64,000 nucleotides of DNA. Source: Flavobacteriaceae bacterium (GTDB lineage: Bacteria > Bacteroidota > Bacteroidia > Flavobacteriales > Flavobacteriaceae). Below are positions 1 to 64,000 of the stretch, one piece after another. The notes beneath the pieces are model-generated. The model ran no database searches, was not told where the DNA came from, and saw only the letters and a program-made list of their open reading frames with translations. Numbering within the stretch: the first letter of the stretch is position 1; the number at the start of each line of letters is the position of its first letter. The position numbers and the translations under genes are program-made. The stretch spans positions 1 through 64,000 of the forward strand of contig JAQWSC010000002.1 in the NCBI GenBank assembly GCA_029243385.1, written 5' to 3'.

Positions 1-1956
1 TTTTTTTATTAAGCGTTCTTTAGAAATTGCCCATGATACAGCCAATGATGGAAATACGGCACTTTTTTTATTTTCTGCAAACTTTGATGAAGCATCAATT
101 CTCGCATTCAGGTCAATAAAATACTTTCTATTGTAGTTATAGCCCACCCTTGTCAGAGCAGATAACAAGCCAATTTCTCTGTATTGAGAAATCGGTACGA
201 AAATTTCATCAGCTGCTGAAAAGTTATAGAAAGTGGTATTGTCATTGGCAAAACCCGTTGCTTTATTGAATATGGAACGAATTGAATTTTGCTCATAGGT
301 TGCAACCATAGTTGCATCAATTCTATGGAGGTTAAAACGATTTCGATAGCGAAGATTTCCTTCAGCATAAATTTTTTGGTTTTCTAAAGACGATTGCGAA
401 GCTTCACCATTATTGATGTATCCACGAGTTGTGCTTGATGGGTAATAATTATCACGTGTATTTTTTTGATAATCAAATGCCCCTTTAAAGGTTGCTGTTA
501 GTTTTGGACTTAATTTTCCAACTATAGACATTGCTTGTCTGAGGCGAATTGATTTCTTTTCGTCCACAACATATTTAGCTAAGGTGTAGGGGTTTGAAAT
601 TAAATCTCCTTCATTCAAACCAGAATAAATGTCGTCATTTTCTCCCGTTTCTAACAAGGAGTAAATGGGCTGAAACTGTAATACTTGTGAGACCACACTT
701 TTTTGCATAAAAACCTGTCCATTCCCAACAGATGATGCATTCCCTTTTTTGTAAGAAATATTTGTTCTGGAGAACACATCAATCTTATCATTAAATGCTT
801 TTCTTTTAATGCTTGTATTTAAAAACATACGCTTATTCGTAGAATTAACGATTACCCCCTCCTGGTCAAATAGCCCTAAATTTAAAGACAAATTTTTCTT
901 AAAGTTACCACCCCTGTAACTTAAATTAATGGAGTTGGTCCTAGCTAATTGATAGGTTTCATCTTGCCAGTCCGTATTAACTCCTGTGGATTCAGAAAAA
1001 GGAATAGGATAGTCCTCAAGTTCTGGATAGTTATCAACTGTGAGTGCTTGTGAACCATCAAATGCACCGCCAGCTCTGTCTGGATTAGTAATTTGCTGAT
1101 AAACTTGATTCAAAGCGCGTTGATTCATATAGGCTTCAAAACCTGGACCATCTAAAATATTTATTTTTTCTCTTACCGATGTTAAATAACTATCTACAGT
1201 TAATGTAATTTTATCCTTCCCTTCATTTTTATTTGCAGACTTAGATGTGATGAGTATGACTCCATTTGCTCCTCTTGCGCCATAGACGGCAGTTGCAGCA
1301 GCATCTTTTAAAACTTCAATTTTTTCTATGTCATTTGGATTGATAAAACTCATGGAGCTTTGAGCTCCTCCAGAGTTTCCATTGCCTTGTGCATCCGAAA
1401 TTGGACTGATCGGAATGCCATCCAATACATAGAGGGGTTGAGTTCCGCCAAGAATTGAATTTGTACCTCGTATTGATATTCCTACTCCGCCTCCTGGTTC
1501 AGCGCTTTCAGTAACTACAACTCCTGCAACTTGACCTTGTAAAAGATTCTCTAATGAGGATCCTCTATTTTGTTCTAATTGTTCGGCTTTAATTTGAGTG
1601 ATGGACCCAGAAAGGTCTTTTTTGCTGACATCAAAATAACCAACACTAACAAGTACTTCGTCAAGTTGATCAATATCATCCTCCAATTTAATTGTAATGG
1701 GGGATGAAAAGACGAGAACTTCTTGAGTGATCATTCCTAAAAATGAAACAACTAAAGTATCTCCAATTTTAGTGTTAATTTCAAAATTCCCATCAAAATC
1801 ACTTGTTGTACCGTTTAGTGTTCCTTTAATTAATAATGTCGCTCCAGGAAGTGGTTCATTAGATTTTGCTTCAACTACATTTCCTTTAAGTGAAAGGTTT
1901 TGTGCTACAATTATTGTTGGCAAAAAAATTAATATTAAGATCGTTTTTAATTTCAT
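1..1956 (-). CDS. SusC/RagA-family TonB-dependent outer-membrane receptor, partial (3' end beyond window)
   Basis: The frame is open from an ATG at 1956 to the window edge (652 codons, no in-frame stop on checking every codon), so the gene continues to the left. In order it has a signal peptide (MKLKTILILIFLPTIIVAQ), a carboxypeptidase-regulatory-like domain at about residues 22-95, and a plug domain with the SusC-type segments VAGVVVTESAEPGG, PLYVLDGIP and VYGARGANGVILITSK. The start of the beta-barrel follows. SusC proteins import oligosaccharides across the outer membrane with a SusD lipoprotein, which would normally be encoded next, outside this window. It lies 142 bp downstream of the hybrid regulator and a sulfatase on the same strand, which points to a sulfated glycan as substrate (inference). 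The family call is secure; the substrate is not readable. Confidence 0.93.
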   Translation of the reverse strand, partial: MKLKTILILIFLPTIIVAQNLSLKGNVVEAKSNEPLPGATLLIKGTLNGTTSDFDGNFEINTKIGDTLVVSFLGMITQEVLVFSSPITIKLEDDIDQLDEVLVSVGYFDVSKKDLSGSITQIKAEQLEQNRGSSLENLLQGQVAGVVVTESAEPGGGVGISIRGTNSILGGTQPLYVLDGIPISPISDAQGNGNSGGAQSSMSFINPNDIEKIEVLKDAAATAVYGARGANGVILITSKSANKNEGKDKITLTVDSYLTSVREKINILDGPGFEAYMNQRALNQVYQQITNPDRAGGAFDGSQALTVDNYPELEDYPIPFSESTGVNTDWQDETYQLARTNSINLSYRGGNFKKNLSLNLGLFDQEGVIVNSTNKRMFLNTSIKRKAFNDKIDVFSRTNISYKKGNASSVGNGQVFMQKSVVSQVLQFQPIYSLLETGENDDIYSGLNEGDLISNPYTLAKYVVDEKKSIRLRQAMSIVGKLSPKLTATFKGAFDYQKNTRDNYYPSSTTRGYINNGEASQSSLENQKIYAEGNLRYRNRFNLHRIDATMVATYEQNSIRSIFNKATGFANDNTTFYNFSAADEIFVPISQYREIGLLSALTRVGYNYNRKYFIDLNARIDASSKFAENKKSAVFPSLAVSWAISKERLIKK

Positions 1957-2097
1957 GTTCGTTCGTTGTTGTGTTAACAATATTCAAAGAAAAATGAGAT
2001 TATTAGTTTAAATATTATCCAATACGGTTAATTAATTGATAAATGACAATTTATTATTTCATCTTCTCTAGATTGTATTTTCCTTTAACTCTAAAAA

Positions 2098-5000
2098 CTA
2101 AGCCTCTTCACTATATTCTTTTGGTGTTTTGCCATAGAATTTTTTGAATTGTGTACTAAAGTACTTTGGATCATTAAATCCGGATTCATAAGCAATTTCA
2201 TTAATCCGTTTAGACTTATTTTTCTTAAGTAATTCTGAGGCGTGATTGAGTTTTATTCTTATGACTAAATCAACTGGAGACATATTGGTTAACCCTTTTA
2301 ATTTTCGAAATAAATTGGATCTACTAAGTCCTGTTTTTTTAGAAATTAAATCAATAGAAAAATCACTATTGTTTATGTTATTTTTAATAATTTCTACAAC
2401 ATTAGACAAGAAGTTTTCATCTGGAGATTTTTCTTTGGCCTTTGTCTTTGAGCTTGAATTTGAAATTTGATACAAATTTTTTCTTGAAGTAATTAGATTC
2501 TGAACCATAACATTTAATATTTTCATATTAAAAGGTTTTTCCAAATAGGCATCAGCACCAATTTCTATTCCTTCAATTTTATCGTCAATATCGCCCAAAG
2601 CAGATATCATTATAATTGGGATATGACTCGTTTGAAAGTTTGTTTTAATAATTTTACAAAATTCCTTTCCGCCCATTACAGGCATCATAACATCTGTGAT
2701 GATTAAATCTGGATTCTTTGCTAATGTGATTAATAGTGCCTCTTTGCCATTTGGCGCATCTAATACTTCATATTTTTTTTCTAATTCAATTTTGATGGTA
2801 GTTCTAAGATCTTCGTTATCTTCAACGAGCAACACCCGATAATTTGAATTGAGATTAGAGTCAATAACTGAATCAAACTCTGATGAATTTGACTCATTTA
2901 TCATTAGTTCTTTTTCTTTGTAATGTTCACTTCCATTTAGAAGAGTTACCGTAAAAGTAGATCCTATATTCACTTTACTTTTAAGGTCAATTTTTCCTCC
3001 GTGCAATTCAACAATTTTTTTAGATATCATCAAACCAATACCCGATCCTGAAATCCCTTTATTGTTAATATTTGTACCTCTTGTAAATCTTGAGAAAATT
3101 TGTTTTTGCTCTTTTTCAGGAATGCCAAAACCATTGTCTATAAAATCTATTGTAGTATATTTTTTATCGACTGAAGCCTTTATTATAATTTCACCGCCAT
3201 CATCAGTGTATTTAATTGCATTTGAAATCAAATTATAAAAAATACGAGATATTTTATTCTCATCAAACCATAGATATGTTTTTGGAACGGAAACTGAAAT
3301 ATCAATCGATTTTTTTTCGAGCAACGGCTCAACCTCAGCTACAGTTCCATGTATGATTTTCTTTAAATCCAATTTGCTTACCGACAATTTAAGCATCCCT
3401 CGATCTGCTTTTTGAAAATCCAAAAGCTGTGTTACATATTCGTTTAAATTTTGTGTGTTTCGATGAATAAGTTCAATATTATTTTTAAACTTATTTTTAT
3501 CAGAAAGCTGAGAAACTAAAAGTTGAATCAAGGTCACTGGGGTTCTAATATCATGAGCGACTTCAGTAAAAAATTTAATTTTATTTTCATTGAATTTTTG
3601 GACAAATCTAGATTGTCTTACAAGGACAAAGAGGTATATTAACACAAAAGCTAATAATGTATATCCCAAGAATGCCCAATGGCTAAGCCAAAAAGGGTCT
3701 TTGATGATGATGTCAAGCGTAAAAGATTCTGGGGACAGTACACCCTCTACATTGGTAACTTTTGTTTCAAGGAAATAAGCTCCTGGAGGCAATTTTGAGT
3801 ACACCGCCTTTTCACCCGTTTTGGATATAATTGGGCGTTCATCATACCCTTTAAGCTGCCAAGAAAATACTTGTTTTTTGGGGCCTTGAAAAGTTGGAGT
3901 TTCAAAATCAAAGCTTAAAGTATTTTGATTGTAATTAAGTTCGATTTTGTCTAGATAGTTTATGTTTTTAGCAAGAATTGTAGAATCTGGTGCAACACCA
4001 TTAACAAGAAAATCAGAAACATAAATCTTAAAATCTTCTTTATCTGGTGGTAAATTTTGCGGATGGAAGAGCGTAGCACCTTTGGGGCCACCAAAGGCTA
4101 ATTGACCGTTAATTGACTTTGTAGAGGCGCCAAAACCAAAGGTTTCTATTTTTAAACCATCGGCTTTATCATATTTTCGGATGACGCCCTTATCTATATC
4201 CAATTTCCAGAGACCTGAATATGTCCCCAGCCACAACTTATTACCGGAAACTTTTTGAATAGAAAACACCGTTCCCGAATCAAAATTTAAATCTGTATTT
4301 ATAAACTTGAACGTTTCAGAATCTAAATTATACTGAAAAAGCCCACTATTATTTCCAACCCAAATACACTTATTATCCTTATCAAAAAGTAATGAGTATA
4401 TCTGATTGATATTTTTATACGTTTTACTTTTTATTTTCCTTGAGGTTTTTGAAGTCTTATTAATTTCGACCAATCCGCTTAGAGAACCTATATAAATTAA
4501 ATCTTCACCATTGGAAATAATAGACCTTGCATTACCGGTATTATAGGTATTGACTAGTCTTCTATTTTTATAATGTTTGACAGGACCATCAATCCCTCCA
4601 AGCCAAATATCATTCTTATCAAAATAGGTTGCAAAAATGGACTTCGATTTTTTACCGTTATCCAACAACAAAAACTTGTCTATTTTTGCTGATTTTGGGT
4701 CAAACTGAATTAATCCCATACCATAAACCCCCAAAATAAGGTTTTCTCCATATCTATTTATTGTTAATACAGCCTGCTTTGAAAGGTTTGAATTGCTATT
4801 ATAATTTGTCCACAGCCCATCGGTTGAAAGTTTACTAATCCCAGTCTCTGTTCCAAACCATACATCGCCATTTTCATGGTAATAAATAGACCGAATATTA
4901 TTATCATCAATACTATTTTTCTTGAATGGAACATAAGAAATATTTGTAAAGACATTGTCTTTGGGATATATTAAATCTATACCAACTTCTCTCAATCCAA

Positions 5001-5907
5001 GCCAATACACGTTGTATTCATCAACAAAAATTTCATATATACTTTTTTGAGTGATCGAATTAAAACTATCGGGGTCATATCTAAATTTATTGATGATTTC
5101 AAAGTCTGGACTTACAACAAACAAACCCAGCCCTTCTGGTGCAATTAATGCATTTTTGTCTTTGTCAAATGTGATAGATCTAATAGTGTTTTTTTTAAGT
5201 AGATGGGCATGAATTGTAGGAGGGTTAAGGTTCTCATTTTCGACAATATATACTCCTTGTTTATTTGTTCCAACCCAAATGCGATTTTGACTATCAAAAG
5301 CAAAATCAAAAATCTGATTGTTTTCGAGTAATGTATTGTGTTTTATTAAACGACTGGTTTTTTCATCATAATCAAACACATTAATTCCCTTTGTTGAAGC
5401 AACGTATATTTTGTTGTTTTTAACATGAATTTTTCTATTGAAAGTAATTTTAGGGTATAATACTTTGCTTAATTTATTGGATTTAAAATTATATACCAAA
5501 AGACCATATTGAAGACCAATAACTAGGGTGTTATCATTAATCAATTCAAAACATAAAAAATTCAGCTTTTTAAGGTTTAGGATGTTCTTAAAACTATCTT
5601 GATCATATAGATATTGAAATAGTTCTCCTGTTGAACTTAAAACTAAAAGATTTTCATCCTTACTAATAATATCTACAACACCATTGTTTAGAAATTGATT
5701 GTAATTTTTAAACTTAGATCCGGAATATCTATTTAATCCTTGTGAAGTCCCTATCCACATATACCCCAAGGTATCCTTTTCAAAAGTGCGTACGGCACCG
5801 CTTAGAAAACCATCATAAACACCCAAATGTTTTATTTGTTGTCCAAATAGTGATAAGGGAAGAAATATGAGTACAAAACGAGCTATAACAAAAAAACAGT
5901 TCTTCAT
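2098..5907 (-). CDS. Hybrid two-component system sensor kinase/response regulator (HTCS) with AraC-type output
   Basis: At 1269 residues this is a typical one-protein HTCS. An N-terminal signal peptide is followed by a periplasmic sensor of two-component-regulator propeller repeats (recurring WIGT, WVGTN and WLGT blades over about residues 25-640), a Y_Y_Y-like domain near 640-730, and one membrane helix near 735-760. The cytoplasmic part has the H-box AHDIRTP with His785, the ATPase boxes NLISNAIKY, DNGFGIP and GSGIGLMISKK, a receiver domain with phospho-acceptor Asp1072 in TDVMMP and Lys in EKPF, and a C-terminal AraC HTH (SGFNDPKYFSTQFKKFYG). Such proteins sense glycan fragments in the periplasm and activate the adjacent utilization locus, so its targets are probably the flanking susC and sulfatase genes (inference from context). 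All catalytic motifs are intact. Confidence 0.95.
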   Translation of the reverse strand: MKNCFFVIARFVLIFLPLSLFGQQIKHLGVYDGFLSGAVRTFEKDTLGYMWIGTSQGLNRYSGSKFKNYNQFLNNGVVDIISKDENLLVLSSTGELFQYLYDQDSFKNILNLKKLNFLCFELINDNTLVIGLQYGLLVYNFKSNKLSKVLYPKITFNRKIHVKNNKIYVASTKGINVFDYDEKTSRLIKHNTLLENNQIFDFAFDSQNRIWVGTNKQGVYIVENENLNPPTIHAHLLKKNTIRSITFDKDKNALIAPEGLGLFVVSPDFEIINKFRYDPDSFNSITQKSIYEIFVDEYNVYWLGLREVGIDLIYPKDNVFTNISYVPFKKNSIDDNNIRSIYYHENGDVWFGTETGISKLSTDGLWTNYNSNSNLSKQAVLTINRYGENLILGVYGMGLIQFDPKSAKIDKFLLLDNGKKSKSIFATYFDKNDIWLGGIDGPVKHYKNRRLVNTYNTGNARSIISNGEDLIYIGSLSGLVEINKTSKTSRKIKSKTYKNINQIYSLLFDKDNKCIWVGNNSGLFQYNLDSETFKFINTDLNFDSGTVFSIQKVSGNKLWLGTYSGLWKLDIDKGVIRKYDKADGLKIETFGFGASTKSINGQLAFGGPKGATLFHPQNLPPDKEDFKIYVSDFLVNGVAPDSTILAKNINYLDKIELNYNQNTLSFDFETPTFQGPKKQVFSWQLKGYDERPIISKTGEKAVYSKLPPGAYFLETKVTNVEGVLSPESFTLDIIIKDPFWLSHWAFLGYTLLAFVLIYLFVLVRQSRFVQKFNENKIKFFTEVAHDIRTPVTLIQLLVSQLSDKNKFKNNIELIHRNTQNLNEYVTQLLDFQKADRGMLKLSVSKLDLKKIIHGTVAEVEPLLEKKSIDISVSVPKTYLWFDENKISRIFYNLISNAIKYTDDGGEIIIKASVDKKYTTIDFIDNGFGIPEKEQKQIFSRFTRGTNINNKGISGSGIGLMISKKIVELHGGKIDLKSKVNIGSTFTVTLLNGSEHYKEKELMINESNSSEFDSVIDSNLNSNYRVLLVEDNEDLRTTIKIELEKKYEVLDAPNGKEALLITLAKNPDLIITDVMMPVMGGKEFCKIIKTNFQTSHIPIIMISALGDIDDKIEGIEIGADAYLEKPFNMKILNVMVQNLITSRKNLYQISNSSSKTKAKEKSPDENFLSNVVEIIKNNINNSDFSIDLISKKTGLSRSNLFRKLKGLTNMSPVDLVIRIKLNHASELLKKNKSKRINEIAYESGFNDPKYFSTQFKKFYGKTPKEYSEEA

Positions 5908-5994
5908 GTAATTGGTTTAGAAGTTGTTAAATTACATTTTTTTTGTTTGGCTTATTAAGTTAGGATTCAAATAATTTAAAGATCATATAAATAA

Positions 5995-7500
5995 TTATTG
6001 ATGATTCTTTCGATTTCGTTTTGATTTCATCACCTGTTTTAACCACCAATCTCGATTAGGATTGTATTTATATTGAGCTTTCAATTTTGTAGCTTCTTCT
6101 CTAAGGTAATTTTCAATTTCATCATACCCTGAATCATTAATCAAATTATTCATTTCACCTGGATCTTTTTTAAGATCATACAATTCATCGATATCATTAG
6201 CTAAAAATGCATCTACCAATTTATATCTTTCTGTTCTAACTGCGATCTGATTGGGTCCAGCATAAGGCCAATAGGTGTCGAGATAATATTCGAATAAAAT
6301 AGATTTCCGCCAGTTGTTGTCATTTTTACCTTTTAATAAATTCACCATAGATTCTCCTTGCATATAGCTAGGTTTTTCTATGCCTGCTAAATCAAGAATG
6401 GTTGGAGCAATATCAATATTTAAACATTGTTTCTCTATTTTTGTGTTTTTCTTTATTAATTTAGGATAACGAATAAGCATTGGAACTCGCATAGAGTTTT
6501 CATACGCTAATCGCTTATCTAAAAAGGTATGTTCTCCCATAAAATAACCATTATCACTACTGTAAATAACCACCGTATTCTCCAACTCACCCATTTCTTC
6601 CAAGGTTGCTAAAACCTTTCCAAGAGATTCGTCAATTGCAGACAAACAACGTAAAAGATCCATGTTTCTGTCATAATTTATTGGCCAATCCTTTTCGGGG
6701 AGTTCTGAAGGGATGGGGAGATTATTTTTCCAATCAAACCCAAAGGTCTTTTTTCGCTGCCATTCAGGCTTGCCTTTGAATGTCTCTTTATGAGTATCGT
6801 AAGGAGGTAAAGGCAATTCTTCTCCTAAGTACAAATCTGTATGTCGGGGAGCTGGCAAATGTGGTTGGTGAACAGCCTTATGCCATAAATTCAAACTGAA
6901 GGGTTTGCTTGGATCTCTTTGTTCTTTTAACCAAGAAATTGCTTTATCTGTCAGTATATCTGTCATATACCCTTTTTCTTGGTACTCTTGCCCATTATCA
7001 TTGACCTGTGGATCGAAATACGCGCCCTGACCAATAAAACTAAACCAATAGTCAAAACCTGGCCTGATATGAGCCTCTGCTTTTAAATGAGCCATATGAA
7101 TTTTACCGACATGAGCTGTTTGGTACCCTGAAGTCTGTAGATGACTTGAATAAGGTGCGAATTCATCCCATTTTGGATCAACATAACGGTTGTTTTGGTT
7201 AACTCCATGAATATGTGGATATGTCCCTGTTAAAAAACTAGCTCTTGATGGTGAACATATGGACTGAGTAACAAAGAAATTTTCGACATTAACACCTTCC
7301 TTTTTCAATCGATCAATATTTGGAGTTTTTAGAAATGGATAACGACCAGAAAACCCAACAGCATCAAATGGTTGATCATCTACCAGAACGAACAAGAAAT
7401 TAGGTTGCTTTAATTTGTTGGTTTCTTGTTTTATTTGACCATTCAATACTGAAGTAGAAATTACAATTAATACTAGAACAAATACATTCGTTATTTTCAT
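5995..7500 (-). CDS. Secreted S1-family sulfatase
   Basis: This 501-residue alkaline-phosphatase-fold sulfatase has an N-terminal signal peptide ending near NGQ. The sulfatase signature CSPSRASFLTG has Cys82 as the expected formylglycine precursor, so maturation needs an anaerobic-type or FGE-type maturase, which is not in the window. Other metal and active-site motifs are LVDDQPFD near the N-terminus, GYQTAHVGKIHM, and SSDNGYFMGEH. It removes sulfate esters from a glycan in the periplasm. It is the first gene on the minus strand of the locus that continues with the HTCS and SusC. Overall resemblance is to the N-acetylglucosamine-6-sulfatase/iduronate-sulfatase branch, but the substrate cannot be fixed from sequence. 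A 9-bp inverted repeat lies just upstream of the start. Confidence 0.93.
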   Translation of the reverse strand: MKITNVFVLVLIVISTSVLNGQIKQETNKLKQPNFLFVLVDDQPFDAVGFSGRYPFLKTPNIDRLKKEGVNVENFFVTQSICSPSRASFLTGTYPHIHGVNQNNRYVDPKWDEFAPYSSHLQTSGYQTAHVGKIHMAHLKAEAHIRPGFDYWFSFIGQGAYFDPQVNDNGQEYQEKGYMTDILTDKAISWLKEQRDPSKPFSLNLWHKAVHQPHLPAPRHTDLYLGEELPLPPYDTHKETFKGKPEWQRKKTFGFDWKNNLPIPSELPEKDWPINYDRNMDLLRCLSAIDESLGKVLATLEEMGELENTVVIYSSDNGYFMGEHTFLDKRLAYENSMRVPMLIRYPKLIKKNTKIEKQCLNIDIAPTILDLAGIEKPSYMQGESMVNLLKGKNDNNWRKSILFEYYLDTYWPYAGPNQIAVRTERYKLVDAFLANDIDELYDLKKDPGEMNNLINDSGYDEIENYLREEATKLKAQYKYNPNRDWWLKQVMKSKRNRKNHQ

Positions 7501-7514
7501 TTATTAGTTTTTTT

Positions 7515-7546
7515 TTATAGATAGCAAATTTTTAATTTATCTATAA
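7515..7546 (-). promoter_or_regulatory. 9-bp inverted repeat upstream of the sulfatase gene
   Basis: TTATAGATA (7515-7523) and TATCTATAA (7538-7546) form a perfect 9-bp inverted repeat around a 14-base AT-rich spacer. It lies 15 bases before the sulfatase start codon. It could be a regulator-binding site for the locus, or a leader hairpin; the AT-rich background makes chance possible. Confidence 0.3.
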
Positions 7547-7624
7547 TCAAACAGTTCTATTTTAGGTCAAAAAAATTAAAAAATTGGTCATACACTGTTA
7601 AGCCTGTAAAGTTATCGCTATCAA

Positions 7625-8437
7625 ATGTGTCTCACTGAAAATGATAACCTACCCCTAAAACAATTTATCTATTGTGAAAGCTGTAAACTACCGCCAACAG
7701 GATATCTTGTCAAGAAAAAAGGGCTATACTATTATAAGTGTAGAACTAAAGGGTGCTCGTGCAACAAATCTGCTAAATCATTACACACTTACTTTGCAGA
7801 AGATTTAAAAACCTATCAGTTAGATCCTAAATACAAGGACATTGTTAAAGATGTGATGACATATACTTACGATAACATAACAAAAGAGATAAGAACCCAA
7901 AAGAAGTCCGTGAAAAAAACAATTACAGAGCTCAGCACAAAAATAGAATCAATTGAAGAGCGATATGCACTTGGGGAAATAAACAGCGCTATTTACAAAA
8001 AGTTTAAAGACAAGTATGAAAGACAAAAACAGGAATTACAGTCTAAAATTGAAAATCCAACATTAAATAGTTCGAACCTTGAATTGGCTATTGACAAAGC
8101 GCTTAATTTATCCGAATCTCTTGAGAAGATTTGGTTAGATGGAGATTTAAAACAAAAACAAAATCTTCAAAATTTAGTATTTCCATCCGGTTTGGGTTAC
8201 GACAAGTCAAACGACCGAGTTCGAACCCCAAAAGTAAACGCTATTTTTGGCTCTATTCCAATTTTATCGAAGGAAATTTCAAATATAAAAAATGGAGAAC
8301 CAATTCCTGTGAATCAATTCTCCGGTTTAGTGATCGCGACAGGATTCGAACCTGTGACCGTCTGCTTAGAAGGCAGATGCTCTATCCAGCTGAGCTACGC
8401 GACCTTTATTATTTCATTTGAGCTCATAGATTTGTGA
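7625..8437 (+). pseudogene. Large serine recombinase remnant (zinc-ribbon and coiled-coil part only)
   Basis: The reading frame encodes the C-terminal half of a Bacteroidota-type large serine recombinase. It starts with a recombinase zinc beta-ribbon (YCESC near residues 16-20, then CRTKGCSC near 39-46), continues with a charged coiled coil (about 85-145), and ends with the usual C-terminal segment FPSGLGYD...RTPKVNAIF. The catalytic resolvase domain and the recombinase domain are absent: an in-frame TAA lies 15 bases upstream of the first ATG, and no resolvase-like sequence appears between it and the sulfatase. The frame has no stop of its own and runs antisense through the tRNA-Arg gene (from 8331), so the last ~35 residues are not native protein. 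This is read as the decayed end of an element that once sat at this tRNA. It is probably inactive. Confidence 0.8.
8331..8404 (-). tRNA. tRNA-Arg (TCT)
   Basis: This is a complete 74-nt cloverleaf on the minus strand. The acceptor stem is GGTCGCG/CGCGATC with discriminator A, the D-arm is GCTCAGCTGGATAGAGC, the anticodon stem TCTGC/GCAGA carries loop CTTCTAA (anticodon TCT, reads AGA), and the T-arm is ACAGG TTCGAAT CCTGT. CCA is not encoded. Its 3' end abuts the recombinase remnant, as expected at a tRNA used as an integration site. Confidence 0.95.
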
Positions 8438-8486
8438 CCGTTCCGATTGGAAATCGGAATGCTCTATCCAGCTGAGCTACGCGACC
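8433..8486 (-). pseudogene. Truncated tRNA copy (5' half of the tRNA-Arg body, different anticodon arm, no T-arm)
   Basis: Read on the minus strand, 8486-8459 is identical over 28 nt to the 5' acceptor strand and D-arm of the neighbouring tRNA-Arg (8404-8377), and 8440-8433 matches its variable-loop region. The anticodon arm differs: it is 19 nt instead of 17, with a hairpin of TTCCGATT and AATCGGAA around TCC, formally a Gly-type TCC triplet. After ACA the similarity ends, and there is no T-arm and no 3' acceptor strand. It cannot fold as a full tRNA. It may be a recombination relic of a tandem tRNA pair or an attachment-site scar. Confidence 0.7.
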
Positions 8487-8520
8487 TTTTATTATTAGCA
8501 AGTCAAAGAATAAAAAAATG

Positions 8521-8604
8521 CGGAGAGACAGGGATTCGAACCCTGGCGACGGTTACCCGTCGACAGATTAGCAATCTGCTCCATTACCACTCTGGCACCT
8601 CTCC
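8521..8604 (-). tRNA. tRNA-Ser (GCT)
   Basis: This is an 84-nt class II tRNA on the minus strand. It has acceptor stem GGAGAGG/TCTCTCC with discriminator G, anticodon stem CAGAT/ATCTG region with loop TTGCTAA (anticodon GCT, reads AGC/AGU), a long variable arm CGACGG/CCGTCG, and T-loop TTCGAAT. The following 160 bp up to the next gene hold nothing recognisable. Confidence 0.95.
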
Positions 8605-8764
8605 GTTAAGATGTCAAAATAATTTTGAAATCGCTTGCAAATTTAAGTGTATATTCTCAATCCAACAACAAAGAAGTAGTTTTTTAATTTTTTTTTTGAT
8701 CAGGGGGCTACCATCTTCAAAAACGATTTACAATAAATGTATTCAATAGTAGAGATACCTATTT

Positions 8765-9853
8765 CTACAAATTTTTAGTAAGTGCTTTGACAATTCGATT
8801 TTCGGATAAAAACTCTTTCAAAATTACTTTTAAGGAAGTGTAACAAGGGATAGCAACGATCATTCCAATTGGTCCAGCTAATAAGCCACTAACAATTATC
8901 ACAATAAATATTTCTAAAGGATGCGACTTGACACTGTTTGAAAATATAAACGGTTGACTGAAAAAATTATCAATAATTTGTCCGATTGCAAATCCTATGC
9001 ACACAAAAATTACTTTTGAAAAAATGATTGAATTCATGTCTGATCCAATAAAATTTGTCATCGTTAAAACAACCATAAGGATCCCTGCAACTAGAGGGCC
9101 TACAAAAGGAATTAGATTTAATAAAGCGCATAAAAAGGCAATAATAACTGCATTTTCTACACCGATCAAAAGCAGTAGGAGGGTATAAACAACAAATAAA
9201 ATACTAATTTGTAACAGCAGTCCAATAAAATAGCGTGACAATAGATTTTTAATAGCATCCATTGAATCTTTAAGTCGCTTTGTTTTGTTTTTTGGGAAAA
9301 GAACTAAAATACTACTTTCTAATATTTTACTGTCTTTAAGAAAGAAAAAACTGATAAAAACTACAGAAAAAAGTCCAATAGCAAAATCACTTAACAACTT
9401 TCCAATGGAGTTTAGTAAATCGGGAATAATTGAAAAATCTATTGAAGATAACCAATCTCCACTCCACAAAGAGGATTCAAGGTTAAACCCTCTGGATATT
9501 AAAAATTCAGATACATCTTGATATAACAAATGGAGTGTATCTTCTAAGCTTTCAACATTCAACAGCGAAAGATTTTTCCCTTGCTCTATTAGAAGCGGAA
9601 CAAAAAGAGCAATCAGCCCTAAAAACACAAGCATCAATAAAGATAATGTAACTAAGGTGGCAAATGTGCTGCTAAACTTGAGACGATTTTTTAAAAAACC
9701 AACAATCGGTCTTCCTATTAACGACACCACCGCAGCAATTAAGAGATAGAGTATTACTGATTGAATTTGAAACAATAATAGAACAAAAAGATATATTCCT
9801 GTTAATGTTAAAACGGCTCTGACAATCCCTTGAGAAATCATTTTTGCATTCAT
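8765..9853 (-). CDS. AI-2E family (PerM/YdiK-like) transporter
   Basis: This 362-residue polytopic protein has about eight hydrophobic segments: a pair at 12-60, one near 68-88, a central soluble stretch (about 95-150), and a C-terminal block from about 155 onward. That block contains the family-typical stretch LIPFVGPLVAGIL and the late helix FIVIIVSGLLAGPIGMIVAIP. AI-2E family permeases include the autoinducer-2 exporter TqsA and Na+/H+ antiporter-like members, so the name does not prove a role in signalling. It is the last gene of a minus-strand run tsaD-rsmE-this gene, with a 21-bp gap to rsmE, so co-transcription is likely. Confidence 0.85.
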   Translation of the reverse strand: MNAKMISQGIVRAVLTLTGIYLFVLLLFQIQSVILYLLIAAVVSLIGRPIVGFLKNRLKFSSTFATLVTLSLLMLVFLGLIALFVPLLIEQGKNLSLLNVESLEDTLHLLYQDVSEFLISRGFNLESSLWSGDWLSSIDFSIIPDLLNSIGKLLSDFAIGLFSVVFISFFFLKDSKILESSILVLFPKNKTKRLKDSMDAIKNLLSRYFIGLLLQISILFVVYTLLLLLIGVENAVIIAFLCALLNLIPFVGPLVAGILMVVLTMTNFIGSDMNSIIFSKVIFVCIGFAIGQIIDNFFSQPFIFSNSVKSHPLEIFIVIIVSGLLAGPIGMIVAIPCYTSLKVILKEFLSENRIVKALTKNL

Positions 9854-9874
9854 AAAGTAAATATAGGATTAATA

Positions 9875-10579
9875 TTATGAATTAACCAAAGCAATGGTGT
9901 GACAACCCACAATGGCAGCTGTTTCAGTTCGAAGACGCATATTTCCAAGCGTTACAGGCTTGTAATTATTTGCTATTGCCATTTCAATTTCATTTTTACT
10001 AAAATCTCCTTCTGGTCCTATCAAAAGGATTGTGTCCGATTTGGGTTCTATTAGGGTTGAAAAGTTTTTTTTAGGTGATTGATGACAATGTGCAATAAAC
10101 CCGTTTGAAGGAGAGTGATGTAAAAGAAAATCTTCAATAGAAGACAAAGGATGAAGCAAGGGCACAGTAGACCGTAAAGATTGCTTCATGGCTGCGATTA
10201 TTATTTTTTGAAACCGTTCTAATTTTATGTTTTTCCGCTCAGAATGGTCACAAAGAATAGGGGTGATTTCAGTAACACCAATTTCGGTGGCTTTTTCCAA
10301 AAACCATTCAAATCGGTCGTTCATTTTAGTAGGAGCTACGGCCATATGTAGCTTATAAGGAAGCGAAGGTTGTTGTGTGACTTTGTCAAGAGCAACTTCA
10401 CAAATGTGAGACCCGATGGTTTCAATGACTCCTGAAAAAAGACTTCCTTTTCCGTTTGTTATCTGAATTGCATCTCCCGATTTTTTTCGCAATACTTTAT
10501 AAATATGCCTGCTTTCTTCTTTGCTGAATATAGCTTTAGAGTCCGAATTCGCTAACGATGGAATATAAAATAGTTGCAT
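9875..10579 (-). CDS. rsmE: 16S rRNA (uracil1498-N3)-methyltransferase RsmE
   Basis: RsmE is a SPOUT-fold enzyme that methylates U1498 of 16S rRNA using SAM. The C-terminal trefoil-knot motifs are present: LLIGPEGDFSKNEIE and LGNMRLRTETAA. I chose the ATG at 10579 (MQLFYIPSL, 234 residues), which matches the usual family N-terminus. A longer frame reaching 10654 overlaps tsaD and adds unrelated residues. The start lies one base after the tsaD stop, so the two are translationally coupled. Confidence 0.93.
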   Translation of the reverse strand: MQLFYIPSLANSDSKAIFSKEESRHIYKVLRKKSGDAIQITNGKGSLFSGVIETIGSHICEVALDKVTQQPSLPYKLHMAVAPTKMNDRFEWFLEKATEIGVTEITPILCDHSERKNIKLERFQKIIIAAMKQSLRSTVPLLHPLSSIEDFLLHHSPSNGFIAHCHQSPKKNFSTLIEPKSDTILLIGPEGDFSKNEIEMAIANNYKPVTLGNMRLRTETAAIVGCHTIALVNS

Positions 10580-10580
10580 A

Positions 10581-11597
10581 TTAAAAAAAAGAGGTTCTTG
10601 CCAAAACACTTGCGTCCAAAGACGAAAATTTTTGTTGTTGATATAGTAAATCACCTACAATGGCAATCATGGCAGCATTGTCTGTTGTGTATTCAAATTT
10701 AGGGAGATGAACTTTCCATCCGTATTGGTCTTTGGCTTGAAGAAGCGCTTTTCGAATACCCGAATTTGCTGATACGCCTCCGCCAATGGCAATTTCATTA
10801 ATACCAGTTTGTTTGACTGCGAGATGTATTTTATCCATTAAAATTTCAACGATAGTCTGTTGTATGGACGCACAAAGATTGTTTATGTTTTGGGACACGA
10901 ATTCAGGGTTTTTCTTAATTTGTTTTTGTAGAAAATACAAAATGCCTGTTTTGAGCCCACTGAAGCTAAAATCCAAGTTGGCTACTTTAGGTTTTGAAAA
11001 AGAAAATGCACTTCCATCTCCAGACTGCGCTTTTTTGTCAATAATTGGCCCAGCAGGATAGGGGAGACCTAGCATTTTACCACTTTTATCAAAAGCTTCT
11101 CCAATAGCGTCATCAAGGGTTTCTCCAATAATTTCCATCTTAAAATAATCGGATACTTTTACGATTTGAGTGTGTCCTCCTGAAATAGTAACGCCAATAA
11201 AAGGAAACGAAGGAACATTCTGTTTTGGATCATTGATAAAATGAGCCAGTAAGTGAGCTTGCATGTGATTAACACCTATTAATGGGATGTTTAAAGACAG
11301 CGCGAGAGACTTTGCAAATGAAGCTCCAACTAATAAAGAACCCATTAATCCAGGTCCTTGTGTAAAAGCAACTGCTTTTAATTGATTTTTGTCGATATTT
11401 GCCTTGGCAATTGCTTGTTGTACAACAGGAACAATATTTTGTTGATGTGCTCGCGAGGCTAATTCAGGAACAACGCCTCCGTAGGCTTCATGGATAGCTT
11501 GATTAGCGATGACATTAGAGAGTACTTTTCCGTCGCAAAGCACCGCAGCTGCTGTGTCGTCACATGAGGATTCAATTCCGAGTATATATCTAGGCAC
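10581..11597 (-). CDS. tsaD: tRNA N6-threonylcarbamoyladenosine transferase subunit TsaD
   Basis: TsaD transfers the threonylcarbamoyl group to A37 of ANN-decoding tRNAs in the cytoplasm, working with TsaB, TsaE and TsaC. The 338-residue length is normal. Motifs seen are LGIESSCDDTAAAV at the start, the metal-binding NHMQAH (two His), the ATP-binding ISGGHTQ, GETLDDAIGEAFDK, and the late GGGVSANSGIR. The start codon is GTG at 11597, directly before PRYILGIE, the conserved N-terminus. It is divergent from the tamB gene. Confidence 0.96.
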   Translation of the reverse strand: MPRYILGIESSCDDTAAAVLCDGKVLSNVIANQAIHEAYGGVVPELASRAHQQNIVPVVQQAIAKANIDKNQLKAVAFTQGPGLMGSLLVGASFAKSLALSLNIPLIGVNHMQAHLLAHFINDPKQNVPSFPFIGVTISGGHTQIVKVSDYFKMEIIGETLDDAIGEAFDKSGKMLGLPYPAGPIIDKKAQSGDGSAFSFSKPKVANLDFSFSGLKTGILYFLQKQIKKNPEFVSQNINNLCASIQQTIVEILMDKIHLAVKQTGINEIAIGGGVSANSGIRKALLQAKDQYGWKVHLPKFEYTTDNAAMIAIVGDLLYQQQKFSSLDASVLARTSFF

Positions 11598-11687
11598 AAG
11601 TTTTGTATAAAAAGCAAAGTTAATACATTCAGAGCGATCAAAAAATATATCAAAATAGTACGTAATTCAATTATCATAGCTTCGCTA

Positions 11688-14600
11688 TTGTTTTTGATTG
11701 TTGTTTTGGTAGGTTTTATTCCCGCTGTTCAAACTTTGGTAGCTTCAAAAATTACCGATCGCTTTAATCAACAGTTCTCGACAAGCATTTCTATTCTTAG
11801 AGCCAATCTTACCTTTTCAGGAAGTATAGCTTTGAATGATGTATTGATTAATGACCACAAACAAGACACCTTGTTTTTTGTTAACAAACTAGAAGTTAGT
11901 GCTTTAGGGTTGAACGATCTTATATCTTCGAGTCCCATCATTAGCTCAATGAAATTAAAGGGTCTGAAGGTGAATTTGAAAACCTATAAAAACGATTCAA
12001 TTTCCAACTTAAATCGTTTTACACAACAATTCCAAAACAAACAATCCGATTCTATTGCTTCATTTTTAATGAAAGCGGGCTTGATTGAAGTCATTGGTGG
12101 AAGGGCAGCTCTTACTGACGAAAATAACCTATCTGGAGTAACACTTTTATTGAATAATATTGATTTTCTAGTTAATGATTTTGAATTCAATAAAAATGAT
12201 TTTAAGGCTCGCATAAACGATTTTTCTTTGACCTCATCCGAAGGGATTGATGTTACTTCTTTTCGATCGAATGTGTCATTTTTTGATCAAAAGTTTAAAG
12301 CAGATGCACTCCACCTTGAAACCAACCATTCACTCTTGAAAGGCATGGTTTCTATCGATATACAAAAAAAAGACATTCAAACAGCCTTGTGGAATATTGA
12401 AATATTTGACAGTTATTTAGGTCTAAAAGATATAAATGTATTCAACGCTTCTATCTCAAACAAAGGTCAAATAGCTTTAGAAACAAACCTTAAGGGTTCG
12501 TTAATTGATTTTTCAGTTTCTACTCTAAAACTTTCGAGCTCCAACACCTTCTTTGAAGGCTCTTTTTTGATTAAAAATCTTTTTGATAGACAAACTCCCT
12601 TTGTGATAGAGAATCAAATAGATCGATTTTCTTTCAGTGAATCATCTATCAATCAGTTGTTTCCGTCCGCATTCGGTTCTGTGTTGCCAAGTTCATTGAA
12701 ACATTTGGGTGAATTGGAAATCAAAGGGCAAAATGTTTTTTCTCCCAAGTCTATATCTTCCAATATCATTATTGAAGCAGCAGCAGGAACTATTGAAAGC
12801 GACTTGCTTTTAAGGGAGTTTTCAGATATTGATAATGCTTTGTATGATGGCGTTGTCAGTTCCTCAAATTTTGATTTGGGTGTGCTTTTGAATAACGATC
12901 GTTTTGACAAAGTAGATTTTAATTTTGATTTGTACGGTAAGGGAATGACTGTCGATTTGATTGATTCATCGCTTTCAGGCATCGTTTCTTCTATAGATTA
13001 TAACCAAAATGTTTATGACGATATTTCAATTTCAGGAGATATAAAAAACGGACTTTTTGAAGGAAAAATTGTCTCTTCTGACCCAAATTTAGACTTTAAC
13101 TTTGATGGAATTGTTGATTTTTCGGGAGCTAAAAACTATTTTGATTTCAACGCTTCTTTTGTTTATGTGAATTTGTATCGCTTAGGACTTAGCCCTGACC
13201 CAAAATCCGTATTCTCAGGCGATGTGTCTGTCCAAATTGAGGGCAATTCACAAAAAGATTTTATAGGCGATTTGTCGTTAAATAACACCTCTTTTATCAC
13301 ATCTGATAAGTTGTATGATTTTGAAACACTCAATTTGCAGTCGAGAAACAGTGATGGAGTTCGGGTTATTAATATCAATTCTGAGGATGTGTTGTCGGGT
13401 ATTTTAATAGGGCAATTCTCATTTTTAGAGCTTCCCAATCTTATTCAAAACTCGATAAGCAATACATTTACAAAAAGAAAATTACTAAAAGTAACACCAG
13501 GTCAATACTTGACGTTTAATTTTAATGTGAATACCAAAATAGCCAGCGCACTCTATCCGAATGTTGTTCTTGACGACAATACCTATATTAAAGGGAAAAT
13601 AGACTCTGATAATAAAATTTTTAGGCTTTCGCTACGAATGCCTTCGCTGCAAATTGAGGATGCTAAAATTGAACAATTAAATCTTCAAATCGACAACCAA
13701 AATTCTTTATTCAACACTTTTTTAGAAGTTGGTGGAGTTGACTCAAAATATGCTAAAATTAAGGATGTCAATCTCATTAACACCTATGTGAGAGACACTC
13801 TTTTCTTTAGAGCCGAATATGACGACCCACTCTCTCTGTCAGAAAACCATCAGGTTAATTTTTACCATACAATAGATTCCCTCAACAATTCTGTAATTGG
13901 GTTTAAATATTCCGAATTCAATATTAAAAACAATCGTTGGATTCTTAAGCCCAACGACTCTAAGTCCAACAAAATCATCATTGATAGTAAAGAAAAAAGA
14001 ATTAATATTAAACCGTTTAAATTTTCGCATTCAGACGAGGAATTGTTTATTGAAGAATTCAGTTCAAGTCCCAATCAACAACGTCTTAAATTATCTTTTA
14101 AAGATGTGCAATTAAAAAGTATTCTTTCAGAAATCCCTCGATTGGATTTAGACGGAAAGCTTAACGGCACCATTGATTTTGACAAAACGGATCAGCAATA
14201 TTTGGCTAATAGTTCAATAAAAATAACCCCGTTGTCAATCAACAATTACCCTTACGAAACAGTTTCCATTGATGTTACAGCTGATAAGGGTTTGCAAAGC
14301 TTCAATCTTATGGGGTCTGTAATAGATAATCAACAAAAAGTAATGAATATTGAGGGTTATTTTGAAGTTAATGAGACAGGGATACCTTTGGATATTTCTG
14401 TGAATTTAAACGAATTCCCTGTTGCTCCCTTTTCGCCTTTGGGTAAAAACACCTTGTCAAATTTCAAAGGCTCGTTTTCAGGAGATTTACAACTTGGAGG
14501 ATTGCTTTCTTCCATGTCAATGGATGGGCAAATTTTTATGATCCAGTCGGGGTTGTCTATTCCTTATTTAGGAGTTGACTTTGATTTTTCAAACAAACCC

Positions 14601-16064
14601 AGTGTTTTGTTCTCTAATCAGACCATCCATTTTGAAAGGGTTGATTTAAAAGATACGAACTATCAGTCTGAAGGAATTCTAAAAGGAATAATTGAACATA
14701 AAAACTTTAAAAATTGGGCGTTAGACCTTACTATCAGCTCAGATCGTTTATCCATTTTACATACATCTGAGGATCCAGATTTTTTATACTATGGGGATGC
14801 GTTTTTGTCAGGCAACGCTCATTTGTTCGGTCCAGCAAAATTACTCACGATTGATGTTGATGGTTCTACTGCCAAAGGAACTTCGATTTCCATTCCCATT
14901 AATGAAGCTACCAAAATCGATAAAGCTTCTTACATAAAGTTTGTTGATAAGCGTATATATGAGCAAAAAGAAAACACACCATTTACCATCGAGGACATTA
15001 AAGGACTAACACTCAATTTTGACCTAGATGTCACTAAAGATGCAGAGGTGGCGATTGTTGTGGATCCTGAAACAGGCAGTTCGTTAAAGGGGAGAGGTGC
15101 TGGAAACATACTTATGGAAATCAATACCAATGGGCGGTTCAATATATGGGGAGATTTTATTGCATACGAAGGAGTTTATAATTTTAAGAATTTAGGAATT
15201 TTTGAAAAGGAATTTATTTTGAAAGAAGGAGGAACCATAGTATGGGATGGAGATCCTTTGCAAGCTCAATTAAATATGGATGCTGAATATACTGTGCCCG
15301 GGGGAGCCAATCCTGCCTTGCTTTCCGAAGATTTGAATTTAAACAGAAAAATCCCAACCCTTGTAACGACCACACTGACAGGTAATCTGTTAAAACTCGA
15401 CACCCCCGTGTTTTCTATTGATTTCCCCAACACCAGCGGTGCTATAAAATCCGAATTAGATTATCGACTTTCTGACCAAGAAAAAAGACAATTACAAGCA
15501 GTTTCCTTATTAGTTCAAGGATTTTTTATTAGCGATGTGTCCTTGTCATCAGTTTCTTCAGAAACATTTTACAACAATGTATTTCAAAAATTTTCAGGAA
15601 TCTTTGATGCGCTTTTTGCAGATGATGATGGTAAAATAAATGTGGGTTTGAATTATCTAAAAGGAGATAAAAATGCCGCAGCAACTCTAAAAACTAGAGA
15701 TCGTTTGGGATTAACATTAACTACCAAGATCAGCGATCGTATCTTGTTAAATGGAAAGTTTGGAGTTCCTGTAAGCGGAATAGAAGAAACGGTTTTTGTA
15801 GGAGATGTTGAAATCGAATTTTTATTAAACAAAGACGGTAGCCTTAGAGCGCGTATTTTTAATAAAGAAAATGAATTTCAATACATTGGAGACGAATTGG
15901 GCTTTACTCAGGGAGGTGGATTGTCTTATCAAGTGAATTTTGATAGCTTTAAGAAGTTATTGGAAAAAATGATTCGAAAAAACGAACCGTCTTCAACGTT
16001 AAATTTTCCGACGGTCAATAGCCCTTTCATTCAAATAATACCTAAAGAATCAAAACCCAAATAG
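11688..16064 (+). CDS. tamB: TamB-like translocation/assembly module protein (AsmA/DUF490 family)
   Basis: At 1458 residues this is a very large envelope protein with an N-terminal hydrophobic anchor, a long repetitive beta-rich region (a predicted hydrophobic groove), and the conserved TamB C-terminal domain at about 1050-1430 (for example ILMEINTNGRFNIWGDF, YEGVYNFKNLGIFEKEF and LNGKFGVPVSG). TamB-type proteins span the periplasm and aid outer-membrane assembly or phospholipid transport. The divergent arrangement with tsaD is common in Flavobacteriia. The start is uncertain: the codon at 11688 is TTG and cuts into the membrane helix. The frame stays open back to a TGA at 11565-11567 and encodes a basic stretch (KKYIKIVRNS) plus IIIASL just before it. 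No in-frame ATG or GTG exists there, so the real start may be an unusual codon upstream. Confidence 0.88.
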   Translation: MFLIVVLVGFIPAVQTLVASKITDRFNQQFSTSISILRANLTFSGSIALNDVLINDHKQDTLFFVNKLEVSALGLNDLISSSPIISSMKLKGLKVNLKTYKNDSISNLNRFTQQFQNKQSDSIASFLMKAGLIEVIGGRAALTDENNLSGVTLLLNNIDFLVNDFEFNKNDFKARINDFSLTSSEGIDVTSFRSNVSFFDQKFKADALHLETNHSLLKGMVSIDIQKKDIQTALWNIEIFDSYLGLKDINVFNASISNKGQIALETNLKGSLIDFSVSTLKLSSSNTFFEGSFLIKNLFDRQTPFVIENQIDRFSFSESSINQLFPSAFGSVLPSSLKHLGELEIKGQNVFSPKSISSNIIIEAAAGTIESDLLLREFSDIDNALYDGVVSSSNFDLGVLLNNDRFDKVDFNFDLYGKGMTVDLIDSSLSGIVSSIDYNQNVYDDISISGDIKNGLFEGKIVSSDPNLDFNFDGIVDFSGAKNYFDFNASFVYVNLYRLGLSPDPKSVFSGDVSVQIEGNSQKDFIGDLSLNNTSFITSDKLYDFETLNLQSRNSDGVRVININSEDVLSGILIGQFSFLELPNLIQNSISNTFTKRKLLKVTPGQYLTFNFNVNTKIASALYPNVVLDDNTYIKGKIDSDNKIFRLSLRMPSLQIEDAKIEQLNLQIDNQNSLFNTFLEVGGVDSKYAKIKDVNLINTYVRDTLFFRAEYDDPLSLSENHQVNFYHTIDSLNNSVIGFKYSEFNIKNNRWILKPNDSKSNKIIIDSKEKRINIKPFKFSHSDEELFIEEFSSSPNQQRLKLSFKDVQLKSILSEIPRLDLDGKLNGTIDFDKTDQQYLANSSIKITPLSINNYPYETVSIDVTADKGLQSFNLMGSVIDNQQKVMNIEGYFEVNETGIPLDISVNLNEFPVAPFSPLGKNTLSNFKGSFSGDLQLGGLLSSMSMDGQIFMIQSGLSIPYLGVDFDFSNKPSVLFSNQTIHFERVDLKDTNYQSEGILKGIIEHKNFKNWALDLTISSDRLSILHTSEDPDFLYYGDAFLSGNAHLFGPAKLLTIDVDGSTAKGTSISIPINEATKIDKASYIKFVDKRIYEQKENTPFTIEDIKGLTLNFDLDVTKDAEVAIVVDPETGSSLKGRGAGNILMEINTNGRFNIWGDFIAYEGVYNFKNLGIFEKEFILKEGGTIVWDGDPLQAQLNMDAEYTVPGGANPALLSEDLNLNRKIPTLVTTTLTGNLLKLDTPVFSIDFPNTSGAIKSELDYRLSDQEKRQLQAVSLLVQGFFISDVSLSSVSSETFYNNVFQKFSGIFDALFADDDGKINVGLNYLKGDKNAAATLKTRDRLGLTLTTKISDRILLNGKFGVPVSGIEETVFVGDVEIEFLLNKDGSLRARIFNKENEFQYIGDELGFTQGGGLSYQVNFDSFKKLLEKMIRKNEPSSTLNFPTVNSPFIQIIPKESKPK

Positions 16065-16094
16065 CTCCCGACAAATTACTTTGCTATTTTTTTT
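16059..16094 (+). terminator. Possible weak terminator after tamB
   Basis: AAATAGC (16059-16065) pairs with GCTATTT (16083-16089) across a 17-nt loop and is followed by a T run to 16094. The stem is short and AT-rich, so this is tentative. Confidence 0.35.
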
Positions 16095-16115
16095 GTTAAA
16101 TAATTCAATTCCTTA

Positions 16116-16144
16116 TTGGTTTTTAAAATTAGTTTGTAATTTCG
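16116..16144 (+). promoter_or_regulatory. Candidate Bacteroidota-type promoter for pfkA-gap
   Basis: TTG at 16116-16118 is followed after 18 bases by TAATTTCG (16137-16144), one mismatch from the TAnnTTTG -7 consensus. The pfkA ATG is 9 bases further on, implying a very short leader. Confidence 0.4.
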
Positions 16145-16153
16145 CGACTCGTT

Positions 16154-17143
16154 ATGAAAAGTTCCAAAATAAATAAAATAGCTGTACTAACTTCAGGAGG
16201 TGATGCTCCAGGTATGAACGCTGCAATTCGTTCTGTAGTAAGAGCCTGTGCATTTCATAAAATTGAATGCATTGGAGTGTACAAAGGTTATCAGGGTTTG
16301 ATAGAAGGTGAATTTAAAATTTTCAATGCCAGAAGTGTCAACAATATAATCAATAAAGGAGGAACAAAACTTAAGTCTGCTCGTTCCAAAGAGTTTAGAA
16401 CCCTGGAGGGTAGGCAAAAAGCTTTCGAAATTGTCAAAGAAAATTCCATTGATGCTCTGGTAGTAATTGGAGGAGATGGCTCTTTTACTGGAGGTATGAT
16501 TTTTCAAAAAGAGTTTGGTATTCCAGTTATTGGTATCCCTGGAACGATTGATAATGACATATTTGGAACTTCGCATACATTAGGATACGACACGGCACTT
16601 AATACCGTAGTTGAAGTAATTGATAAAATTAGAGATACTGCCATTTCCCACAGTCGTTTGTTTTTTGTTGAGGTTATGGGTAGAGATGCCGGACACATTG
16701 CTCTAAACACAGGAATAGGTGCAGGTGCCGAAGAAATTTTAATCCCAGAAGAAGACATGGGATTGGATCGCTTGTTAGAATCTCTCAAGAAAAGTAAAAT
16801 TTCTGGCAAGGCATCTAGTATCGTTGTGGTTGCTGAAGGTGATAAAATTGGTAAAAACGTATTTGAGCTTGCTGAATATGTTGAAACCAACTTACCTGAT
16901 TATGAGGTAAGAGTTTCTGTTTTAGGACATATGCAGCGAGGTGGAGCCCCCTCTTGTTTTGACCGTGTTCTTGCCAGTAGAATGGGAGTGAAGGCCGTTG
17001 AGTCTCTTATGGAAGGAGAATCTAGTGTTATGGTTGGAATTCAAAACGGACAAATGACACTTACTCCTTTAAGTAAAGCCATCAAAGGAAAATCTAAAAT
17101 TAACACCGAACTCATTAGAGTTTCGGAAATAATGACTACATAA
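16154..17143 (+). CDS. pfkA: ATP-dependent 6-phosphofructokinase
   Basis: This enzyme phosphorylates fructose 6-phosphate to fructose 1,6-bisphosphate in cytoplasmic glycolysis. The 329 residues match the bacterial PfkA length. Visible motifs are TSGGDAPGMNAAIRSV at the N-terminus, the ATP-site IGGDGSFTGG with GGDGS from about residue 105, the catalytic PGTIDND (Asp133 and Asp135), EVMGRDAGHIAL, and LGHMQRGG. The Gly-Asp-Gly signature is that of ATP-type, not PPi-type, enzymes. The gap gene follows after 21 bp, so the two glycolytic genes very probably form one transcript. Confidence 0.97.
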   Translation: MKSSKINKIAVLTSGGDAPGMNAAIRSVVRACAFHKIECIGVYKGYQGLIEGEFKIFNARSVNNIINKGGTKLKSARSKEFRTLEGRQKAFEIVKENSIDALVVIGGDGSFTGGMIFQKEFGIPVIGIPGTIDNDIFGTSHTLGYDTALNTVVEVIDKIRDTAISHSRLFFVEVMGRDAGHIALNTGIGAGAEEILIPEEDMGLDRLLESLKKSKISGKASSIVVVAEGDKIGKNVFELAEYVETNLPDYEVRVSVLGHMQRGGAPSCFDRVLASRMGVKAVESLMEGESSVMVGIQNGQMTLTPLSKAIKGKSKINTELIRVSEIMTT

Positions 17144-18166
<1,023 letters not shown>

Positions 18167-18174
18167 TATTTTCC

Positions 18175-18211
18175 AAAGTCCCAAAGAAAATTCTTTGGGA
18201 CTTTTTTTTTA
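18175..18211 (+). terminator. Rho-independent terminator after gap
   Basis: A perfect 12-bp stem, AAAGTCCCAAAG (18175-18186) with CTTTGGGACTTT (18193-18204), encloses a 6-nt loop and runs into a T tract. It lies between the gap stop and the next ATG at 18218, so the sugar kinase gene is probably expressed from read-through or an own promoter hidden here. Confidence 0.9.
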
Positions 18212-18217
18212 ATAATT

Positions 18218-19066
18218 ATGAAATTAATAGTCGATAGTGGGTCCACAAAGACCGATTGGATTGCATTGGATGATTCAGCAAATATTTTATTTGAATCACA
18301 AACTTTGGGTCTCAACCCTCAAGTGCTCACGGAATATATTATTGAAGAACGAATTATCAATAATTTTCAGCTCTATCAATCACGTAAGGAAGTTACTCAT
18401 TTGTACTTTTACGGAGCCGGATGCGGAACCAGGCCTCCCGTTGAACTAATAAGCCGTGTTTTTAAAAGCATTTTCATCAACGCCAAGTTAATTGTTAAAG
18501 AAGACACCTATGCTGCTGCATATGCTGTGGTAACTCCTAGCGAGCCGTCGGTTGTTTGTATTTTGGGTACTGGATCCAACTGCAGTTTGTTTGACGGTGA
18601 AAAACTTCACCAGCGCGTTACCTCTTTGGGATATGTTTTGATGGATGACGCTAGCGGAAACTATTTTGGAAGACAATTATTGAGAGATTTTTATTTTAAT
18701 AGAATCCCTTCAGATTTAGCACAAAAATTTGAAAAAGAATACGATTTGGGAGATGAAGTGATCAAAGATCATCTTTACAAAAAACCAAACCCAAATACGT
18801 ATCTCGCTACTTTTGCTCGTTTTTTAATTGAAAACAAAGACAATAAATACGCTCAAAAGTTGATTCGTAAAGGATTGAAATTGTTTGTAAAAAATCAAAT
18901 TCTTCAATTTGACGAGGCTGCTACTTCGCCTGTACATTTTGTAGGATCCATCTCTTTTTATCTTGAAAAAGAACTCAGACAAGTTATGAAATCCTTTGAT
19001 TTAGAAGTGGGTCGAATCGTTAAAAAACCAATTGATGGCTTGGTTAAATACCATCAATCTCTTTAA
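18218..19066 (+). CDS. BadF/BadG/BcrA/BcrD-type ATPase, probable N-acetylglucosamine kinase
   Basis: This 282-residue ASKHA-fold kinase has the phosphate-1 motif VDSGSTKTDW at the N-terminus, LGTGSNCSLFDG near residue 113, and VLMDDASGNYFGR near 140. Proteins of this kind in Bacteroidota are usually annotated as N-acetylglucosamine kinases that recover amino sugars from cell-wall turnover. The sugar specificity is inferred from the family. It follows the glycolytic pair and ends in a 4-base convergent overlap with ridA. Confidence 0.8.
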   Translation: MKLIVDSGSTKTDWIALDDSANILFESQTLGLNPQVLTEYIIEERIINNFQLYQSRKEVTHLYFYGAGCGTRPPVELISRVFKSIFINAKLIVKEDTYAAAYAVVTPSEPSVVCILGTGSNCSLFDGEKLHQRVTSLGYVLMDDASGNYFGRQLLRDFYFNRIPSDLAQKFEKEYDLGDEVIKDHLYKKPNPNTYLATFARFLIENKDNKYAQKLIRKGLKLFVKNQILQFDEAATSPVHFVGSISFYLEKELRQVMKSFDLEVGRIVKKPIDGLVKYHQSL

Positions 19067-19443
19067 CGACTAGCAATCAAAGATATTTCTATGTTTACTG
19101 ATTTCGGAAGTACCGAAACTTGAACAGTTTCCCTTGCGGGTGCAGTTTTTTCGTCAAAATACTGACCGTAAATTGCGTTTATTTTCGCAAAATTATTCAT
19201 GTCTGCTAAAAAAATAGAAGTTTTTACCACATTTTCAAAGGTCATTTCAGAAGCGTTCAAAACGGCTTTAAGATTCTCCATCACCTGAACAGTTTCATTT
19301 TCAATCGTATCCATTTCCAGCTCCATTGTGGTGGGATTGAGAGCTATCTGACCCGAAACATAAAGGGTGTCGCCTTTCAAAACTGCTTGGTTATAAGGCC
19401 CTATCGGAGCAGGAGCATTTGAAGTTTCTATAATTTTTTTCAT
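19063..19443 (-). CDS. ridA: RidA family reactive-intermediate (enamine/imine) deaminase
   Basis: RidA hydrolyses reactive 2-aminoacrylate and related imines from PLP enzymes, giving keto acids and ammonia. The protein is 126 residues, the family norm. The substrate-binding arginine is Arg104 in APARETVQV, followed by the conserved ending VNIEISLIA, and the N-terminal APAPIGPYNQAV is typical. It lies 18 bp downstream of lptD on the same strand, so the two may be co-transcribed. Confidence 0.95.
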   Translation of the reverse strand: MKKIIETSNAPAPIGPYNQAVLKGDTLYVSGQIALNPTTMELEMDTIENETVQVMENLKAVLNASEMTFENVVKTSIFLADMNNFAKINAIYGQYFDEKTAPARETVQVSVLPKSVNIEISLIASR

Positions 19444-19461
19444 ATTGTTACGGTTATTAGT

Positions 19462-22125
19462 TTATAATATTTTACGGGGCTCTCTTCTTTTATCGTGTTT
19501 CAAATCACTTAAAATACTTGATTTAACTCCAATAAAAAAGTACCAAGAAGATCGCGTGCTAAAGGGAACCCAATTGAAACTCATGCGCCAACTTTCAAGA
19601 TCGCGCTCAAAACGAAGCTGGGTATAAGTAACTCCTTTGTTTTTAAAATCATAACCAGATGAGGCACCAACTTTCCATTTGGGTGAAAGCTCAATATTCC
19701 CAGACATCATCAAGGAATTGTTGGAAATTTCACGCTGATTTACTGCATTGGAATACGTCATCGAATAAGCAACTCGGATATCCCACGGGAGCGAATAACG
19801 ATACAATTCAGTGTCTTCTTCTTCCGCATCATCCTCTTCATCATCATTAAAATAAGAACTGTCTGAAAAATCGTTTTCGGTTCCAAATAGGTCGTCTTTC
19901 CGTCCACCACTTCGAGAATTGTCAAAGCCTTTATCTTCAGAACTATTTTCTTTAAGATTTTTACTGGAAAACGAATACCCCATGTTTATATTGGCGCTTG
20001 TCATTCTAAAAAGACCGCCACCATCATCGATATTAAAGGTGTTAATACGTCTTCCATCCTCATCAATCGCGTAGGGATCGAATGTAGCTCCAACATTAAG
20101 ATTCATTTTGTTATCGAATAAAGAGGTTCCTGTTGTCATTCGGACAGGACTCCAACGGAGCGAATCAGCTGATATGTTGTAGCTTGTTGAGAAGTTGAGG
20201 TTGTTTAACAGCTTTATTTTTTTAGGCTCTGTTTTGGTACTGTCTTTGTCAACTACCTTGGCTTCAAAATTGTTGCTTAAACTAATTCCTACAGAACTAG
20301 AGTAACGATTGCTAGGTACTCCATTGATTCCTCCTTCAAATCTTGAATACTCTTGGGTGTCACCTTCTGCATTGATAATGTATTCGTCATAATACTGATC
20401 AAAACTTGGAGAAATTCCATAACTAACAGAAGGCCGTATGACGTGTCGAATGGATTGAATTTTTTTTCCTTCTTTGAGGTTAAAAGTACCATAGACAGTA
20501 GTTCCAAGGCTGGCACTAAAATTATATTCCCCAAATCGATCAAACCCTTTGAGTGTATCAATTGTCCCTACTTCATTCTTGATATTGTCATAATCGTTTC
20601 GACGAATGGTTTGATTGGTCCACGATTCAGAATAATTCCCTCCCAAACTCAAACTAAAATGCTTTAGCAATTTAACATTCGTACTTATAGGGATATTATG
20701 TTTCATTCCCGATCGAGCATTGTCAAACATTTCTTTTTTCAGAAACAATGAATCGGTTGTTTCAATTCTATTTTCACCTCGGACAGAATATTGAAAATTG
20801 ATATTTTCTATGAGTCCTTTTTTGATTCCATCTCGTTTTGCAAAGGGATAAATACGTTCCATACTGGCCTGAAATGTTGGCAATGTCATGTTTATTTTTT
20901 CAGTATTGGTGTTTTGAGAATGAGAAGCAGATAGCGATAAGTTTACCGACGGATATCCCGAGAATGTTTTGGAGTAAGATATAGAAGAACTTAGGGTGTT
21001 GTTCAAAAAATTGGGAGTGTTAAGTTGGTTAACAGATTGGGTGTAGTAATTGCTACTTCCTAAATTTACTGAAGCAGAAAAACGACTATTTGGATTTGAC
21101 TTCGAGTCTTGGCTATGAGACCACCGTAAATTATAAATATTGGATTTTGAGTAACCACTTAGGCCCCGTTCTCCATTGATTAAGTTTTCGAACCGAAAAC
21201 TGAGATTTCCTTGATACCTATAGCGTCTTTTGTAAGTAGTTTCGGAACGAAGTCCATAACTTCCATTGGTGTAATAGTCTCCAAGGAGCGCAATGTCAAA
21301 ATAATCGCTAAAAACAAAATAATAACCTCCATTTTGGATAAAGTATCCTCTTGCGTTAGTTTGGCCTATTGTCGGAAAAATAAAGCCAGTCGCACGATCC
21401 TTAGAAAGTGGAAAATACGCAAATGGCAATACAACAGGGGTTGGTATTCCAGCCAAATATAAATTACTCAGCCCAGCGATAATTTTCTTTCCCGGAATAA
21501 ATTTACCATTTCGAACACGAATATGATATTCAGGATCTTCCAAGTCTTTGGCCGTAGTTACCTTGGCATTTCCAATGTAATACACCGAGTCGTTTTCTTT
21601 TTTTGTTTTTTCAGAAATGACATTCATGCCATTTTGTTCACTTCTAGAGTTCCAAATAAGTGCTTTTTTGGTGTCAAAATTAAATCGCAATGAATCGGGA
21701 TTTACTTCGTCACCTCCCTGTTTAAAAATAGGATACTGCGTGTACGCTCCCGTAGAATCTTTGATTCTTCCTGCTGCAACAATGTTGGTGTTATAGTCCA
21801 AAACAATGATTCCAGCCTTTAATTCTGTATTTTGATAATACAATTCAGCTTGATCGTACAAATAAAGTTTATTTTCTTTCTTGTTGATCTTCATGTAGCC
21901 TTTGGCATTTCGTTTGATTATATCCAATAAAATAGGCTGCTTTGGGTTGATGCTGTCAGCAGAAATACTATCAATTTCTGATTGACTTTCAGCGAGTTCA
22001 TTGGTTTGTGAAAACAAAAATGAAGTTGTTAGTAAACAAATGAAAAGTGTCAACACAAAGGTGTTGAATGGAATGACATTATGTTTTATTTTTGTAATCA
22101 ATGCAGAATTGCTTTTGCTTGCCAA
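19462..22125 (-). CDS. lptD: LPS-assembly outer-membrane protein LptD
   Basis: LptD forms the outer-membrane beta-barrel of the LPS export machine and works with the lipoprotein LptE. The 887-residue protein has a signal peptide (FVLTLFICLLTTSFLFS), an OstA-like periplasmic beta-jellyroll at about 60-230, and a long barrel rich in alternating aromatic strands to a C-terminal WYFFIGVKSS strand. An acidic, low-complexity insert (FNDDEEDDAEEEDTE) lies near residue 760. The only start available in frame is TTG at 22125, or a GTG at 22056 directly before the hydrophobic core. It is divergent from the amidase. Confidence 0.88.
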   Translation of the reverse strand: MASKSNSALITKIKHNVIPFNTFVLTLFICLLTTSFLFSQTNELAESQSEIDSISADSINPKQPILLDIIKRNAKGYMKINKKENKLYLYDQAELYYQNTELKAGIIVLDYNTNIVAAGRIKDSTGAYTQYPIFKQGGDEVNPDSLRFNFDTKKALIWNSRSEQNGMNVISEKTKKENDSVYYIGNAKVTTAKDLEDPEYHIRVRNGKFIPGKKIIAGLSNLYLAGIPTPVVLPFAYFPLSKDRATGFIFPTIGQTNARGYFIQNGGYYFVFSDYFDIALLGDYYTNGSYGLRSETTYKRRYRYQGNLSFRFENLINGERGLSGYSKSNIYNLRWSHSQDSKSNPNSRFSASVNLGSSNYYTQSVNQLNTPNFLNNTLSSSISYSKTFSGYPSVNLSLSASHSQNTNTEKINMTLPTFQASMERIYPFAKRDGIKKGLIENINFQYSVRGENRIETTDSLFLKKEMFDNARSGMKHNIPISTNVKLLKHFSLSLGGNYSESWTNQTIRRNDYDNIKNEVGTIDTLKGFDRFGEYNFSASLGTTVYGTFNLKEGKKIQSIRHVIRPSVSYGISPSFDQYYDEYIINAEGDTQEYSRFEGGINGVPSNRYSSSVGISLSNNFEAKVVDKDSTKTEPKKIKLLNNLNFSTSYNISADSLRWSPVRMTTGTSLFDNKMNLNVGATFDPYAIDEDGRRINTFNIDDGGGLFRMTSANINMGYSFSSKNLKENSSEDKGFDNSRSGGRKDDLFGTENDFSDSSYFNDDEEDDAEEEDTELYRYSLPWDIRVAYSMTYSNAVNQREISNNSLMMSGNIELSPKWKVGASSGYDFKNKGVTYTQLRFERDLESWRMSFNWVPFSTRSSWYFFIGVKSSILSDLKHDKRREPRKIL

Positions 22126-22172
22126 AACTACGGATATTTTTTGTGAGCGCGATTCTGATTTTTAAGAAACCT

Positions 22173-23309
22173 ATGAACTTTTTTATGTCCAACAGGCATT
22201 CAGTTTCAAAACCATTTTTTATAGCTCTTTTGGGCGTATTATTTTTATTGACGATTTCTTCTTTTTTGGCTTTCAAAAATCAAGCCACTGATCCTGTATT
22301 TACTGTTGTTTTAGACGCTGGTCATGGAGGAAAAGATCCGGGTAACAGAGGAAATGGTTATTATGAAAAAAAAATAGCCCTAAACATTGCTCTTAAAATA
22401 GGAGAGAAATTAAAAAAAGTTCCAGGAGTTAAAGTCGTTTATACCCGAACAAAAGATCATTTTGTTCCACTAAACACACGTGCTTCCATAGCCAACAAAG
22501 CCAAGGCAGATTTGTTTGTCTCTATTCATTGCGATGCACACAACTCCAATGCTTATGGTGCGGGAACCTTTGTGTTGGGTCTCCACGAAAACAATCGGAA
22601 TTTTAGAATAGCCCAAAAAGAAAATTCGGTTATTTTCCTAGAAAAAGATTACGAACAGAAATACGACGGGTTTGATCCTAACAATCCCGAATCTGTAATC
22701 AGTTTGGTTTTGATGCAAGAGGAATATTTAGATCAAAGTATTGAGGCCGCAGCAGTAATTCAAGAAAGTTTTGTTAAAAACCTAAATCGAAAAGACAGAA
22801 CAGTCAAACAAGCAGGATTTTTGGTTTTGAGAAATACGTATATGCCCAGCGTTTTGGTAGAAACAGGGTTTTTGACTAACAAAAGAGAAGGAGCGTATTT
22901 GAATTCCTCGAAAGGCCAACGAGATATAGCTACTGCAATAACCAAAGCTATTCTAAATTACAAGAATCGCCTTCATCAAACGATCTCTACTGATGATACA
23001 AAAATCACACCCCAACCCGAACAAATTCTCTCGAAAAGTGAATATCCTTCTGAGATTCTATTCAAAATTCAAATAGCTGCGAGTACAAAGAAAGTAGAGA
23101 CAAAACCTTATAATTTTAAGGGATTGAATCATGTTGCGGTTGAGAAAAAGGGAGTGTTGTATCGTTATTATTATGGAACTACTGACAGCTATGAAAAGGC
23201 AAAAAAACTTCACAAAGAAGCAGTAGAAAAAGGATACTCAAAGAGTTTTGTCAAAGCATTTAAAAATGGGAAAGAAATAAAACTCAGCCAAGCTTTGAAT
23301 AGTGATTGA
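22173..23309 (+). CDS. N-acetylmuramoyl-L-alanine amidase (Amidase_3) with C-terminal SPOR-like domain
   Basis: This periplasmic zinc amidase cleaves the stem peptide from murein, usually at division. From ATG 22173 it has about 378 residues: an N-terminal membrane anchor or signal (FIALLGVLFLLTISSFLAF), the catalytic domain with DAGHGGKDPGNRG (zinc His), HCDAHN (zinc His) and VETGFLTN (catalytic Glu), then a linker and a C-terminal SPOR-like module (FKIQIAAS...YRYYYGTTDSYEKAKKL) that would bind septal glycan. I preferred ATG 22173 because the frame upstream (from 22101) would overlap the lptD N-terminus. ATG 22185 is also possible. The MCE gene follows after 42 bp. Confidence 0.92.
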   Translation: MNFFMSNRHSVSKPFFIALLGVLFLLTISSFLAFKNQATDPVFTVVLDAGHGGKDPGNRGNGYYEKKIALNIALKIGEKLKKVPGVKVVYTRTKDHFVPLNTRASIANKAKADLFVSIHCDAHNSNAYGAGTFVLGLHENNRNFRIAQKENSVIFLEKDYEQKYDGFDPNNPESVISLVLMQEEYLDQSIEAAAVIQESFVKNLNRKDRTVKQAGFLVLRNTYMPSVLVETGFLTNKREGAYLNSSKGQRDIATAITKAILNYKNRLHQTISTDDTKITPQPEQILSKSEYPSEILFKIQIAASTKKVETKPYNFKGLNHVAVEKKGVLYRYYYGTTDSYEKAKKLHKEAVEKGYSKSFVKAFKNGKEIKLSQALNSD

Positions 23310-23351
23310 ATTTAGGCTAAATTTGTATAAATAACTTTAAAAATTTTTTTT

Positions 23352-24290
23352 TTGAAAATCACCCCCGAAATTAAAACAGCCATTATGATGATTGCCGTCA
23401 TCGGGCTTTTCATTTTTGGATTTAGTTATCTCAAATCCAATGATGTTTTTAGCAAAGACCGTACGTTTTACGCAGTTTATAACGACGTAGAAGGCATGGC
23501 TGTGGGTACTCCAGTCACTATCAACGGATTTCAAGTGGGTTCTGTTCAAAATATTTCATTTTTAAACAGTACAGGAAAGCTGGTAATCAAATTTCGTGTT
23601 GAGAATAAGTTCCAATTCAGTGCTAGCAGTACAGCTAAGATTTATGAAGCTGGACTCATAGGTGGAAAAGCAATCGCTATTGTTCCTTCTTCAAAAAATA
23701 TTCCATTGGCAAAATCAGGTGATACGCTTCAGGCTGCCATTTCTCCAGGTTTAACCGAATTGGTTAACAATAAGCTTTCTCCACTTCAAGATAAAATTGA
23801 AGCTATGATTGTCAATGCAGATACAGCACTGCAAAATATCAACTCCATTCTCGATGAACCCACTCGAAATAACCTGAAATCAAGTGTTGAAGGATTTAGC
23901 AATAGCATGCAAGAACTTGATAAATTAGGAAAATCGTTAAACGCCATAGTTTCGGGTAAAGATGGACAGCTTACAAACACCATGTCTGAATTAAACACGG
24001 CAAGTAAAAATTTAGCAACCATTACTTCTGATATCACTGACGCAGATATTGGCGCTACTCTAAAAGATTTGCAAACGGTTACATCTTCTTTAAGCAATAT
24101 TCTTAAAAACATTGAGCAAGGAAAAGGATCTGCTGGAAAATTATTAAACGATGATGCTTTGTATAGCAATTTATCAGAAGCTTCAAAAGCCCTTAATTTA
24201 TTGCTCGAGGATATGAGAGAACACCCCAAGCGTTATGTTCATTTTTCAATTTTTGGAAAAAAACAACAACCCTACAAACCAACTGAGTAA
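23352..24290 (+). CDS. MlaD/MCE family protein (phospholipid/lipid transport)
   Basis: The protein has 312 residues. A single N-terminal membrane helix (AIMMIAVIGLFIFGFSYL) is followed by an MCE domain at about 35-115 (GMAVGTPVTINGFQVGSV...STAKIYEAGLIGGKAIAIV) and a helical C-terminal part. MCE proteins form hexameric rings that move lipids between the inner and outer membranes, with an MlaE/MlaF ABC core that is not encoded here. The start codon is TTG at 23352, and the following KITPEIKTAI matches the usual flavobacterial N-terminus. It is downstream of the amidase and 20 bp upstream of an Fe-S protein gene. Confidence 0.9.
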   Translation: MKITPEIKTAIMMIAVIGLFIFGFSYLKSNDVFSKDRTFYAVYNDVEGMAVGTPVTINGFQVGSVQNISFLNSTGKLVIKFRVENKFQFSASSTAKIYEAGLIGGKAIAIVPSSKNIPLAKSGDTLQAAISPGLTELVNNKLSPLQDKIEAMIVNADTALQNINSILDEPTRNNLKSSVEGFSNSMQELDKLGKSLNAIVSGKDGQLTNTMSELNTASKNLATITSDITDADIGATLKDLQTVTSSLSNILKNIEQGKGSAGKLLNDDALYSNLSEASKALNLLLEDMREHPKRYVHFSIFGKKQQPYKPTE

Positions 24291-24309
24291 TTGTTAATTT
24301 TTTATAAAG

Positions 24310-25635
24310 GTGACCCTAGTTCCTAATATTATTTTTGCGATTCTTTTTTTTACAGGCATTGCTATTTTTGCAAAAAATGTAAAAAAAATCATACGCAATA
24401 TTCGACTAGGCATTTCTGAAAACCGAAGCGATCAGTCCTCTCTTAGATGGAAACAAATGATACGAGTCGCCCTAGGACAGTCCAAAATGGTCACACGACC
24501 CATAGCTGGTGTGCTTCACATTATAGTTTACGTTGGATTTGTTATTATTAATATTGAACTTCTTGAAATTATTGTTGATGGATTGTTAGGTACTCACCGA
24601 GTTTTCGCTCCGTATTTAGGTTCATTCTACAATGTTTTAATCGCTAGTTTTGAAATTTTTGCTCTTCTGGTCATTGTAGCTGTATTCTTTTTTTGGACAA
24701 GAAGAAATATGGTCAAATTAAAGCGGTTTTTAAACTCCGAAATGAAAGGATGGCCCAAAACAGATGCCAATTTGATTTTATACATTGAAGTGATTTTGAT
24801 GACATTATTTTTAACAATGAATGCGTCTGATTTTTGGCTCCAAACCAAAGAAGTTGCTAATTATTCATTGGCTGGAAGTTTTCCTGTAAGTCAATTCATA
24901 AGCCCTTTGTTTGATGGTTTGTCAGTTGCATCTGTCGTTGCGATTGAACGTACGGCTTGGTGGTTGCATATTGTTGGAATTTTATTCTTTTTGAATTACC
25001 TCTATTATTCTAAACACTTACATATTATCCTTGCCTTTCCAAATACATATTTTGCAAACATCCAACCCAAAGGTCAGCTTTCAAACCTCGATTCTGTCAC
25101 AACAGAAGTAAAACTTATGATGGATCCTCCTGCAGACCCCTATGCAAATCCTCCTGAAGACCAGGAAGTTGCTAAATTTGGAGCTTCTGATGTAATGGAC
25201 TTAAGTTGGGTTCAATTACTCAACGCTTATACGTGTACAGAATGCGGGCGATGTACGAGTGAATGCCCTGCGAATCAAACAGGAAAACTATTGTCGCCCC
25301 GTAAAATCATGATGGATACTCGCGATCGTTTGGAAGAAGTTGGTAAAAATATCGACACCAACAAAGGTTGTTTTGTGCCCGATGGAAAACAATTGTTAAA
25401 TGATTATATTTCTCAAGAAGAATTGTGGGCCTGTACTTCATGCAACGCATGTGTAGAAGCGTGCCCTATTGGAATTGATCCTTTGTCTATTATTGTAGAT
25501 ATGAGACGCTATTTAGTTATGGAGCAGTCATCCGCTCCTTCGGATTTAAACAATATGATGAGCAATATAGAAAATAATGGTGCGCCTTGGCCTTTTAGCC
25601 CAATGGATCGCTTGAACTGGAAAAACGAATTATAA
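24310..25635 (+). CDS. Membrane-bound (Fe-S)-binding protein, heterodisulfide-reductase/GlpC-like
   Basis: This 441-residue protein has an N-terminal membrane domain of about five helices, resembling a cytochrome b/NarI-type gamma subunit, and a cytoplasmic ferredoxin-like domain near 300-400. The two [4Fe-4S] cluster motifs are CTECGRCTSECPANQTG and CTSCNACVEACPIGIDP. The start is GTG (24310). It probably passes electrons between the quinone pool and a soluble partner. The partner is likely the CCG-domain protein two genes on, since HdrD-like proteins carry both modules in one chain. The physiological substrate is unknown. Confidence 0.85.
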   Translation: MTLVPNIIFAILFFTGIAIFAKNVKKIIRNIRLGISENRSDQSSLRWKQMIRVALGQSKMVTRPIAGVLHIIVYVGFVIINIELLEIIVDGLLGTHRVFAPYLGSFYNVLIASFEIFALLVIVAVFFFWTRRNMVKLKRFLNSEMKGWPKTDANLILYIEVILMTLFLTMNASDFWLQTKEVANYSLAGSFPVSQFISPLFDGLSVASVVAIERTAWWLHIVGILFFLNYLYYSKHLHIILAFPNTYFANIQPKGQLSNLDSVTTEVKLMMDPPADPYANPPEDQEVAKFGASDVMDLSWVQLLNAYTCTECGRCTSECPANQTGKLLSPRKIMMDTRDRLEEVGKNIDTNKGCFVPDGKQLLNDYISQEELWACTSCNACVEACPIGIDPLSIIVDMRRYLVMEQSSAPSDLNNMMSNIENNGAPWPFSPMDRLNWKNEL

Positions 25636-25658
25636 ACGCATAATATTTAAATAAAACA

Positions 25659-26105
25659 ATGAAAAACGAAGAAGTTGAAAAGTTATTGAGTAAAAAAATA
25701 GAAGAAGGGGAACACATCAGTCCGGTTTTGCCTGAAGGAGTCAAAAATTACTTAATTGATATTGACGGAACTATTTGTGATGATATTCCCAACGAAGAGC
25801 CCGAAAGAATGGCTACGGCAAATGTATATCCAGATGCGCTAATAACACTTAATAAGTGGTACGACCAAGGACACATTATCTGTTTTTTCACTTCTCGAAC
25901 TGAAGAACACAGAGGAGTTACCACAGATTGGCTCAACAAGCACGGATTTAAATTTCACAGTCTATTGATGGGCAAGCCAAGAGGCGGAAATTATCATTGG
26001 GTGGACAATCATTTGGTAAAAGCCACTCGATACAATGGTAAATTTACTGACTTGGTAGATAAAGAAGTTACTATCCAAGTGTTTGATGACGGACAACACG
26101 ATTAA
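25659..26105 (+). CDS. HAD-superfamily protein of unknown substrate
   Basis: This 148-residue protein has the HAD nucleophile motif DIDGTICDD near residues 34-42, motif II in FFTSRTEEHRG, and a late GKPRGGNYHWVDNH. Homologues in flavobacteria are often labelled phosphoheptose isomerase, which is not supported by these motifs. It sits between two Fe-S protein genes, 10 bp before the second, which hints at a shared transcript but not at a function. Confidence 0.65.
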   Translation: MKNEEVEKLLSKKIEEGEHISPVLPEGVKNYLIDIDGTICDDIPNEEPERMATANVYPDALITLNKWYDQGHIICFFTSRTEEHRGVTTDWLNKHGFKFHSLLMGKPRGGNYHWVDNHLVKATRYNGKFTDLVDKEVTIQVFDDGQHD

Positions 26106-26115
26106 ATAACACCTC

Positions 26116-26907
26116 ATGAGCCAGCAAATTTCCATACCCACTTTAGCTGAAATGATTCAAGAAGGCAAAAAGCCCGAAGTATTGTTTTGGGTTGGATGTG
26201 CGGGAAGTTTCGATGATCGCGCCAAAAAAATCACAAAAGCCTTTGTGAAAATACTACATCAGGCATCAGTATCTTTTGCAGTATTGGGAGCTGAGGAGAG
26301 TTGCACTGGCGATCCTGCCAAACGTTCTGGAAATGAGTTTTTATTTCAAATGCAAGCCATGGCGAATATTGAGGTGCTCAATGGGTATGAAGTTCAAAGA
26401 ATTGTTACCGCTTGCCCGCATTGTTTTAACACCTTAAAAAATGAATACCCGAGTTTGGGTGGAAATTATGAAGTAGTTCACCACACTCAATTTTTAAAAG
26501 GATTGTTAGAAGATGGCCGTTTGAAAGTTGAAGGCGGACAATTCAAAGGAAAGCGTATAACATTTCACGATCCCTGTTATTTGGGACGCGCAAACAACGA
26601 ATACGAAGCCCCCCGAAATCTCCTTCACAAACTGGAAGCCGAGATAGTTGAAATGAAAAATTGTAAGCAAAAGGGATTGTGTTGTGGCGCAGGAGGTGCG
26701 CAAATGTTTAAAGAACCCGAAAAAGGAAACAAAGACATCAATATTGAGCGAACAGAACAAGCCCTTGAAAAACAACCCAATATTATAGCCACGGGTTGTC
26801 CTTTTTGCAATACCATGATGACCGACGGCATTAAAAACAAAGAAAAAGAAGCGAGTGTTCAAGTCATGGATGTAGCCGAATTGGTCGCTCAAGCCAAAGA
26901 CCTTTAA
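26116..26907 (+). CDS. (Fe-S)-binding protein with two CCG (cysteine-rich) domains
   Basis: The 263-residue soluble protein has the HdrB/GlpC/LutA-type cysteine-rich repeats: CAGSFDD near the start, CPHCFNTLKNEYP, FHDPCYLGR, LCCGAGGAQMF and CPFCNTMM. Such domains hold non-cubane 4Fe-4S clusters. It likely pairs with the membrane Fe-S protein at 24310 as a split HdrD/GlpC-type electron-transfer complex (inference from gene order). It is 3 bp upstream of the next gene. Confidence 0.85.
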   Translation: MSQQISIPTLAEMIQEGKKPEVLFWVGCAGSFDDRAKKITKAFVKILHQASVSFAVLGAEESCTGDPAKRSGNEFLFQMQAMANIEVLNGYEVQRIVTACPHCFNTLKNEYPSLGGNYEVVHHTQFLKGLLEDGRLKVEGGQFKGKRITFHDPCYLGRANNEYEAPRNLLHKLEAEIVEMKNCKQKGLCCGAGGAQMFKEPEKGNKDINIERTEQALEKQPNIIATGCPFCNTMMTDGIKNKEKEASVQVMDVAELVAQAKDL

Positions 26908-26910
26908 AAT

Positions 26911-27393
26911 ATGATTGTTGACTTTTCAGAATTACCGAAAACTTCTAAAGTTTGGATTTTTCAATCCAATCGTTCTTTAAATGATGAAGAATTGCAATCA
27001 ATTCAAACGAAGCTAACAGAATTTCTATCACAATGGACAGCTCATGGAGCCGATTTAAAAGCCGGCTTCGAATTTCGATACAAACGATTTATTGTTGTTG
27101 CATTGGATCAAAATGAAAACAAAGCCACAGGGTGCTCAATAGATACATTGATTCACTTTGTTCAGGCAATCGAAACAGCGTTTTCAATTGATCTGCTTGA
27201 TAAAATGAATGTGTCTTATAAACAAGGGGAATTTATCGCCTACAAAAACCTAGTTGATTTTAAAACAATGGCCAAAAAAAGATCGGTTTCGCCAAAAACA
27301 ATTGTTTTTAACAACTTGGTAGTTGATAAGGCTGATTATCAAGAAAATTGGGAAATCCCTGCCAGTGAAAGCTGGCACGCTCGTTTTTTTTAA
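26911..27393 (+). CDS. Conserved flavobacterial protein of unknown function
   Basis: The 160-residue protein has no signal peptide and no membrane segment. It carries the recurring family features SKVWIFQSNR, WTAHGADLKAGFEFRYKRF, ATGCSID and an ending SESWHARFF. Homologues are commonly named ABC transporter ATPase, but no Walker A, Walker B or signature motif is present, so that name should not be carried over. It is coupled to the CCG Fe-S gene (3-bp gap) and is the last gene of that set. A hairpin terminator overlaps its 3' end. Confidence 0.75.
   Translation: MIVDFSELPKTSKVWIFQSNRSLNDEELQSIQTKLTEFLSQWTAHGADLKAGFEFRYKRFIVVALDQNENKATGCSIDTLIHFVQAIETAFSIDLLDKMNVSYKQGEFIAYKNLVDFKTMAKKRSVSPKTIVFNNLVVDKADYQENWEIPASESWHARFF
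27360..27391 (+). terminator. Hairpin terminator overlapping the end of the Fe-S gene set
   Basis: TGCCAG (27360-27365) pairs with CTGGCA (27372-27377) around a 6-nt loop, and eight T follow at 27384-27391 after a short spacer. The stem lies inside the last codons of the upstream gene. Confidence 0.5.
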
Positions 27394-27433
27394 AATAATT
27401 TCCGTAATTCCCAAAATTCACTACATTTAAAAG

Positions 27434-30346
27434 ATGTTTCGACCTATTTATATCTTTTTACTTCTTACCAGCGTAATTAGCTACGCACAGCCTTTGGATC
27501 CTCTTGCAACTCTTGATGTTGACAAGCAAACTGCATGGGTCGATAGTACCTATCAATCCTTGTCATTAAATCAAAAAATTGGACAACTTTTTATGGTAAT
27601 GGCTTTTTCAGAAAAAGACAGTACCCATACCAAAGAACTAGTATCTTTGGTAGATACGTACCATTTGGGAGGTATTATTTTTTCGAAAGGCACACCCGTT
27701 CGTCAAGCTAAGTTAACCAACACCTTACAAGAGCGATCGAAAGTTCCATTGCTGATTGCTATGGATGCTGAATGGGGTCTGGCAATGCGACTTCAAGAAA
27801 CGTTTGCGTACCCATATAACATGACTTTAGGCGCAGTAACCTCAGATTCTTTGCTGTACGAGGTCGGTGCCCGAATCGGTGCACACGCTAAACGATTGGG
27901 GGTTCATATAAATTTTTCTCCTGTTTTGGATATCAATACCAATCCTGACAACCCAATTATTGGAAATCGCTCTTTTGGAGAGGATAAAAAAAATGTTGCT
28001 CAAAAGGGATTGGCGATGATGAAAGGGATGCAGTCGCAAGGAGTCTTGACCAGTGCAAAACATTTCCCTGGACATGGAGATACATCAACCGATTCTCACA
28101 AAACGCTTCCTACCATTGATTTTTCAGTTGATCGAATAGAAAATATAGAGCTTTATCCGTTTAAAAAACTCATCAATCAAGGTGTTGAAAGCGTTATGGT
28201 TGCCCATCTAGAAATTCCAGCGTTGGATTCTCGAAGTCAATATCCTTCTTCTTTATCCAAAAAAATTGTAAGCAATCTTTTATTGAAAAAGCTATCGTTC
28301 AAAGGACTTGTGTTTACGGATGCTCTTGAAATGAAAGGCGTATCCAATCATGTTTCTAATGGAAGTGCTGGACTGGCTGCTTTGTTAGCGGGAAATGATA
28401 TTTTATTAATCCCTTCCAACGTAAAGACAGGAGTAGAGAGCATTCGAAAGGCATATCGTAAAGGAATCGTAACGGAAGATCGCTTGGAGCATTCAGTCAA
28501 AAAAATTCTCAAAGCCAAATACAAATCGGGGTTGCAGCATTATCAATCTATTGAAATCAAAAATATTCATCAGGACCTTCATACAGTGGAGGACGATTTG
28601 TTGTTCGAAAAAGTAACGGAAGCTTCTCTTACTTTGGTTCAAAACAATTCGGAAGTTCTGCCCATTCAATCTTTGGAAAACCGCTCTATTGCTTATGTTT
28701 CTATGGGTTCTGAAAACGGAGATGCCTTTTATGATCAAATGCTTCACTACGCCAACGTAGCTCGTTTTAGTGCGAAAACAGCAAGTTTACTTTCACAGTT
28801 GAAACCCTTTAGAACGGTAATTGTTGGATTGCATCACTCAGACGAATCTCCATGGAAACCCTATCAATTTAGTTCTCAAGAGCTTTCTCTTTTAAAAAAA
28901 ATTGCTAAAAAACACACAACGATTTTAACGATTTTTGCAAAACCGTATGCGCTCAAAAAAGTAAGAAACATCAAGTCGGTTTCTTCTATTTTGATTGGAT
29001 ATCAAAACAACGAAGTTGCCCAAAAAAAAGCGGCTCAGATTATTTTTGGTGCGTTACAAGCCAAAGGAAAGCTGCCAGTAAGTATCCACTCTGAAATACC
29101 TGTTAATACGATTGTTTACAACAATAAAATCAACAGACTCAGCTACGGCCATCCCGGTCAAGTAGGGATGTCTCAGCAACGATTGCAGCGAGTGGATTCT
29201 TTAGCATCATTGGCAGTAGATTCATTGATGACACCTGGAATTCAGCTTCTCATTGCTCGAAAAGGAAAAGTGATTTACCACAAAACGTTTGGGCATCACA
29301 CATACCGCAAAGAAAAAAAAGTTCGTTGGAACGATCTTTACGATTTGGCTTCATTGACAAAAATTTTAGCTACACTTCCATGGGTAATGCATACTTATGA
29401 AAAAGACAAAAACTTTTTAAGTGATCCTTTAGGCTCTTTTTATGCTACATACGAACGTAGCAACAAATCACATCTCAGTGTAAAACAAATGCTTTCCCAT
29501 CATGCGGGATTAAAACCTTGGATTCCATTTTACTTACAAACAATGGATAGTTTAACGGGAAAAACACACTCTGTTTGGTATCGCAATCAAAAAGACCTTA
29601 CTTTTTCCATTCCAGTCACTTCCGATTTGTACTTGCGAAAGGATTTTAGGGATACACTACAATCCAAAATTTTAAAAAGCGAATTGCTTGAAGATGAATC
29701 GTATAAATATAGCGACTTGCCATATTATATCCTCAAAACGTATCTTGAAAACAAAGAACAAATGTCTATTTCCAATTGGTCGAGTTCGTATCTTTATAAC
29801 TCGATAGGAGCTTCCCGAACTGCGTTCAATCCACTATCCAAATTTCCGATCGCTAGTATAGTACCCTCTGAAAACGATACATATTACAGAAATCAAGTGA
29901 TTCAAGGAACTGTTCATGACATGGGAGCTGCCATGCAGGGAGGTGAAGGAGGACATGCTGGTTTGTTTTCTAATGCCAACGATGTCGCTAAAATCATGCA
30001 AACGTTTATACAAGGTGGTGCGTATGGGAATCAACGTTATTTTTCACCTGAAACCATAAAAACCTTTAATCAATGCTATTTCTGTAGCGAAGGAAATCGA
30101 CGAGGAGTTGGTTTTGACAAGCCACAACTAGAAGGAGAAGGATCTACTTGCGGTTGTGTTTCTATGAATAGTTTTGGTCATTCTGGGTTTACGGGTACTT
30201 ATACATGGGCAGATCCAGACTCTGAGTTAGTTTATGTATTTTTGTCTAACAGAACGTACCCTACTCAGGAAAATACAAAACTGGTGGATTCGAATTTACG
30301 AACCGAGATTCAGCGCCTGATTTACGATTCTATTGAAACGGAATAA
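27434..30346 (+). CDS. Fusion of a GH3 (NagZ-like) glycosidase and a serine beta-lactamase-fold hydrolase
   Basis: The 970-residue exported protein starts with a signal peptide (MFRPIYIFLLLTSVISYAQ). The first part (about 35-590) is a GH3 enzyme. It has the NagZ-type loop KHFPGHGDTSTDSHK, whose His acts as general acid/base in NagZ, and the nucleophile Asp in VFTDALEMKGV. The second part (about 590-965) is a class C-like beta-lactamase/esterase domain with the S-x-x-K motif in LASLTKIL and HSGFTGT near the end. Together they suggest periplasmic recycling of peptidoglycan, releasing GlcNAc and perhaps trimming the peptide or an ester. This pairing occurs in other Bacteroidota. bshA follows after 10 bp. 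Confidence 0.9.
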   Translation: MFRPIYIFLLLTSVISYAQPLDPLATLDVDKQTAWVDSTYQSLSLNQKIGQLFMVMAFSEKDSTHTKELVSLVDTYHLGGIIFSKGTPVRQAKLTNTLQERSKVPLLIAMDAEWGLAMRLQETFAYPYNMTLGAVTSDSLLYEVGARIGAHAKRLGVHINFSPVLDINTNPDNPIIGNRSFGEDKKNVAQKGLAMMKGMQSQGVLTSAKHFPGHGDTSTDSHKTLPTIDFSVDRIENIELYPFKKLINQGVESVMVAHLEIPALDSRSQYPSSLSKKIVSNLLLKKLSFKGLVFTDALEMKGVSNHVSNGSAGLAALLAGNDILLIPSNVKTGVESIRKAYRKGIVTEDRLEHSVKKILKAKYKSGLQHYQSIEIKNIHQDLHTVEDDLLFEKVTEASLTLVQNNSEVLPIQSLENRSIAYVSMGSENGDAFYDQMLHYANVARFSAKTASLLSQLKPFRTVIVGLHHSDESPWKPYQFSSQELSLLKKIAKKHTTILTIFAKPYALKKVRNIKSVSSILIGYQNNEVAQKKAAQIIFGALQAKGKLPVSIHSEIPVNTIVYNNKINRLSYGHPGQVGMSQQRLQRVDSLASLAVDSLMTPGIQLLIARKGKVIYHKTFGHHTYRKEKKVRWNDLYDLASLTKILATLPWVMHTYEKDKNFLSDPLGSFYATYERSNKSHLSVKQMLSHHAGLKPWIPFYLQTMDSLTGKTHSVWYRNQKDLTFSIPVTSDLYLRKDFRDTLQSKILKSELLEDESYKYSDLPYYILKTYLENKEQMSISNWSSSYLYNSIGASRTAFNPLSKFPIASIVPSENDTYYRNQVIQGTVHDMGAAMQGGEGGHAGLFSNANDVAKIMQTFIQGGAYGNQRYFSPETIKTFNQCYFCSEGNRRGVGFDKPQLEGEGSTCGCVSMNSFGHSGFTGTYTWADPDSELVYVFLSNRTYPTQENTKLVDSNLRTEIQRLIYDSIETE

Positions 30347-30356
30347 ATAGTAGTAC

Positions 30357-31499
30357 ATGAAAATAGGAATAGTTTGTTATCCAACATTTGGAGGAAGCGG
30401 TGTCGTTGCAACAGAATTGGGAATTTCACTATCGCATTTAGGACACGAGATACATTTCATTACATACAAACAACCTGTTCGATTGAGTGGTCTCAACCAA
30501 AAAGTTCATTTTCATGAGGTATTTGTTCCCAAATATCCCTTGTTTCACTACCAGCCCTATGAACTAGCCCTTTCTAGCAAGTTGGTTGATATGGTTAAAT
30601 TACATGATATCGAATTGCTTCATGTTCATTATGCAATTCCACACGCCTATGCTGCGTATATGGCAAAACAAATGCTAGCCAGCGAAAACATTCATATTCC
30701 CATCGTAACTACTTTGCACGGAACAGACATCACCCTTGTTGGGAATCATCCGTTTTACAAGCCTGCGGTGGAGTTTAGTATCAATCATTCGGATGCGGTA
30801 ACTTGCGTTTCACAAAGCCTTAAAGAAGATACTCACGAATTGTTTTCTATTAACAAAAACATCCAAGTAATTCCTAATTTTATTGATGTTAATAATCATC
30901 GTTCTCAATTTTCTGACTGTGATCGAGGTTCAATCGCTTTGGAAAGCGAACGAATCATTGCTCATGTGAGTAATTTTCGTCCAGTAAAAAGAGTAGGGGA
31001 TGTGATTCAAATTTTTTATAGAATTCAACAATCCTTATCTGCTAAATTAATGATGATAGGCGATGGCCCCGATCGTGCTTTTGCAGAAGATCTTTGCCAA
31101 AAATTAGGGATTACAGATCAGGTAATATTCTTTGGAAATTCTAACGAGGTAAATCGTGTTTTGTGTTTTTCAGATTTGTTTTTATTACCCTCAAAAACTG
31201 AAAGTTTTGGATTGGCTGCACTAGAGGCAATGCTTTCTGAAACTCCCGTTATAGCTTCTGACCAAGGTGGAATTCCGGAAGTAGTTGAACACGGTTTTTC
31301 AGGGTTCTTGGCACCTGTTGGGGATGTTGACACAATGAGTCAAGATGCACTAAAAATTCTGTCTGACGATTCTGTTCTTAAGCAGTTTAAGGCCAACGCT
31401 TTGAAAGCTGCTCAAAAATTTGATATCGATCGGGTTGTTCCTTTTTATGAGGAGGCATACAAAAATGCTATTCAACAAATTTCTCAGTCAGGGCGATAG
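30357..31499 (+). CDS. bshA: N-acetyl-alpha-D-glucosaminyl L-malate synthase BshA
   Basis: BshA joins GlcNAc from UDP-GlcNAc to L-malate, the first step of bacillithiol synthesis in the cytoplasm. This 380-residue GT4-type (GT-B) enzyme has the N-terminal CYPTFGGSGVVATELG, which is highly characteristic of BshA, TTLHGTDITLVG near residue 120, and the nucleotide-sugar motif SKTESFGLAALEAM near 280. BshB and BshC are not in the window. Its 3' end overlaps the convergent acylase gene by 16 bp. Confidence 0.95.
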   Translation: MKIGIVCYPTFGGSGVVATELGISLSHLGHEIHFITYKQPVRLSGLNQKVHFHEVFVPKYPLFHYQPYELALSSKLVDMVKLHDIELLHVHYAIPHAYAAYMAKQMLASENIHIPIVTTLHGTDITLVGNHPFYKPAVEFSINHSDAVTCVSQSLKEDTHELFSINKNIQVIPNFIDVNNHRSQFSDCDRGSIALESERIIAHVSNFRPVKRVGDVIQIFYRIQQSLSAKLMMIGDGPDRAFAEDLCQKLGITDQVIFFGNSNEVNRVLCFSDLFLLPSKTESFGLAALEAMLSETPVIASDQGGIPEVVEHGFSGFLAPVGDVDTMSQDALKILSDDSVLKQFKANALKAAQKFDIDRVVPFYEEAYKNAIQQISQSGR

Positions 31500-33550
31500 A
31501 TTTTTACCGCTTTTTTATACACTTCGTCTTTCTTTAAATACATTTTCTTGGTTTGAAAATTTGCATACATTTCCATTTGATCGTCGTAATGAGGCGAAGA
31601 GGAATGATCACTGCTTCCGTATGAAATAACAGTTTCTATTTCAGTTTCAGTAGGAGTAAAGCGAACCAATCCAATGTAAGACTCTCCATGAGTGATTTGA
31701 ATTGTTCCATTTTTATAGGGTTCTCCTCGCATAGCTGTAATAACGTCGGGCAATCCATATATCGGAATTTCTTTATTTCCTCTGACCAACTTTTGATAAT
31801 CTCCAAGCGTAATGTCTATTGTTCCAAAGTGTTTGAGCATGTATTTTTGTGCTTTTCTTAAACAAGTAGCTATTAAAAGTGGGTTGAATTTTTTGGAAGG
31901 TCCTAATTGATCGTAATACTCACCAATAATGTAATAAAATACAGCATATGCTCCCGCACCCATTGAATAAGCATCTGCAGTTCGATCCCAAAGCTGTATT
32001 CGTGTAAGTAATTTTTCAATGTCTGGATAATCTTCGGGATTCATGTCAAATAAGGCATTGAAATCCACAAAATTATAAGCTAGGGGAGTGGGTAAGGTGC
32101 GATCGTATTTGATTTTTTTGAATGTTTTATAATCAATAATAGAATTTTCTTCAATTAATTGAAGCAATCGAGTACTTCTGTTATTGTCATACAGTTCATA
32201 ATTCATTGTTTTAGAAAATGCTTCAGCTTGCGGATTTTCGTTTTGACTTGTAGATTTAAACGGACTGTGATTTGCGTTGTAAACAAAACCCGATTTGGGG
32301 TTGATGACTTGAGGTAGTTCCTCAGTCTGATAGTATTCTGTCCACAAGGTTCTTAAGGTGTTTCCTGGCACCACTTTGGTCCAATCATATTGTTCGCTTC
32401 GCTTTGGAATTCTGCCATTGGATATATAAAAAATGGTGTCATTTTTATCAGCATATCCAATATTGTAACCAGGAAGCGCATTCATTTTTAGAATATTATA
32501 AAATTCAGTAAACGATTGGGCTTTGTTCATTCTCCACCACTGTTCCATAGCCTTGATATTGAATAACGTAGGGGTTCTAACAGAAAAATAACCGCTTTTG
32601 TTTTTTAGAGTAGGACCGTATATGCTGGTGTAATAGGTTTTTGATAATCTGACAGGTATTCCAAGCACTTTTATATAAAATTGAGCCTTTTTCTTTTTCA
32701 ACCTGTATTCTTTTCCGTCAACAACATACACCTGTTTTTTTTGGGGGTGCATTTCCAAAGAATACACATCGGCTTTATCGGGGTAGTTTACTGTATGTGA
32801 CCAGCCCAAATATTCATTTACTCCGGTCAGAATGCAAGGAGCTCCTGCAAATGTTGCACCCAAAATATTGGTACCTTCTTTGCTAATCAAATGAGCTTCA
32901 TACCAAGACGTTGGCCCGTCTAGCGGTTGATGCGTGTTAATCGCCAAATAGGAGGCTTTTTCTCCTGTTTTTACGGAGTTTAAAGCAAATGTGTTCGAGC
33001 CTTTGGTATCTTCATTTATTACAGGCTTATAAACAGGGACTTCGTCGTTGACGATAGCAATCATGAGGTCATCGGCTTGATTTGATACAAACAACTGAAA
33101 AAATGTATATGCAACTATCTTTTCAGGGGTAATTGGAAACAGTTCTTTCTCTAAAACTTCGTTGGGATGAAGTTCCGCATACCGATTGATTCCTTCAGTA
33201 TATCCGTCCAAAACCTTTCTAAAATCAGGGTGAAGCGTATTGTATAAACTGTCTGAAGTTTTCTGTGACTCAATGACTTGACTTAAAAAATCAATGGGAG
33301 CCGCTTTGATACCTTTGTGCTTACTCAACAATCCGTTTCCGGCCATATAGGCAAGTTGGATTGTTTTAAAATCATCCTCTGCATGCGCCCAAGCCAGCCC
33401 ATAAGCCACTTCGGCATCGGTTTCACCAAATATATGAGGCACACCGTATGCATCTCTGACGATTTCTATATTTTGAATGGTAATTTGTGACCATGTTATG
33501 TTGCACCAACAGACCAGACAAATCGCCAAGATGTATTTATAGTTTTGCAC
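31484..33550 (-). CDS. Penicillin-acylase family N-terminal-nucleophile amidohydrolase
   Basis: This exported Ntn-hydrolase family precursor cleaves itself before a serine that becomes the nucleophile, seen here as KGSNTFALN (Ser185 from this start). The A-chain begins with VRDAYGVPHIFGETDAEVAYGLAWAHAEDDF and the B-chain contains AINTHQPLDGP and GWSHTVNYPD. Family members hydrolyse penicillins, acyl-homoserine lactones or aculeacin-type amides, and the substrate here is unknown. I chose GTG at 33550, which gives a normal signal peptide (QNYKYILAICLVCWCNITWSQ). An ATG at 33601 is in frame but adds an acidic stretch (SLEE) in front, and a TATCTTTA -7-like box lies inside that extra part. Confidence 0.88.
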   Translation of the reverse strand: MQNYKYILAICLVCWCNITWSQITIQNIEIVRDAYGVPHIFGETDAEVAYGLAWAHAEDDFKTIQLAYMAGNGLLSKHKGIKAAPIDFLSQVIESQKTSDSLYNTLHPDFRKVLDGYTEGINRYAELHPNEVLEKELFPITPEKIVAYTFFQLFVSNQADDLMIAIVNDEVPVYKPVINEDTKGSNTFALNSVKTGEKASYLAINTHQPLDGPTSWYEAHLISKEGTNILGATFAGAPCILTGVNEYLGWSHTVNYPDKADVYSLEMHPQKKQVYVVDGKEYRLKKKKAQFYIKVLGIPVRLSKTYYTSIYGPTLKNKSGYFSVRTPTLFNIKAMEQWWRMNKAQSFTEFYNILKMNALPGYNIGYADKNDTIFYISNGRIPKRSEQYDWTKVVPGNTLRTLWTEYYQTEELPQVINPKSGFVYNANHSPFKSTSQNENPQAEAFSKTMNYELYDNNRSTRLLQLIEENSIIDYKTFKKIKYDRTLPTPLAYNFVDFNALFDMNPEDYPDIEKLLTRIQLWDRTADAYSMGAGAYAVFYYIIGEYYDQLGPSKKFNPLLIATCLRKAQKYMLKHFGTIDITLGDYQKLVRGNKEIPIYGLPDVITAMRGEPYKNGTIQITHGESYIGLVRFTPTETEIETVISYGSSDHSSSPHYDDQMEMYANFQTKKMYLKKDEVYKKAVKIYRPD

Positions 33551-33687
33551 AAACTGTATTTCTTCTAAAGATACAAAATAATAGATGTAGTTTTGGTTCA
33601 TTGTTGAATTGATTTCAAATATTGCTAAAAATTAATTGTATAAGATTGATTTTTTAGCGACTTTTATAATTCGATAATCAAACAAGA

Positions 33688-34047
33688 ATGAAAAAGTTTT
33701 TAGTAGGTCGTTTTCACGGTCTTTTGTATTCAATTAAAGGAGCTTATTATTTAATTAGAACAGAAGATGCAATTAAATTCCAGTCTTTCATTGCGCTGAC
33801 GCTTGTTTTTGCTGGTTTTTATTTTGAAATCACGACTACCGAATGGATGTTCCAATTGTTCACTTTTGGCTTGGTTATGGGGGTAGAAGCGCTCAACACT
33901 GCTATTGAAGATGTTGCGGATTTTATTCATCCAGAACACAACAAAAAAATAGGTATTATTAAAGATATCGGGGCAGGAGCTGTTTTTTTGGCTGCAATTT
34001 TTTCCATTGCAATTATTCTGATTATATACGTCCCGTATTTTCTTTAA
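33688..34047 (+). CDS. dgkA: Diacylglycerol/undecaprenol kinase family protein (DgkA)
   Basis: This small integral-membrane kinase of 119 residues has about three membrane helices and the family signature EALNTAIEDVADFI followed by KDIGAGAVFLAA. Enzymes of this type phosphorylate diacylglycerol or undecaprenol, feeding lipid recycling. It is divergent from the acylase gene and lies just left of the fic insert, with its stop 50 bp before the left direct repeat. Confidence 0.93.
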   Translation: MKKFLVGRFHGLLYSIKGAYYLIRTEDAIKFQSFIALTLVFAGFYFEITTTEWMFQLFTFGLVMGVEALNTAIEDVADFIHPEHNKKIGIIKDIGAGAVFLAAIFSIAIILIIYVPYFL

Positions 34048-34073
34048 AGGTTTTTTGAAGTATTAAATTTTCG

Positions 34074-34117
34074 AATTGCTTTTACGATAGTAAAAGTTAC
34101 TTTCCGATACAGCAATT
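34074..34117. repeat. Nested inverted repeats around the left copy of the mnmE-end repeat
   Basis: AATTGCT (34074-34080) matches AGCAATT (34111-34117) in inverse orientation. Inside it CTTTTAC (34079-34085) and GTAAAAG (34090-34096) form a 7-bp stem with a GATA loop. The hairpin ends exactly where the 15-bp direct repeat begins (34097). It could be a terminator for dgkA, or recombinase arm sites. Confidence 0.5.
34097..34111 (-). repeat. Left 15-bp direct repeat (copy of the mnmE 3' end)
   Basis: TTACTTTCCGATACA is identical to 35289-35303. On the minus strand it reads TGTATCGGAAAGTAA, the final codons and stop of mnmE. It is interpreted as the far attachment site of the insert. Confidence 0.8.
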
Positions 34118-34209
34118 AAATATGTACTGATAATCTAATAATTATACTTTTTAAGCAACAAATAAACAACAAGAAGTAATAAAATAGAGTCGTTTTAAGT
34201 CAAATAGAC

Positions 34210-35169
34210 TCAATTTGTGTATTTGTACTTTGTCAACCGATTTGCATCTATTTTCTCTAAAATATCATTATCAACTGCCCATTTTAAATCTCTGCTTGCG
34301 GTTGGTTGGCTAATATCTTTATAGGCTTGTAAATAATCCTTACGAGCGAATGAGGATGTACCTACTTTATCTCTGAACAACTCAATTCTATCTGCCACGC
34401 TAAGGTTTCTATTCTGCGATTTTAAAAGACTTTCTAATGATTGTAGTATTAGACCAAGCATAAACTCAATAAATGGCGTTGAGGTTCCCATTTTATCGGA
34501 CTTGGATAACACATCATAATATTGCTGCTGATTTTCTTTTATGAGGCTCTCAATAGGCAAATACTCAAATACTGGGTATTGTTGCATAAGGATTAGTGTT
34601 TGCCATAATCTTCCCATTCTACCATTTCCGTCTATAAATGGGTGTATAAATTCAAACTCATAATGAAATACACAACTTTTAATTAGTATTACGTCTTCAT
34701 CTTTCTTTAGATAGGTAAATAGGTCATTCGTTAATCCTTTTACCATATTTCCGCTTGGTGCTAAGTGAGCAACTTTAGAACCTTTGACAATACCAACGTT
34801 TTTAGTTCTAAGTTTACCAGCATCTTCAATTAGCCCTTGCATTAGAATTTTGTGGGCTTTTTCTAAATGTTTTAAACTATTGGGGTTAAAGCTGTGTAAT
34901 TGCTCATACACCTTAATAGCATTCTGAACCTCCACTATATCTTTCTGTGGTGCTAATACACGCTTATTCTCCAGCAATGCCGTTATCTGTTCCTCAGTAA
35001 GTGTATTACCCTCAATCTCTAATGATGATTGTATGTTTTTTATACGACTACGCTTCCTAAGTTCTGTTGGGGGTTTATATAAGTGCGTAGCGTTTATTTC
35101 TCCCAACTTCTCGGAAATGGAAACAACTAACTTTAGTACTTTATCTGTTATTTGGTACGGTAGCTTCAA
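34210..35169 (-). CDS. Fic family protein (AMP-transferase fold) with self-inhibitory helix and C-terminal winged-helix-like region
   Basis: The 319-residue protein has an intact Fic motif, HPFIDGNGRMGR, with catalytic His176. Fic enzymes usually transfer AMP to Ser, Thr or Tyr hydroxyls of target proteins. An (S/T)xxxE(G/N) inhibitory motif, SLEIEG at residues 49-54, lies N-terminal to it, which marks a class II, self-inhibited Fic. The C-terminal 50 residues (FARKDYLQAYKDISQPTASRDLKWAV) look like a winged helix-turn-helix, so it may bind DNA and control itself. The start is TTG at 35169; a stop lies 12 bases upstream in frame and no ATG is available nearby. It is the only gene in the repeat-bounded insert. 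The target protein is unknown. Confidence 0.9.
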   Translation of the reverse strand: MKLPYQITDKVLKLVVSISEKLGEINATHLYKPPTELRKRSRIKNIQSSLEIEGNTLTEEQITALLENKRVLAPQKDIVEVQNAIKVYEQLHSFNPNSLKHLEKAHKILMQGLIEDAGKLRTKNVGIVKGSKVAHLAPSGNMVKGLTNDLFTYLKKDEDVILIKSCVFHYEFEFIHPFIDGNGRMGRLWQTLILMQQYPVFEYLPIESLIKENQQQYYDVLSKSDKMGTSTPFIEFMLGLILQSLESLLKSQNRNLSVADRIELFRDKVGTSSFARKDYLQAYKDISQPTASRDLKWAVDNDILEKIDANRLTKYKYTN

Positions 35170-35173
35170 TATG

Positions 35174-35205
35174 TGATAGTATCATTTGATAGTATCGCAA
35201 AGATA
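35174..35205 (-). promoter_or_regulatory. fic promoter -7 box with two operator-like repeats
   Basis: On the minus strand a perfect Bacteroidota -7 box TATCTTTG (35205-35198) is followed by two copies of GATACTATCA spaced 13 bp apart (35196-35187 and 35183-35174). Each core is a near-palindrome with a single odd central base. They cover the expected transcription start just before the TTG start codon, which is the position for a repressor. No clear -33 TTTG was found. Confidence 0.5.
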
Positions 35206-35288
35206 TGAAATTATACGAAATGTTCATTTTTAATATCATTTTCAACCTAGCAGTCATACCTTTTTCTCCTATAAAAGGATTAATGTAC

Positions 35289-35303
35289 TTACTTTCCGAT
35301 ACA
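35289..35303 (-). repeat. Right 15-bp direct repeat (end of mnmE)
   Basis: TTACTTTCCGATACA, identical to 34097-34111. On the minus strand it encodes the last residues (CIGK) and the TAA stop of mnmE, so the gene is intact at this side. Confidence 0.8.
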
Positions 35304-36689
35304 AAAGCTTGAAAAAATATTTCCTAGCAAGTCATCGGTTGTAATTTCTCCCGTAATTTCTCCCAAATGATGAATGGTTTCTCGCAGATCGATAGCAAGT
35401 AGGTCACCTGAAATTTTAGCTTCCAATCCTTCTTGAACCAAGACAATACTTTTAAGGGCATGATTTAGTAATTCAAAATGGCGCGAGTTACTAACTACTG
35501 TATTGCCGACACTAGGTTTTGAATTTAGTTCCTCAGACAAAACACTTTTGAGGGCCCCTAACGATTTAGCATCCATGGTGCTTATTGCAATGATTGTTGA
35601 GCTGTAGCGATCCCTCCCTAAAGCATTTAATTTTTTTGTAAAGTCATTCTCAAAATAGCCGCCTAGCAAATCACATTTGTTTTGAACCAAAATAATAGTC
35701 AATTCCTTGCGTTGAAAGGTGGCGAGGTCTGCTAAAATTTCTTCAGGTGTTGTATCTAACTGATCGTATAAATAAAGTAAAATTCGAGCGTTAGAAATAT
35801 GGTCTTTTGCGCGTTCAACTCCGATAGCCTCTATAGTATCGGAAGTTTTGCGAAGCCCAGCGGTATCAATAAATCGATAGGCAATACCATCAATTATCAG
35901 AGTGTCCTCAATGCTATCTCGGGTAGTCCCTGCAATATCAGAAACAATGGCTTTGTTTTCGTTCAACAAGGCATTGAGTAATGATGATTTTCCTGCATTG
36001 GGCTTGCCTGCAATGGCAACGGGAACACCATTTTTAAGAACATTTCCTGTAGAAAATGAGTCTAACAAATTTTGAAGGATTCCTTTTATTTTTAGCACCA
36101 ACTCATAAAAGGTGTCCATGTCTGCAAAAGCCACATCTTCTTCAGAAAAATCCAATTCTAGTTCAATCATTGAAGCAAAATGCAATAATTCTTCGCGCAA
36201 GTTCTTTAAATGATTGCTAAAGCCACCTCGCATTTGTTGCATTGCAATTTGATGTGCACCTTGGTTTTCAGAAGCGATCAAATCAGCGACTGCCTCGGCT
36301 TGACTCAAATCCATTTTTCCATTCAAAAAAGCTCGTAATGTAAACTCTCCAGCGTCTGCTAGGCGAATCCCGTTGGACACAAACAGCTGAAGAATTTGTT
36401 GTTGCACATAAACTGACCCATGACACGATATTTCTACCACATCTTCTCCTGTATATGAGTGAGGATTTTTGAATACGGTAACTAACACCTGATCCAAAAC
36501 ACGACTTTCTTGATACAAATGTCCCAAATACACAGTGTGTGATTTTTGATCTGAAAGTTTTTTTTGATGAATCGAACGAAAAACCTTATCAACTGACTGA
36601 ATGGATTGGTCTCCTGAAATGCGAATAACCGCAATAGCTCCCATTCCCGACGGAGTAGCTAACGCAATAATAGTATCTTGTTGATTCAT
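35289..36689 (-). CDS. mnmE: tRNA modification GTPase MnmE
   Basis: With MnmG, MnmE makes the 5-carboxymethylaminomethyl modification at the wobble uridine of certain tRNAs. The protein has 466 residues from ATG 36689 (MNQQDTIIALATPSGMGAIAVIRISG, the conserved N-terminal folate-binding domain). A longer frame to 36782 overlaps the neighbour and was rejected. The inserted G domain has GKPNAGKSSLLN, DTAGLRKTSD and QNKCD. The C-terminal FCIGK carries the conserved cysteine and coincides with the right attachment repeat. A TATTTTTG -7-like box lies at 36702-36695. Confidence 0.97.
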   Translation of the reverse strand: MNQQDTIIALATPSGMGAIAVIRISGDQSIQSVDKVFRSIHQKKLSDQKSHTVYLGHLYQESRVLDQVLVTVFKNPHSYTGEDVVEISCHGSVYVQQQILQLFVSNGIRLADAGEFTLRAFLNGKMDLSQAEAVADLIASENQGAHQIAMQQMRGGFSNHLKNLREELLHFASMIELELDFSEEDVAFADMDTFYELVLKIKGILQNLLDSFSTGNVLKNGVPVAIAGKPNAGKSSLLNALLNENKAIVSDIAGTTRDSIEDTLIIDGIAYRFIDTAGLRKTSDTIEAIGVERAKDHISNARILLYLYDQLDTTPEEILADLATFQRKELTIILVQNKCDLLGGYFENDFTKKLNALGRDRYSSTIIAISTMDAKSLGALKSVLSEELNSKPSVGNTVVSNSRHFELLNHALKSIVLVQEGLEAKISGDLLAIDLRETIHHLGEITGEITTDDLLGNIFSSFCIGK

Positions 36690-36721
36690 AGTCGCAAAAA
36701 TACAACAAAGGTTGCGAACAC

Positions 36722-37846
36722 CTAAATTTCTTTGCGATAGGTTCTGCGACGTTTGGTTAATTGGTAAGGATATTTTTTCCATAGCGCAAGCATGGCTTTG
36801 TTTTCCTTGAGCGTGGGATTGGTTTCGATTTTAAAAATCCCTTTGCGATCCAATGTTCGATGTACCTCATCAAAAAGAATAGCATTTAGTCCCTTTTGTC
36901 GATATTCTGGTAAAATTCCAATCAAATAAGTCGAAACAGAGTCGTGACAACGTAATGACTTTAGAATATGAAAAAATCCAAACGGAAATATAGAACCGTT
37001 TGCTTTTTTCAATGCTTTGGAAAATAAAGGCAATACAATAGCAAAAGCAATAAATTTGCCGTCTGACTGCGTTATGCATTTAATGTATTTTGGATCAATG
37101 TATTGAAAGTATTTTTCTTTGTAATAATTGATTTGATCCTCCTGAATGGGTACAAAAGACTCGAGTTGGTTGTAGGTATTATTTAGCAAATCAAACATCT
37201 TATCTACATAGGGAATCAATTCCTTGGTTGATTTAAATTGAAGGACTTTCAGCGCGTATTTTTCCAAAATAATTTTTGAAATCCGTCTTATTTTTTCGGG
37301 AGATTCAGCATATTTAGGAATGGTTATAGCAAACTCCAGCCATTCCGATGCGATTGAAAATCCCAGAGCCTTTAGATGTTCTTTTTGGTAGGGGTTATGA
37401 TACCACGTGTTCATGCTATTGAGCTTATCGAAGCCTTCGCAAAGGAGACCGGCTTTGTCCATGTTTGAAAATCCAACTGGACCTTCTATAAAATGGAGGT
37501 TTTTTTGCTTTCCATAAGAGATTACAGTGTCTAAAAGCTTTTTACTTATTTGGATATCATCCTCAACATCATACCAACCAAAAAGAATTTTCGATTTTTT
37601 TTGTTGATCGACTTCAATCCAGTTTACGATTGCGGCTATTCTTCCGACTATTTTCCCTTTTTTTTTGGCAACAAAAAACGCTGCCTCAGCATTTTTGAAA
37701 ACAGGGTTTTTTGAAGGATTCATAAAGTGCCTTTCTTCTTTGGTTATTGGAGGAACCCAATAAGGACAATTTTTGTAGAGTTTGAAAGGAAATTTGATAA
37801 AGGCTGTAAGTTCTTTTTGATTTTGGATTTGGTGGACAGATATCAT
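36722..37846 (-). CDS. GNAT-like acyltransferase-fold protein of unknown function
   Basis: The 374-residue soluble protein has an N-terminal block FPFKLYKNCPYWVPP and KNAEAAFFVAKKKGKIVGRIAAIVNW, typical of an acyl-CoA N-acyltransferase fold. It continues with EGPVGFSNMDKAGLLCEGFD and a C-terminal GILPEYRQKGLNAILFDEVH that resembles the GNAT acetyl-CoA loop (QxxG/A-like). Homologues in flavobacteria are variously labelled GTP cyclohydrolase or N-acetyltransferase; only the second is compatible with what is visible. It is 9 bp downstream of the outer-membrane protein gene on the same strand. Confidence 0.7.
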   Translation of the reverse strand: MISVHQIQNQKELTAFIKFPFKLYKNCPYWVPPITKEERHFMNPSKNPVFKNAEAAFFVAKKKGKIVGRIAAIVNWIEVDQQKKSKILFGWYDVEDDIQISKKLLDTVISYGKQKNLHFIEGPVGFSNMDKAGLLCEGFDKLNSMNTWYHNPYQKEHLKALGFSIASEWLEFAITIPKYAESPEKIRRISKIILEKYALKVLQFKSTKELIPYVDKMFDLLNNTYNQLESFVPIQEDQINYYKEKYFQYIDPKYIKCITQSDGKFIAFAIVLPLFSKALKKANGSIFPFGFFHILKSLRCHDSVSTYLIGILPEYRQKGLNAILFDEVHRTLDRKGIFKIETNPTLKENKAMLALWKKYPYQLTKRRRTYRKEI

Positions 37847-37855
37847 TGCATTGAT

Positions 37856-38935
37856 TTATTCTTTAAGGCGTTTTCGCTCGGCTTTGGCTCTTTTTTTAGC
37901 CGCTTTTTTGGCCGCTTTTTCTTGTTTTTTTCGAGCTTTCTTACTATCTCTATTCAGTTTTTTTACGGCCTTTTCCTTATCGCGCATTTCTTTTGCAATC
38001 CTTCGATCTTGAGGAATTTCACTGTTGTGCCAATCCAATCGATAAGAAACTCCGATATTGGCAGTTAGCATACTGGGAGTTGTTTTCAGACTGCTTCCTA
38101 TACTGGTTTCTAGCTGTAGATCCGTTGACACCAAGTAGGCAATTCCTCCTCGTAATAATGCATCGGAATATATATCGCTTTTGATTCCTTGATGCTCAAG
38201 ATAAACAGACCACTGTGGGTTGGAGAGGTTGTGTGTTAGTGTTAAGATATAACCCAAACTAGGATAATCGGTTCCAATTCGATCATAACTTACATTGGTT
38301 ACAAAAACCCAGGTTTCTCTAAAATGATTTTGAGTAGAAACTGCTACTTTTGGACTGATAGTAGGCTCAACCAAAGGGTCAAACGAATTGTAAAACAATT
38401 CGTTATAAACATCATCAAAGGGATATGTCTGGTCCAAAACAATATTGGCTCCGGCATACACAGCTACTGCAGGAATAAAATCAATCCAACGTATTCCTTG
38501 ATTGGCTTTCCAGCTGTATAAATTGGGTTTGTATCGTTCCACGTTTCGAAAGGGATCATACACCAAATATTTAAACCCCAAACTGTGCCTGCGAAACCCT
38601 TTGCGGTTGGTTTTTATAGCCGGTGAAAATGAGGTGTTTGTTAGCTCATCAGTTTGGTAAGAGGCTTCCCAAATCACTTCGAGTTCTTCTTTCCAAAAGC
38701 CATAGCGAAGGGCTATTTCATATTCCTGACCGCTTATAGTAGCATTGTTGAATTTTTTATGCTCCCATTGATTAAATCCAAATCCAGCTTCTATTTGAAG
38801 AACTTTTTTGCCCACCGAAAAAGATCCAAAAGAAATCCCTGGGCGATTCGAATTAATAGTTTCTGTGTATTGTGACCATCCTACAAATGAGACTGCTGCC
38901 GAAAAAATACTAAAAAGATAAGACCTTGTTTTCAT
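37856..38935 (-). CDS. Outer-membrane beta-barrel protein (transporter-like) with a lysine/alanine-rich tail
   Basis: This 359-residue protein has a signal peptide (RSYLFSIFSAAVSFVGWS) and an N-terminal INSNRPGISFGSFSVGKKVLQIEAGFG segment typical of a Bacteroidota outer-membrane transporter family. Alternating beta strands run to about residue 310 and end in GVSYRLDW, like a terminal barrel strand. The last ~45 residues are almost only Lys, Ala, Arg and Glu (KKARKKQEKAAKKAAKKRAK), an unusual charged helical tail after the barrel. The substrate is unknown. Confidence 0.72.
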   Translation of the reverse strand: MKTRSYLFSIFSAAVSFVGWSQYTETINSNRPGISFGSFSVGKKVLQIEAGFGFNQWEHKKFNNATISGQEYEIALRYGFWKEELEVIWEASYQTDELTNTSFSPAIKTNRKGFRRHSLGFKYLVYDPFRNVERYKPNLYSWKANQGIRWIDFIPAVAVYAGANIVLDQTYPFDDVYNELFYNSFDPLVEPTISPKVAVSTQNHFRETWVFVTNVSYDRIGTDYPSLGYILTLTHNLSNPQWSVYLEHQGIKSDIYSDALLRGGIAYLVSTDLQLETSIGSSLKTTPSMLTANIGVSYRLDWHNSEIPQDRRIAKEMRDKEKAVKKLNRDSKKARKKQEKAAKKAAKKRAKAERKRLKE

Positions 38936-39086
38936 GAGTTTTGTGTGATGACTAAATGTTTAGACTAATGTATCTAAAAAGATAATTTATCACCAAAGAT
39001 ACTAGAATTTTGATTTTAAGGGAACACCCAATAGGCTATTCTTACCAATAATTGTATTTTTGAAATACAAAACTGCGAGATCGATT

Positions 39087-39299
39087 ATGGCGCTTTTAAA
39101 ATTTGTACTTGTTGTTATAACCATTTATTATTTGGTTAAGTTATTATTTCCCTATGCTGTGCGATTTTTTTTCAGAAGATTGGAAAAAAAAATGCGACAG
39201 GCTTCGCAAAATCAATCGCCTGTAAAGAAGCCTACGAAAAAGGCATCAAAGTCTTCCAAGAAAGTTGGTGAATACATTGATTTTGAAGAAATTGAATAA
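39087..39299 (+). CDS. Small DUF4834-type membrane protein
   Basis: The protein has 70 residues from ATG 39087 (MALLKFVLVVITIYYLVKLLFPY). One N-terminal membrane helix is followed by a basic tail (KKPTKKASKSSKK) and an acidic end (YIDFEEIE). The frame can be extended to a TTG at 39060, but that TTG lies inside a TATTTTTG -7 promoter box (39055-39062), so the ATG is the better start. Its stop is one base before the yfhO-like start, so both are probably translated from one message. The function is unknown. Confidence 0.8.
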   Translation: MALLKFVLVVITIYYLVKLLFPYAVRFFFRRLEKKMRQASQNQSPVKKPTKKASKSSKKVGEYIDFEEIE

Positions 39300-39300
39300 C

Positions 39301-41688
39301 ATGAAACAACTAAAATTTTTATTTCCCCATGTATTATACATTCTTGGTTTTGCAGTTGTTTCTCTTGTTTATTTCTATCCTGTTTTGGAAGGAAAGGTTA
39401 TCGAACAATCTGATATCACTCAATTTTCGGGTATGTCCCGTCAAATCACAGAACACCGCAATGAATACCAAGAAGAGCCTTATTGGTTAGACAATGCCTT
39501 TGGAGGGATGCCTTCGTATCAGGTAAGCACTCGATTTTCTTCTGATTTTTTAAGAGCATTGGACCTGAGTATTCGATTTTTACCGCGCCCTGCCGATTAT
39601 CTTTTTTTATACCTCTTTGCATTTTATTTGCTGATGATTTCACTTAAAGTCAAAAAACGCTATGCGGTTTTTGGCGCTTTGGCTTTTGGTTTTTCAACAT
39701 ATCTTATCATCATTTTGGGTGTGGGGCACAATACCAAAGCACTGGCAATTGGCTATATGCCCATGGTTATAGCGGGTATTTTAATGGCTTTTAGAACTTC
39801 TCATAGAAATTGGGGTTGGCTTTTGACGGCTATTGCCTTGGGGCTACAAATTCATGCCAATCATTACCAAATGACCTATTATTTGCTCCTTCTGGTGTTG
39901 ATTATAGGTGCTGTTTTGCTTTGGGATGCCATTCAAAAGAAGACCTTAAAATCCTTTCTAAAATCGCTTTCAGGACTTTTTGTAGCTGCTTTATTGGCCG
40001 CTATGATGAATGCTCCTCTAATTCTCGCAACTCAAGAATATACACCCTTTAGTACGAGAGGACAAAGCGAACTTACCGTGTTGCCTGACGGATCCGATAC
40101 CACGCCTTCCTCGGGACTTTCGTACGACTACATTACCGAGTACAGTTATGGTGTGTTGGAAAGCATGAACCTTCTTATCCCAAGGTTTATGGGAGGTGGA
40201 AATTCCGATTCTTTTGAAAGCGAAGGTCCGTTTGTTAAATTTTTAAGAAGTATTGATGCTGAAAGCGCTCAGCAAATTATACAGTATGCCAGTTTGTATT
40301 GGGGGGATCAGCCCATTGTAGCAGCTCCTGCTTATTTAGGGATTGTAGTAGTTTTCTTTTTTATACTCGCATTGTTTCTTTACCAAGGGTCTTTAAAAAA
40401 GTGGTTGATTGCTGGAGCGGTCCTTTCATTGCTGCTTTCTTGGGGTAAAAATTTTCCCCTACTTACCGATACGATGATCGATTACTTCCCGTTTTACAAT
40501 AAATTCCGTGCGGTTTCCTCCATACAGGTATTGCTTGAGTTTTGCATTCCTGTACTTGCTGTTTTTGGAATGCAATCCTTTTTTACAAAACGCATTGATT
40601 TACAACAAAAAACAAAAGCTTTGCTTTCAACCTTGGGGATTCTTGGTTGTTTACTTGCGGGAATTGCCTTGTTAGGAAATTCTTTGTTTTCATTTACTTC
40701 TTCCAATGAAATTTTTGCAGCCTATCCCGAAATAATAAAACCGTTGATTGAAGAGCGACAAGAGGTTTTACGATCTGACACGCTTCGTTCGTTGGGCTTT
40801 GTTATAGCAATTTTCGTTGTATTGGGGCTGTGGATTAAGAATGTTATCAAAGAGCGCATTGCTTTTGTGGGTATAATAGTTCTACTACTAATCGATTTGG
40901 TGGGAGTAAATAAGCATTATGTAAATGCCAACCAGTTTGTTTCCAAACGAAAAATAGAGCAGGCTTTTCAGCCAACTCGCGCAGACAGAGCAATTCTGAA
41001 TGATACCACACATTACAGAGTTTACGAACCTAATTTGCGCCTGTCTCACGCTAGAACAGCTTATTTTCATAACGCCATTGGCGGATACCACGCTGCTAAG
41101 CCACAACGTTTTCAGGAATTGTATGATTTTCATATTGCAAACAATCACGCTCAAGTGATCAATATGATGAATATCAAATACATCATTCAGCCCTCTGAAA
41201 ATAATCCGCTTGGAGTTTCTAAAAACCCAAACGCATACGGCAATGCTTGGTTTGTAAACGAGCTCAAAGCTGTTCCAGACGCAAACACCGAATTACTCAC
41301 CCTTAAGGATACCGATTTGCGCCGGGTAGCGCTTACACGAAACCGTGAAAGTCAACTTTACCATAATGATAGCACTGCCCAAATATCATTAGCATCCTAC
41401 AAGCCCAATGAATTGATTTACATAACCCACACAGTCCACAAACAGTTAGCAGTATTTTCTGAAGTGTATTATCCAAAGGGTTGGGAGGCTTTTATTGACG
41501 ACAAACCGGCTTCATACTTAAAAGTAAATTATTTATTAAGAGCCCTCGAAATTCCTGCTGGATCGCATACGATTCGATTCCAATTTCGTCCAAAGGTCGT
41601 TCAAATAGGCTGGTGGATTTCCATGAGTGCTTACTTACTCTTGTTTTTATTTGGTTTGTTTCAATTTAAAAAAGCGTTACGTGTATAA
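39301..41688 (+). CDS. YfhO-family multi-spanning membrane protein
   Basis: The 795-residue protein has many membrane helices (about 12-14) and a C-terminal soluble beta-rich region ending in FEKALRV-like sequence after a last helix (ISMSAYLLLFLFGLF). N-terminal features are DITQFSGMSRQ, FGGMPSYQVS and GVGHNTKALAIGYMP, typical of the YfhO/GT-C-like family. YfhO in firmicutes is tied to glycosylation of lipoteichoic acid; in Bacteroidota the substrate is not established. ATG 39301 is chosen; a frame from 39265 overlaps the previous gene. It heads the polysaccharide cluster. Confidence 0.88.
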   Translation: MKQLKFLFPHVLYILGFAVVSLVYFYPVLEGKVIEQSDITQFSGMSRQITEHRNEYQEEPYWLDNAFGGMPSYQVSTRFSSDFLRALDLSIRFLPRPADYLFLYLFAFYLLMISLKVKKRYAVFGALAFGFSTYLIIILGVGHNTKALAIGYMPMVIAGILMAFRTSHRNWGWLLTAIALGLQIHANHYQMTYYLLLLVLIIGAVLLWDAIQKKTLKSFLKSLSGLFVAALLAAMMNAPLILATQEYTPFSTRGQSELTVLPDGSDTTPSSGLSYDYITEYSYGVLESMNLLIPRFMGGGNSDSFESEGPFVKFLRSIDAESAQQIIQYASLYWGDQPIVAAPAYLGIVVVFFFILALFLYQGSLKKWLIAGAVLSLLLSWGKNFPLLTDTMIDYFPFYNKFRAVSSIQVLLEFCIPVLAVFGMQSFFTKRIDLQQKTKALLSTLGILGCLLAGIALLGNSLFSFTSSNEIFAAYPEIIKPLIEERQEVLRSDTLRSLGFVIAIFVVLGLWIKNVIKERIAFVGIIVLLLIDLVGVNKHYVNANQFVSKRKIEQAFQPTRADRAILNDTTHYRVYEPNLRLSHARTAYFHNAIGGYHAAKPQRFQELYDFHIANNHAQVINMMNIKYIIQPSENNPLGVSKNPNAYGNAWFVNELKAVPDANTELLTLKDTDLRRVALTRNRESQLYHNDSTAQISLASYKPNELIYITHTVHKQLAVFSEVYYPKGWEAFIDDKPASYLKVNYLLRALEIPAGSHTIRFQFRPKVVQIGWWISMSAYLLLFLFGLFQFKKALRV

Positions 41689-42205
41689 AAAAATTCCTCA
41701 GAAACGATACAACTCCACGTTGAAAATGCTCCAGCGAATTCTCCCAGCACCTGCTCGAATTTTGGATTTAGGTGTTAAAAATCCGTTTTCGGAAATTATG
41801 GAACAGCACGGATACGAGGTGCAAAACACCCAGGGGCAAGATTTGGATTTCAACCCCAAAATTGAAGTCGATCCCAATGTAGATATGGTAACTTCTTTTG
41901 AGATTTTTGAGCATTTGCTATCGCCGTTTAAAGTCTTACAGCATTTACCCGCCGACAAATTACTAGTTACAGTTCCATTGAAACTTTGGTTTGCTGCCGC
42001 CTATCGTAGCAAAACAGACACCTGGGATCGTCATTACCATGAGTTTGAGGATTGGCAGTTTGATTGGCTTTTGGAGAAAACAGGTTGGGAAATAAAAGAG
42101 CGAGCGTACTGGAAAAACCCTTCTACAAAAATTGGAATTCGTCCATTGTTACGAAACATCACACCGCGATACTATGCTGTGTATGCAGAACGAAAACCGA
42201 GTTAA
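41681..42205 (+). CDS. SAM-dependent methyltransferase-like protein
   Basis: The 174-residue protein has a short class I methyltransferase-like fold: ARILDLGVKNPFSEIM near the N-terminus (motif I), DMVTSFEIFEHLLSP in the middle, and LLVTVPLKLWF. The GTG at 41681 overlaps the yfhO stop by 8 bases and is preferred; ATG 41726 would cut into the domain edge. It is 2 bp before the first glycosyltransferase. It may methylate a sugar or lipid head group of the envelope polysaccharide (inference). Confidence 0.75.
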   Translation: MYKKIPQKRYNSTLKMLQRILPAPARILDLGVKNPFSEIMEQHGYEVQNTQGQDLDFNPKIEVDPNVDMVTSFEIFEHLLSPFKVLQHLPADKLLVTVPLKLWFAAAYRSKTDTWDRHYHEFEDWQFDWLLEKTGWEIKERAYWKNPSTKIGIRPLLRNITPRYYAVYAERKPS

Positions 42206-42207
42206 TC

Positions 42208-43392
42208 ATGCGAATAGGAATGATTTTAGATGCTCCGTATCCGATAGATCCTCGAGTAACTCACGAAGCAGAAGCATTATTGGAGGCTGGACACGAAGTG
42301 TTTTTGTTTTGTTTTTCGTTTGAAAAACAATTCTTACCCTCTGAGTCACTCCTTAATATTCAAGTTCGCCGGTATTATTGCTCCAAACTTTTGTACAAAC
42401 TGTCGGCACTTGCTTATACAGTTCCTTTTTATAAAAAAATTGTGGCTAAAAAAATCCGTCACTTTATCAAAAGCAATGCTATTGATGCGCTGCATGTTCA
42501 CGATCTTCAGGTGGCATCTGCGGCATTTTATGCCAATCAGTCTTTTTCGCTACCCATTGTGTTGGATTTGCATGAAAACCGACCGGAAATCATGAAACAT
42601 TATCAGCATGTGCAACACTTTCCAGGAAATGTATTGATTTCTCCTAACCGTTGGAAACAAGCCGAAGAACAATACGTTCGGCAAGCTACGGCTTTGGTAG
42701 TAGTTACATCTTTTGCCAAAAACGAATTGGTCAAACGCACTTCCATAGATCCCAAAAGGGTAGTGGTGATGCCCAACACGGTTCGGGAAGCCTTTTATGG
42801 CGAATATCCTATTGACCGGAAAATTGTAAATCGTTACCAATCCAAATTTGTGTTGTTATACTTGGGAAATACTTCCGAGCGTCGCGGCTTAATGACCGTT
42901 TTAGAGGCTATGCCAAAACTGCTTAAACGTATTCCTTCGCTACAGCTGCTTATTGTAGGAAGCAGTTCTTTTGATGCCGTTCTACAAAAAACAGCTCACG
43001 AATTGAAAATTACCGATTCGGTGGACCTTATGGGATGGCAACCTGAGAATACGTTTCCGTCTTATATAGCTGCTGCTGAGGTGGGAATTTCTCCGCTTCA
43101 TTCTAATTTACATCATGACACAACCTATGCCAACAAGGTATTTCAGTATATGTCTTTGGGATTACCGATGTTAGTGAGCAATGTGGTTGCCCAACAATTT
43201 TTAATAGACACTTTTGCTTCTGGGTTGAGTCACATTCCAGAAAACGTGGAAGATTTTTCCAATAAGGTAATACAGCTGTATGAAAATCCTGAAATGCGAA
43301 AAAAAATGGCCAACCGTGGAAAAAAGGCTATTTTACAACAGTTAAACGCAAAAGAAGCCACTAAAGAATTGATTTCGTATTATGGAAACTAA
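42208..43392 (+). CDS. Glycosyltransferase, GT4-like
   Basis: This 394-residue GT-B fold protein has N-terminal GMILDAPYPIDPRVTHEAEAL and HVHDLQVA, then LLYLGNTSERRGLMTVLEAM and a C-terminal GISPLHSNLHHDTTYANKVFQYM donor-binding region. The start is ATG 42208; a frame from 42064 overlaps the methyltransferase gene. It lies in the cluster with a second glycosyltransferase and a flippase, so it probably builds an envelope glycan. Confidence 0.88.
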   Translation: MRIGMILDAPYPIDPRVTHEAEALLEAGHEVFLFCFSFEKQFLPSESLLNIQVRRYYCSKLLYKLSALAYTVPFYKKIVAKKIRHFIKSNAIDALHVHDLQVASAAFYANQSFSLPIVLDLHENRPEIMKHYQHVQHFPGNVLISPNRWKQAEEQYVRQATALVVVTSFAKNELVKRTSIDPKRVVVMPNTVREAFYGEYPIDRKIVNRYQSKFVLLYLGNTSERRGLMTVLEAMPKLLKRIPSLQLLIVGSSSFDAVLQKTAHELKITDSVDLMGWQPENTFPSYIAAAEVGISPLHSNLHHDTTYANKVFQYMSLGLPMLVSNVVAQQFLIDTFASGLSHIPENVEDFSNKVIQLYENPEMRKKMANRGKKAILQQLNAKEATKELISYYGN

Positions 43393-44656
43393 TGCAAAAA
43401 CAGTTTTGATTGTCACTTATTACTGGCCGCCTGCTGGTGGTTCGGGGGTACAACGCTGGCTATATTTTGCAAACGAGCTCAAACAATTGGGGTGGAACCC
43501 TGTGATTGTTACACAACAAAATGCTGCCTATTCGCTTCGTGACAAATCACTAGAAGATAAAATAGACAAAAGCATAGAAGTTCACAGAGTCCGTGGTTGG
43601 GAGCCTTTTAAAATGGCTCAAATAGGATCTACGAACACCCAACAAGATGCGCTCACTCAAAAGGGATTTTGGGGAGCTTTCAAGCGGTGGGTTCGGGCTG
43701 AATGTTTTTTCCCCGATGCACGTATGTTTTGGATCGCTCCCGTGGTTCGTTTTGTTCAACAATACGCAACGCACCATAAGATCGATGCATTAATTACTAC
43801 AGGGCCTCCTCATAGCTCCCATATAATAGGGTATCGGCTTACCAAAAAGCTGAGTATTCCATGGCTAGCAGACTTCCGAGATCCTTGGGCTGACTTCTTT
43901 CAAAACAAACAGCTTTCTATGTCCAAACGAATGCAAAAAAAACATTTGTATTGGCAAAATATTATTTTAAAAAATACTGATTTAGTGACTGTTACGTCTC
44001 CATCATTGAATCAAAAATTCAAATTAACAAATACAACTTGCAAACTCCTTACAAACGGATACGAATCGCTCCTTAAAGGCAAACAAAGCGAAAGTTTCTC
44101 GATCGTTTATACTGGTGTCATGAAAGCCATCCAAAACCCAACAAACTTATGGAAAGTGTTGGGTGAGTTGATTCAAGAAAACAGCAAGTTTGCAACTGAT
44201 TTTTCCTTGCATCTTATAGGAGATTTTGATGCATCTGTTTCTCACAACATACAATCCGAAGGATTGCAAGCTCACACGGAGTTTTATGAATATATGCCCA
44301 AAGACAATTTGGAACCTTATGTTACATCTGCTCAAATGCTGTTGATGGTTTCTGTAAACGACGAGGATTCTTACCAAATTATTCCTGGTAAATTGTTCGA
44401 ATATATGGCAGCTTGCCGTCCAATTTTGGCCATTGGCAATCCTGACGGTGATATGTCTTCGTTGATGAATAAAACCAAAACGGGGCAAGTATTTGATTAT
44501 TCAGAGAAAATTCATTTAAAAGAGTATATTACAGCAGCCTACGATAGTTTCCAACGAGGCGAACATCAAATGATTAGCAATGCTTCCATTGCGCCTTACA
44601 AGCGCAGCGAATTGGCAAAACAATTGAGTGGGTTTTTAACAGAAATGATATCGTAA
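43382..44656 (+). CDS. Glycosyltransferase, GT4-like (second)
   Basis: The 424-residue protein begins with TVLIVTYYWPPAGGSGVQRWLYF, characteristic of a flavobacterial glycosyltransferase group. It has LADFRDPWADFF near residue 160 and a C-terminal IIPGKLFEYMAACRPILAIG for nucleotide-sugar binding. Its start overlaps the previous glycosyltransferase by 11 bases, and the flippase starts one base after its stop. The sugar donor is unknown. Confidence 0.88.
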   Translation: METNAKTVLIVTYYWPPAGGSGVQRWLYFANELKQLGWNPVIVTQQNAAYSLRDKSLEDKIDKSIEVHRVRGWEPFKMAQIGSTNTQQDALTQKGFWGAFKRWVRAECFFPDARMFWIAPVVRFVQQYATHHKIDALITTGPPHSSHIIGYRLTKKLSIPWLADFRDPWADFFQNKQLSMSKRMQKKHLYWQNIILKNTDLVTVTSPSLNQKFKLTNTTCKLLTNGYESLLKGKQSESFSIVYTGVMKAIQNPTNLWKVLGELIQENSKFATDFSLHLIGDFDASVSHNIQSEGLQAHTEFYEYMPKDNLEPYVTSAQMLLMVSVNDEDSYQIIPGKLFEYMAACRPILAIGNPDGDMSSLMNKTKTGQVFDYSEKIHLKEYITAAYDSFQRGEHQMISNASIAPYKRSELAKQLSGFLTEMIS

Positions 44657-44657
44657 T

Positions 44658-46109
44658 ATGGGAATAGTAACTACCCAGTCTGCAAAAAACATGATTACCA
44701 TTTTTGGGGCCTTTGCAATAGGGGCTGTGAATACGTTGTATTTCTATCCTACTTTTTTAAAAGAAACCTATTACGGACTCGTTATATTTTTATTGGCAAC
44801 TTCCAATTTACTGATGCCACTAATGGCTTTTGGAATTCAACATACGATTATTAAATTCTTTTCCTCTTACACAGATTCGGAGCAAAAAGACCGTTTTTTA
44901 TCCACAGCTATTTTATTGCCATTGGCGGTAATTTTACCAACATCGTTGCTGGCCTTATGGGCTCACGACGGCTTTATTGCTTGGATATCTGCCAAAAACC
45001 CAATTATTGAGTCGTATGCTTGGGTAATTTTACTAGTTGCTATTGCTACGGGTTATTTTGAAGTTTTTTATGCTTGGGCGCGGGTTCAATTTCAATCTGT
45101 TGTAGGAAATATTTTAAAAGAAATTTTTCCTCGCGCTACGGTTTTTATTCTGATGTCTTGTGTGATGTTGGATATTTTATCCAAAGAAGATTTTGTTTGG
45201 TGGCTTACGGGCGCCTATTTTCTTCGCTTGTTTCTTATAATACTCTATGCTTTTTCGTTGTATCGCCCCCGTTGGACGTTTGTATTGCCTGATAATTTTA
45301 AATCGGTGTTGTCCTATGCAGCTTTTATTATTGTTTCAGGAGCTGCAGCCAGTTTGTTATTGGATATTGATAAGTTTATGATACCCCAAAAAGAAGCCAT
45401 TGAGTTTACGGCTTTCTATGCAGTAGCGGTCTTTATAGCGACTATTGTTGAGGTTCCTGGACGTGCACTCTTTCAAATCCTCAACCCATTGATGGCCAAA
45501 GCAATCAACGAACAACAAACGGCCGAAATCAAATCGCTTTATCAAAAAAGTTCAATCAATTTGATGGTCTTTTCTGGCTGGTTGTTTTTACTTATCAACT
45601 TGTCCATTCATTCTTTTTACGAAATGATTCCTCAAAAAGAATATGCCGGGGCAGTATGGGTGGTGTTGATTGTTTCGTTTGCTAAACTATTTCAAATGAG
45701 TTTTGGTTGTGGGCCTGCTATACTTGCCAATTCAAAGTTTTATAAAATCACATTGCCTTTTTCATTGGCTATGGGATTGTCAGTATATTTCTTAAACGAT
45801 GTATTGATTGATCGAATGGGTATCAATGGTGCCGCTCTTTCAACACTTATAGTATTGGTGTTTTTTACGATTTTAAAAGTGATGTATATACGTCAAAAAA
45901 TAGGCGTTCAACCCTACACTTTTAAAACATTTCAGTTGTTGGCAGTTATTGTTCTATTGTTTGTGGCTTTTAACTTTCTTCAGTGGGATTTGCACCCCAT
46001 AATTTCGATTGTTCTCACGTCACTTTTGGTTACGCTGGTTTACTTTACAGCGATGATTCTGTTTGGATTTTCTCCCGAATTGAATCGATGGTTAAGAAAA
46101 CGTTCGTAA
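44658..46109 (+). CDS. Oligosaccharide flippase (Wzx-like, MOP superfamily)
   Basis: The 483-residue protein has about 12-14 membrane helices and a polysaccharide-biosynthesis fold. N-terminal ITIFGAFAIGAVNTLYFYP is followed by many hydrophobic spans and short charged loops. It probably moves the lipid-linked glycan made by the two upstream glycosyltransferases across the inner membrane. It is the last gene of the cluster and overlaps the convergent lipoprotein gene by 18 bp. Confidence 0.88.
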   Translation: MGIVTTQSAKNMITIFGAFAIGAVNTLYFYPTFLKETYYGLVIFLLATSNLLMPLMAFGIQHTIIKFFSSYTDSEQKDRFLSTAILLPLAVILPTSLLALWAHDGFIAWISAKNPIIESYAWVILLVAIATGYFEVFYAWARVQFQSVVGNILKEIFPRATVFILMSCVMLDILSKEDFVWWLTGAYFLRLFLIILYAFSLYRPRWTFVLPDNFKSVLSYAAFIIVSGAAASLLLDIDKFMIPQKEAIEFTAFYAVAVFIATIVEVPGRALFQILNPLMAKAINEQQTAEIKSLYQKSSINLMVFSGWLFLLINLSIHSFYEMIPQKEYAGAVWVVLIVSFAKLFQMSFGCGPAILANSKFYKITLPFSLAMGLSVYFLNDVLIDRMGINGAALSTLIVLVFFTILKVMYIRQKIGVQPYTFKTFQLLAVIVLLFVAFNFLQWDLHPIISIVLTSLLVTLVYFTAMILFGFSPELNRWLRKRS

Positions 46110-46786
46110 TTTTTTACGTTGGTCTCTTTTGAACTGCATTAGTATGGATTTATTCTCGTCCAACAGAAAGAGTGAGTTTTCGTCCAAACGGTAAAAAAAC
46201 ACGTTTTCTATTGCCTGTAAAAAAGGAGTAGCAAGACTCATGTCCTTACACCACCTTTTGGTGGAAGCTAAGGCTCTGAAATGCATTTTGTTGCTTGTAA
46301 TTTGTTTGATACTTCCAAAAAAACTATTGCAACTGTCATTTCCATATACATTGTTCTGAGAAATGTTAAAATGAATAGTGACCGATTTGGGGTTTTCTGA
46401 CACCTCTTTTTCACGAATGTGGGTAAGCCGCCAATCTCCTTGCAAGGGACTTAGGCTGTCTTTTTTCTTTTTCAATTCTTTGATAAGTGTATAACGAATT
46501 GAGGAAGCATCAGCAGGAATTTCTTTGGGATCTAAGTGCTCTTTTTTGAGAATCACTTTTTTTAGATAACCCGGTTCAAATTCAAAACCTTCAATAAAAC
46601 CGTCAATGTATTCCCATTGCGCTTTTTTAAGATTCGTTCCTTGATATACTTCCAAACATTCCATTTGCACCATGCCTTCACACGGCTTTTTATAGCCTCG
46701 TATCCAGTAGGTTGTATGCTTTGTAGCGGTGCAGGTTACTGTTAAAAAAAAGCTAAAACAACAATAAGTAGATTTTTATTAAACAT
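46092..46786 (-). CDS. DUF4377/META-domain lipoprotein, frameshifted in the signal peptide
   Basis: The intact part (ATG at 46673, 193 residues) has a DUF4377-like domain (MECLEVYQ...IEGFEFEPGY) and a META/HslJ-like domain (LQGDWRLTHI, GNDSCNSFFG). The family's N-terminus is encoded upstream but is split by one base. From ATG 46786 the frame gives MFNKNLLIVVLAFF and then a stop, within a run of eight T. With nine T it would continue LTVTC (a lipobox) and TYWIRGYKKPCEGMVQ into the rest. So the gene is a broken lipoprotein, a phase-variable one, or carries a sequencing error in a homopolymer. Confidence is high for the domains and lower for the reason. Confidence 0.75.
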
Positions 46787-46908
46787 AATATTTTAATTTT
46801 TGGAGTGAAATATTTTAGAAAATTAAATTTACAAAAAATTCCAAACAAACTTCTTTTACTGGTCTTTCTTAACTTTTGAATAAATGCTTATTTTTACAAA
46901 AAAAAACT

Positions 46909-47727
46909 ATGAGCCGAAAGTGGACTTCGATTAAAACATATTCCGATATAACCTTTGAATTTTTTGAAGGGGTTGCAAAAATCACCATCAATCGTCCTGA
47001 GGTATACAATGCTTTTCGCCCTGAAACCAACAATCAAATGTTGGAAGCTATGGACATTTGCCGCGAACGCGAAGATATTGATATTGTGGTGTTTACAGGA
47101 GCAGGTGAGAAGGCTTTTTGTAGCGGTGGTGATCAAAACGTAAAAGGTACAGGAGGATACATCGGCGAAGACGGTGTACCCCGTTTGAATGTTTTGGATT
47201 TGCATAAAAAAATCAGAGAAATACCCAAGCCCGTTATTGCCATGGTTAATGGTTATGCCATTGGAGGCGGACATGTTCTTCACGTGGTTTGCGATTTGAC
47301 AATTGCCAGTGAAAACGCTCGTTTTGGTCAGACAGGCCCCAAAGTAGGTAGTTTTGACGGAGGATTTGGTTCTTCTTATTTAGCCCGCCATGTGGGACAA
47401 AAAAAGGCGCGTGAAATCTGGTTTTTGTGTGAACAATACACTGCCCACGAAGCTGAGCAAATGGGAATGGTCAACAAAGTAGTTTCTTTGGACAAACTAG
47501 AAGACACTGTCATGGAGTGGTGCAAAATTATGCAAAAGCGAAGCCCTTTGGCGTTGCGAATGATAAAGCGTAGCTTAAATGCCGAACTTGACGGCCAACA
47601 CGGACTCATGCAGTTAGCGGGTGATGCAACCCTAATGTACTATTTAATGGAAGAAGCGCAAGAAGGAAAAAATGCCTTTTTGGAAAAAAGAGATCCTAAT
47701 TTTAAAAAGTATCCGAAATTTCCATAA
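46909..47727 (+). CDS. menB: 1,4-dihydroxy-2-naphthoyl-CoA synthase MenB
   Basis: MenB closes the second ring of menaquinone from o-succinylbenzoyl-CoA. This 272-residue crotonase-fold protein has [16 protein letters not shown] near the start, the oxyanion-hole segment [27 protein letters not shown], and [18 protein letters not shown], which are MenB-type. I used ATG 46909 ([13 protein letters not shown]); a frame from 46876 adds residues not seen in the family. menA, menC and menE follow on the same strand. Confidence 0.97.
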
Positions 47728-47758
47728 TTTTATATCCTAACCCTCAAATTACCTACCT

Positions 47759-48349
47759 ATGCCTTTTATTAAAAAAGAAGACTTGTCTTCTTTATACAAA
47801 GAAATCGACGACAATTTAGAAAAAGTACGTATTTGCCAAAAGCAATACCAACTTTTAAAAAGCAAAGAAAACGCATCTTTAAAAAGGAATAATTCACAAA
47901 CTATGACGGTACTTTTTTGGATTGTTTTGACAGTTTTTCTTTCTTATGGGTTAATGGTGCATTACAAACCACAATGGGTGGGTGTTCCGCCTAAATCAGT
48001 TTCCCCAGGAATGGTTCTTGTTTCCCAAGATAGCTTATCTTCACTGCAGTTAGCGTTAAATAAAGCTCCTCAAGAAACAGAAGTTGAAGATTTTGAGCTC
48101 GATGATGTGCCTGTTTATGCAGTGCAAATAGGAGCGTTTAAAAAGAAAGATTTATCCCTTTTTTCTGAAGGTTTCGTCAACTTTAGATTGTTTAAAAATC
48201 GTCCCTACAACACCTATTCGCTTGGTAATTTCTCAACTCACGAAGAAGCAAAGGCTTTTCAAAGAGAGTTGATTATATTAGGATTTAAAGATCCCGTAGT
48301 GGCTCTTTTTGAAAACGGAAAACGAATATTAATTAATCCGAACGATTAG
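47759..48349 (+). CDS. Single-span membrane protein with C-terminal SPOR domain
   Basis: The 196-residue protein has a short charged N-terminal coiled coil (about 1-45), one membrane helix (TVLFWIVLTVFLSYGLMV, about 53-70), a linker, and a SPOR-like domain in the last 80 residues (YAVQIGAFKKKDLSLF...YSLGNFSTHEEAKAF). SPOR domains bind denuded septal peptidoglycan, so a division-site role is likely, although it sits among menaquinone genes. It ends directly at the menA start. Confidence 0.82.
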   Translation: MPFIKKEDLSSLYKEIDDNLEKVRICQKQYQLLKSKENASLKRNNSQTMTVLFWIVLTVFLSYGLMVHYKPQWVGVPPKSVSPGMVLVSQDSLSSLQLALNKAPQETEVEDFELDDVPVYAVQIGAFKKKDLSLFSEGFVNFRLFKNRPYNTYSLGNFSTHEEAKAFQRELIILGFKDPVVALFENGKRILINPND

Positions 48350-49246
48350 ATGAACACAATCCAAACTTGGATTCATGCTGCTCGACTGCGAACTCTTCCG
48401 CTTTCTGTCTCAGGAATCCTTGTGGGAGCTTCCTTGGCAAAACTTCAAGGTTTTTTTGACACTTCTTTGTTTGTTTTAGCATTGCTTACTACGGTTTCGT
48501 ATCAAATACTCTCTAATTTTGCAAACGATTACGGAGACGGTGTTAAAGGTACAGATAACTCAAAGCGAGTAGGGCCTGCAAGAGCATTTCAGTCAGGAGC
48601 GCTTTCAAAAAAATCATTAAAAACAGGCATTGCCATTAATATTGCAATAGCCTTGTTGTTTACCGTAGCATTAATTATGACCGCTTTTTCAAACAACTTT
48701 TTGCTTATTGTTGTTTTTATGGGATTGGGAACGGTATCGATTTTAGCTGCTATATTTTATACCGTTGGAAAAAACGCCTATGGATATCGGGGTTTTGGAG
48801 ATGTCTTTGTTTTTTTGTTTTTCGGAGGATTGAGCGTATTGGGTGCTTGTTTTTTGTTTACCCAAACCATTCAATGGTTGCATTTTTTTCCTGCAATAAC
48901 CGTGGGGGTCATGAGCGTTGCTGTACTCAACCTTAATAATATGCGCGATGTTGATAATGACTCTGTTTCAAACAAAAAAACCTTGCCTGTTTTGTATGGG
49001 ATGGGGTTTGCCAAAAAATACCATTTTACCTTATTGATTATTGCTTTAGGATCGGCAGTATGTTTTGCCTTAGTTCAAAATATTTCCTTACTGTTTTTGA
49101 TAGCTTTTGTTCCCATTTTTTTTCATTTAAAACGAATAGCATCCATCAAAAATGCTTTAGAATTTGATCCTGAGTTGAAAGTAGTAGCACTCAGCACATT
49201 TTTGTTTTCACTCCTTTTTTTAGGAACCGTATTTTTAGGGTTATGA
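48350..49246 (+). CDS. menA: 1,4-dihydroxy-2-naphthoate polyprenyltransferase MenA
   Basis: MenA attaches the polyprenyl chain to dihydroxynaphthoate in the inner membrane. This UbiA-family protein has 298 residues and about eight to nine helices. The two aspartate-rich motifs are NDYGDGVKGTDNSKRVGPAR near residue 61 and NMRDVDNDSVSNKKTLPV near 200. The start abuts the preceding stop, and the stop overlaps the menC start by 4 bases. Confidence 0.96.
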   Translation: MNTIQTWIHAARLRTLPLSVSGILVGASLAKLQGFFDTSLFVLALLTTVSYQILSNFANDYGDGVKGTDNSKRVGPARAFQSGALSKKSLKTGIAINIAIALLFTVALIMTAFSNNFLLIVVFMGLGTVSILAAIFYTVGKNAYGYRGFGDVFVFLFFGGLSVLGACFLFTQTIQWLHFFPAITVGVMSVAVLNLNNMRDVDNDSVSNKKTLPVLYGMGFAKKYHFTLLIIALGSAVCFALVQNISLLFLIAFVPIFFHLKRIASIKNALEFDPELKVVALSTFLFSLLFLGTVFLGL

Positions 49247-50292
49247 AAGCACGAATTTTAAAACACAAACTGCATTTTAAACAACCCAGTGGAACTTCGC
49301 GTGGGGTTCTTCATGATAAGCAAACATGGTTTTTAATCCTCGAAAACGAAAGCAGTGTTGGAGTAGGAGAATTTAGTATGCTAAAAGGTTTGAGCATAGA
49401 CGACCGCCCTGATTATGAACAGAAACTTCAATGGGTTTGTGACAATATTCATCTTGGTGAACAGTCACTGTATGCTGAGTTATCAGAATTCCCGTCCATT
49501 CAATTTGGTGTCGAAATGGCGTTTCGGTCACTAATAAGTCAAGATCCTTTTCAGTTGTTTCCTTCTACTTTTACTCAAGGGAAAAGTTCCATTCCTATCA
49601 ATGGATTGGTGTGGATGGGCACCAAAGAGTTTATGAATCAACAAATTAAAGAAAAAATTGAAAATGGGTTTGACTGTATTAAACTTAAAATCGGAGCTAT
49701 TGATTTTGAAACAGAATGCCAAATTCTTCAATCCATTCGAGATAATTTTTCCGCAGCTGAAATTGAAATTCGTGTAGATGCTAATGGCGCATTTTCCTCG
49801 CCTCAGGCGTTGGAAAAACTCAAAAGATTGTCTGATTTTACCATTCACTCAATTGAGCAGCCCATAGCAGTTAATCAATGGGATGCAATGGCAGCTTTGT
49901 GTGAGCAATCTCCTATTGACATTGCTTTGGACGAAGAACTAATAGGTGTATTATCAACCTCAAAACGAATGAAATTGTTGGAAACTATTCAACCTCACTA
50001 TTTGATACTCAAACCCAGTCTGATAGGTGGGTGGCAAGGCAGTGAATCGTGGATTGAGGCCGCACAACATCACAATATTGCTTGGTGGGCTACCAGTGCC
50101 CTTGAAAGCAATATTGGGCTCAATGCGATTGCTCAGTGGGTTTTTCTAAAACAAAACCCTCTTAAACAAGGCCTGGGCACTGGTGCCTTGTACACCAATA
50201 ATATTGAAGCCCCTTTGGAGGTTCAAAAGGGATATTTATCGTATAACCAACAATCCCAATGGGATTTTAAATTGAATGCGTCATGTTTATAG
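49243..50292 (+). CDS. menC: o-succinylbenzoate synthase MenC
   Basis: MenC dehydrates the cyclohexadiene intermediate to o-succinylbenzoate. This 349-residue enolase-superfamily protein has the catalytic KLKIG (Lys), metal ligands RVDANGAF (Asp), IEQPI (Glu) and LDEEL (Asp), and LKPSLIGG (Lys). Its ends overlap menA (4 bases) and the protease gene (10 bases), so translation is coupled. Confidence 0.95.
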   Translation: MKARILKHKLHFKQPSGTSRGVLHDKQTWFLILENESSVGVGEFSMLKGLSIDDRPDYEQKLQWVCDNIHLGEQSLYAELSEFPSIQFGVEMAFRSLISQDPFQLFPSTFTQGKSSIPINGLVWMGTKEFMNQQIKEKIENGFDCIKLKIGAIDFETECQILQSIRDNFSAAEIEIRVDANGAFSSPQALEKLKRLSDFTIHSIEQPIAVNQWDAMAALCEQSPIDIALDEELIGVLSTSKRMKLLETIQPHYLILKPSLIGGWQGSESWIEAAQHHNIAWWATSALESNIGLNAIAQWVFLKQNPLKQGLGTGALYTNNIEAPLEVQKGYLSYNQQSQWDFKLNASCL

Positions 50293-51203
50293 AAAATGCA
50301 TTAAAAGTCAAAAATGATTTTTGGAGATATCTCGTAGGTTCATTAATTGTAATAGCAGCAAATGTCATTGCTCAAATTCCTTTTGGAGTTGCTGTTGCTT
50401 TCAAACTTTCCCCAGAAAATATAGGAGGTCTATCTCAAAGTGAATTGATGAAAGTACTCGACTCTAATCTTACTTTCTTTTTAATAATGATTCCTTTTGC
50501 GGTTTCACTTTTGTTTTTATTTTTAGTCATTAAACAAATTCACAATCAATCGATAGTTTCCGTTACCACGTCGCGTTCTTCCATAGACTGGGGTAGAGTG
50601 CGCTTTTCTTTTTTTCTTTTGGCTGCACTAATAGTAGTAACTACAGGTATTGAATATATTGTGGCTCCGGAAGATTTTGTTTGGAATTTTCAGTCGACTC
50701 CCTTTTTAATTTTGTTGGTTTTGGTAGTTGTTTTTATTCCACTTCAAACCAGTTTGGAAGAATATCTTTTTAGAGGATATTTGATGCAAGGTTTGGGTGT
50801 GTTAGCAAAAAACCGCTGGATACCGCTTTTGGTAACCTCACTGATTTTTGGAGGTTTGCATTTTGCCAACCCAGAGGTGGAAAAGTTAGGTTCCTTTTTA
50901 TTAGTATATTACATTGGTACGGGCTTGTTTTTAGGTATTATTACGCTAATGGACGAAGGAATGGAACTGGCCTTAGGATTTCATGCTGCAAATAATATTG
51001 CAGCTGCTTTGCTTGTCACAACCGATTGGAGTGTGTTTCAAACTCATGCAATTTTACTAGATATTTCCGAACCTGATTTGCTGCCTGTTTATGCTGCACT
51101 TGGAGTTTTTTATCCGCTAATGCTTTTTATTTATGCCAAAAAATACGGTTGGAATAATTGGGTTCAAAAACTAACAGGAAACATACAAATTTCAAAAATC
51201 TAA
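50283..51203 (+). CDS. CPBP family intramembrane glutamic endopeptidase
   Basis: The 306-residue protein has about eight membrane helices and the CAAX-protease/bacteriocin-processing motifs EEYLFRGYLMQ (catalytic Glu pair and Arg), a following GGLHFAN (His), and FHAANN (His/Asn). The physiological substrate is unknown. It is embedded between menC and menE with overlaps on both sides, so its expression is tied to menaquinone synthesis. Confidence 0.9.
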   Translation: MFIENALKVKNDFWRYLVGSLIVIAANVIAQIPFGVAVAFKLSPENIGGLSQSELMKVLDSNLTFFLIMIPFAVSLLFLFLVIKQIHNQSIVSVTTSRSSIDWGRVRFSFFLLAALIVVTTGIEYIVAPEDFVWNFQSTPFLILLVLVVVFIPLQTSLEEYLFRGYLMQGLGVLAKNRWIPLLVTSLIFGGLHFANPEVEKLGSFLLVYYIGTGLFLGIITLMDEGMELALGFHAANNIAAALLVTTDWSVFQTHAILLDISEPDLLPVYAALGVFYPLMLFIYAKKYGWNNWVQKLTGNIQISKI

Positions 51204-52270
51204 TGATTCCACCTTTTCAAAATATACATCCGCAATTTCGATGGAACGGACAGGCTTATTCCTCAAAGGAATTGTTATTTCTGGCAAACGATTATTTGGT
51301 AAGTGATAACGAGTACAACCGATCGATAGGTGTTTTTATAAAAGATTGGTTCAACGATTCACCAACGATAACCCTTACAACATCAGGCTCGACAGGGATC
51401 CCCAAACAGATTGCTATTGCCAAAAAAGCGATGGTCGCATCGGCTTTGGCAACAGGCGATTTCTTTAATCTTCAACCGGACATGACGGCACTGCTTTGTT
51501 TGCCAGCAAATTTTATTGGTGGAAAAATGATGATAGTACGTTCGTGGGTTCTTGGATTACAGCTTACCATAGCAACTCCAAGTCAAAATCCCTTGATTGG
51601 CATTGAAGCCACCTTTGATTTTTGTGCTATGACACCTTATCAACTTCAGCATTCGTTGGGAAGTCTTTCCCAAATTAGTATTTTGCTAGTAGGTGGTGCT
51701 TCTGTATCTGAAACACTTTGTGGAAAAATTCAAGATGCGAAAGCCCGAGTTTTTGAAACCTACGGAATGACCGAAACGGTTTCTCACATTGCCGTTCGTC
51801 ATTTAAACGGTAAAACAAGCCATCCTTTTTTTCAGTCCTTTCCTGAGGTAGCGTTATCGTTAGATTCGAGAGGGTGTTTGGTAGTCCATGCTCCACAAAT
51901 TTCGCCAACACCTGTTGTTACAAACGATTTGGTTCGTTTGCACGGTTCCTCTTCTTTTGAATGGCTAGGAAGGTTAGATAGCGTGGTAAATAGTGGAGGA
52001 ATTAAATTGATTCCTGAACAAATAGAACGCGCGTTGTCCTCTTTGTTTTCACAACGTTTTTTTGTAGCAGGACTTCCCGATGCTCAGTACGGTCAAAAAC
52101 TGGTGCTTGTTGTTGAAGGAAATACTTCTGAACACTCTGTTGCCTCTTTAAAACAAAAAAGTTCGTTGCCGTCCATTCAGCTTCCCAAGGAAGTTTTTTT
52201 GGTTACCAAGTTTAGTGAGACTCCTAGTGGTAAAATCAATCGATTGGCAGTTTTAGAATCACTTTGCTAG
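51203..52270 (+). CDS. menE: o-succinylbenzoate-CoA ligase MenE (short form)
   Basis: MenE makes the CoA thioester of o-succinylbenzoate through an adenylate. It has 355 residues, short for an ANL-family enzyme but usual for Bacteroidota MenE. Motifs are TLTTSGSTGIPKQIAI (P-loop), ETYGMTETVSHIA and the late SGKINR (catalytic Lys). ATG 51203 shares one base with the protease stop; an upstream frame from 51158 was rejected as it lies inside that gene. Confidence 0.93.
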   Translation: MIPPFQNIHPQFRWNGQAYSSKELLFLANDYLVSDNEYNRSIGVFIKDWFNDSPTITLTTSGSTGIPKQIAIAKKAMVASALATGDFFNLQPDMTALLCLPANFIGGKMMIVRSWVLGLQLTIATPSQNPLIGIEATFDFCAMTPYQLQHSLGSLSQISILLVGGASVSETLCGKIQDAKARVFETYGMTETVSHIAVRHLNGKTSHPFFQSFPEVALSLDSRGCLVVHAPQISPTPVVTNDLVRLHGSSSFEWLGRLDSVVNSGGIKLIPEQIERALSSLFSQRFFVAGLPDAQYGQKLVLVVEGNTSEHSVASLKQKSSLPSIQLPKEVFLVTKFSETPSGKINRLAVLESLC

Positions 52271-52313
52271 AAATGCTTTAGCAAACAATTGTTAAAATAA
52301 TTCTAAGATTTTA

Positions 52314-52342
52314 TTGTGATTAAAGTGAAATTACGATATTTG
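52314..52342 (+). promoter_or_regulatory. Candidate promoter for the 59-residue membrane protein
   Basis: TTG (52314-52316), 18 bases, then GATATTTG (52335-52342), one mismatch from the TAnnTTTG consensus. The ATG follows 27 bases later. Confidence 0.4.
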
Positions 52343-52369
52343 GCATCCAATAACTAACAACTAATCCGT

Positions 52370-52549
52370 ATGAAACTCAATAAAAATATAATCTTTGCGT
52401 TCGCATCGTTGATTCTCACTCTTTTGGGTATTGCTTTGGTACTTCTGGGTGTTTTTAAGTACCGCGAATATGCTATTGGATTTTCGGTAGCTGGAACGGG
52501 GTTTATTGCTATTGGTTGGGCGTTCAACGCCTTAAAAGGACGTGTTTAG
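52370..52549 (+). CDS. Tiny two-helix membrane protein (CAL67264-like)
   Basis: The 59-residue protein ([16 protein letters not shown]...AFNALKGRV) has two hydrophobic helices: [21 protein letters not shown], then [18 protein letters not shown]. The [16 protein letters not shown] and [10 protein letters not shown] segments resemble a small conserved Bacteroidota membrane family named after CAL67264 (recognised from memory, not searched). It has its own promoter-like sequence and its stop overlaps the convergent fumC end by 3-4 bases. The function is unknown. Confidence 0.8.
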
Positions 52550-53937
52550 TTATTCGTCATATTTTTGGGAACTACCCAAGCATCAAATTCTTCAGCAGTT
52601 ACATGGCCTAATTTAATGGCTTCTTCTCGAAGTGTCGTTCCGTTTTTATGAGCTTCATTGGCAATTTCGGCAGCTTTGTAATAGCCTATTTTGGTATTCA
52701 ATGCGGTAACTAGCATAAGAGAGTTGTCAACCAATTCGTTAATTCTACTATGGTTGGGCTCAATCCCGCTAACACAGTGTTCTGAGAAACTTAGAGAAGC
52801 ATCTCCAAGCAATCGAGCAGATTCTAAAATATTAGCCGCCATCATGGGCTTAAAAACATTGAGTTCGTAATGCCCTTGAGCGCCACCAATAGAAAGCGCC
52901 ACATCGTTTCCAATCACTTGTGCGCATACCATTGTTAGTGCTTCGCATTGCGTTGGATTCACTTTTCCAGGCATAATGGAGCTTCCAGGTTCATTGGCAG
53001 GAATAATGATTTCGCCAATACCAGAGCGAGGACCACTGGCCATCATTCGTATATCGTTGGCAATTTTGTTTAAAGCAACTGCCAGTTGTTTGAGTGCGCC
53101 GTGTGATTCAACCAATGCATCGTGGGCTGCTAAGGCCTCGAACTTATTTTTGGCACTTACAAAAGGCAACCTAGAAAACTCAGCAATATAATTAGCCACC
53201 AAAGGAGCATATCCTTTGGGAGTATTGATTCCTGTTCCTACTGCAGTTCCACCCAAAGCAAGTTCAGACAAATGGGGCAGTGTGTTTTTAAGCGCAGCTA
53301 GTCCGTGCTCCAATTGAGATACATATCCTGAAAACTCTTGCCCTAGAGTTAGTGGAGTAGCGTCCATTAGGTGCGTTCTTCCGATCTTGACCACGTCTTT
53401 AAAAGCTTCAGACTTTGCGCGAAAAACCTCCAATAAGGCAGTTATGTTTGGAATTGTTAGTGTTACAATTTTTTGATAAATAGCAATATGCATTCCCGTT
53501 GGAAAGGTGTCATTGGAAGATTGCGATTTGTTAACATCGTCGTTGGGTTGTAGGGTTTTTTCTCCTTTTCCCAAGGTGTTTCCTTCCAATACGTGAGCAC
53601 GATTTGAAATAACTTCATTCACATACATATTGCTTTGTGTCCCTGATCCTGTTTGCCAAATAACCAAAGGAAATTCATCGTCCAAAGCACCGGTTAGAAT
53701 TTCATCACATACTTGCGCAATCAAATCTCTTTTTTCGTTAGAAAGAACGCCTAAATCGCAATTGGCGTAGGCAGCGGCTTTTTTTAGGTAAGCAAAGCCA
53801 TGAATAATTTCGATGGGCATGGATCCTGGATTGCCGATTTTAAAGTTGTTTCGAGAACGTTCTGTTTGTGCACCCCAATAACGATGGGCAGGAACTTCTA
53901 CTGTTCCCATGGTATCTTTTTCAATTCGTACAGACAT
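52546..53937 (-). CDS. fumC: Class II fumarate hydratase FumC
   Basis: FumC interconverts fumarate and malate in the TCA cycle without an Fe-S cluster. It has 463 residues from ATG 53937 ([25 protein letters not shown]); a frame to 53958 adds seven residues unlike the family. Signature regions are [35 protein letters not shown] and [16 protein letters not shown], the last carrying the catalytic serine loop. It is divergent from a tiny membrane-protein gene. Confidence 0.97.
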
Positions 53938-54008
53938 AATGTGGGTATTTGTATGCAAAGTTACAGTAAACGAATCACTTTTTCTTGTTAATAAACACTA
54001 AAAAGATG

Positions 54009-54040
54009 TTTGTAGTTGCCAAACTTTCTCAATATCTTTG
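54009..54040 (+). promoter_or_regulatory. Consensus Bacteroidota promoter upstream of a 54-residue membrane protein
   Basis: TTTG (54009-54012), 20 bases, then a perfect TATCTTTG (54033-54040). It matches the primary sigma-factor promoter of this phylum and places transcription just before ATG 54069, deciding against earlier starts at 53985 or 54006. Confidence 0.65.
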
Positions 54041-54068
54041 TAACCGTTCAACAAAACAAACAGTTCTC

Positions 54069-54233
54069 ATGTTCGAATTTGATCAGTATCTTGGTTTTTT
54101 AGCATTTCTATCCATTCTTACCCTAGGGTTTTGGTTGATGATCTTCCTTATAGGTTTTATTGTCCCTTACTGGTTAGTGGGTGCGCTAAAGGAACGTTTT
54201 AAAGAGCTTCGTGAGGCTAAAAAAGCCAAATAA
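54069..54233 (+). CDS. Small single- or double-span membrane protein, unknown function
   Basis: The 54-residue protein (MFEFDQYLGFLAFLSILTL...KERFKELREAKKAK) has a hydrophobic stretch from about residue 8 to 40, possibly two short helices, and a strongly charged C-terminal helix. ATG 54069 is chosen because a consensus promoter ends at 54040. It is convergent with the outer-membrane receptor gene. No family recognised. Confidence 0.6.
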   Translation: MFEFDQYLGFLAFLSILTLGFWLMIFLIGFIVPYWLVGALKERFKELREAKKAK

Positions 54234-54247
54234 GTATCATTTGACTT

Positions 54248-56680
54248 TTAAAAGTCAAAACCTTCTCTTTGATTGCTGCCTTGACCTCTCGATGGTCTTC
54301 GTGATTTCCTTTCATTAAATCGATAAGTGAAACTGAGTGTGTACGAAGGTTCTCTCCATTGAAATTCGCTGTAGTTTTTTATCGTTTCAGTCAGTAAATT
54401 AGACCGTCTGCGCTGGGAATTAAATACATCCGAAACTCGAAATGTAAGCGTGCCGTTGTCTTTCAAAACATCTTTGCTAATGGCTGTAGATACGGAGGCA
54501 AAGCCTTTAGATTTACTTTCTGCATTTTCTGAGGGTCCACGATAGAAAACATTGGTTTGCCAATCGATTTTCTTAGGTAATGTAAGCGTATTGGACAATC
54601 TTCCCGACCAGCTAGCGCTTTTTTTGTCGTAGATTTTACCGTTATGTCTTCCTTTCAAGTCGTTTGCAAAGAAATTAATATTTCCATTTACTCTCCATTT
54701 TTTGGAAAATGATGCAGAAGAATTTAATTCAAAACCGTATCGATTTTGGGAAGCCAAATTAATAGGATAGCGCCTAAGAATAGGTACTAAGGTTCCTCCG
54801 ACTAAGGTTTGGTATCCTGTGTCTTCTAAAATAAAAGTAAAAACATCGGTTTGTCTTCTAAAGTAAACAGATCCATTCAATGTTATTTGCTCAAAACGTT
54901 TTAAATACCCCAAATCCACACCGTTGGAGTAGGAGGGTTGAATATCTGGGTTTCCTTGAAACAAGTTGGTAGCACTGGATCGCGAAGGAAATGGATTAAT
55001 AAACCGCCCACGAGGCCTCGAAATTCTACGATTGAAGCCCAATGTAATGCTTTCATTGTCATTCAACTCATAAGATAAATTAAGGGTAGGGAACCAATCG
55101 CCATAAGAATTTTTCTTAGTTGTTTCCAACGTTTTTTGATTGATTGTAATTTCGGATTGCTCAAATCGAAGCCCTAAGAAATAAGAAAATTTACCATGCT
55201 TGTTCCCATACTGCGTATATACGGCATAAATGTTTTCTTGATATTCGAGTGTATTGTTTAAAGCAACCTCAAATTCTCCAGTGTCGTTTTCATTTGTTAA
55301 CTCATATAGTAAGCCAATATCTTTTTGTGCACTTCGAAAGCCTGCTTCAAACTGCCCGTTTTCACTGAACGGATTGACATAATCGGCTTGTATCAGTATC
55401 TGATCAAAGGATTCCTCCGTAAGAACAGTTTCACCCAGTTTTTGACTTGGATTAGGAGCTATTTCATTAATAAAAACATCGCCATCTTCAACTTCTTCAC
55501 TGTGTTCCTTTTGAAAGTCAAAGGACAAAACATGGCCTTCTTCGTTGAAATTATGATTGAAGTTCAAATTGAATTCTATGGTGTTGTCAACTTCCTTTTC
55601 TTTTTCTTGTCTTTGTGTCTCAACGGTTGCTTTGCCATAATCAGTAGAGAATAGCTGATTTGTTGCCACGTTGTTGTTATCTCTGTCGTTTAAAAATAGA
55701 GAGGTGGTAAGAGATGATTTTTTAGTTATAAAATATTCGATTCCTACGTTGGTATTCCACCCTATTCTGTTTCTGTCAAAAATTCGATTTTCAATCAATT
55801 CATCGTTTCCTTCTGGGTTTATAAATTCGGATTTGTAATAACTGTTTCCCAGTGAATTGGAATTGTTATATCCTGAATTTAAAAACAGATTGTAGGTGTT
55901 TGTTCTGTAGTTGATGTTACCGGAAAGACCGAAGCTTTTTGGGTAGGCAATATTCGAACTTAACGATCCATTGAAGCCGCCAAATTTGTTTTTTACAAGT
56001 ATTATATTAATAATTCCTGCCGAGCCTTCTGCCTCGTATCGTGCTGAAGGAGAGGTAATTACTTCGACTTTGTCGATGGTTTCGGCAGGCAATTGCCTCA
56101 AGGCATCTCCGCCACTGAGTCCCACCAAACTCGAGGGTTTTCCATTGATAAGAATTCGCACATTTTGATTTCCTCTAAGTGCTACGTTTCCTTCAATATC
56201 AACACTTACTGAGGGTACGTTGTCAAGCACGTCAGAAACAGTTCCTCCTCGTATGGTAAGGTCTTTTCCAACATTGTAAACCCGTTTGTCCAAACGAATT
56301 TCTACTTCGGTTTTTTCCCTTACAATCGTAACATTTTCGAGTTGTTGCGTGTCAATTTCCAAAAGGACAGTTCCTAAATCCAAGTCGTTATTAATTTTGA
56401 CAGGAGTAATTTTTTTGGATTCAAAGGATATATAATCAATCAAAACAGTGTATGTTCCTTTTGCCAATTCAATTGCAAAGGTTCCATCTGTGTTTGTAAT
56501 GCTTCCTTCAACAAGCTGATTGGTATTGGAATCCAACACACTAACCGTACAATATTCCAATGGAATGTTGGTTTGTTGATCGACAACTTTTCCACTCAAG
56601 GTAACGCTTTGAGAAAAAATGAATTGAATGCTTAGCAATGCCACACCAATTAAAAAGTTTTTTTTAACCCTATTTTTCAT
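54248..56680 (-). CDS. TonB-dependent-receptor-like outer-membrane beta-barrel protein (OMP_b-brl_3 type)
   Basis: The 810-residue protein has a signal peptide (FLIGVALLSIQFIFSQ), a carboxypeptidase-regulatory-like domain at about 25-110 (LSGKVVDQQTNIPLEYCTVSVLD), a plug-like domain at about 120-230 (GNVALRGNQNVRILINGKPSSL, EVITSPSARYEAEGSAGIINI), and a barrel to the C-terminus (SFTYRFNERKS). The last residues are basic and polar instead of ending on a strand. It is not of the SusC type, and no SusD or TonB partner is nearby. Such proteins may transport metals, peptides or other ligands. The ligand is unknown. Confidence 0.88.
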   Translation of the reverse strand: MKNRVKKNFLIGVALLSIQFIFSQSVTLSGKVVDQQTNIPLEYCTVSVLDSNTNQLVEGSITNTDGTFAIELAKGTYTVLIDYISFESKKITPVKINNDLDLGTVLLEIDTQQLENVTIVREKTEVEIRLDKRVYNVGKDLTIRGGTVSDVLDNVPSVSVDIEGNVALRGNQNVRILINGKPSSLVGLSGGDALRQLPAETIDKVEVITSPSARYEAEGSAGIINIILVKNKFGGFNGSLSSNIAYPKSFGLSGNINYRTNTYNLFLNSGYNNSNSLGNSYYKSEFINPEGNDELIENRIFDRNRIGWNTNVGIEYFITKKSSLTTSLFLNDRDNNNVATNQLFSTDYGKATVETQRQEKEKEVDNTIEFNLNFNHNFNEEGHVLSFDFQKEHSEEVEDGDVFINEIAPNPSQKLGETVLTEESFDQILIQADYVNPFSENGQFEAGFRSAQKDIGLLYELTNENDTGEFEVALNNTLEYQENIYAVYTQYGNKHGKFSYFLGLRFEQSEITINQKTLETTKKNSYGDWFPTLNLSYELNDNESITLGFNRRISRPRGRFINPFPSRSSATNLFQGNPDIQPSYSNGVDLGYLKRFEQITLNGSVYFRRQTDVFTFILEDTGYQTLVGGTLVPILRRYPINLASQNRYGFELNSSASFSKKWRVNGNINFFANDLKGRHNGKIYDKKSASWSGRLSNTLTLPKKIDWQTNVFYRGPSENAESKSKGFASVSTAISKDVLKDNGTLTFRVSDVFNSQRRRSNLLTETIKNYSEFQWREPSYTLSFTYRFNERKSRRPSRGQGSNQREGFDF

Positions 56681-56684
56681 CCAA

Positions 56685-57041
56685 TTAGTGTTGTAAATAG
56701 ATTAAAATATTTTCCAATGGCCTTCCTAAAATCACATTTTTTTGGGTAATTAAAAGCGGACGCTCCAAAAGTATGGGGTGTTCTATTACCGCTTCAACAA
56801 GCGTCTCTTTTGACATTGTTTTTCCTTTGAAATTCTCTTTCCACACGGCTTCATTTTTCCGAATGAGATCATCGGAACTGCCTGAGTAAGTATCAAAAAT
56901 CCAAGCGACTGTTTCTTTCGAAGGTGGTTGTTTAAGATAAAGTACCGTATCAAATTTTACACTGTTTTCCGTTAACAAATTCAGTGCCTCCCTCGATTTT
57001 CGGCATCTTGGATTGTGGTAAAGTTTTAATTTTTCAGACAT
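56685..57041 (-). CDS. ArsC/YffB-like thioredoxin-fold protein (arsenate-reductase family)
   Basis: The 118-residue protein has the ArsC-fold start KLYHNPRCRKSREAL with one cysteine (Cys13) followed by Arg, and the conserved HPILLERPLLI and LGRPLENI. True glutaredoxin-dependent arsenate reductases use this Cys plus three Arg, but without an ars operon nearby an arsenic role is not proven; YffB-like proteins share the motif. It overlaps the HAD gene by 16 bases and is 4 bp from the receptor gene. Confidence 0.8.
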   Translation of the reverse strand: MSEKLKLYHNPRCRKSREALNLLTENSVKFDTVLYLKQPPSKETVAWIFDTYSGSSDDLIRKNEAVWKENFKGKTMSKETLVEAVIEHPILLERPLLITQKNVILGRPLENILIYLQH

Positions 57042-57649
57042 GATAGGTTCATTTTTATCAGTTCGTTTTTAAGTTGTTCTGGTGACTGAAAGTGAATTCC
57101 TTTCATTCCCGATGCAATAGCGCCATCAACGTTGCTTTTCCGATCGTCAATAAACACTGCTGTGTTTGGATCAATTTGATAGCGATCAAGGGTAAGATTA
57201 TAAATTGCAGCTTGTGGCTTGATCATTTTTTCTTCTCCCGAGACTACGATTCCTTCAAACCATCCCAAAAAATCAAAGCGATCGAGGGCAATGGGAAAAG
57301 TTTCGTGACTCCAATTGGTCAGTGCAATTAGTCGGATTCCCTCAGCATTTCTAAGTTTGTTCAATATTTCTACTGAGCCAGCTATTGCATTTCCCAGCAT
57401 TTCTTCCCAGCGACCGTAATACATTCGAATGTGTTTTTCATATTCGGGGAAAAGTCGGACACGCTCTTCAGTAGCTTGTTGGTAGGGTGTTCCTGCGTCT
57501 TGCTGTTCATTCCATTCAGAGGTACAGATGTTTTCAAAAAACCAATTCATTTTCTCACGGTTGCCATCGAATTCGTCCAGAAATACGTATTCAGGATTCC
57601 AGTCAATCAGCACTCCGCCTAGGTCAAATATGACAGTTTGTATATTCAT
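57026..57649 (-). CDS. HAD-superfamily hydrolase (haloacid dehalogenase-like)
   Basis: The 207-residue protein has motif I DLGGVLIDWN (nucleophile Asp), motif II LTNWS, motif III Lys in EKMIKPQAAIY, and motif IV FIDDRKSNVDGA. It is a cytoplasmic phosphatase or dehalogenase of the YihX-like subgroup, with unknown substrate. ATG 57649 (MNIQTVIFDLGG) is chosen since it follows the prfB stop directly; ATG 57661 would overlap prfB. It lies in a minus-strand run prfB-HAD-arsC-like. Confidence 0.88.
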   Translation of the reverse strand: MNIQTVIFDLGGVLIDWNPEYVFLDEFDGNREKMNWFFENICTSEWNEQQDAGTPYQQATEERVRLFPEYEKHIRMYYGRWEEMLGNAIAGSVEILNKLRNAEGIRLIALTNWSHETFPIALDRFDFLGWFEGIVVSGEEKMIKPQAAIYNLTLDRYQIDPNTAVFIDDRKSNVDGAIASGMKGIHFQSPEQLKNELIKMNLSCLKN

Positions 57650-57650
57650 T

Positions 57651-58740
57651 TTATGATTCATTTGAGTTCATTAGATAAGCTTTTAAAAACGAATTGATGT
57701 TACCGTTCATCACTCCGTCCACATCGGCTGTTTCGTGATTGCTTCTGACGTCTTTTACTAGCTTGTAGGGTTGCATCACATAATTGCGAATTTGAGAACC
57801 CCACTCAATCTTCATTTTGCCAGCTTCAATATCATCTCTGGCGGCCATTCGTTTTTTGATTTCAATTTCATAAAGTTGCGAACGCAACATTTGCATGGCG
57901 CGATCTCGATTGTCGTGTTGAGACCGGGTTTCGGAACAAGAGATTTGAATACCAGTAGGCTTGTGGGTTAATTGTACTTTGGTTTCTACTTTGTTTACAT
58001 TTTGCCCACCTGCACCGCTCGAACGCGAGGTTATGATTTCGATATCGGCAGGATTGATGTCAATAGCGATGGTGTCGTCCACCAACGGATACACATATAC
58101 CGAAGCAAAGGAGGTATGTCTTTTGGCGTTGCTGTCAAAAGGAGATATCCGTACCAATCGATGTACTCCGTTTTCTCCTTTCAGCCATCCAAAGGCATAT
58201 TCGCCATCAATTTCTAGTGTCACCGTTTTGATTCCAGCTACATCGCCATCTTGAAAATTGAGTTCTTTTATTTTGAACCCGTTTTTTTCAGCCCACATGA
58301 TATACATTCGCATGAGCATAGAAGCCCAATCGCAGCTTTCGGTTCCACCGGCTCCAGCTGTTATTTGAAGCACTGCACTCATAGCATCTCCTTCTTTGGA
58401 AAGCATGTTTTTAAACTCAAGCGTTTCAAGAAATGAACGTGTAGTCTCGTATTGCTCAACAACTTCGGCGTCACTTACTGCTTGTTCTTTATGGAATTCA
58501 ACAAGAACTTCTAAATCCTCAAACAAGGTTTGGGCTTTTTCGTAGTCCAAAACCCATTGTTTGACAGAGCGCAGCTCTCGCATGTGTTGTTCGGCAACTT
58601 TGGAATCGTTCCAAAAATTAGGATCAAAAGTAGTTTCTTCTAAATTGGCTACTTCAATTTTTTTGGCATCAATGTCAAAGATACCTCCTTAACGCACCGA
58701 GGCGATTCATGAGATCTTTTATTTGATCGGTAGTTGTCAT
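57651..58740 (-). CDS. prfB: Peptide chain release factor 2, with programmed +1 frameshift
   Basis: RF2 ends translation at UGA and UAA. The first 21 codons from ATG 58740 end in CTT TGA (TGA at 58677-58675), preceded by an internal Shine-Dalgarno AGGAGG and followed by C: AGGAGGTATCTTTGAC, the classic RF2 autoregulatory site. Skipping one T joins the frame to the main 341 codons ([13 protein letters not shown]...), giving about 362 residues. The main part has the GGQ motif ([12 protein letters not shown]) and the stop-codon region. When RF2 is scarce, the ribosome shifts and makes more RF2. Gene finders that start at 58583 miss the first 50 residues. Confidence 0.96.
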
Positions 58741-58825
58741 AAGAATTTTTACAAAGCGTAAAAATAAAGGTTATATTTAATCCCTCACATAGGAATTACA
58801 GATTTTTTTATTAAAACCTTGATCC

Positions 58826-59851
58826 ATGAATATAAATTTAAAAAGCGATACGATTACACGTCCAACTCCTGCAATGCTAGAAGCCATGATGTCTGCAAAA
58901 GTAGGAGACGATGTGTATAAAGAAGATCCGACTACCAATAAGTTGGAAGCCTCTTTGGCTCATTTATTTGGAATGGAGGCCGGGTTGTTTTTTCCCACAG
59001 GTTCTATGGCCAACCAAGCAGCGATAAAACTGCATACTCAGCCTGGCGAACAACTCATTTGCGATCATTATGCACACGTATTTAACTACGAAGGCGGGGG
59101 TGTTAGTTTTAATAGCGGTGTTTCTTGTCAACTTATAAAGGGAGATCGTGGATTGATTACCGCACAACAAGTAGCGTCTGCAATCAATCCACCCGATTTT
59201 TACCACAGTCCCTTAACAACCCTAGTCTGTGTGGAAAACACAACCAACAAAGGAGGTGGCGCCTGTTATGATATTACCGAATTGAAACGTATTCAACAGG
59301 TTTGCAAAAAACACGGACTTCGCTACCACCTCGATGGAGCAAGAATTTGGAACGCTTTAGAGGCAACCGATACAAGTCCCAAACAATACGGAGAAATAGT
59401 TGATTCTATATCGGTTTGTTTAAGCAAAGGCTTGGGTTGTCCGGTTGGTTCGGTACTGCTAGGGAGTCGCGAGTTTATTAATAGAGCCATGCGCGTTCGA
59501 AAGGTTTTGGGAGGCGGTATGCGTCAAATTGGCTACTTGGCTGCAGCAGGCTTGTTCGCATTGGAGCATAACAGAGAACGATTGGTTGATGACCACCGCC
59601 GTGCGAAAGAACTGGAAGCCACATTAAAAAAATTATACATTATTGATCATGTAGAACCCGTAGAGACCAATATCGTTATATTCACCCTAGTTCCCAGTAT
59701 TGACCCAGAGATATGGAATGCTTTTTTAATCAAAAACAATATATCCTTGAGTCAAATGGGCGAGGGAAAGTGGCGCATGGTTACGCACTTGGACTATACC
59801 GAAGCGCACCATCAAAAGTTTCTTGAAATGCTATTAGATAGTTTTGCTTAA
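58826..59851 (+). CDS. Low-specificity threonine aldolase (PLP-dependent)
   Basis: The 341-residue fold-type I PLP enzyme begins with LKSDTITRPTPAMLEAM and has GLFFPTGSMANQAAIK, HLDGARIWNA, and SVCLSKGLGCPVGSV, in which the Lys binds PLP. It cleaves threonine and allo-threonine to glycine and acetaldehyde, in the cytoplasm. The family also includes related beta-eliminating lyases. It stands alone, divergent from prfB. Confidence 0.92.
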   Translation: MNINLKSDTITRPTPAMLEAMMSAKVGDDVYKEDPTTNKLEASLAHLFGMEAGLFFPTGSMANQAAIKLHTQPGEQLICDHYAHVFNYEGGGVSFNSGVSCQLIKGDRGLITAQQVASAINPPDFYHSPLTTLVCVENTTNKGGGACYDITELKRIQQVCKKHGLRYHLDGARIWNALEATDTSPKQYGEIVDSISVCLSKGLGCPVGSVLLGSREFINRAMRVRKVLGGGMRQIGYLAAAGLFALEHNRERLVDDHRRAKELEATLKKLYIIDHVEPVETNIVIFTLVPSIDPEIWNAFLIKNNISLSQMGEGKWRMVTHLDYTEAHHQKFLEMLLDSFA

Positions 59852-59911
59852 TTATAAATATACTGACAATTTTTGTACATTGAACCTTGCTAAATAAAAA
59901 ACCCTCAATCC

Positions 59912-62047
59912 ATGAAAACGTATCTTTTTCCTATCATTTTTTCTGTTACTTTTGTGCTCTCTTGTACTAAAAAAGAGAAACCCACTAAAGAAATGATTAT
60001 GAATGCACCTAGGGCCGAAAAAATTCCTACCATGTTGAAAAAGCATGACGATCTTCGAATTGATAATTATTTTTGGCTTAACGATCGAGAAAATCCAGAA
60101 GTCATTGATTATCTAGAGCGCGAAAACGACTACAATGATAAAATGACAGCTCATACGTTGGATTTTCAAAAAAGTCTGTTCGAGGAAATGAAATCTCGAA
60201 TCAAAGAAGACGACGAGTCGGTGCCTTATTTTTACAATGGATATTGGTACATCACCCGATATGAAGAAGGAAAACAATATCCGATTTATACTCGTAAAAA
60301 ATTATCCATGGAAGCTGACGAAGAAATTCTCTTTGATTGCAATGAAATGGCCAAAGGACACAGTTATTTTCGACTTACAGGCATCGAAATTAGTCCTGAC
60401 AACAAATTGGCCGCATTTGCTGTTGATACAGTTTCTAGACGTCAATACACCCTTCAAATTAAAAACTTGGAAACGGGTACTATATACCCCGAAACTATCG
60501 AAAACACTACTGGAAACAGCTCATTTGCTAATGACAATCAAACCTTATTTTATACTCAAAAAAACCCGAAAACACTTCGTTCGGAACGTATTTTTAAGCA
60601 CAAACTAGGAACACTCGCGCTTGAGGATACAATGATTTTTCATGAAAAAGACGATACGTTTTACACTTTTGTTTACAAGTCAAAATCTCGAAAGTACTTG
60701 ATTATCGGATCAACAAGTACCCTTACTTCCGAATATCAAATTTTGGATGCTAATACACCCGACGCAGCTTTTAGCATCTTTCATCCTAGAGAACGTGGCT
60801 TGGAATATGGAATTTCTCATTTTGGAGATTATTTTTATGTGGTTACCAATGCTGATCAAGCGACGAACTTTAAATTGATGAAAACTCCAATTGATAATAC
60901 ATCACGAGCTAACTGGGAAGCGGTAATTCCACACCGAGAAGATGTATTATTGGAAGGCATTGATATTTTTAAAGATTATTTGGTGGTAAGTGAACGTTCT
61001 AACGGGTTGAATCAAATCCATATTCAACGTTGGGATGGATCGGTCAATTATTATTTGCCTTTCAACAGCCAAACCTACACTGCTTATACCACAACCAATA
61101 TCGATTTCAATACGCAAACCCTTAGATATGCTTACAATTCCATGACGACGCCTTCTTCAGTGATTGATTTTGATATGGAAACCCAAGAAAAAACTGTACT
61201 GAAAGAACAGCAAGTATTGGGAGGGGAGTTTGACAAAAACAACTATGTTTCTGAGCGTCTTTGGGCGACAGCGGCAGACGGAACACTGATTCCTATTTCT
61301 TTGGTACATCGAAAAGACGTTCCAAAGAACCCTAACAATCCATTGTTGTTGTACGGGTACGGTTCGTACGGAAACACCATCGATCCCTATTTTTCAACCG
61401 TTCGTTTGAGTTTATTAGACCGAGGTTTTGTTTTTGCAATTGCGCACGTTCGTGGAGGACAGTATTTGGGTCGTCAATGGTATGAAGACGGAAAGCTATT
61501 GACAAAGAAAAACACCTTTACCGATTTTATTGACTGTTCCAAATTTTTAATCAATCAAGGATATACCAGTCCCGAGCATCACTATGCTATGGGCGGATCG
61601 GCAGGTGGTTTGCTTATGGGTGCCATTGTCAATATGGCTGCTGAACTATATAACGGAATAGTTTCGGCCGTTCCTTTTGTGGATGTAGTGACTACCATGC
61701 TCGACGATAGTATTCCGCTTACTACGGGAGAATATGACGAATGGGGTAATCCAAACGATGGTACTTATTACAAATACATCAAAAGTTATTCTCCTTACGA
61801 CAACGTTTCGGCACAAGCATACCCCAATATGTTAGTAACTACTGGATTGCATGATTCGCAGGTACAGTATTGGGAGCCCGCCAAGTGGGTGGCTAAACTG
61901 CGTGAATTGAAAACCGATTCCAATTTATTGTTGCTTCACACCAATATGGATGCAGGACACGGAGGCGCTTCGGGAAGGTTTGAGGCCTTAAAAGAAATTG
62001 CCGAAGAGTACGCTTTTTTGTTTGATTTGGAGGAAATACACGACTAA
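59912..62047 (+). CDS. S9A prolyl oligopeptidase/oligopeptidase B-like lipoprotein
   Basis: The 711-residue protein has an N-terminal lipoprotein-type signal (FPIIFSVTFVLSC, lipobox Cys), a beta-propeller domain at about 90-450, and the alpha/beta-hydrolase domain. The triad elements are GGSAGGLLMG (Ser563), the late Asp in GLHDSQVQYWEP, and DAGHGGASGR (His). It is of the oligopeptidase B type (PtrB), cutting short peptides, often after basic residues; the specificity is inferred from the family. Likely periplasmic and membrane-anchored. Confidence 0.93.
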   Translation: MKTYLFPIIFSVTFVLSCTKKEKPTKEMIMNAPRAEKIPTMLKKHDDLRIDNYFWLNDRENPEVIDYLERENDYNDKMTAHTLDFQKSLFEEMKSRIKEDDESVPYFYNGYWYITRYEEGKQYPIYTRKKLSMEADEEILFDCNEMAKGHSYFRLTGIEISPDNKLAAFAVDTVSRRQYTLQIKNLETGTIYPETIENTTGNSSFANDNQTLFYTQKNPKTLRSERIFKHKLGTLALEDTMIFHEKDDTFYTFVYKSKSRKYLIIGSTSTLTSEYQILDANTPDAAFSIFHPRERGLEYGISHFGDYFYVVTNADQATNFKLMKTPIDNTSRANWEAVIPHREDVLLEGIDIFKDYLVVSERSNGLNQIHIQRWDGSVNYYLPFNSQTYTAYTTTNIDFNTQTLRYAYNSMTTPSSVIDFDMETQEKTVLKEQQVLGGEFDKNNYVSERLWATAADGTLIPISLVHRKDVPKNPNNPLLLYGYGSYGNTIDPYFSTVRLSLLDRGFVFAIAHVRGGQYLGRQWYEDGKLLTKKNTFTDFIDCSKFLINQGYTSPEHHYAMGGSAGGLLMGAIVNMAAELYNGIVSAVPFVDVVTTMLDDSIPLTTGEYDEWGNPNDGTYYKYIKSYSPYDNVSAQAYPNMLVTTGLHDSQVQYWEPAKWVAKLRELKTDSNLLLLHTNMDAGHGGASGRFEALKEIAEEYAFLFDLEEIHD

Positions 62048-62060
62048 TTATTGATTTTTT

Positions 62061-62091
62061 TTTGTTGAGAAAAGTGTTTTTACTAAATTCG
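62061..62091 (+). promoter_or_regulatory. Candidate promoter for the cysteine-synthase-like gene
   Basis: TTTG (62061-62064), 19 bases, then TAAATTCG (62084-62091), near the TAnnTTTG consensus with one difference. The ATG at 62129 follows 37 bases later. Confidence 0.45.
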
Positions 62092-62128
62092 TAGGCGTAA
62101 GTAACCCCAAAAATTACTTAACCACTTT

Positions 62129-63169
62129 ATGAAACATCACAACCAAGTTTCAGGGAATGTCCTTGAGCTTATAGGCAACACACCGCTTATTAGTGTTCCT
62201 TCTATCACAGAACAATTTCTAGGTTCCTATTATACAAAATTCGAAGCCTTTAACCCCGGTCACTCAACCAAAGACCGAATTGCTTTATACATTATTGAAA
62301 AGGCAGAAGAGGCAGGTATTTTAAAGCCGGGCGATACCATTATTGAAACCACCTCAGGAAATACGGGTTTTAGTTTGGCAATGGTCAGTGTTATTAAAGG
62401 GTACGAATGTATTTTAGCATTGACTTCCAAGTCGTCTCCAGACAAGATAGACATGTTACGCGCTATGGGTGCTAAGGTATATGTGTGTCCTGCACATGTT
62501 ACTGCAGACGATCCACGATCTTACTATCAAGTAGCCAAGCGTTTGCACGAACAAATCAAAGGGTCGTTGTATATCAATCAATACTTTAACGAGTTCAACA
62601 CAGAAGCGCACTACAAAACAACCGGTCCCGAAATTTGGGAACAAACCCAAGGAAAAATAACCCATTTGGTAGCCAGTAGTGGAACCGGTGGAACGCTTTC
62701 GGGTGTGGGACGCTATTTGAAAGAACAAAATCCAGCTATCAAAATCATTGGAGTGGATGCGTATGGTTCGGTTTTAAAAAAATTCCACGAAACCCAAGAA
62801 TTTGACGAAAGTGAAATTTACCCCTATCGCATAGAAGGTTTGGGTAAAAATTTGATTCCAACCACCACCGATTTTGAGGTGATTGACCATTTTGAAAAAG
62901 TAACAGACGAAGCTAGCGCCCATTCGGCACGAGAAATTGCCAAAAAAGATGGATTGTTTGTAGGCTATACTTCCGGAGCAACATTCCAGGCGGTAAAGCA
63001 ACTTTCTAGGAAACAGTTTTTTGATAAAAACAGCCAAGTAGTCATGATTTTTTGTGATCACGGTTCGCGGTATATGAGTAAAATTTACTCCGATACTTGG
63101 ATGCGCAAACAAGGTTTTTTTGACAGTACCAATTTGGAAGAAGAAAAGACCATTGAATATATTAAATAA
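62129..63169 (+). CDS. PLP-dependent cysteine synthase/cystathionine beta-synthase family enzyme
   Basis: The 346-residue fold-type II PLP enzyme has GNTPLISV near the N-terminus, [13 protein letters not shown] with the PLP-binding Lys, [10 protein letters not shown] for substrate carboxylate, [16 protein letters not shown] for phosphate, and a late [10 protein letters not shown]. It makes cysteine from O-acetylserine or, as in some family members, cystathionine; no regulatory CBS domains follow. His replaces the usual Gly in NPGGS. It is upstream of the SPT-like gene. Confidence 0.9.
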
Positions 63170-63205
63170 CCCATTTCACACCTATTTCAATATTGAAAAT
63201 TACCT

Positions 63206-64000
63206 ATGATGCAAGATTTATTTGATAAAATAAGAAATGACAAAGGCCCTTTAGGAAAATGGGCTGCTGTAGCCGAAGGATACTACGTGTTTCCAAAATT
63301 AGAAGGTCCTATTTCACACCGAATGGGTTTTCGAGGAAAGGAAGTTATTGTATGGAGTGTAAATGATTATTTGGGGTTGGCAAATCACCCAGAAGTTCGT
63401 AAAGCCGATACAACGGCTGCCTCAAAGTACGGTTCGGCCTATCCTATGGGCGCGCGAATGATGTCGGGACATACCGATTTGCACGAACAACTCGAACACG
63501 AACTGGCCGCATTTTCCCAAAAAGAAGCCGCCTATGTGCTTAATTTTGGATATCAGGGCGTACTCTCCATTATCGATACCTTGGTCAACAAACACGATGT
63601 GATTGTCTATGATGTCGATGCTCATGCTTGTATTGTTGACGGCGTTCGATTGCATATGGGCAAGCGATTTACGTATCGACACAACGATGTCAAAAGCTTG
63701 GAAAAAAACTTGGAACGCGCTACTCGGACTGCTGAACAGTCGGGTGGAGGGATTTTGGTAATTTCCGAAGGTGTTTTTGGAATGCGCGGCGAACAAGGCA
63801 AACTGAAAGAAATTGTTGCCCTTAAAAAGAAATTCAACTTTCGGTTGATGGTCGATGATGCCCACGGTTTTGGAACGCTCGGTAGTACCGGTGCAGGAGC
63901 AGGAGAGGAGCAAGGAGTACAAAAAGATATAGATGTGTATTTTGCCACTTTTGCCAAGGCCATGGCCAGTACTGGCGCCTTTGTTTCTGGAGATACAGAA
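63206..64000 (+). CDS. Serine palmitoyltransferase-like alpha-oxoamine synthase, partial (3' end beyond window)
   Basis: The frame is open from ATG 63206 (a second ATG follows directly) for 265 codons to the right edge. This PLP-dependent enzyme has VNDYLGLANHPEV, YGSAYPMGARMMSGHTDLHEQLE, DVDAHACIVDG, VDDAHGFGTLGSTGAG, and ATFAKAMASTGAFVSG with the PLP Lys. This branch includes KBL, BioF and the SPT that starts sphingolipid synthesis in Bacteroidota. The substrate assignment to palmitoyl-CoA and serine is inferred from the phylum and not proven. Confidence 0.82.
   Translation, partial: MMQDLFDKIRNDKGPLGKWAAVAEGYYVFPKLEGPISHRMGFRGKEVIVWSVNDYLGLANHPEVRKADTTAASKYGSAYPMGARMMSGHTDLHEQLEHELAAFSQKEAAYVLNFGYQGVLSIIDTLVNKHDVIVYDVDAHACIVDGVRLHMGKRFTYRHNDVKSLEKNLERATRTAEQSGGGILVISEGVFGMRGEQGKLKEIVALKKKFNFRLMVDDAHGFGTLGSTGAGAGEEQGVQKDIDVYFATFAKAMASTGAFVSGDTE

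Follow-up and report, generated by a model that had tools for sequence, protein, structure and literature searches.

The cis-mobilizable element (CIME), as defined in PMC5704250, is an island bounded by attL and attR from which the integration and transfer genes are gone and in which the flanking core sites are kept, and which can be mobilised through accretion with an active element; elements of the IME and ICE kinds carry their own integrase and, in most cases, a relaxase. The same source places the insertion site of SGI1 and MGIVchHai6 at the 3′ end of trmE in Gammaproteobacteria, and the integrase of SGI1 belongs to the IntCTnDOT subgroup (PMC8138268). NBU1 enters a tRNA-Leu gene (PMC5704250), and ICEs of the ICECleSHZ29 type in Flavobacteriaceae and Weeksellaceae use tRNA-Met or tRNA-Glu genes (PMC12561888). 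Among Fic proteins, of which class 2 is described in PMC12249575, E. coli SoFic is reported to act in phage-induced abortive infection, with a 47-residue antitoxin encoded downstream (PMC12249575).

Here, the 3′ end of mnmE (trmE) was analysed in a stretch of 64,000 nucleotides from a member of the Flavobacteriaceae, hereafter called the window. Like a CIME, the insert found there is without integration and transfer genes and has its flanking cores; it retains both cores and the right arm, a left arm was not found, and the unit amounts to just 1.2 kb and one gene. Stacking of units at mnmE, also considered in relation to CIMEs, is suggested in three relatives (L136, L139 and L046). Unlike an IME or ICE, the window insert has neither an integrase nor a relaxase, whereas an island at mnmE in genome G184 has both. 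This G184 island is likened by its genes to NBU-type IMEs, with which it shares an integrase, a helix-turn-helix gene, a primase-like gene, a NikA-like gene and a MobA/VirD2-type relaxase; the target of NBU1 is tRNA-Leu, in contrast to mnmE for these islands, and the window copy is without NBU-type genes. The ICECleSHZ29-type ICEs likewise occupy the 3′ terminus of a conserved gene and have a perfect short repeat (17 bp; PMC12561888), but their targets are tRNA genes, unlike mnmE here. With SGI1, the window site shares the trmE/mnmE 3′ end as target and the broad integrase subgroup, although SGI1 belongs to a different phylum and its integrase and backbone genes are absent from the window insert; the parallel with SGI1 drawn in the earlier note therefore extends to the target gene and the broad integrase subgroup and not to the element itself. 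With SoFic, the window Fic shares the class II layout, a PADLOC match and the fold; only 98 bp separate fic from the distal core, which is too little for a 47-codon antitoxin gene as in E. coli SoFic. We consider it quite probable that the insert is a decayed CIME-like island at mnmE that has shrunk to a SoFic-like defence gene.

The insert and the end of mnmE

The features of the target gene and of the insert boundaries are as follows.

35289–36782, minus strand: mnmE (trmE), the target gene (Pfam MnmE_helical and TrmE_N)
35289–35303, minus strand: mnmE-side core site TGTATCGGAAAGTAA, the final 15 bases of mnmE (sequence scan)
34112–35288, minus strand: insert between the cores, 1177 bp (1192 bp including one core), 33.1% G+C
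34097–34111, minus strand: distal core site, an exact copy of TGTATCGGAAAGTAA (sequence scan)
33688–34047, plus strand: dgkA, the chromosomal neighbour past the distal core

A scan of the window found TGTATCGGAAAGTAA exactly at 34097–34111 and 35289–35303, both on the minus strand, and the right copy constitutes the final five codons of mnmE (C-I-G-K-stop). The likely start of mnmE is the ATG at 36689, many relatives aligning from about residue 28–36. In the whole 1.69-Mb genome no copies beyond these two were found with up to one mismatch. With up to three mismatches there were three matches in the window against a shuffle mean of 2.65; since this is about the shuffle level, the information is carried by the exact pair only. 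The G+C content of the insert is 33.1%, compared with 36.9% for the window. Between the cores, fic is the sole open frame of at least 60 codons, and among frames of this length neither a recombinase or integrase gene nor a relaxase was found. The locus is thus as the earlier note had described it: the perfect 15-bp direct repeat bounds the insert at exactly the positions given, translation of the frame confirms that mnmE ends, stop codon included, with the 15 bases of the right copy, the cargo is a single Fic with no other frame of at least 60 codons between the cores, the open-frame list contains no integrase in the insert, and the repeat proved rare, with just two occurrences in the genome when up to one mismatch is allowed.

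The same-genus genome G001 (92% complete) gave no match to fic, and one core-like site is present within the 9.9 kb examined at one end of its dgkA contig, but the intergenic DNA aligns too poorly for this to be called an exact empty site. Two contigs of G001, C43 (L035) and C85 (L036), overlap by ∼141 bp and diverge exactly inside the mnmE core; this parting resembles an assembly branch and may reflect both occupied and empty sites in the population.

The fic gene and its product

The features of fic and of its upstream region are as follows.

34210–35169, minus strand: fic, 319 amino acids, TTG start, SoFic-like class II Fic (frame, profiles, alignment and structure model)
34609–34644, minus strand: Fic active-site motif HPFIDGNGRMGR, residues 176–187 (translation, alignment)
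35008–35025, minus strand: Fic inhibitory-helix motif SLEIEG, residues 49–54 (translation, alignment)
35175–35196, minus strand: operator-like double repeat GATACTATC-N4-GATACTATC immediately upstream of the fic start (sequence scan)
35198–35205, minus strand: promoter-like TATCTTTG (read by eye)

The TTG start aligns with the position of the start codon in relatives, which is mostly ATG with a few TTG or GTG. The Fic active-site motif HPFIDGNGRMGR satisfies the pattern HPFx(D/E)GNGRxxR, and SLEIEG is an N-terminal inhibitory motif of the form (S/T)xxxE(G/N). SLEIEG is unvaried across all 15 aligned Fic proteins and GNGR is present in 14 of the 15, the exception being a Myroides protein (L129) with GNGQ. 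In Myroides pelagicus (L129, 6001–6975), this close relative with GNGQ in place of GNGR lies away from mnmE, and a second Fic-like frame stands behind it.

The structure model of the window Fic has a mean pLDDT of 74.8 and is the sole good one of five, the other four having means of 53–58. Its C-terminal part forms a winged helix (helices 258–269, 276–282 and 288–300; strands 304–308 and 314–317), for which the pLDDT is 76–91 from residue 261 and 65 for residues 251–260. Among solved proteins the fold most closely matches 4rgl (37%), and SoFic is among the best matches. The PADLOC SoFic model gives 159 bits; the NCBIfam SoFic equivalog cut-off of 550 bits is not reached by the window Fic, which scores 61.3 bits. 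By analogy, from which all of its biochemistry is drawn, the protein is probably a self-inhibited AMPylating defence toxin. Eight Fic relatives were found in IMG/VR, with identities of at most 49%, and the best relative on a plasmid, from Bergeyella porcorum, is 64.6% identical.

Upstream of fic, the order is the promoter-like TATCTTTG, then the double repeat and then the start codon. The sequence TATCTTTG fits TAnnTTTG, the consensus of the Bacteroidota −7 promoter box, and the window contains no second GATANTATC-N4-GATANTATC. At least a single GATANTATC was found upstream of fic in all 22 relatives at ≥70% identity (15 of them with the double form), in 16 of 17 at 60–70%, in 22 of 33 at 50–60% and in six of 34 below 50%, counts which contain some same-species repeat loci and from which loci cut near the start are excluded. 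From this arrangement we infer that the winged helix of Fic may repress its own promoter (autorepression).

Integration at the 3′ end of mnmE in Flavobacteriales

The survey comprised 81 region loci (L046–L126) out of 98 relatives of the same family and order. Three loci without a recognisable mnmE end were left out, giving 78 regions, for each of which up to 20 kb downstream of mnmE was taken (1.31 Mb in total; in ten regions it was below 5 kb). In 18 of the 78 regions a tyrosine recombinase gene, truncated in one case, closely follows mnmE and has the same orientation; the weakest E-value among the 18 calls is 8e-5. Exact copies of the core TGYATHGGNAARTRR occur six times in the mnmE direction downstream of the 78 mnmE genes (two in tandem in G062, and one each in G009, G059, G061 and G019), compared with none in each of the three controls, namely the other strand and the reversed pattern on either strand. 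When one mismatch is allowed, there are 28 forward copies against 11, 13 and five in the controls, an excess so much weaker that single weak matches mean little; one such match, with one mismatch, lies at 13 kb in L089. A stricter first pass over 66 loci gave eight forward copies with up to two mismatches against two, one and zero in the controls. The core-like matches in L071 and L104, with two mismatches, were treated as chance.

Five integrases at the mnmE site were compared with Pfam (two of the 18, and those of G184, G287 and, in two pieces, G443). All have catalytic and SAM-like domains, and four of the five have an arm DNA-binding domain; the G443 integrase is split over two loci, and its separate short N-terminal piece has no Pfam match. 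A distal core further out together with an integrase beside mnmE was found in G071 (21.0 kb) and G032 (41.6 kb), and islands with both cores are present in G287 (18.2 kb) and in G019 (14.0 kb, with the truncated integrase). The recombinase genes, the forward-only core copies and the distal cores together mark the mnmE 3′ end as a hot spot of integration within Flavobacteriales. No paper on integration at the mnmE/trmE 3′ end in Flavobacteria or Bacteroidetes was found in open-access full text. The proposal of the earlier note of a site-specific insertion of the tyrosine-recombinase type at the mnmE 3′ end holds, with a recombinase in 18 of the 78 regions and an arm site inside the distal core of the window.

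Several other arrangements were observed at this site. The island of G019 (L064; 0.6–1.0 kb and 14 kb past the end of mnmE), with its truncated integrase and distal core, has heavy-metal efflux-like genes (by eye). In G062 (L046, 5397–7031), three successive cores delimit two modules (632 and 988 bp) in which there are small genes but no integrase, and the right end of the second module is 73% like that of the window across 97 bp. In G061 (L101, 15646–19392), a 4.3-kb module between cores contains one gene of 1248 amino acids with an nSTAND3 NTPase domain. In a Lishizhenia MAG (L139, 3832–6957), mnmE and a second core flank a HipA-type kinase and its helix-turn-helix partner; the second core ends a duplicate of the last ∼27 mnmE codons, longer than elsewhere, and fic follows. 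In Halpernia humi (L136, 5943–6957), fic lies after a core that shares the strand of mnmE and is ∼49 kb downstream of it, an arrangement that would arise if a second element had inserted itself between mnmE and a fic unit already present.

Islands carrying fic and fic-only inserts

From the best 80 Fic relatives, 31 loci were scanned for cores and 22 were read gene by gene. In two islands with an integrase and two cores (G184 and G443), fic comes last among the genes, in front of the distal core, and is directed as mnmE is, and the window Fic is 73–77% identical to the Fic of these two islands. The G184 island (15.9 kb) runs from the mnmE core through the integrase, the helix-turn-helix gene, the primase-like gene, the NikA-like gene and the MobA/VirD2-type relaxase (Pfam), and then through ABC-transporter and other genes (by eye) to fic and the core. 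The island of Epilithonimonas hungarica (G443; ∼18.4 kb) consists of the integrase, restriction-modification-like genes (by eye), fic and the core; names of the XerC/XerD, restriction-modification and ABC-transporter kinds were read by eye without Pfam. In Mesonia aestuariivivens, 1.7 kb with a helix-turn-helix gene (HTH_17) lies between mnmE and fic. Among the 31 scanned loci, most have no core, three have fic alone between two cores (L127, L130 and L131) and L128 has two cores, with fic preceded by 1.7 kb; among 29 further Fic loci, with some species repeated, a distal core was found in two.

Between the window and seven others, Fic is 71–79% identical and mnmE 50–55%, as horizontal spread would give, although fic and mnmE may just evolve at differing rates. 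In the Fic tree, the window protein is not close to that of any integrase-bearing island.

The three fic-only inserts at mnmE are those of Flavobacteriaceae RhTr2, Aestuariivivens sediminicola and an Aequorivita MAG (three of the 31 scanned), and all have the same layout: mnmE, a gap of 0.2–0.3 kb, fic, and a core ∼0.1–0.2 kb beyond. In the Aestuariivivens copy, 126 bp that include the core still match the left end of the G184 island at 85% identity and are followed by a stretch alignable to 27 N-terminal residues of the G184 integrase; at the right end, identity is 82% over 277 bp. In RhTr2, the left end matches Mesonia over 87 columns (72%), and 83 bp upstream of fic are 86% identical to Mesonia, the first 42 of these being the end of a Mesonia open frame of 146 codons. 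The right end of the window insert is 78% like that of Aequorivita over 96 bp including the core; the left sides of these two inserts gave no island match beyond short weak ones. Two of the three other fic-only inserts thus retain traces of larger islands, and those of RhTr2 and Aestuariivivens look, from these alignments, like products of internal deletion.

Arm-type sites

One further feature lies within the insert.

34152–34175, minus strand: arm-type site TTCTTGTTGTTTATTTGTTGCTTA, 64 bp inside the distal core (class-B profile, ungapped left-end matches)

The sequence TTCTTGTTGTTTATTTGTTGCTTA resembles the left arms of a group of integrase islands (G028, G030, G044, G054 and G047; ‘class B’). 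A profile was trained on the left ends of G028, G044, G054 and G047, the window being outside the training set. Its top match in the whole window, on both strands, is at 34175–34152 on the minus strand, with a score of 17.2 against 9.4 for the next, and its maximum over 400 random 305-bp plus-strand pieces is 6.7. Because the motif had been spotted by eye before the profile was built, this test is independent in its data and not blind. A regular-expression search for arms had given nothing useful, and the profile was used in its place. The position of the top match 64 bp inside the distal core indicates that the right end of the insert is an attachment end of the integrase type. Among 16 right ends scored with this profile, only two are conspicuous at the arm position, that of the window with 17.2 and that of Aequorivita with 12.4; Epilithonimonas gave 6.8 away from this position and the rest gave at most 2.7, so that other islands appear to have other arms.

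In several islands, paired arms lie ∼104–124 bp inside the mnmE-side core and 59–64 bp inside the distal core. The left and right arms of the same island resemble each other in four of six (G184, G443, G287 and G032), and no such match was found in G071 and in G019, with its truncated integrase. Out of 11 left ends, the island's own ranked first for G184, G443 and G287 only; for the right arm of G032, the left end of another island scored 18.6 compared with 12.2 for its own, and one unrelated pair of ends scored 19.2, owing to an AT-rich alignment that does not lie at the arm position. On the left side of the window insert no such arm was found; in Aequorivita a left arm was not found, in RhTr2 there is none at the arm position and in Aestuariivivens there is part of one, so a whole integrase-side arm was found in none of the four fic-only inserts.

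The class-B integrases of G028, G030 and G044, from three genera, are 94.5–98.9% identical, whereas mnmE of G044 and G030 is 82.1% identical, which suggests that islands of this type move between genera. The window genome (99% complete) contains no full-length relative of these integrases; the best match is 33%, to the catalytic part of a 222-amino-acid gene, and apart from this gene its recombinases comprise two that by eye have the size of XerC/XerD and a 77-amino-acid piece at a contig end. By eye, the tyrosine recombinase at C1:34696–35178 in G000 seems to be without its N-terminus, and at the end of C9 a recombinase piece lies beside a second hibernation-factor-like gene.

Origin of the insert

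If the insert is a decayed island, an ancestral element would have entered the 3′ end of mnmE by way of a CTnDOT-type (arm-binding) tyrosine recombinase. The parent would have resembled the islands with the integrase gene beside mnmE, in two of which fic is last before the distal core. An internal deletion would then have taken out the integrase together with its left arm and the remaining cargo, while the two cores, the right arm and fic, intact and with its promoter and operator, stayed in place. In this pattern of decay everything towards mnmE is lost and fic is kept with the distal end; fic may be retained by selection. No island showed a match to the left portion of the window insert, so the deletion in the window copy is presumed from the derivatives in the other bacteria, which it would resemble.

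Alternatively, fic with its right end could be a passive cassette that moves as a 1.2-kb circle by means of the integrases of resident islands. The retention of both cores and the right arm in the window, the fic-only units at mnmE in four bacteria including this one, the near-identical class-B integrases (94.5–98.9%) in the three genera of G028, G030 and G044, and the tandem integrase-less modules of G062 are all in keeping with such movement, but the window copy has no left arm and, with that arm lost, may not be a full substrate. Furthermore, RhTr2 shows none at the arm position, none was found in Aequorivita and Aestuariivivens has just part of one, two of the three other fic-only inserts bear traces of bigger islands, neither a circle nor an empty site was seen, and the window genome has no full-length class-B integrase relative, so that we regard the cassette as improbable. 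Of the two possibilities offered in the earlier note, a remnant or a minimal passive element, the traces of islands in two of the three other fic-only inserts favour the remnant, and the minimal mobile unit is disfavoured in that a whole integrase-side arm was found in none of the four. A wider proposal, which we put forward as speculative and rather unlikely, is that mnmE ends in Flavobacteriales hold defence units of ∼1–4 kb without mobility genes that are moved or stacked in trans by the arm-binding integrases of resident islands, so that defence genes would spread in this form. The units in question would be of one or two genes (fic, HipA with its partner, the nSTAND3 NTPase) with a core at both ends and, for the fic units, one arm.

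A third explanation, in which the chromosomal XerC/XerD proteins use the core as a dif-like site in the manner of pdif modules with no dedicated integrase, appears very improbable. Single-gene modules without an integrase do resemble pdif modules, and some core copies have short inverted arms (TTACTTTC-TGTATCG-GAAAGTAA, by eye), but the arm sites lie at least 60 bp off and the integrases at mnmE are arm-binding, which fits integration of the lambda/CTnDOT type and not Xer. That the repeat arose by chance or by local duplication of the mnmE tail, with fic an ordinary resident gene, was rejected as the least probable of all, for although a 15-bp repeat is short by itself, the DNA is AT-rich and a duplicated mnmE tail of ∼27 codons exists in the Lishizhenia MAG, the pair is unique in the genome at up to one mismatch, an arm matching the integrase-type profile adjoins the distal copy, core copies in relatives are forward only (six against 0/0/0), and fic was not found in the same-genus G001 while a like layout recurs in other bacteria.

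In conclusion, the analysis adds to the earlier note the arm sites, the parent-type islands with fic at the distal core and the fic-only inserts in three other bacteria. The window insert draws attention to a hot spot of integration in Flavobacteriales, on which searches of the open-access literature found no paper, and the arm sites of the integrases permit the ends of an island to be recognised once the integrase itself is lost. What island decay leaves behind here is a defence-type gene, and it becomes testable whether fic is kept by selection or whether the unit can still be moved in trans.
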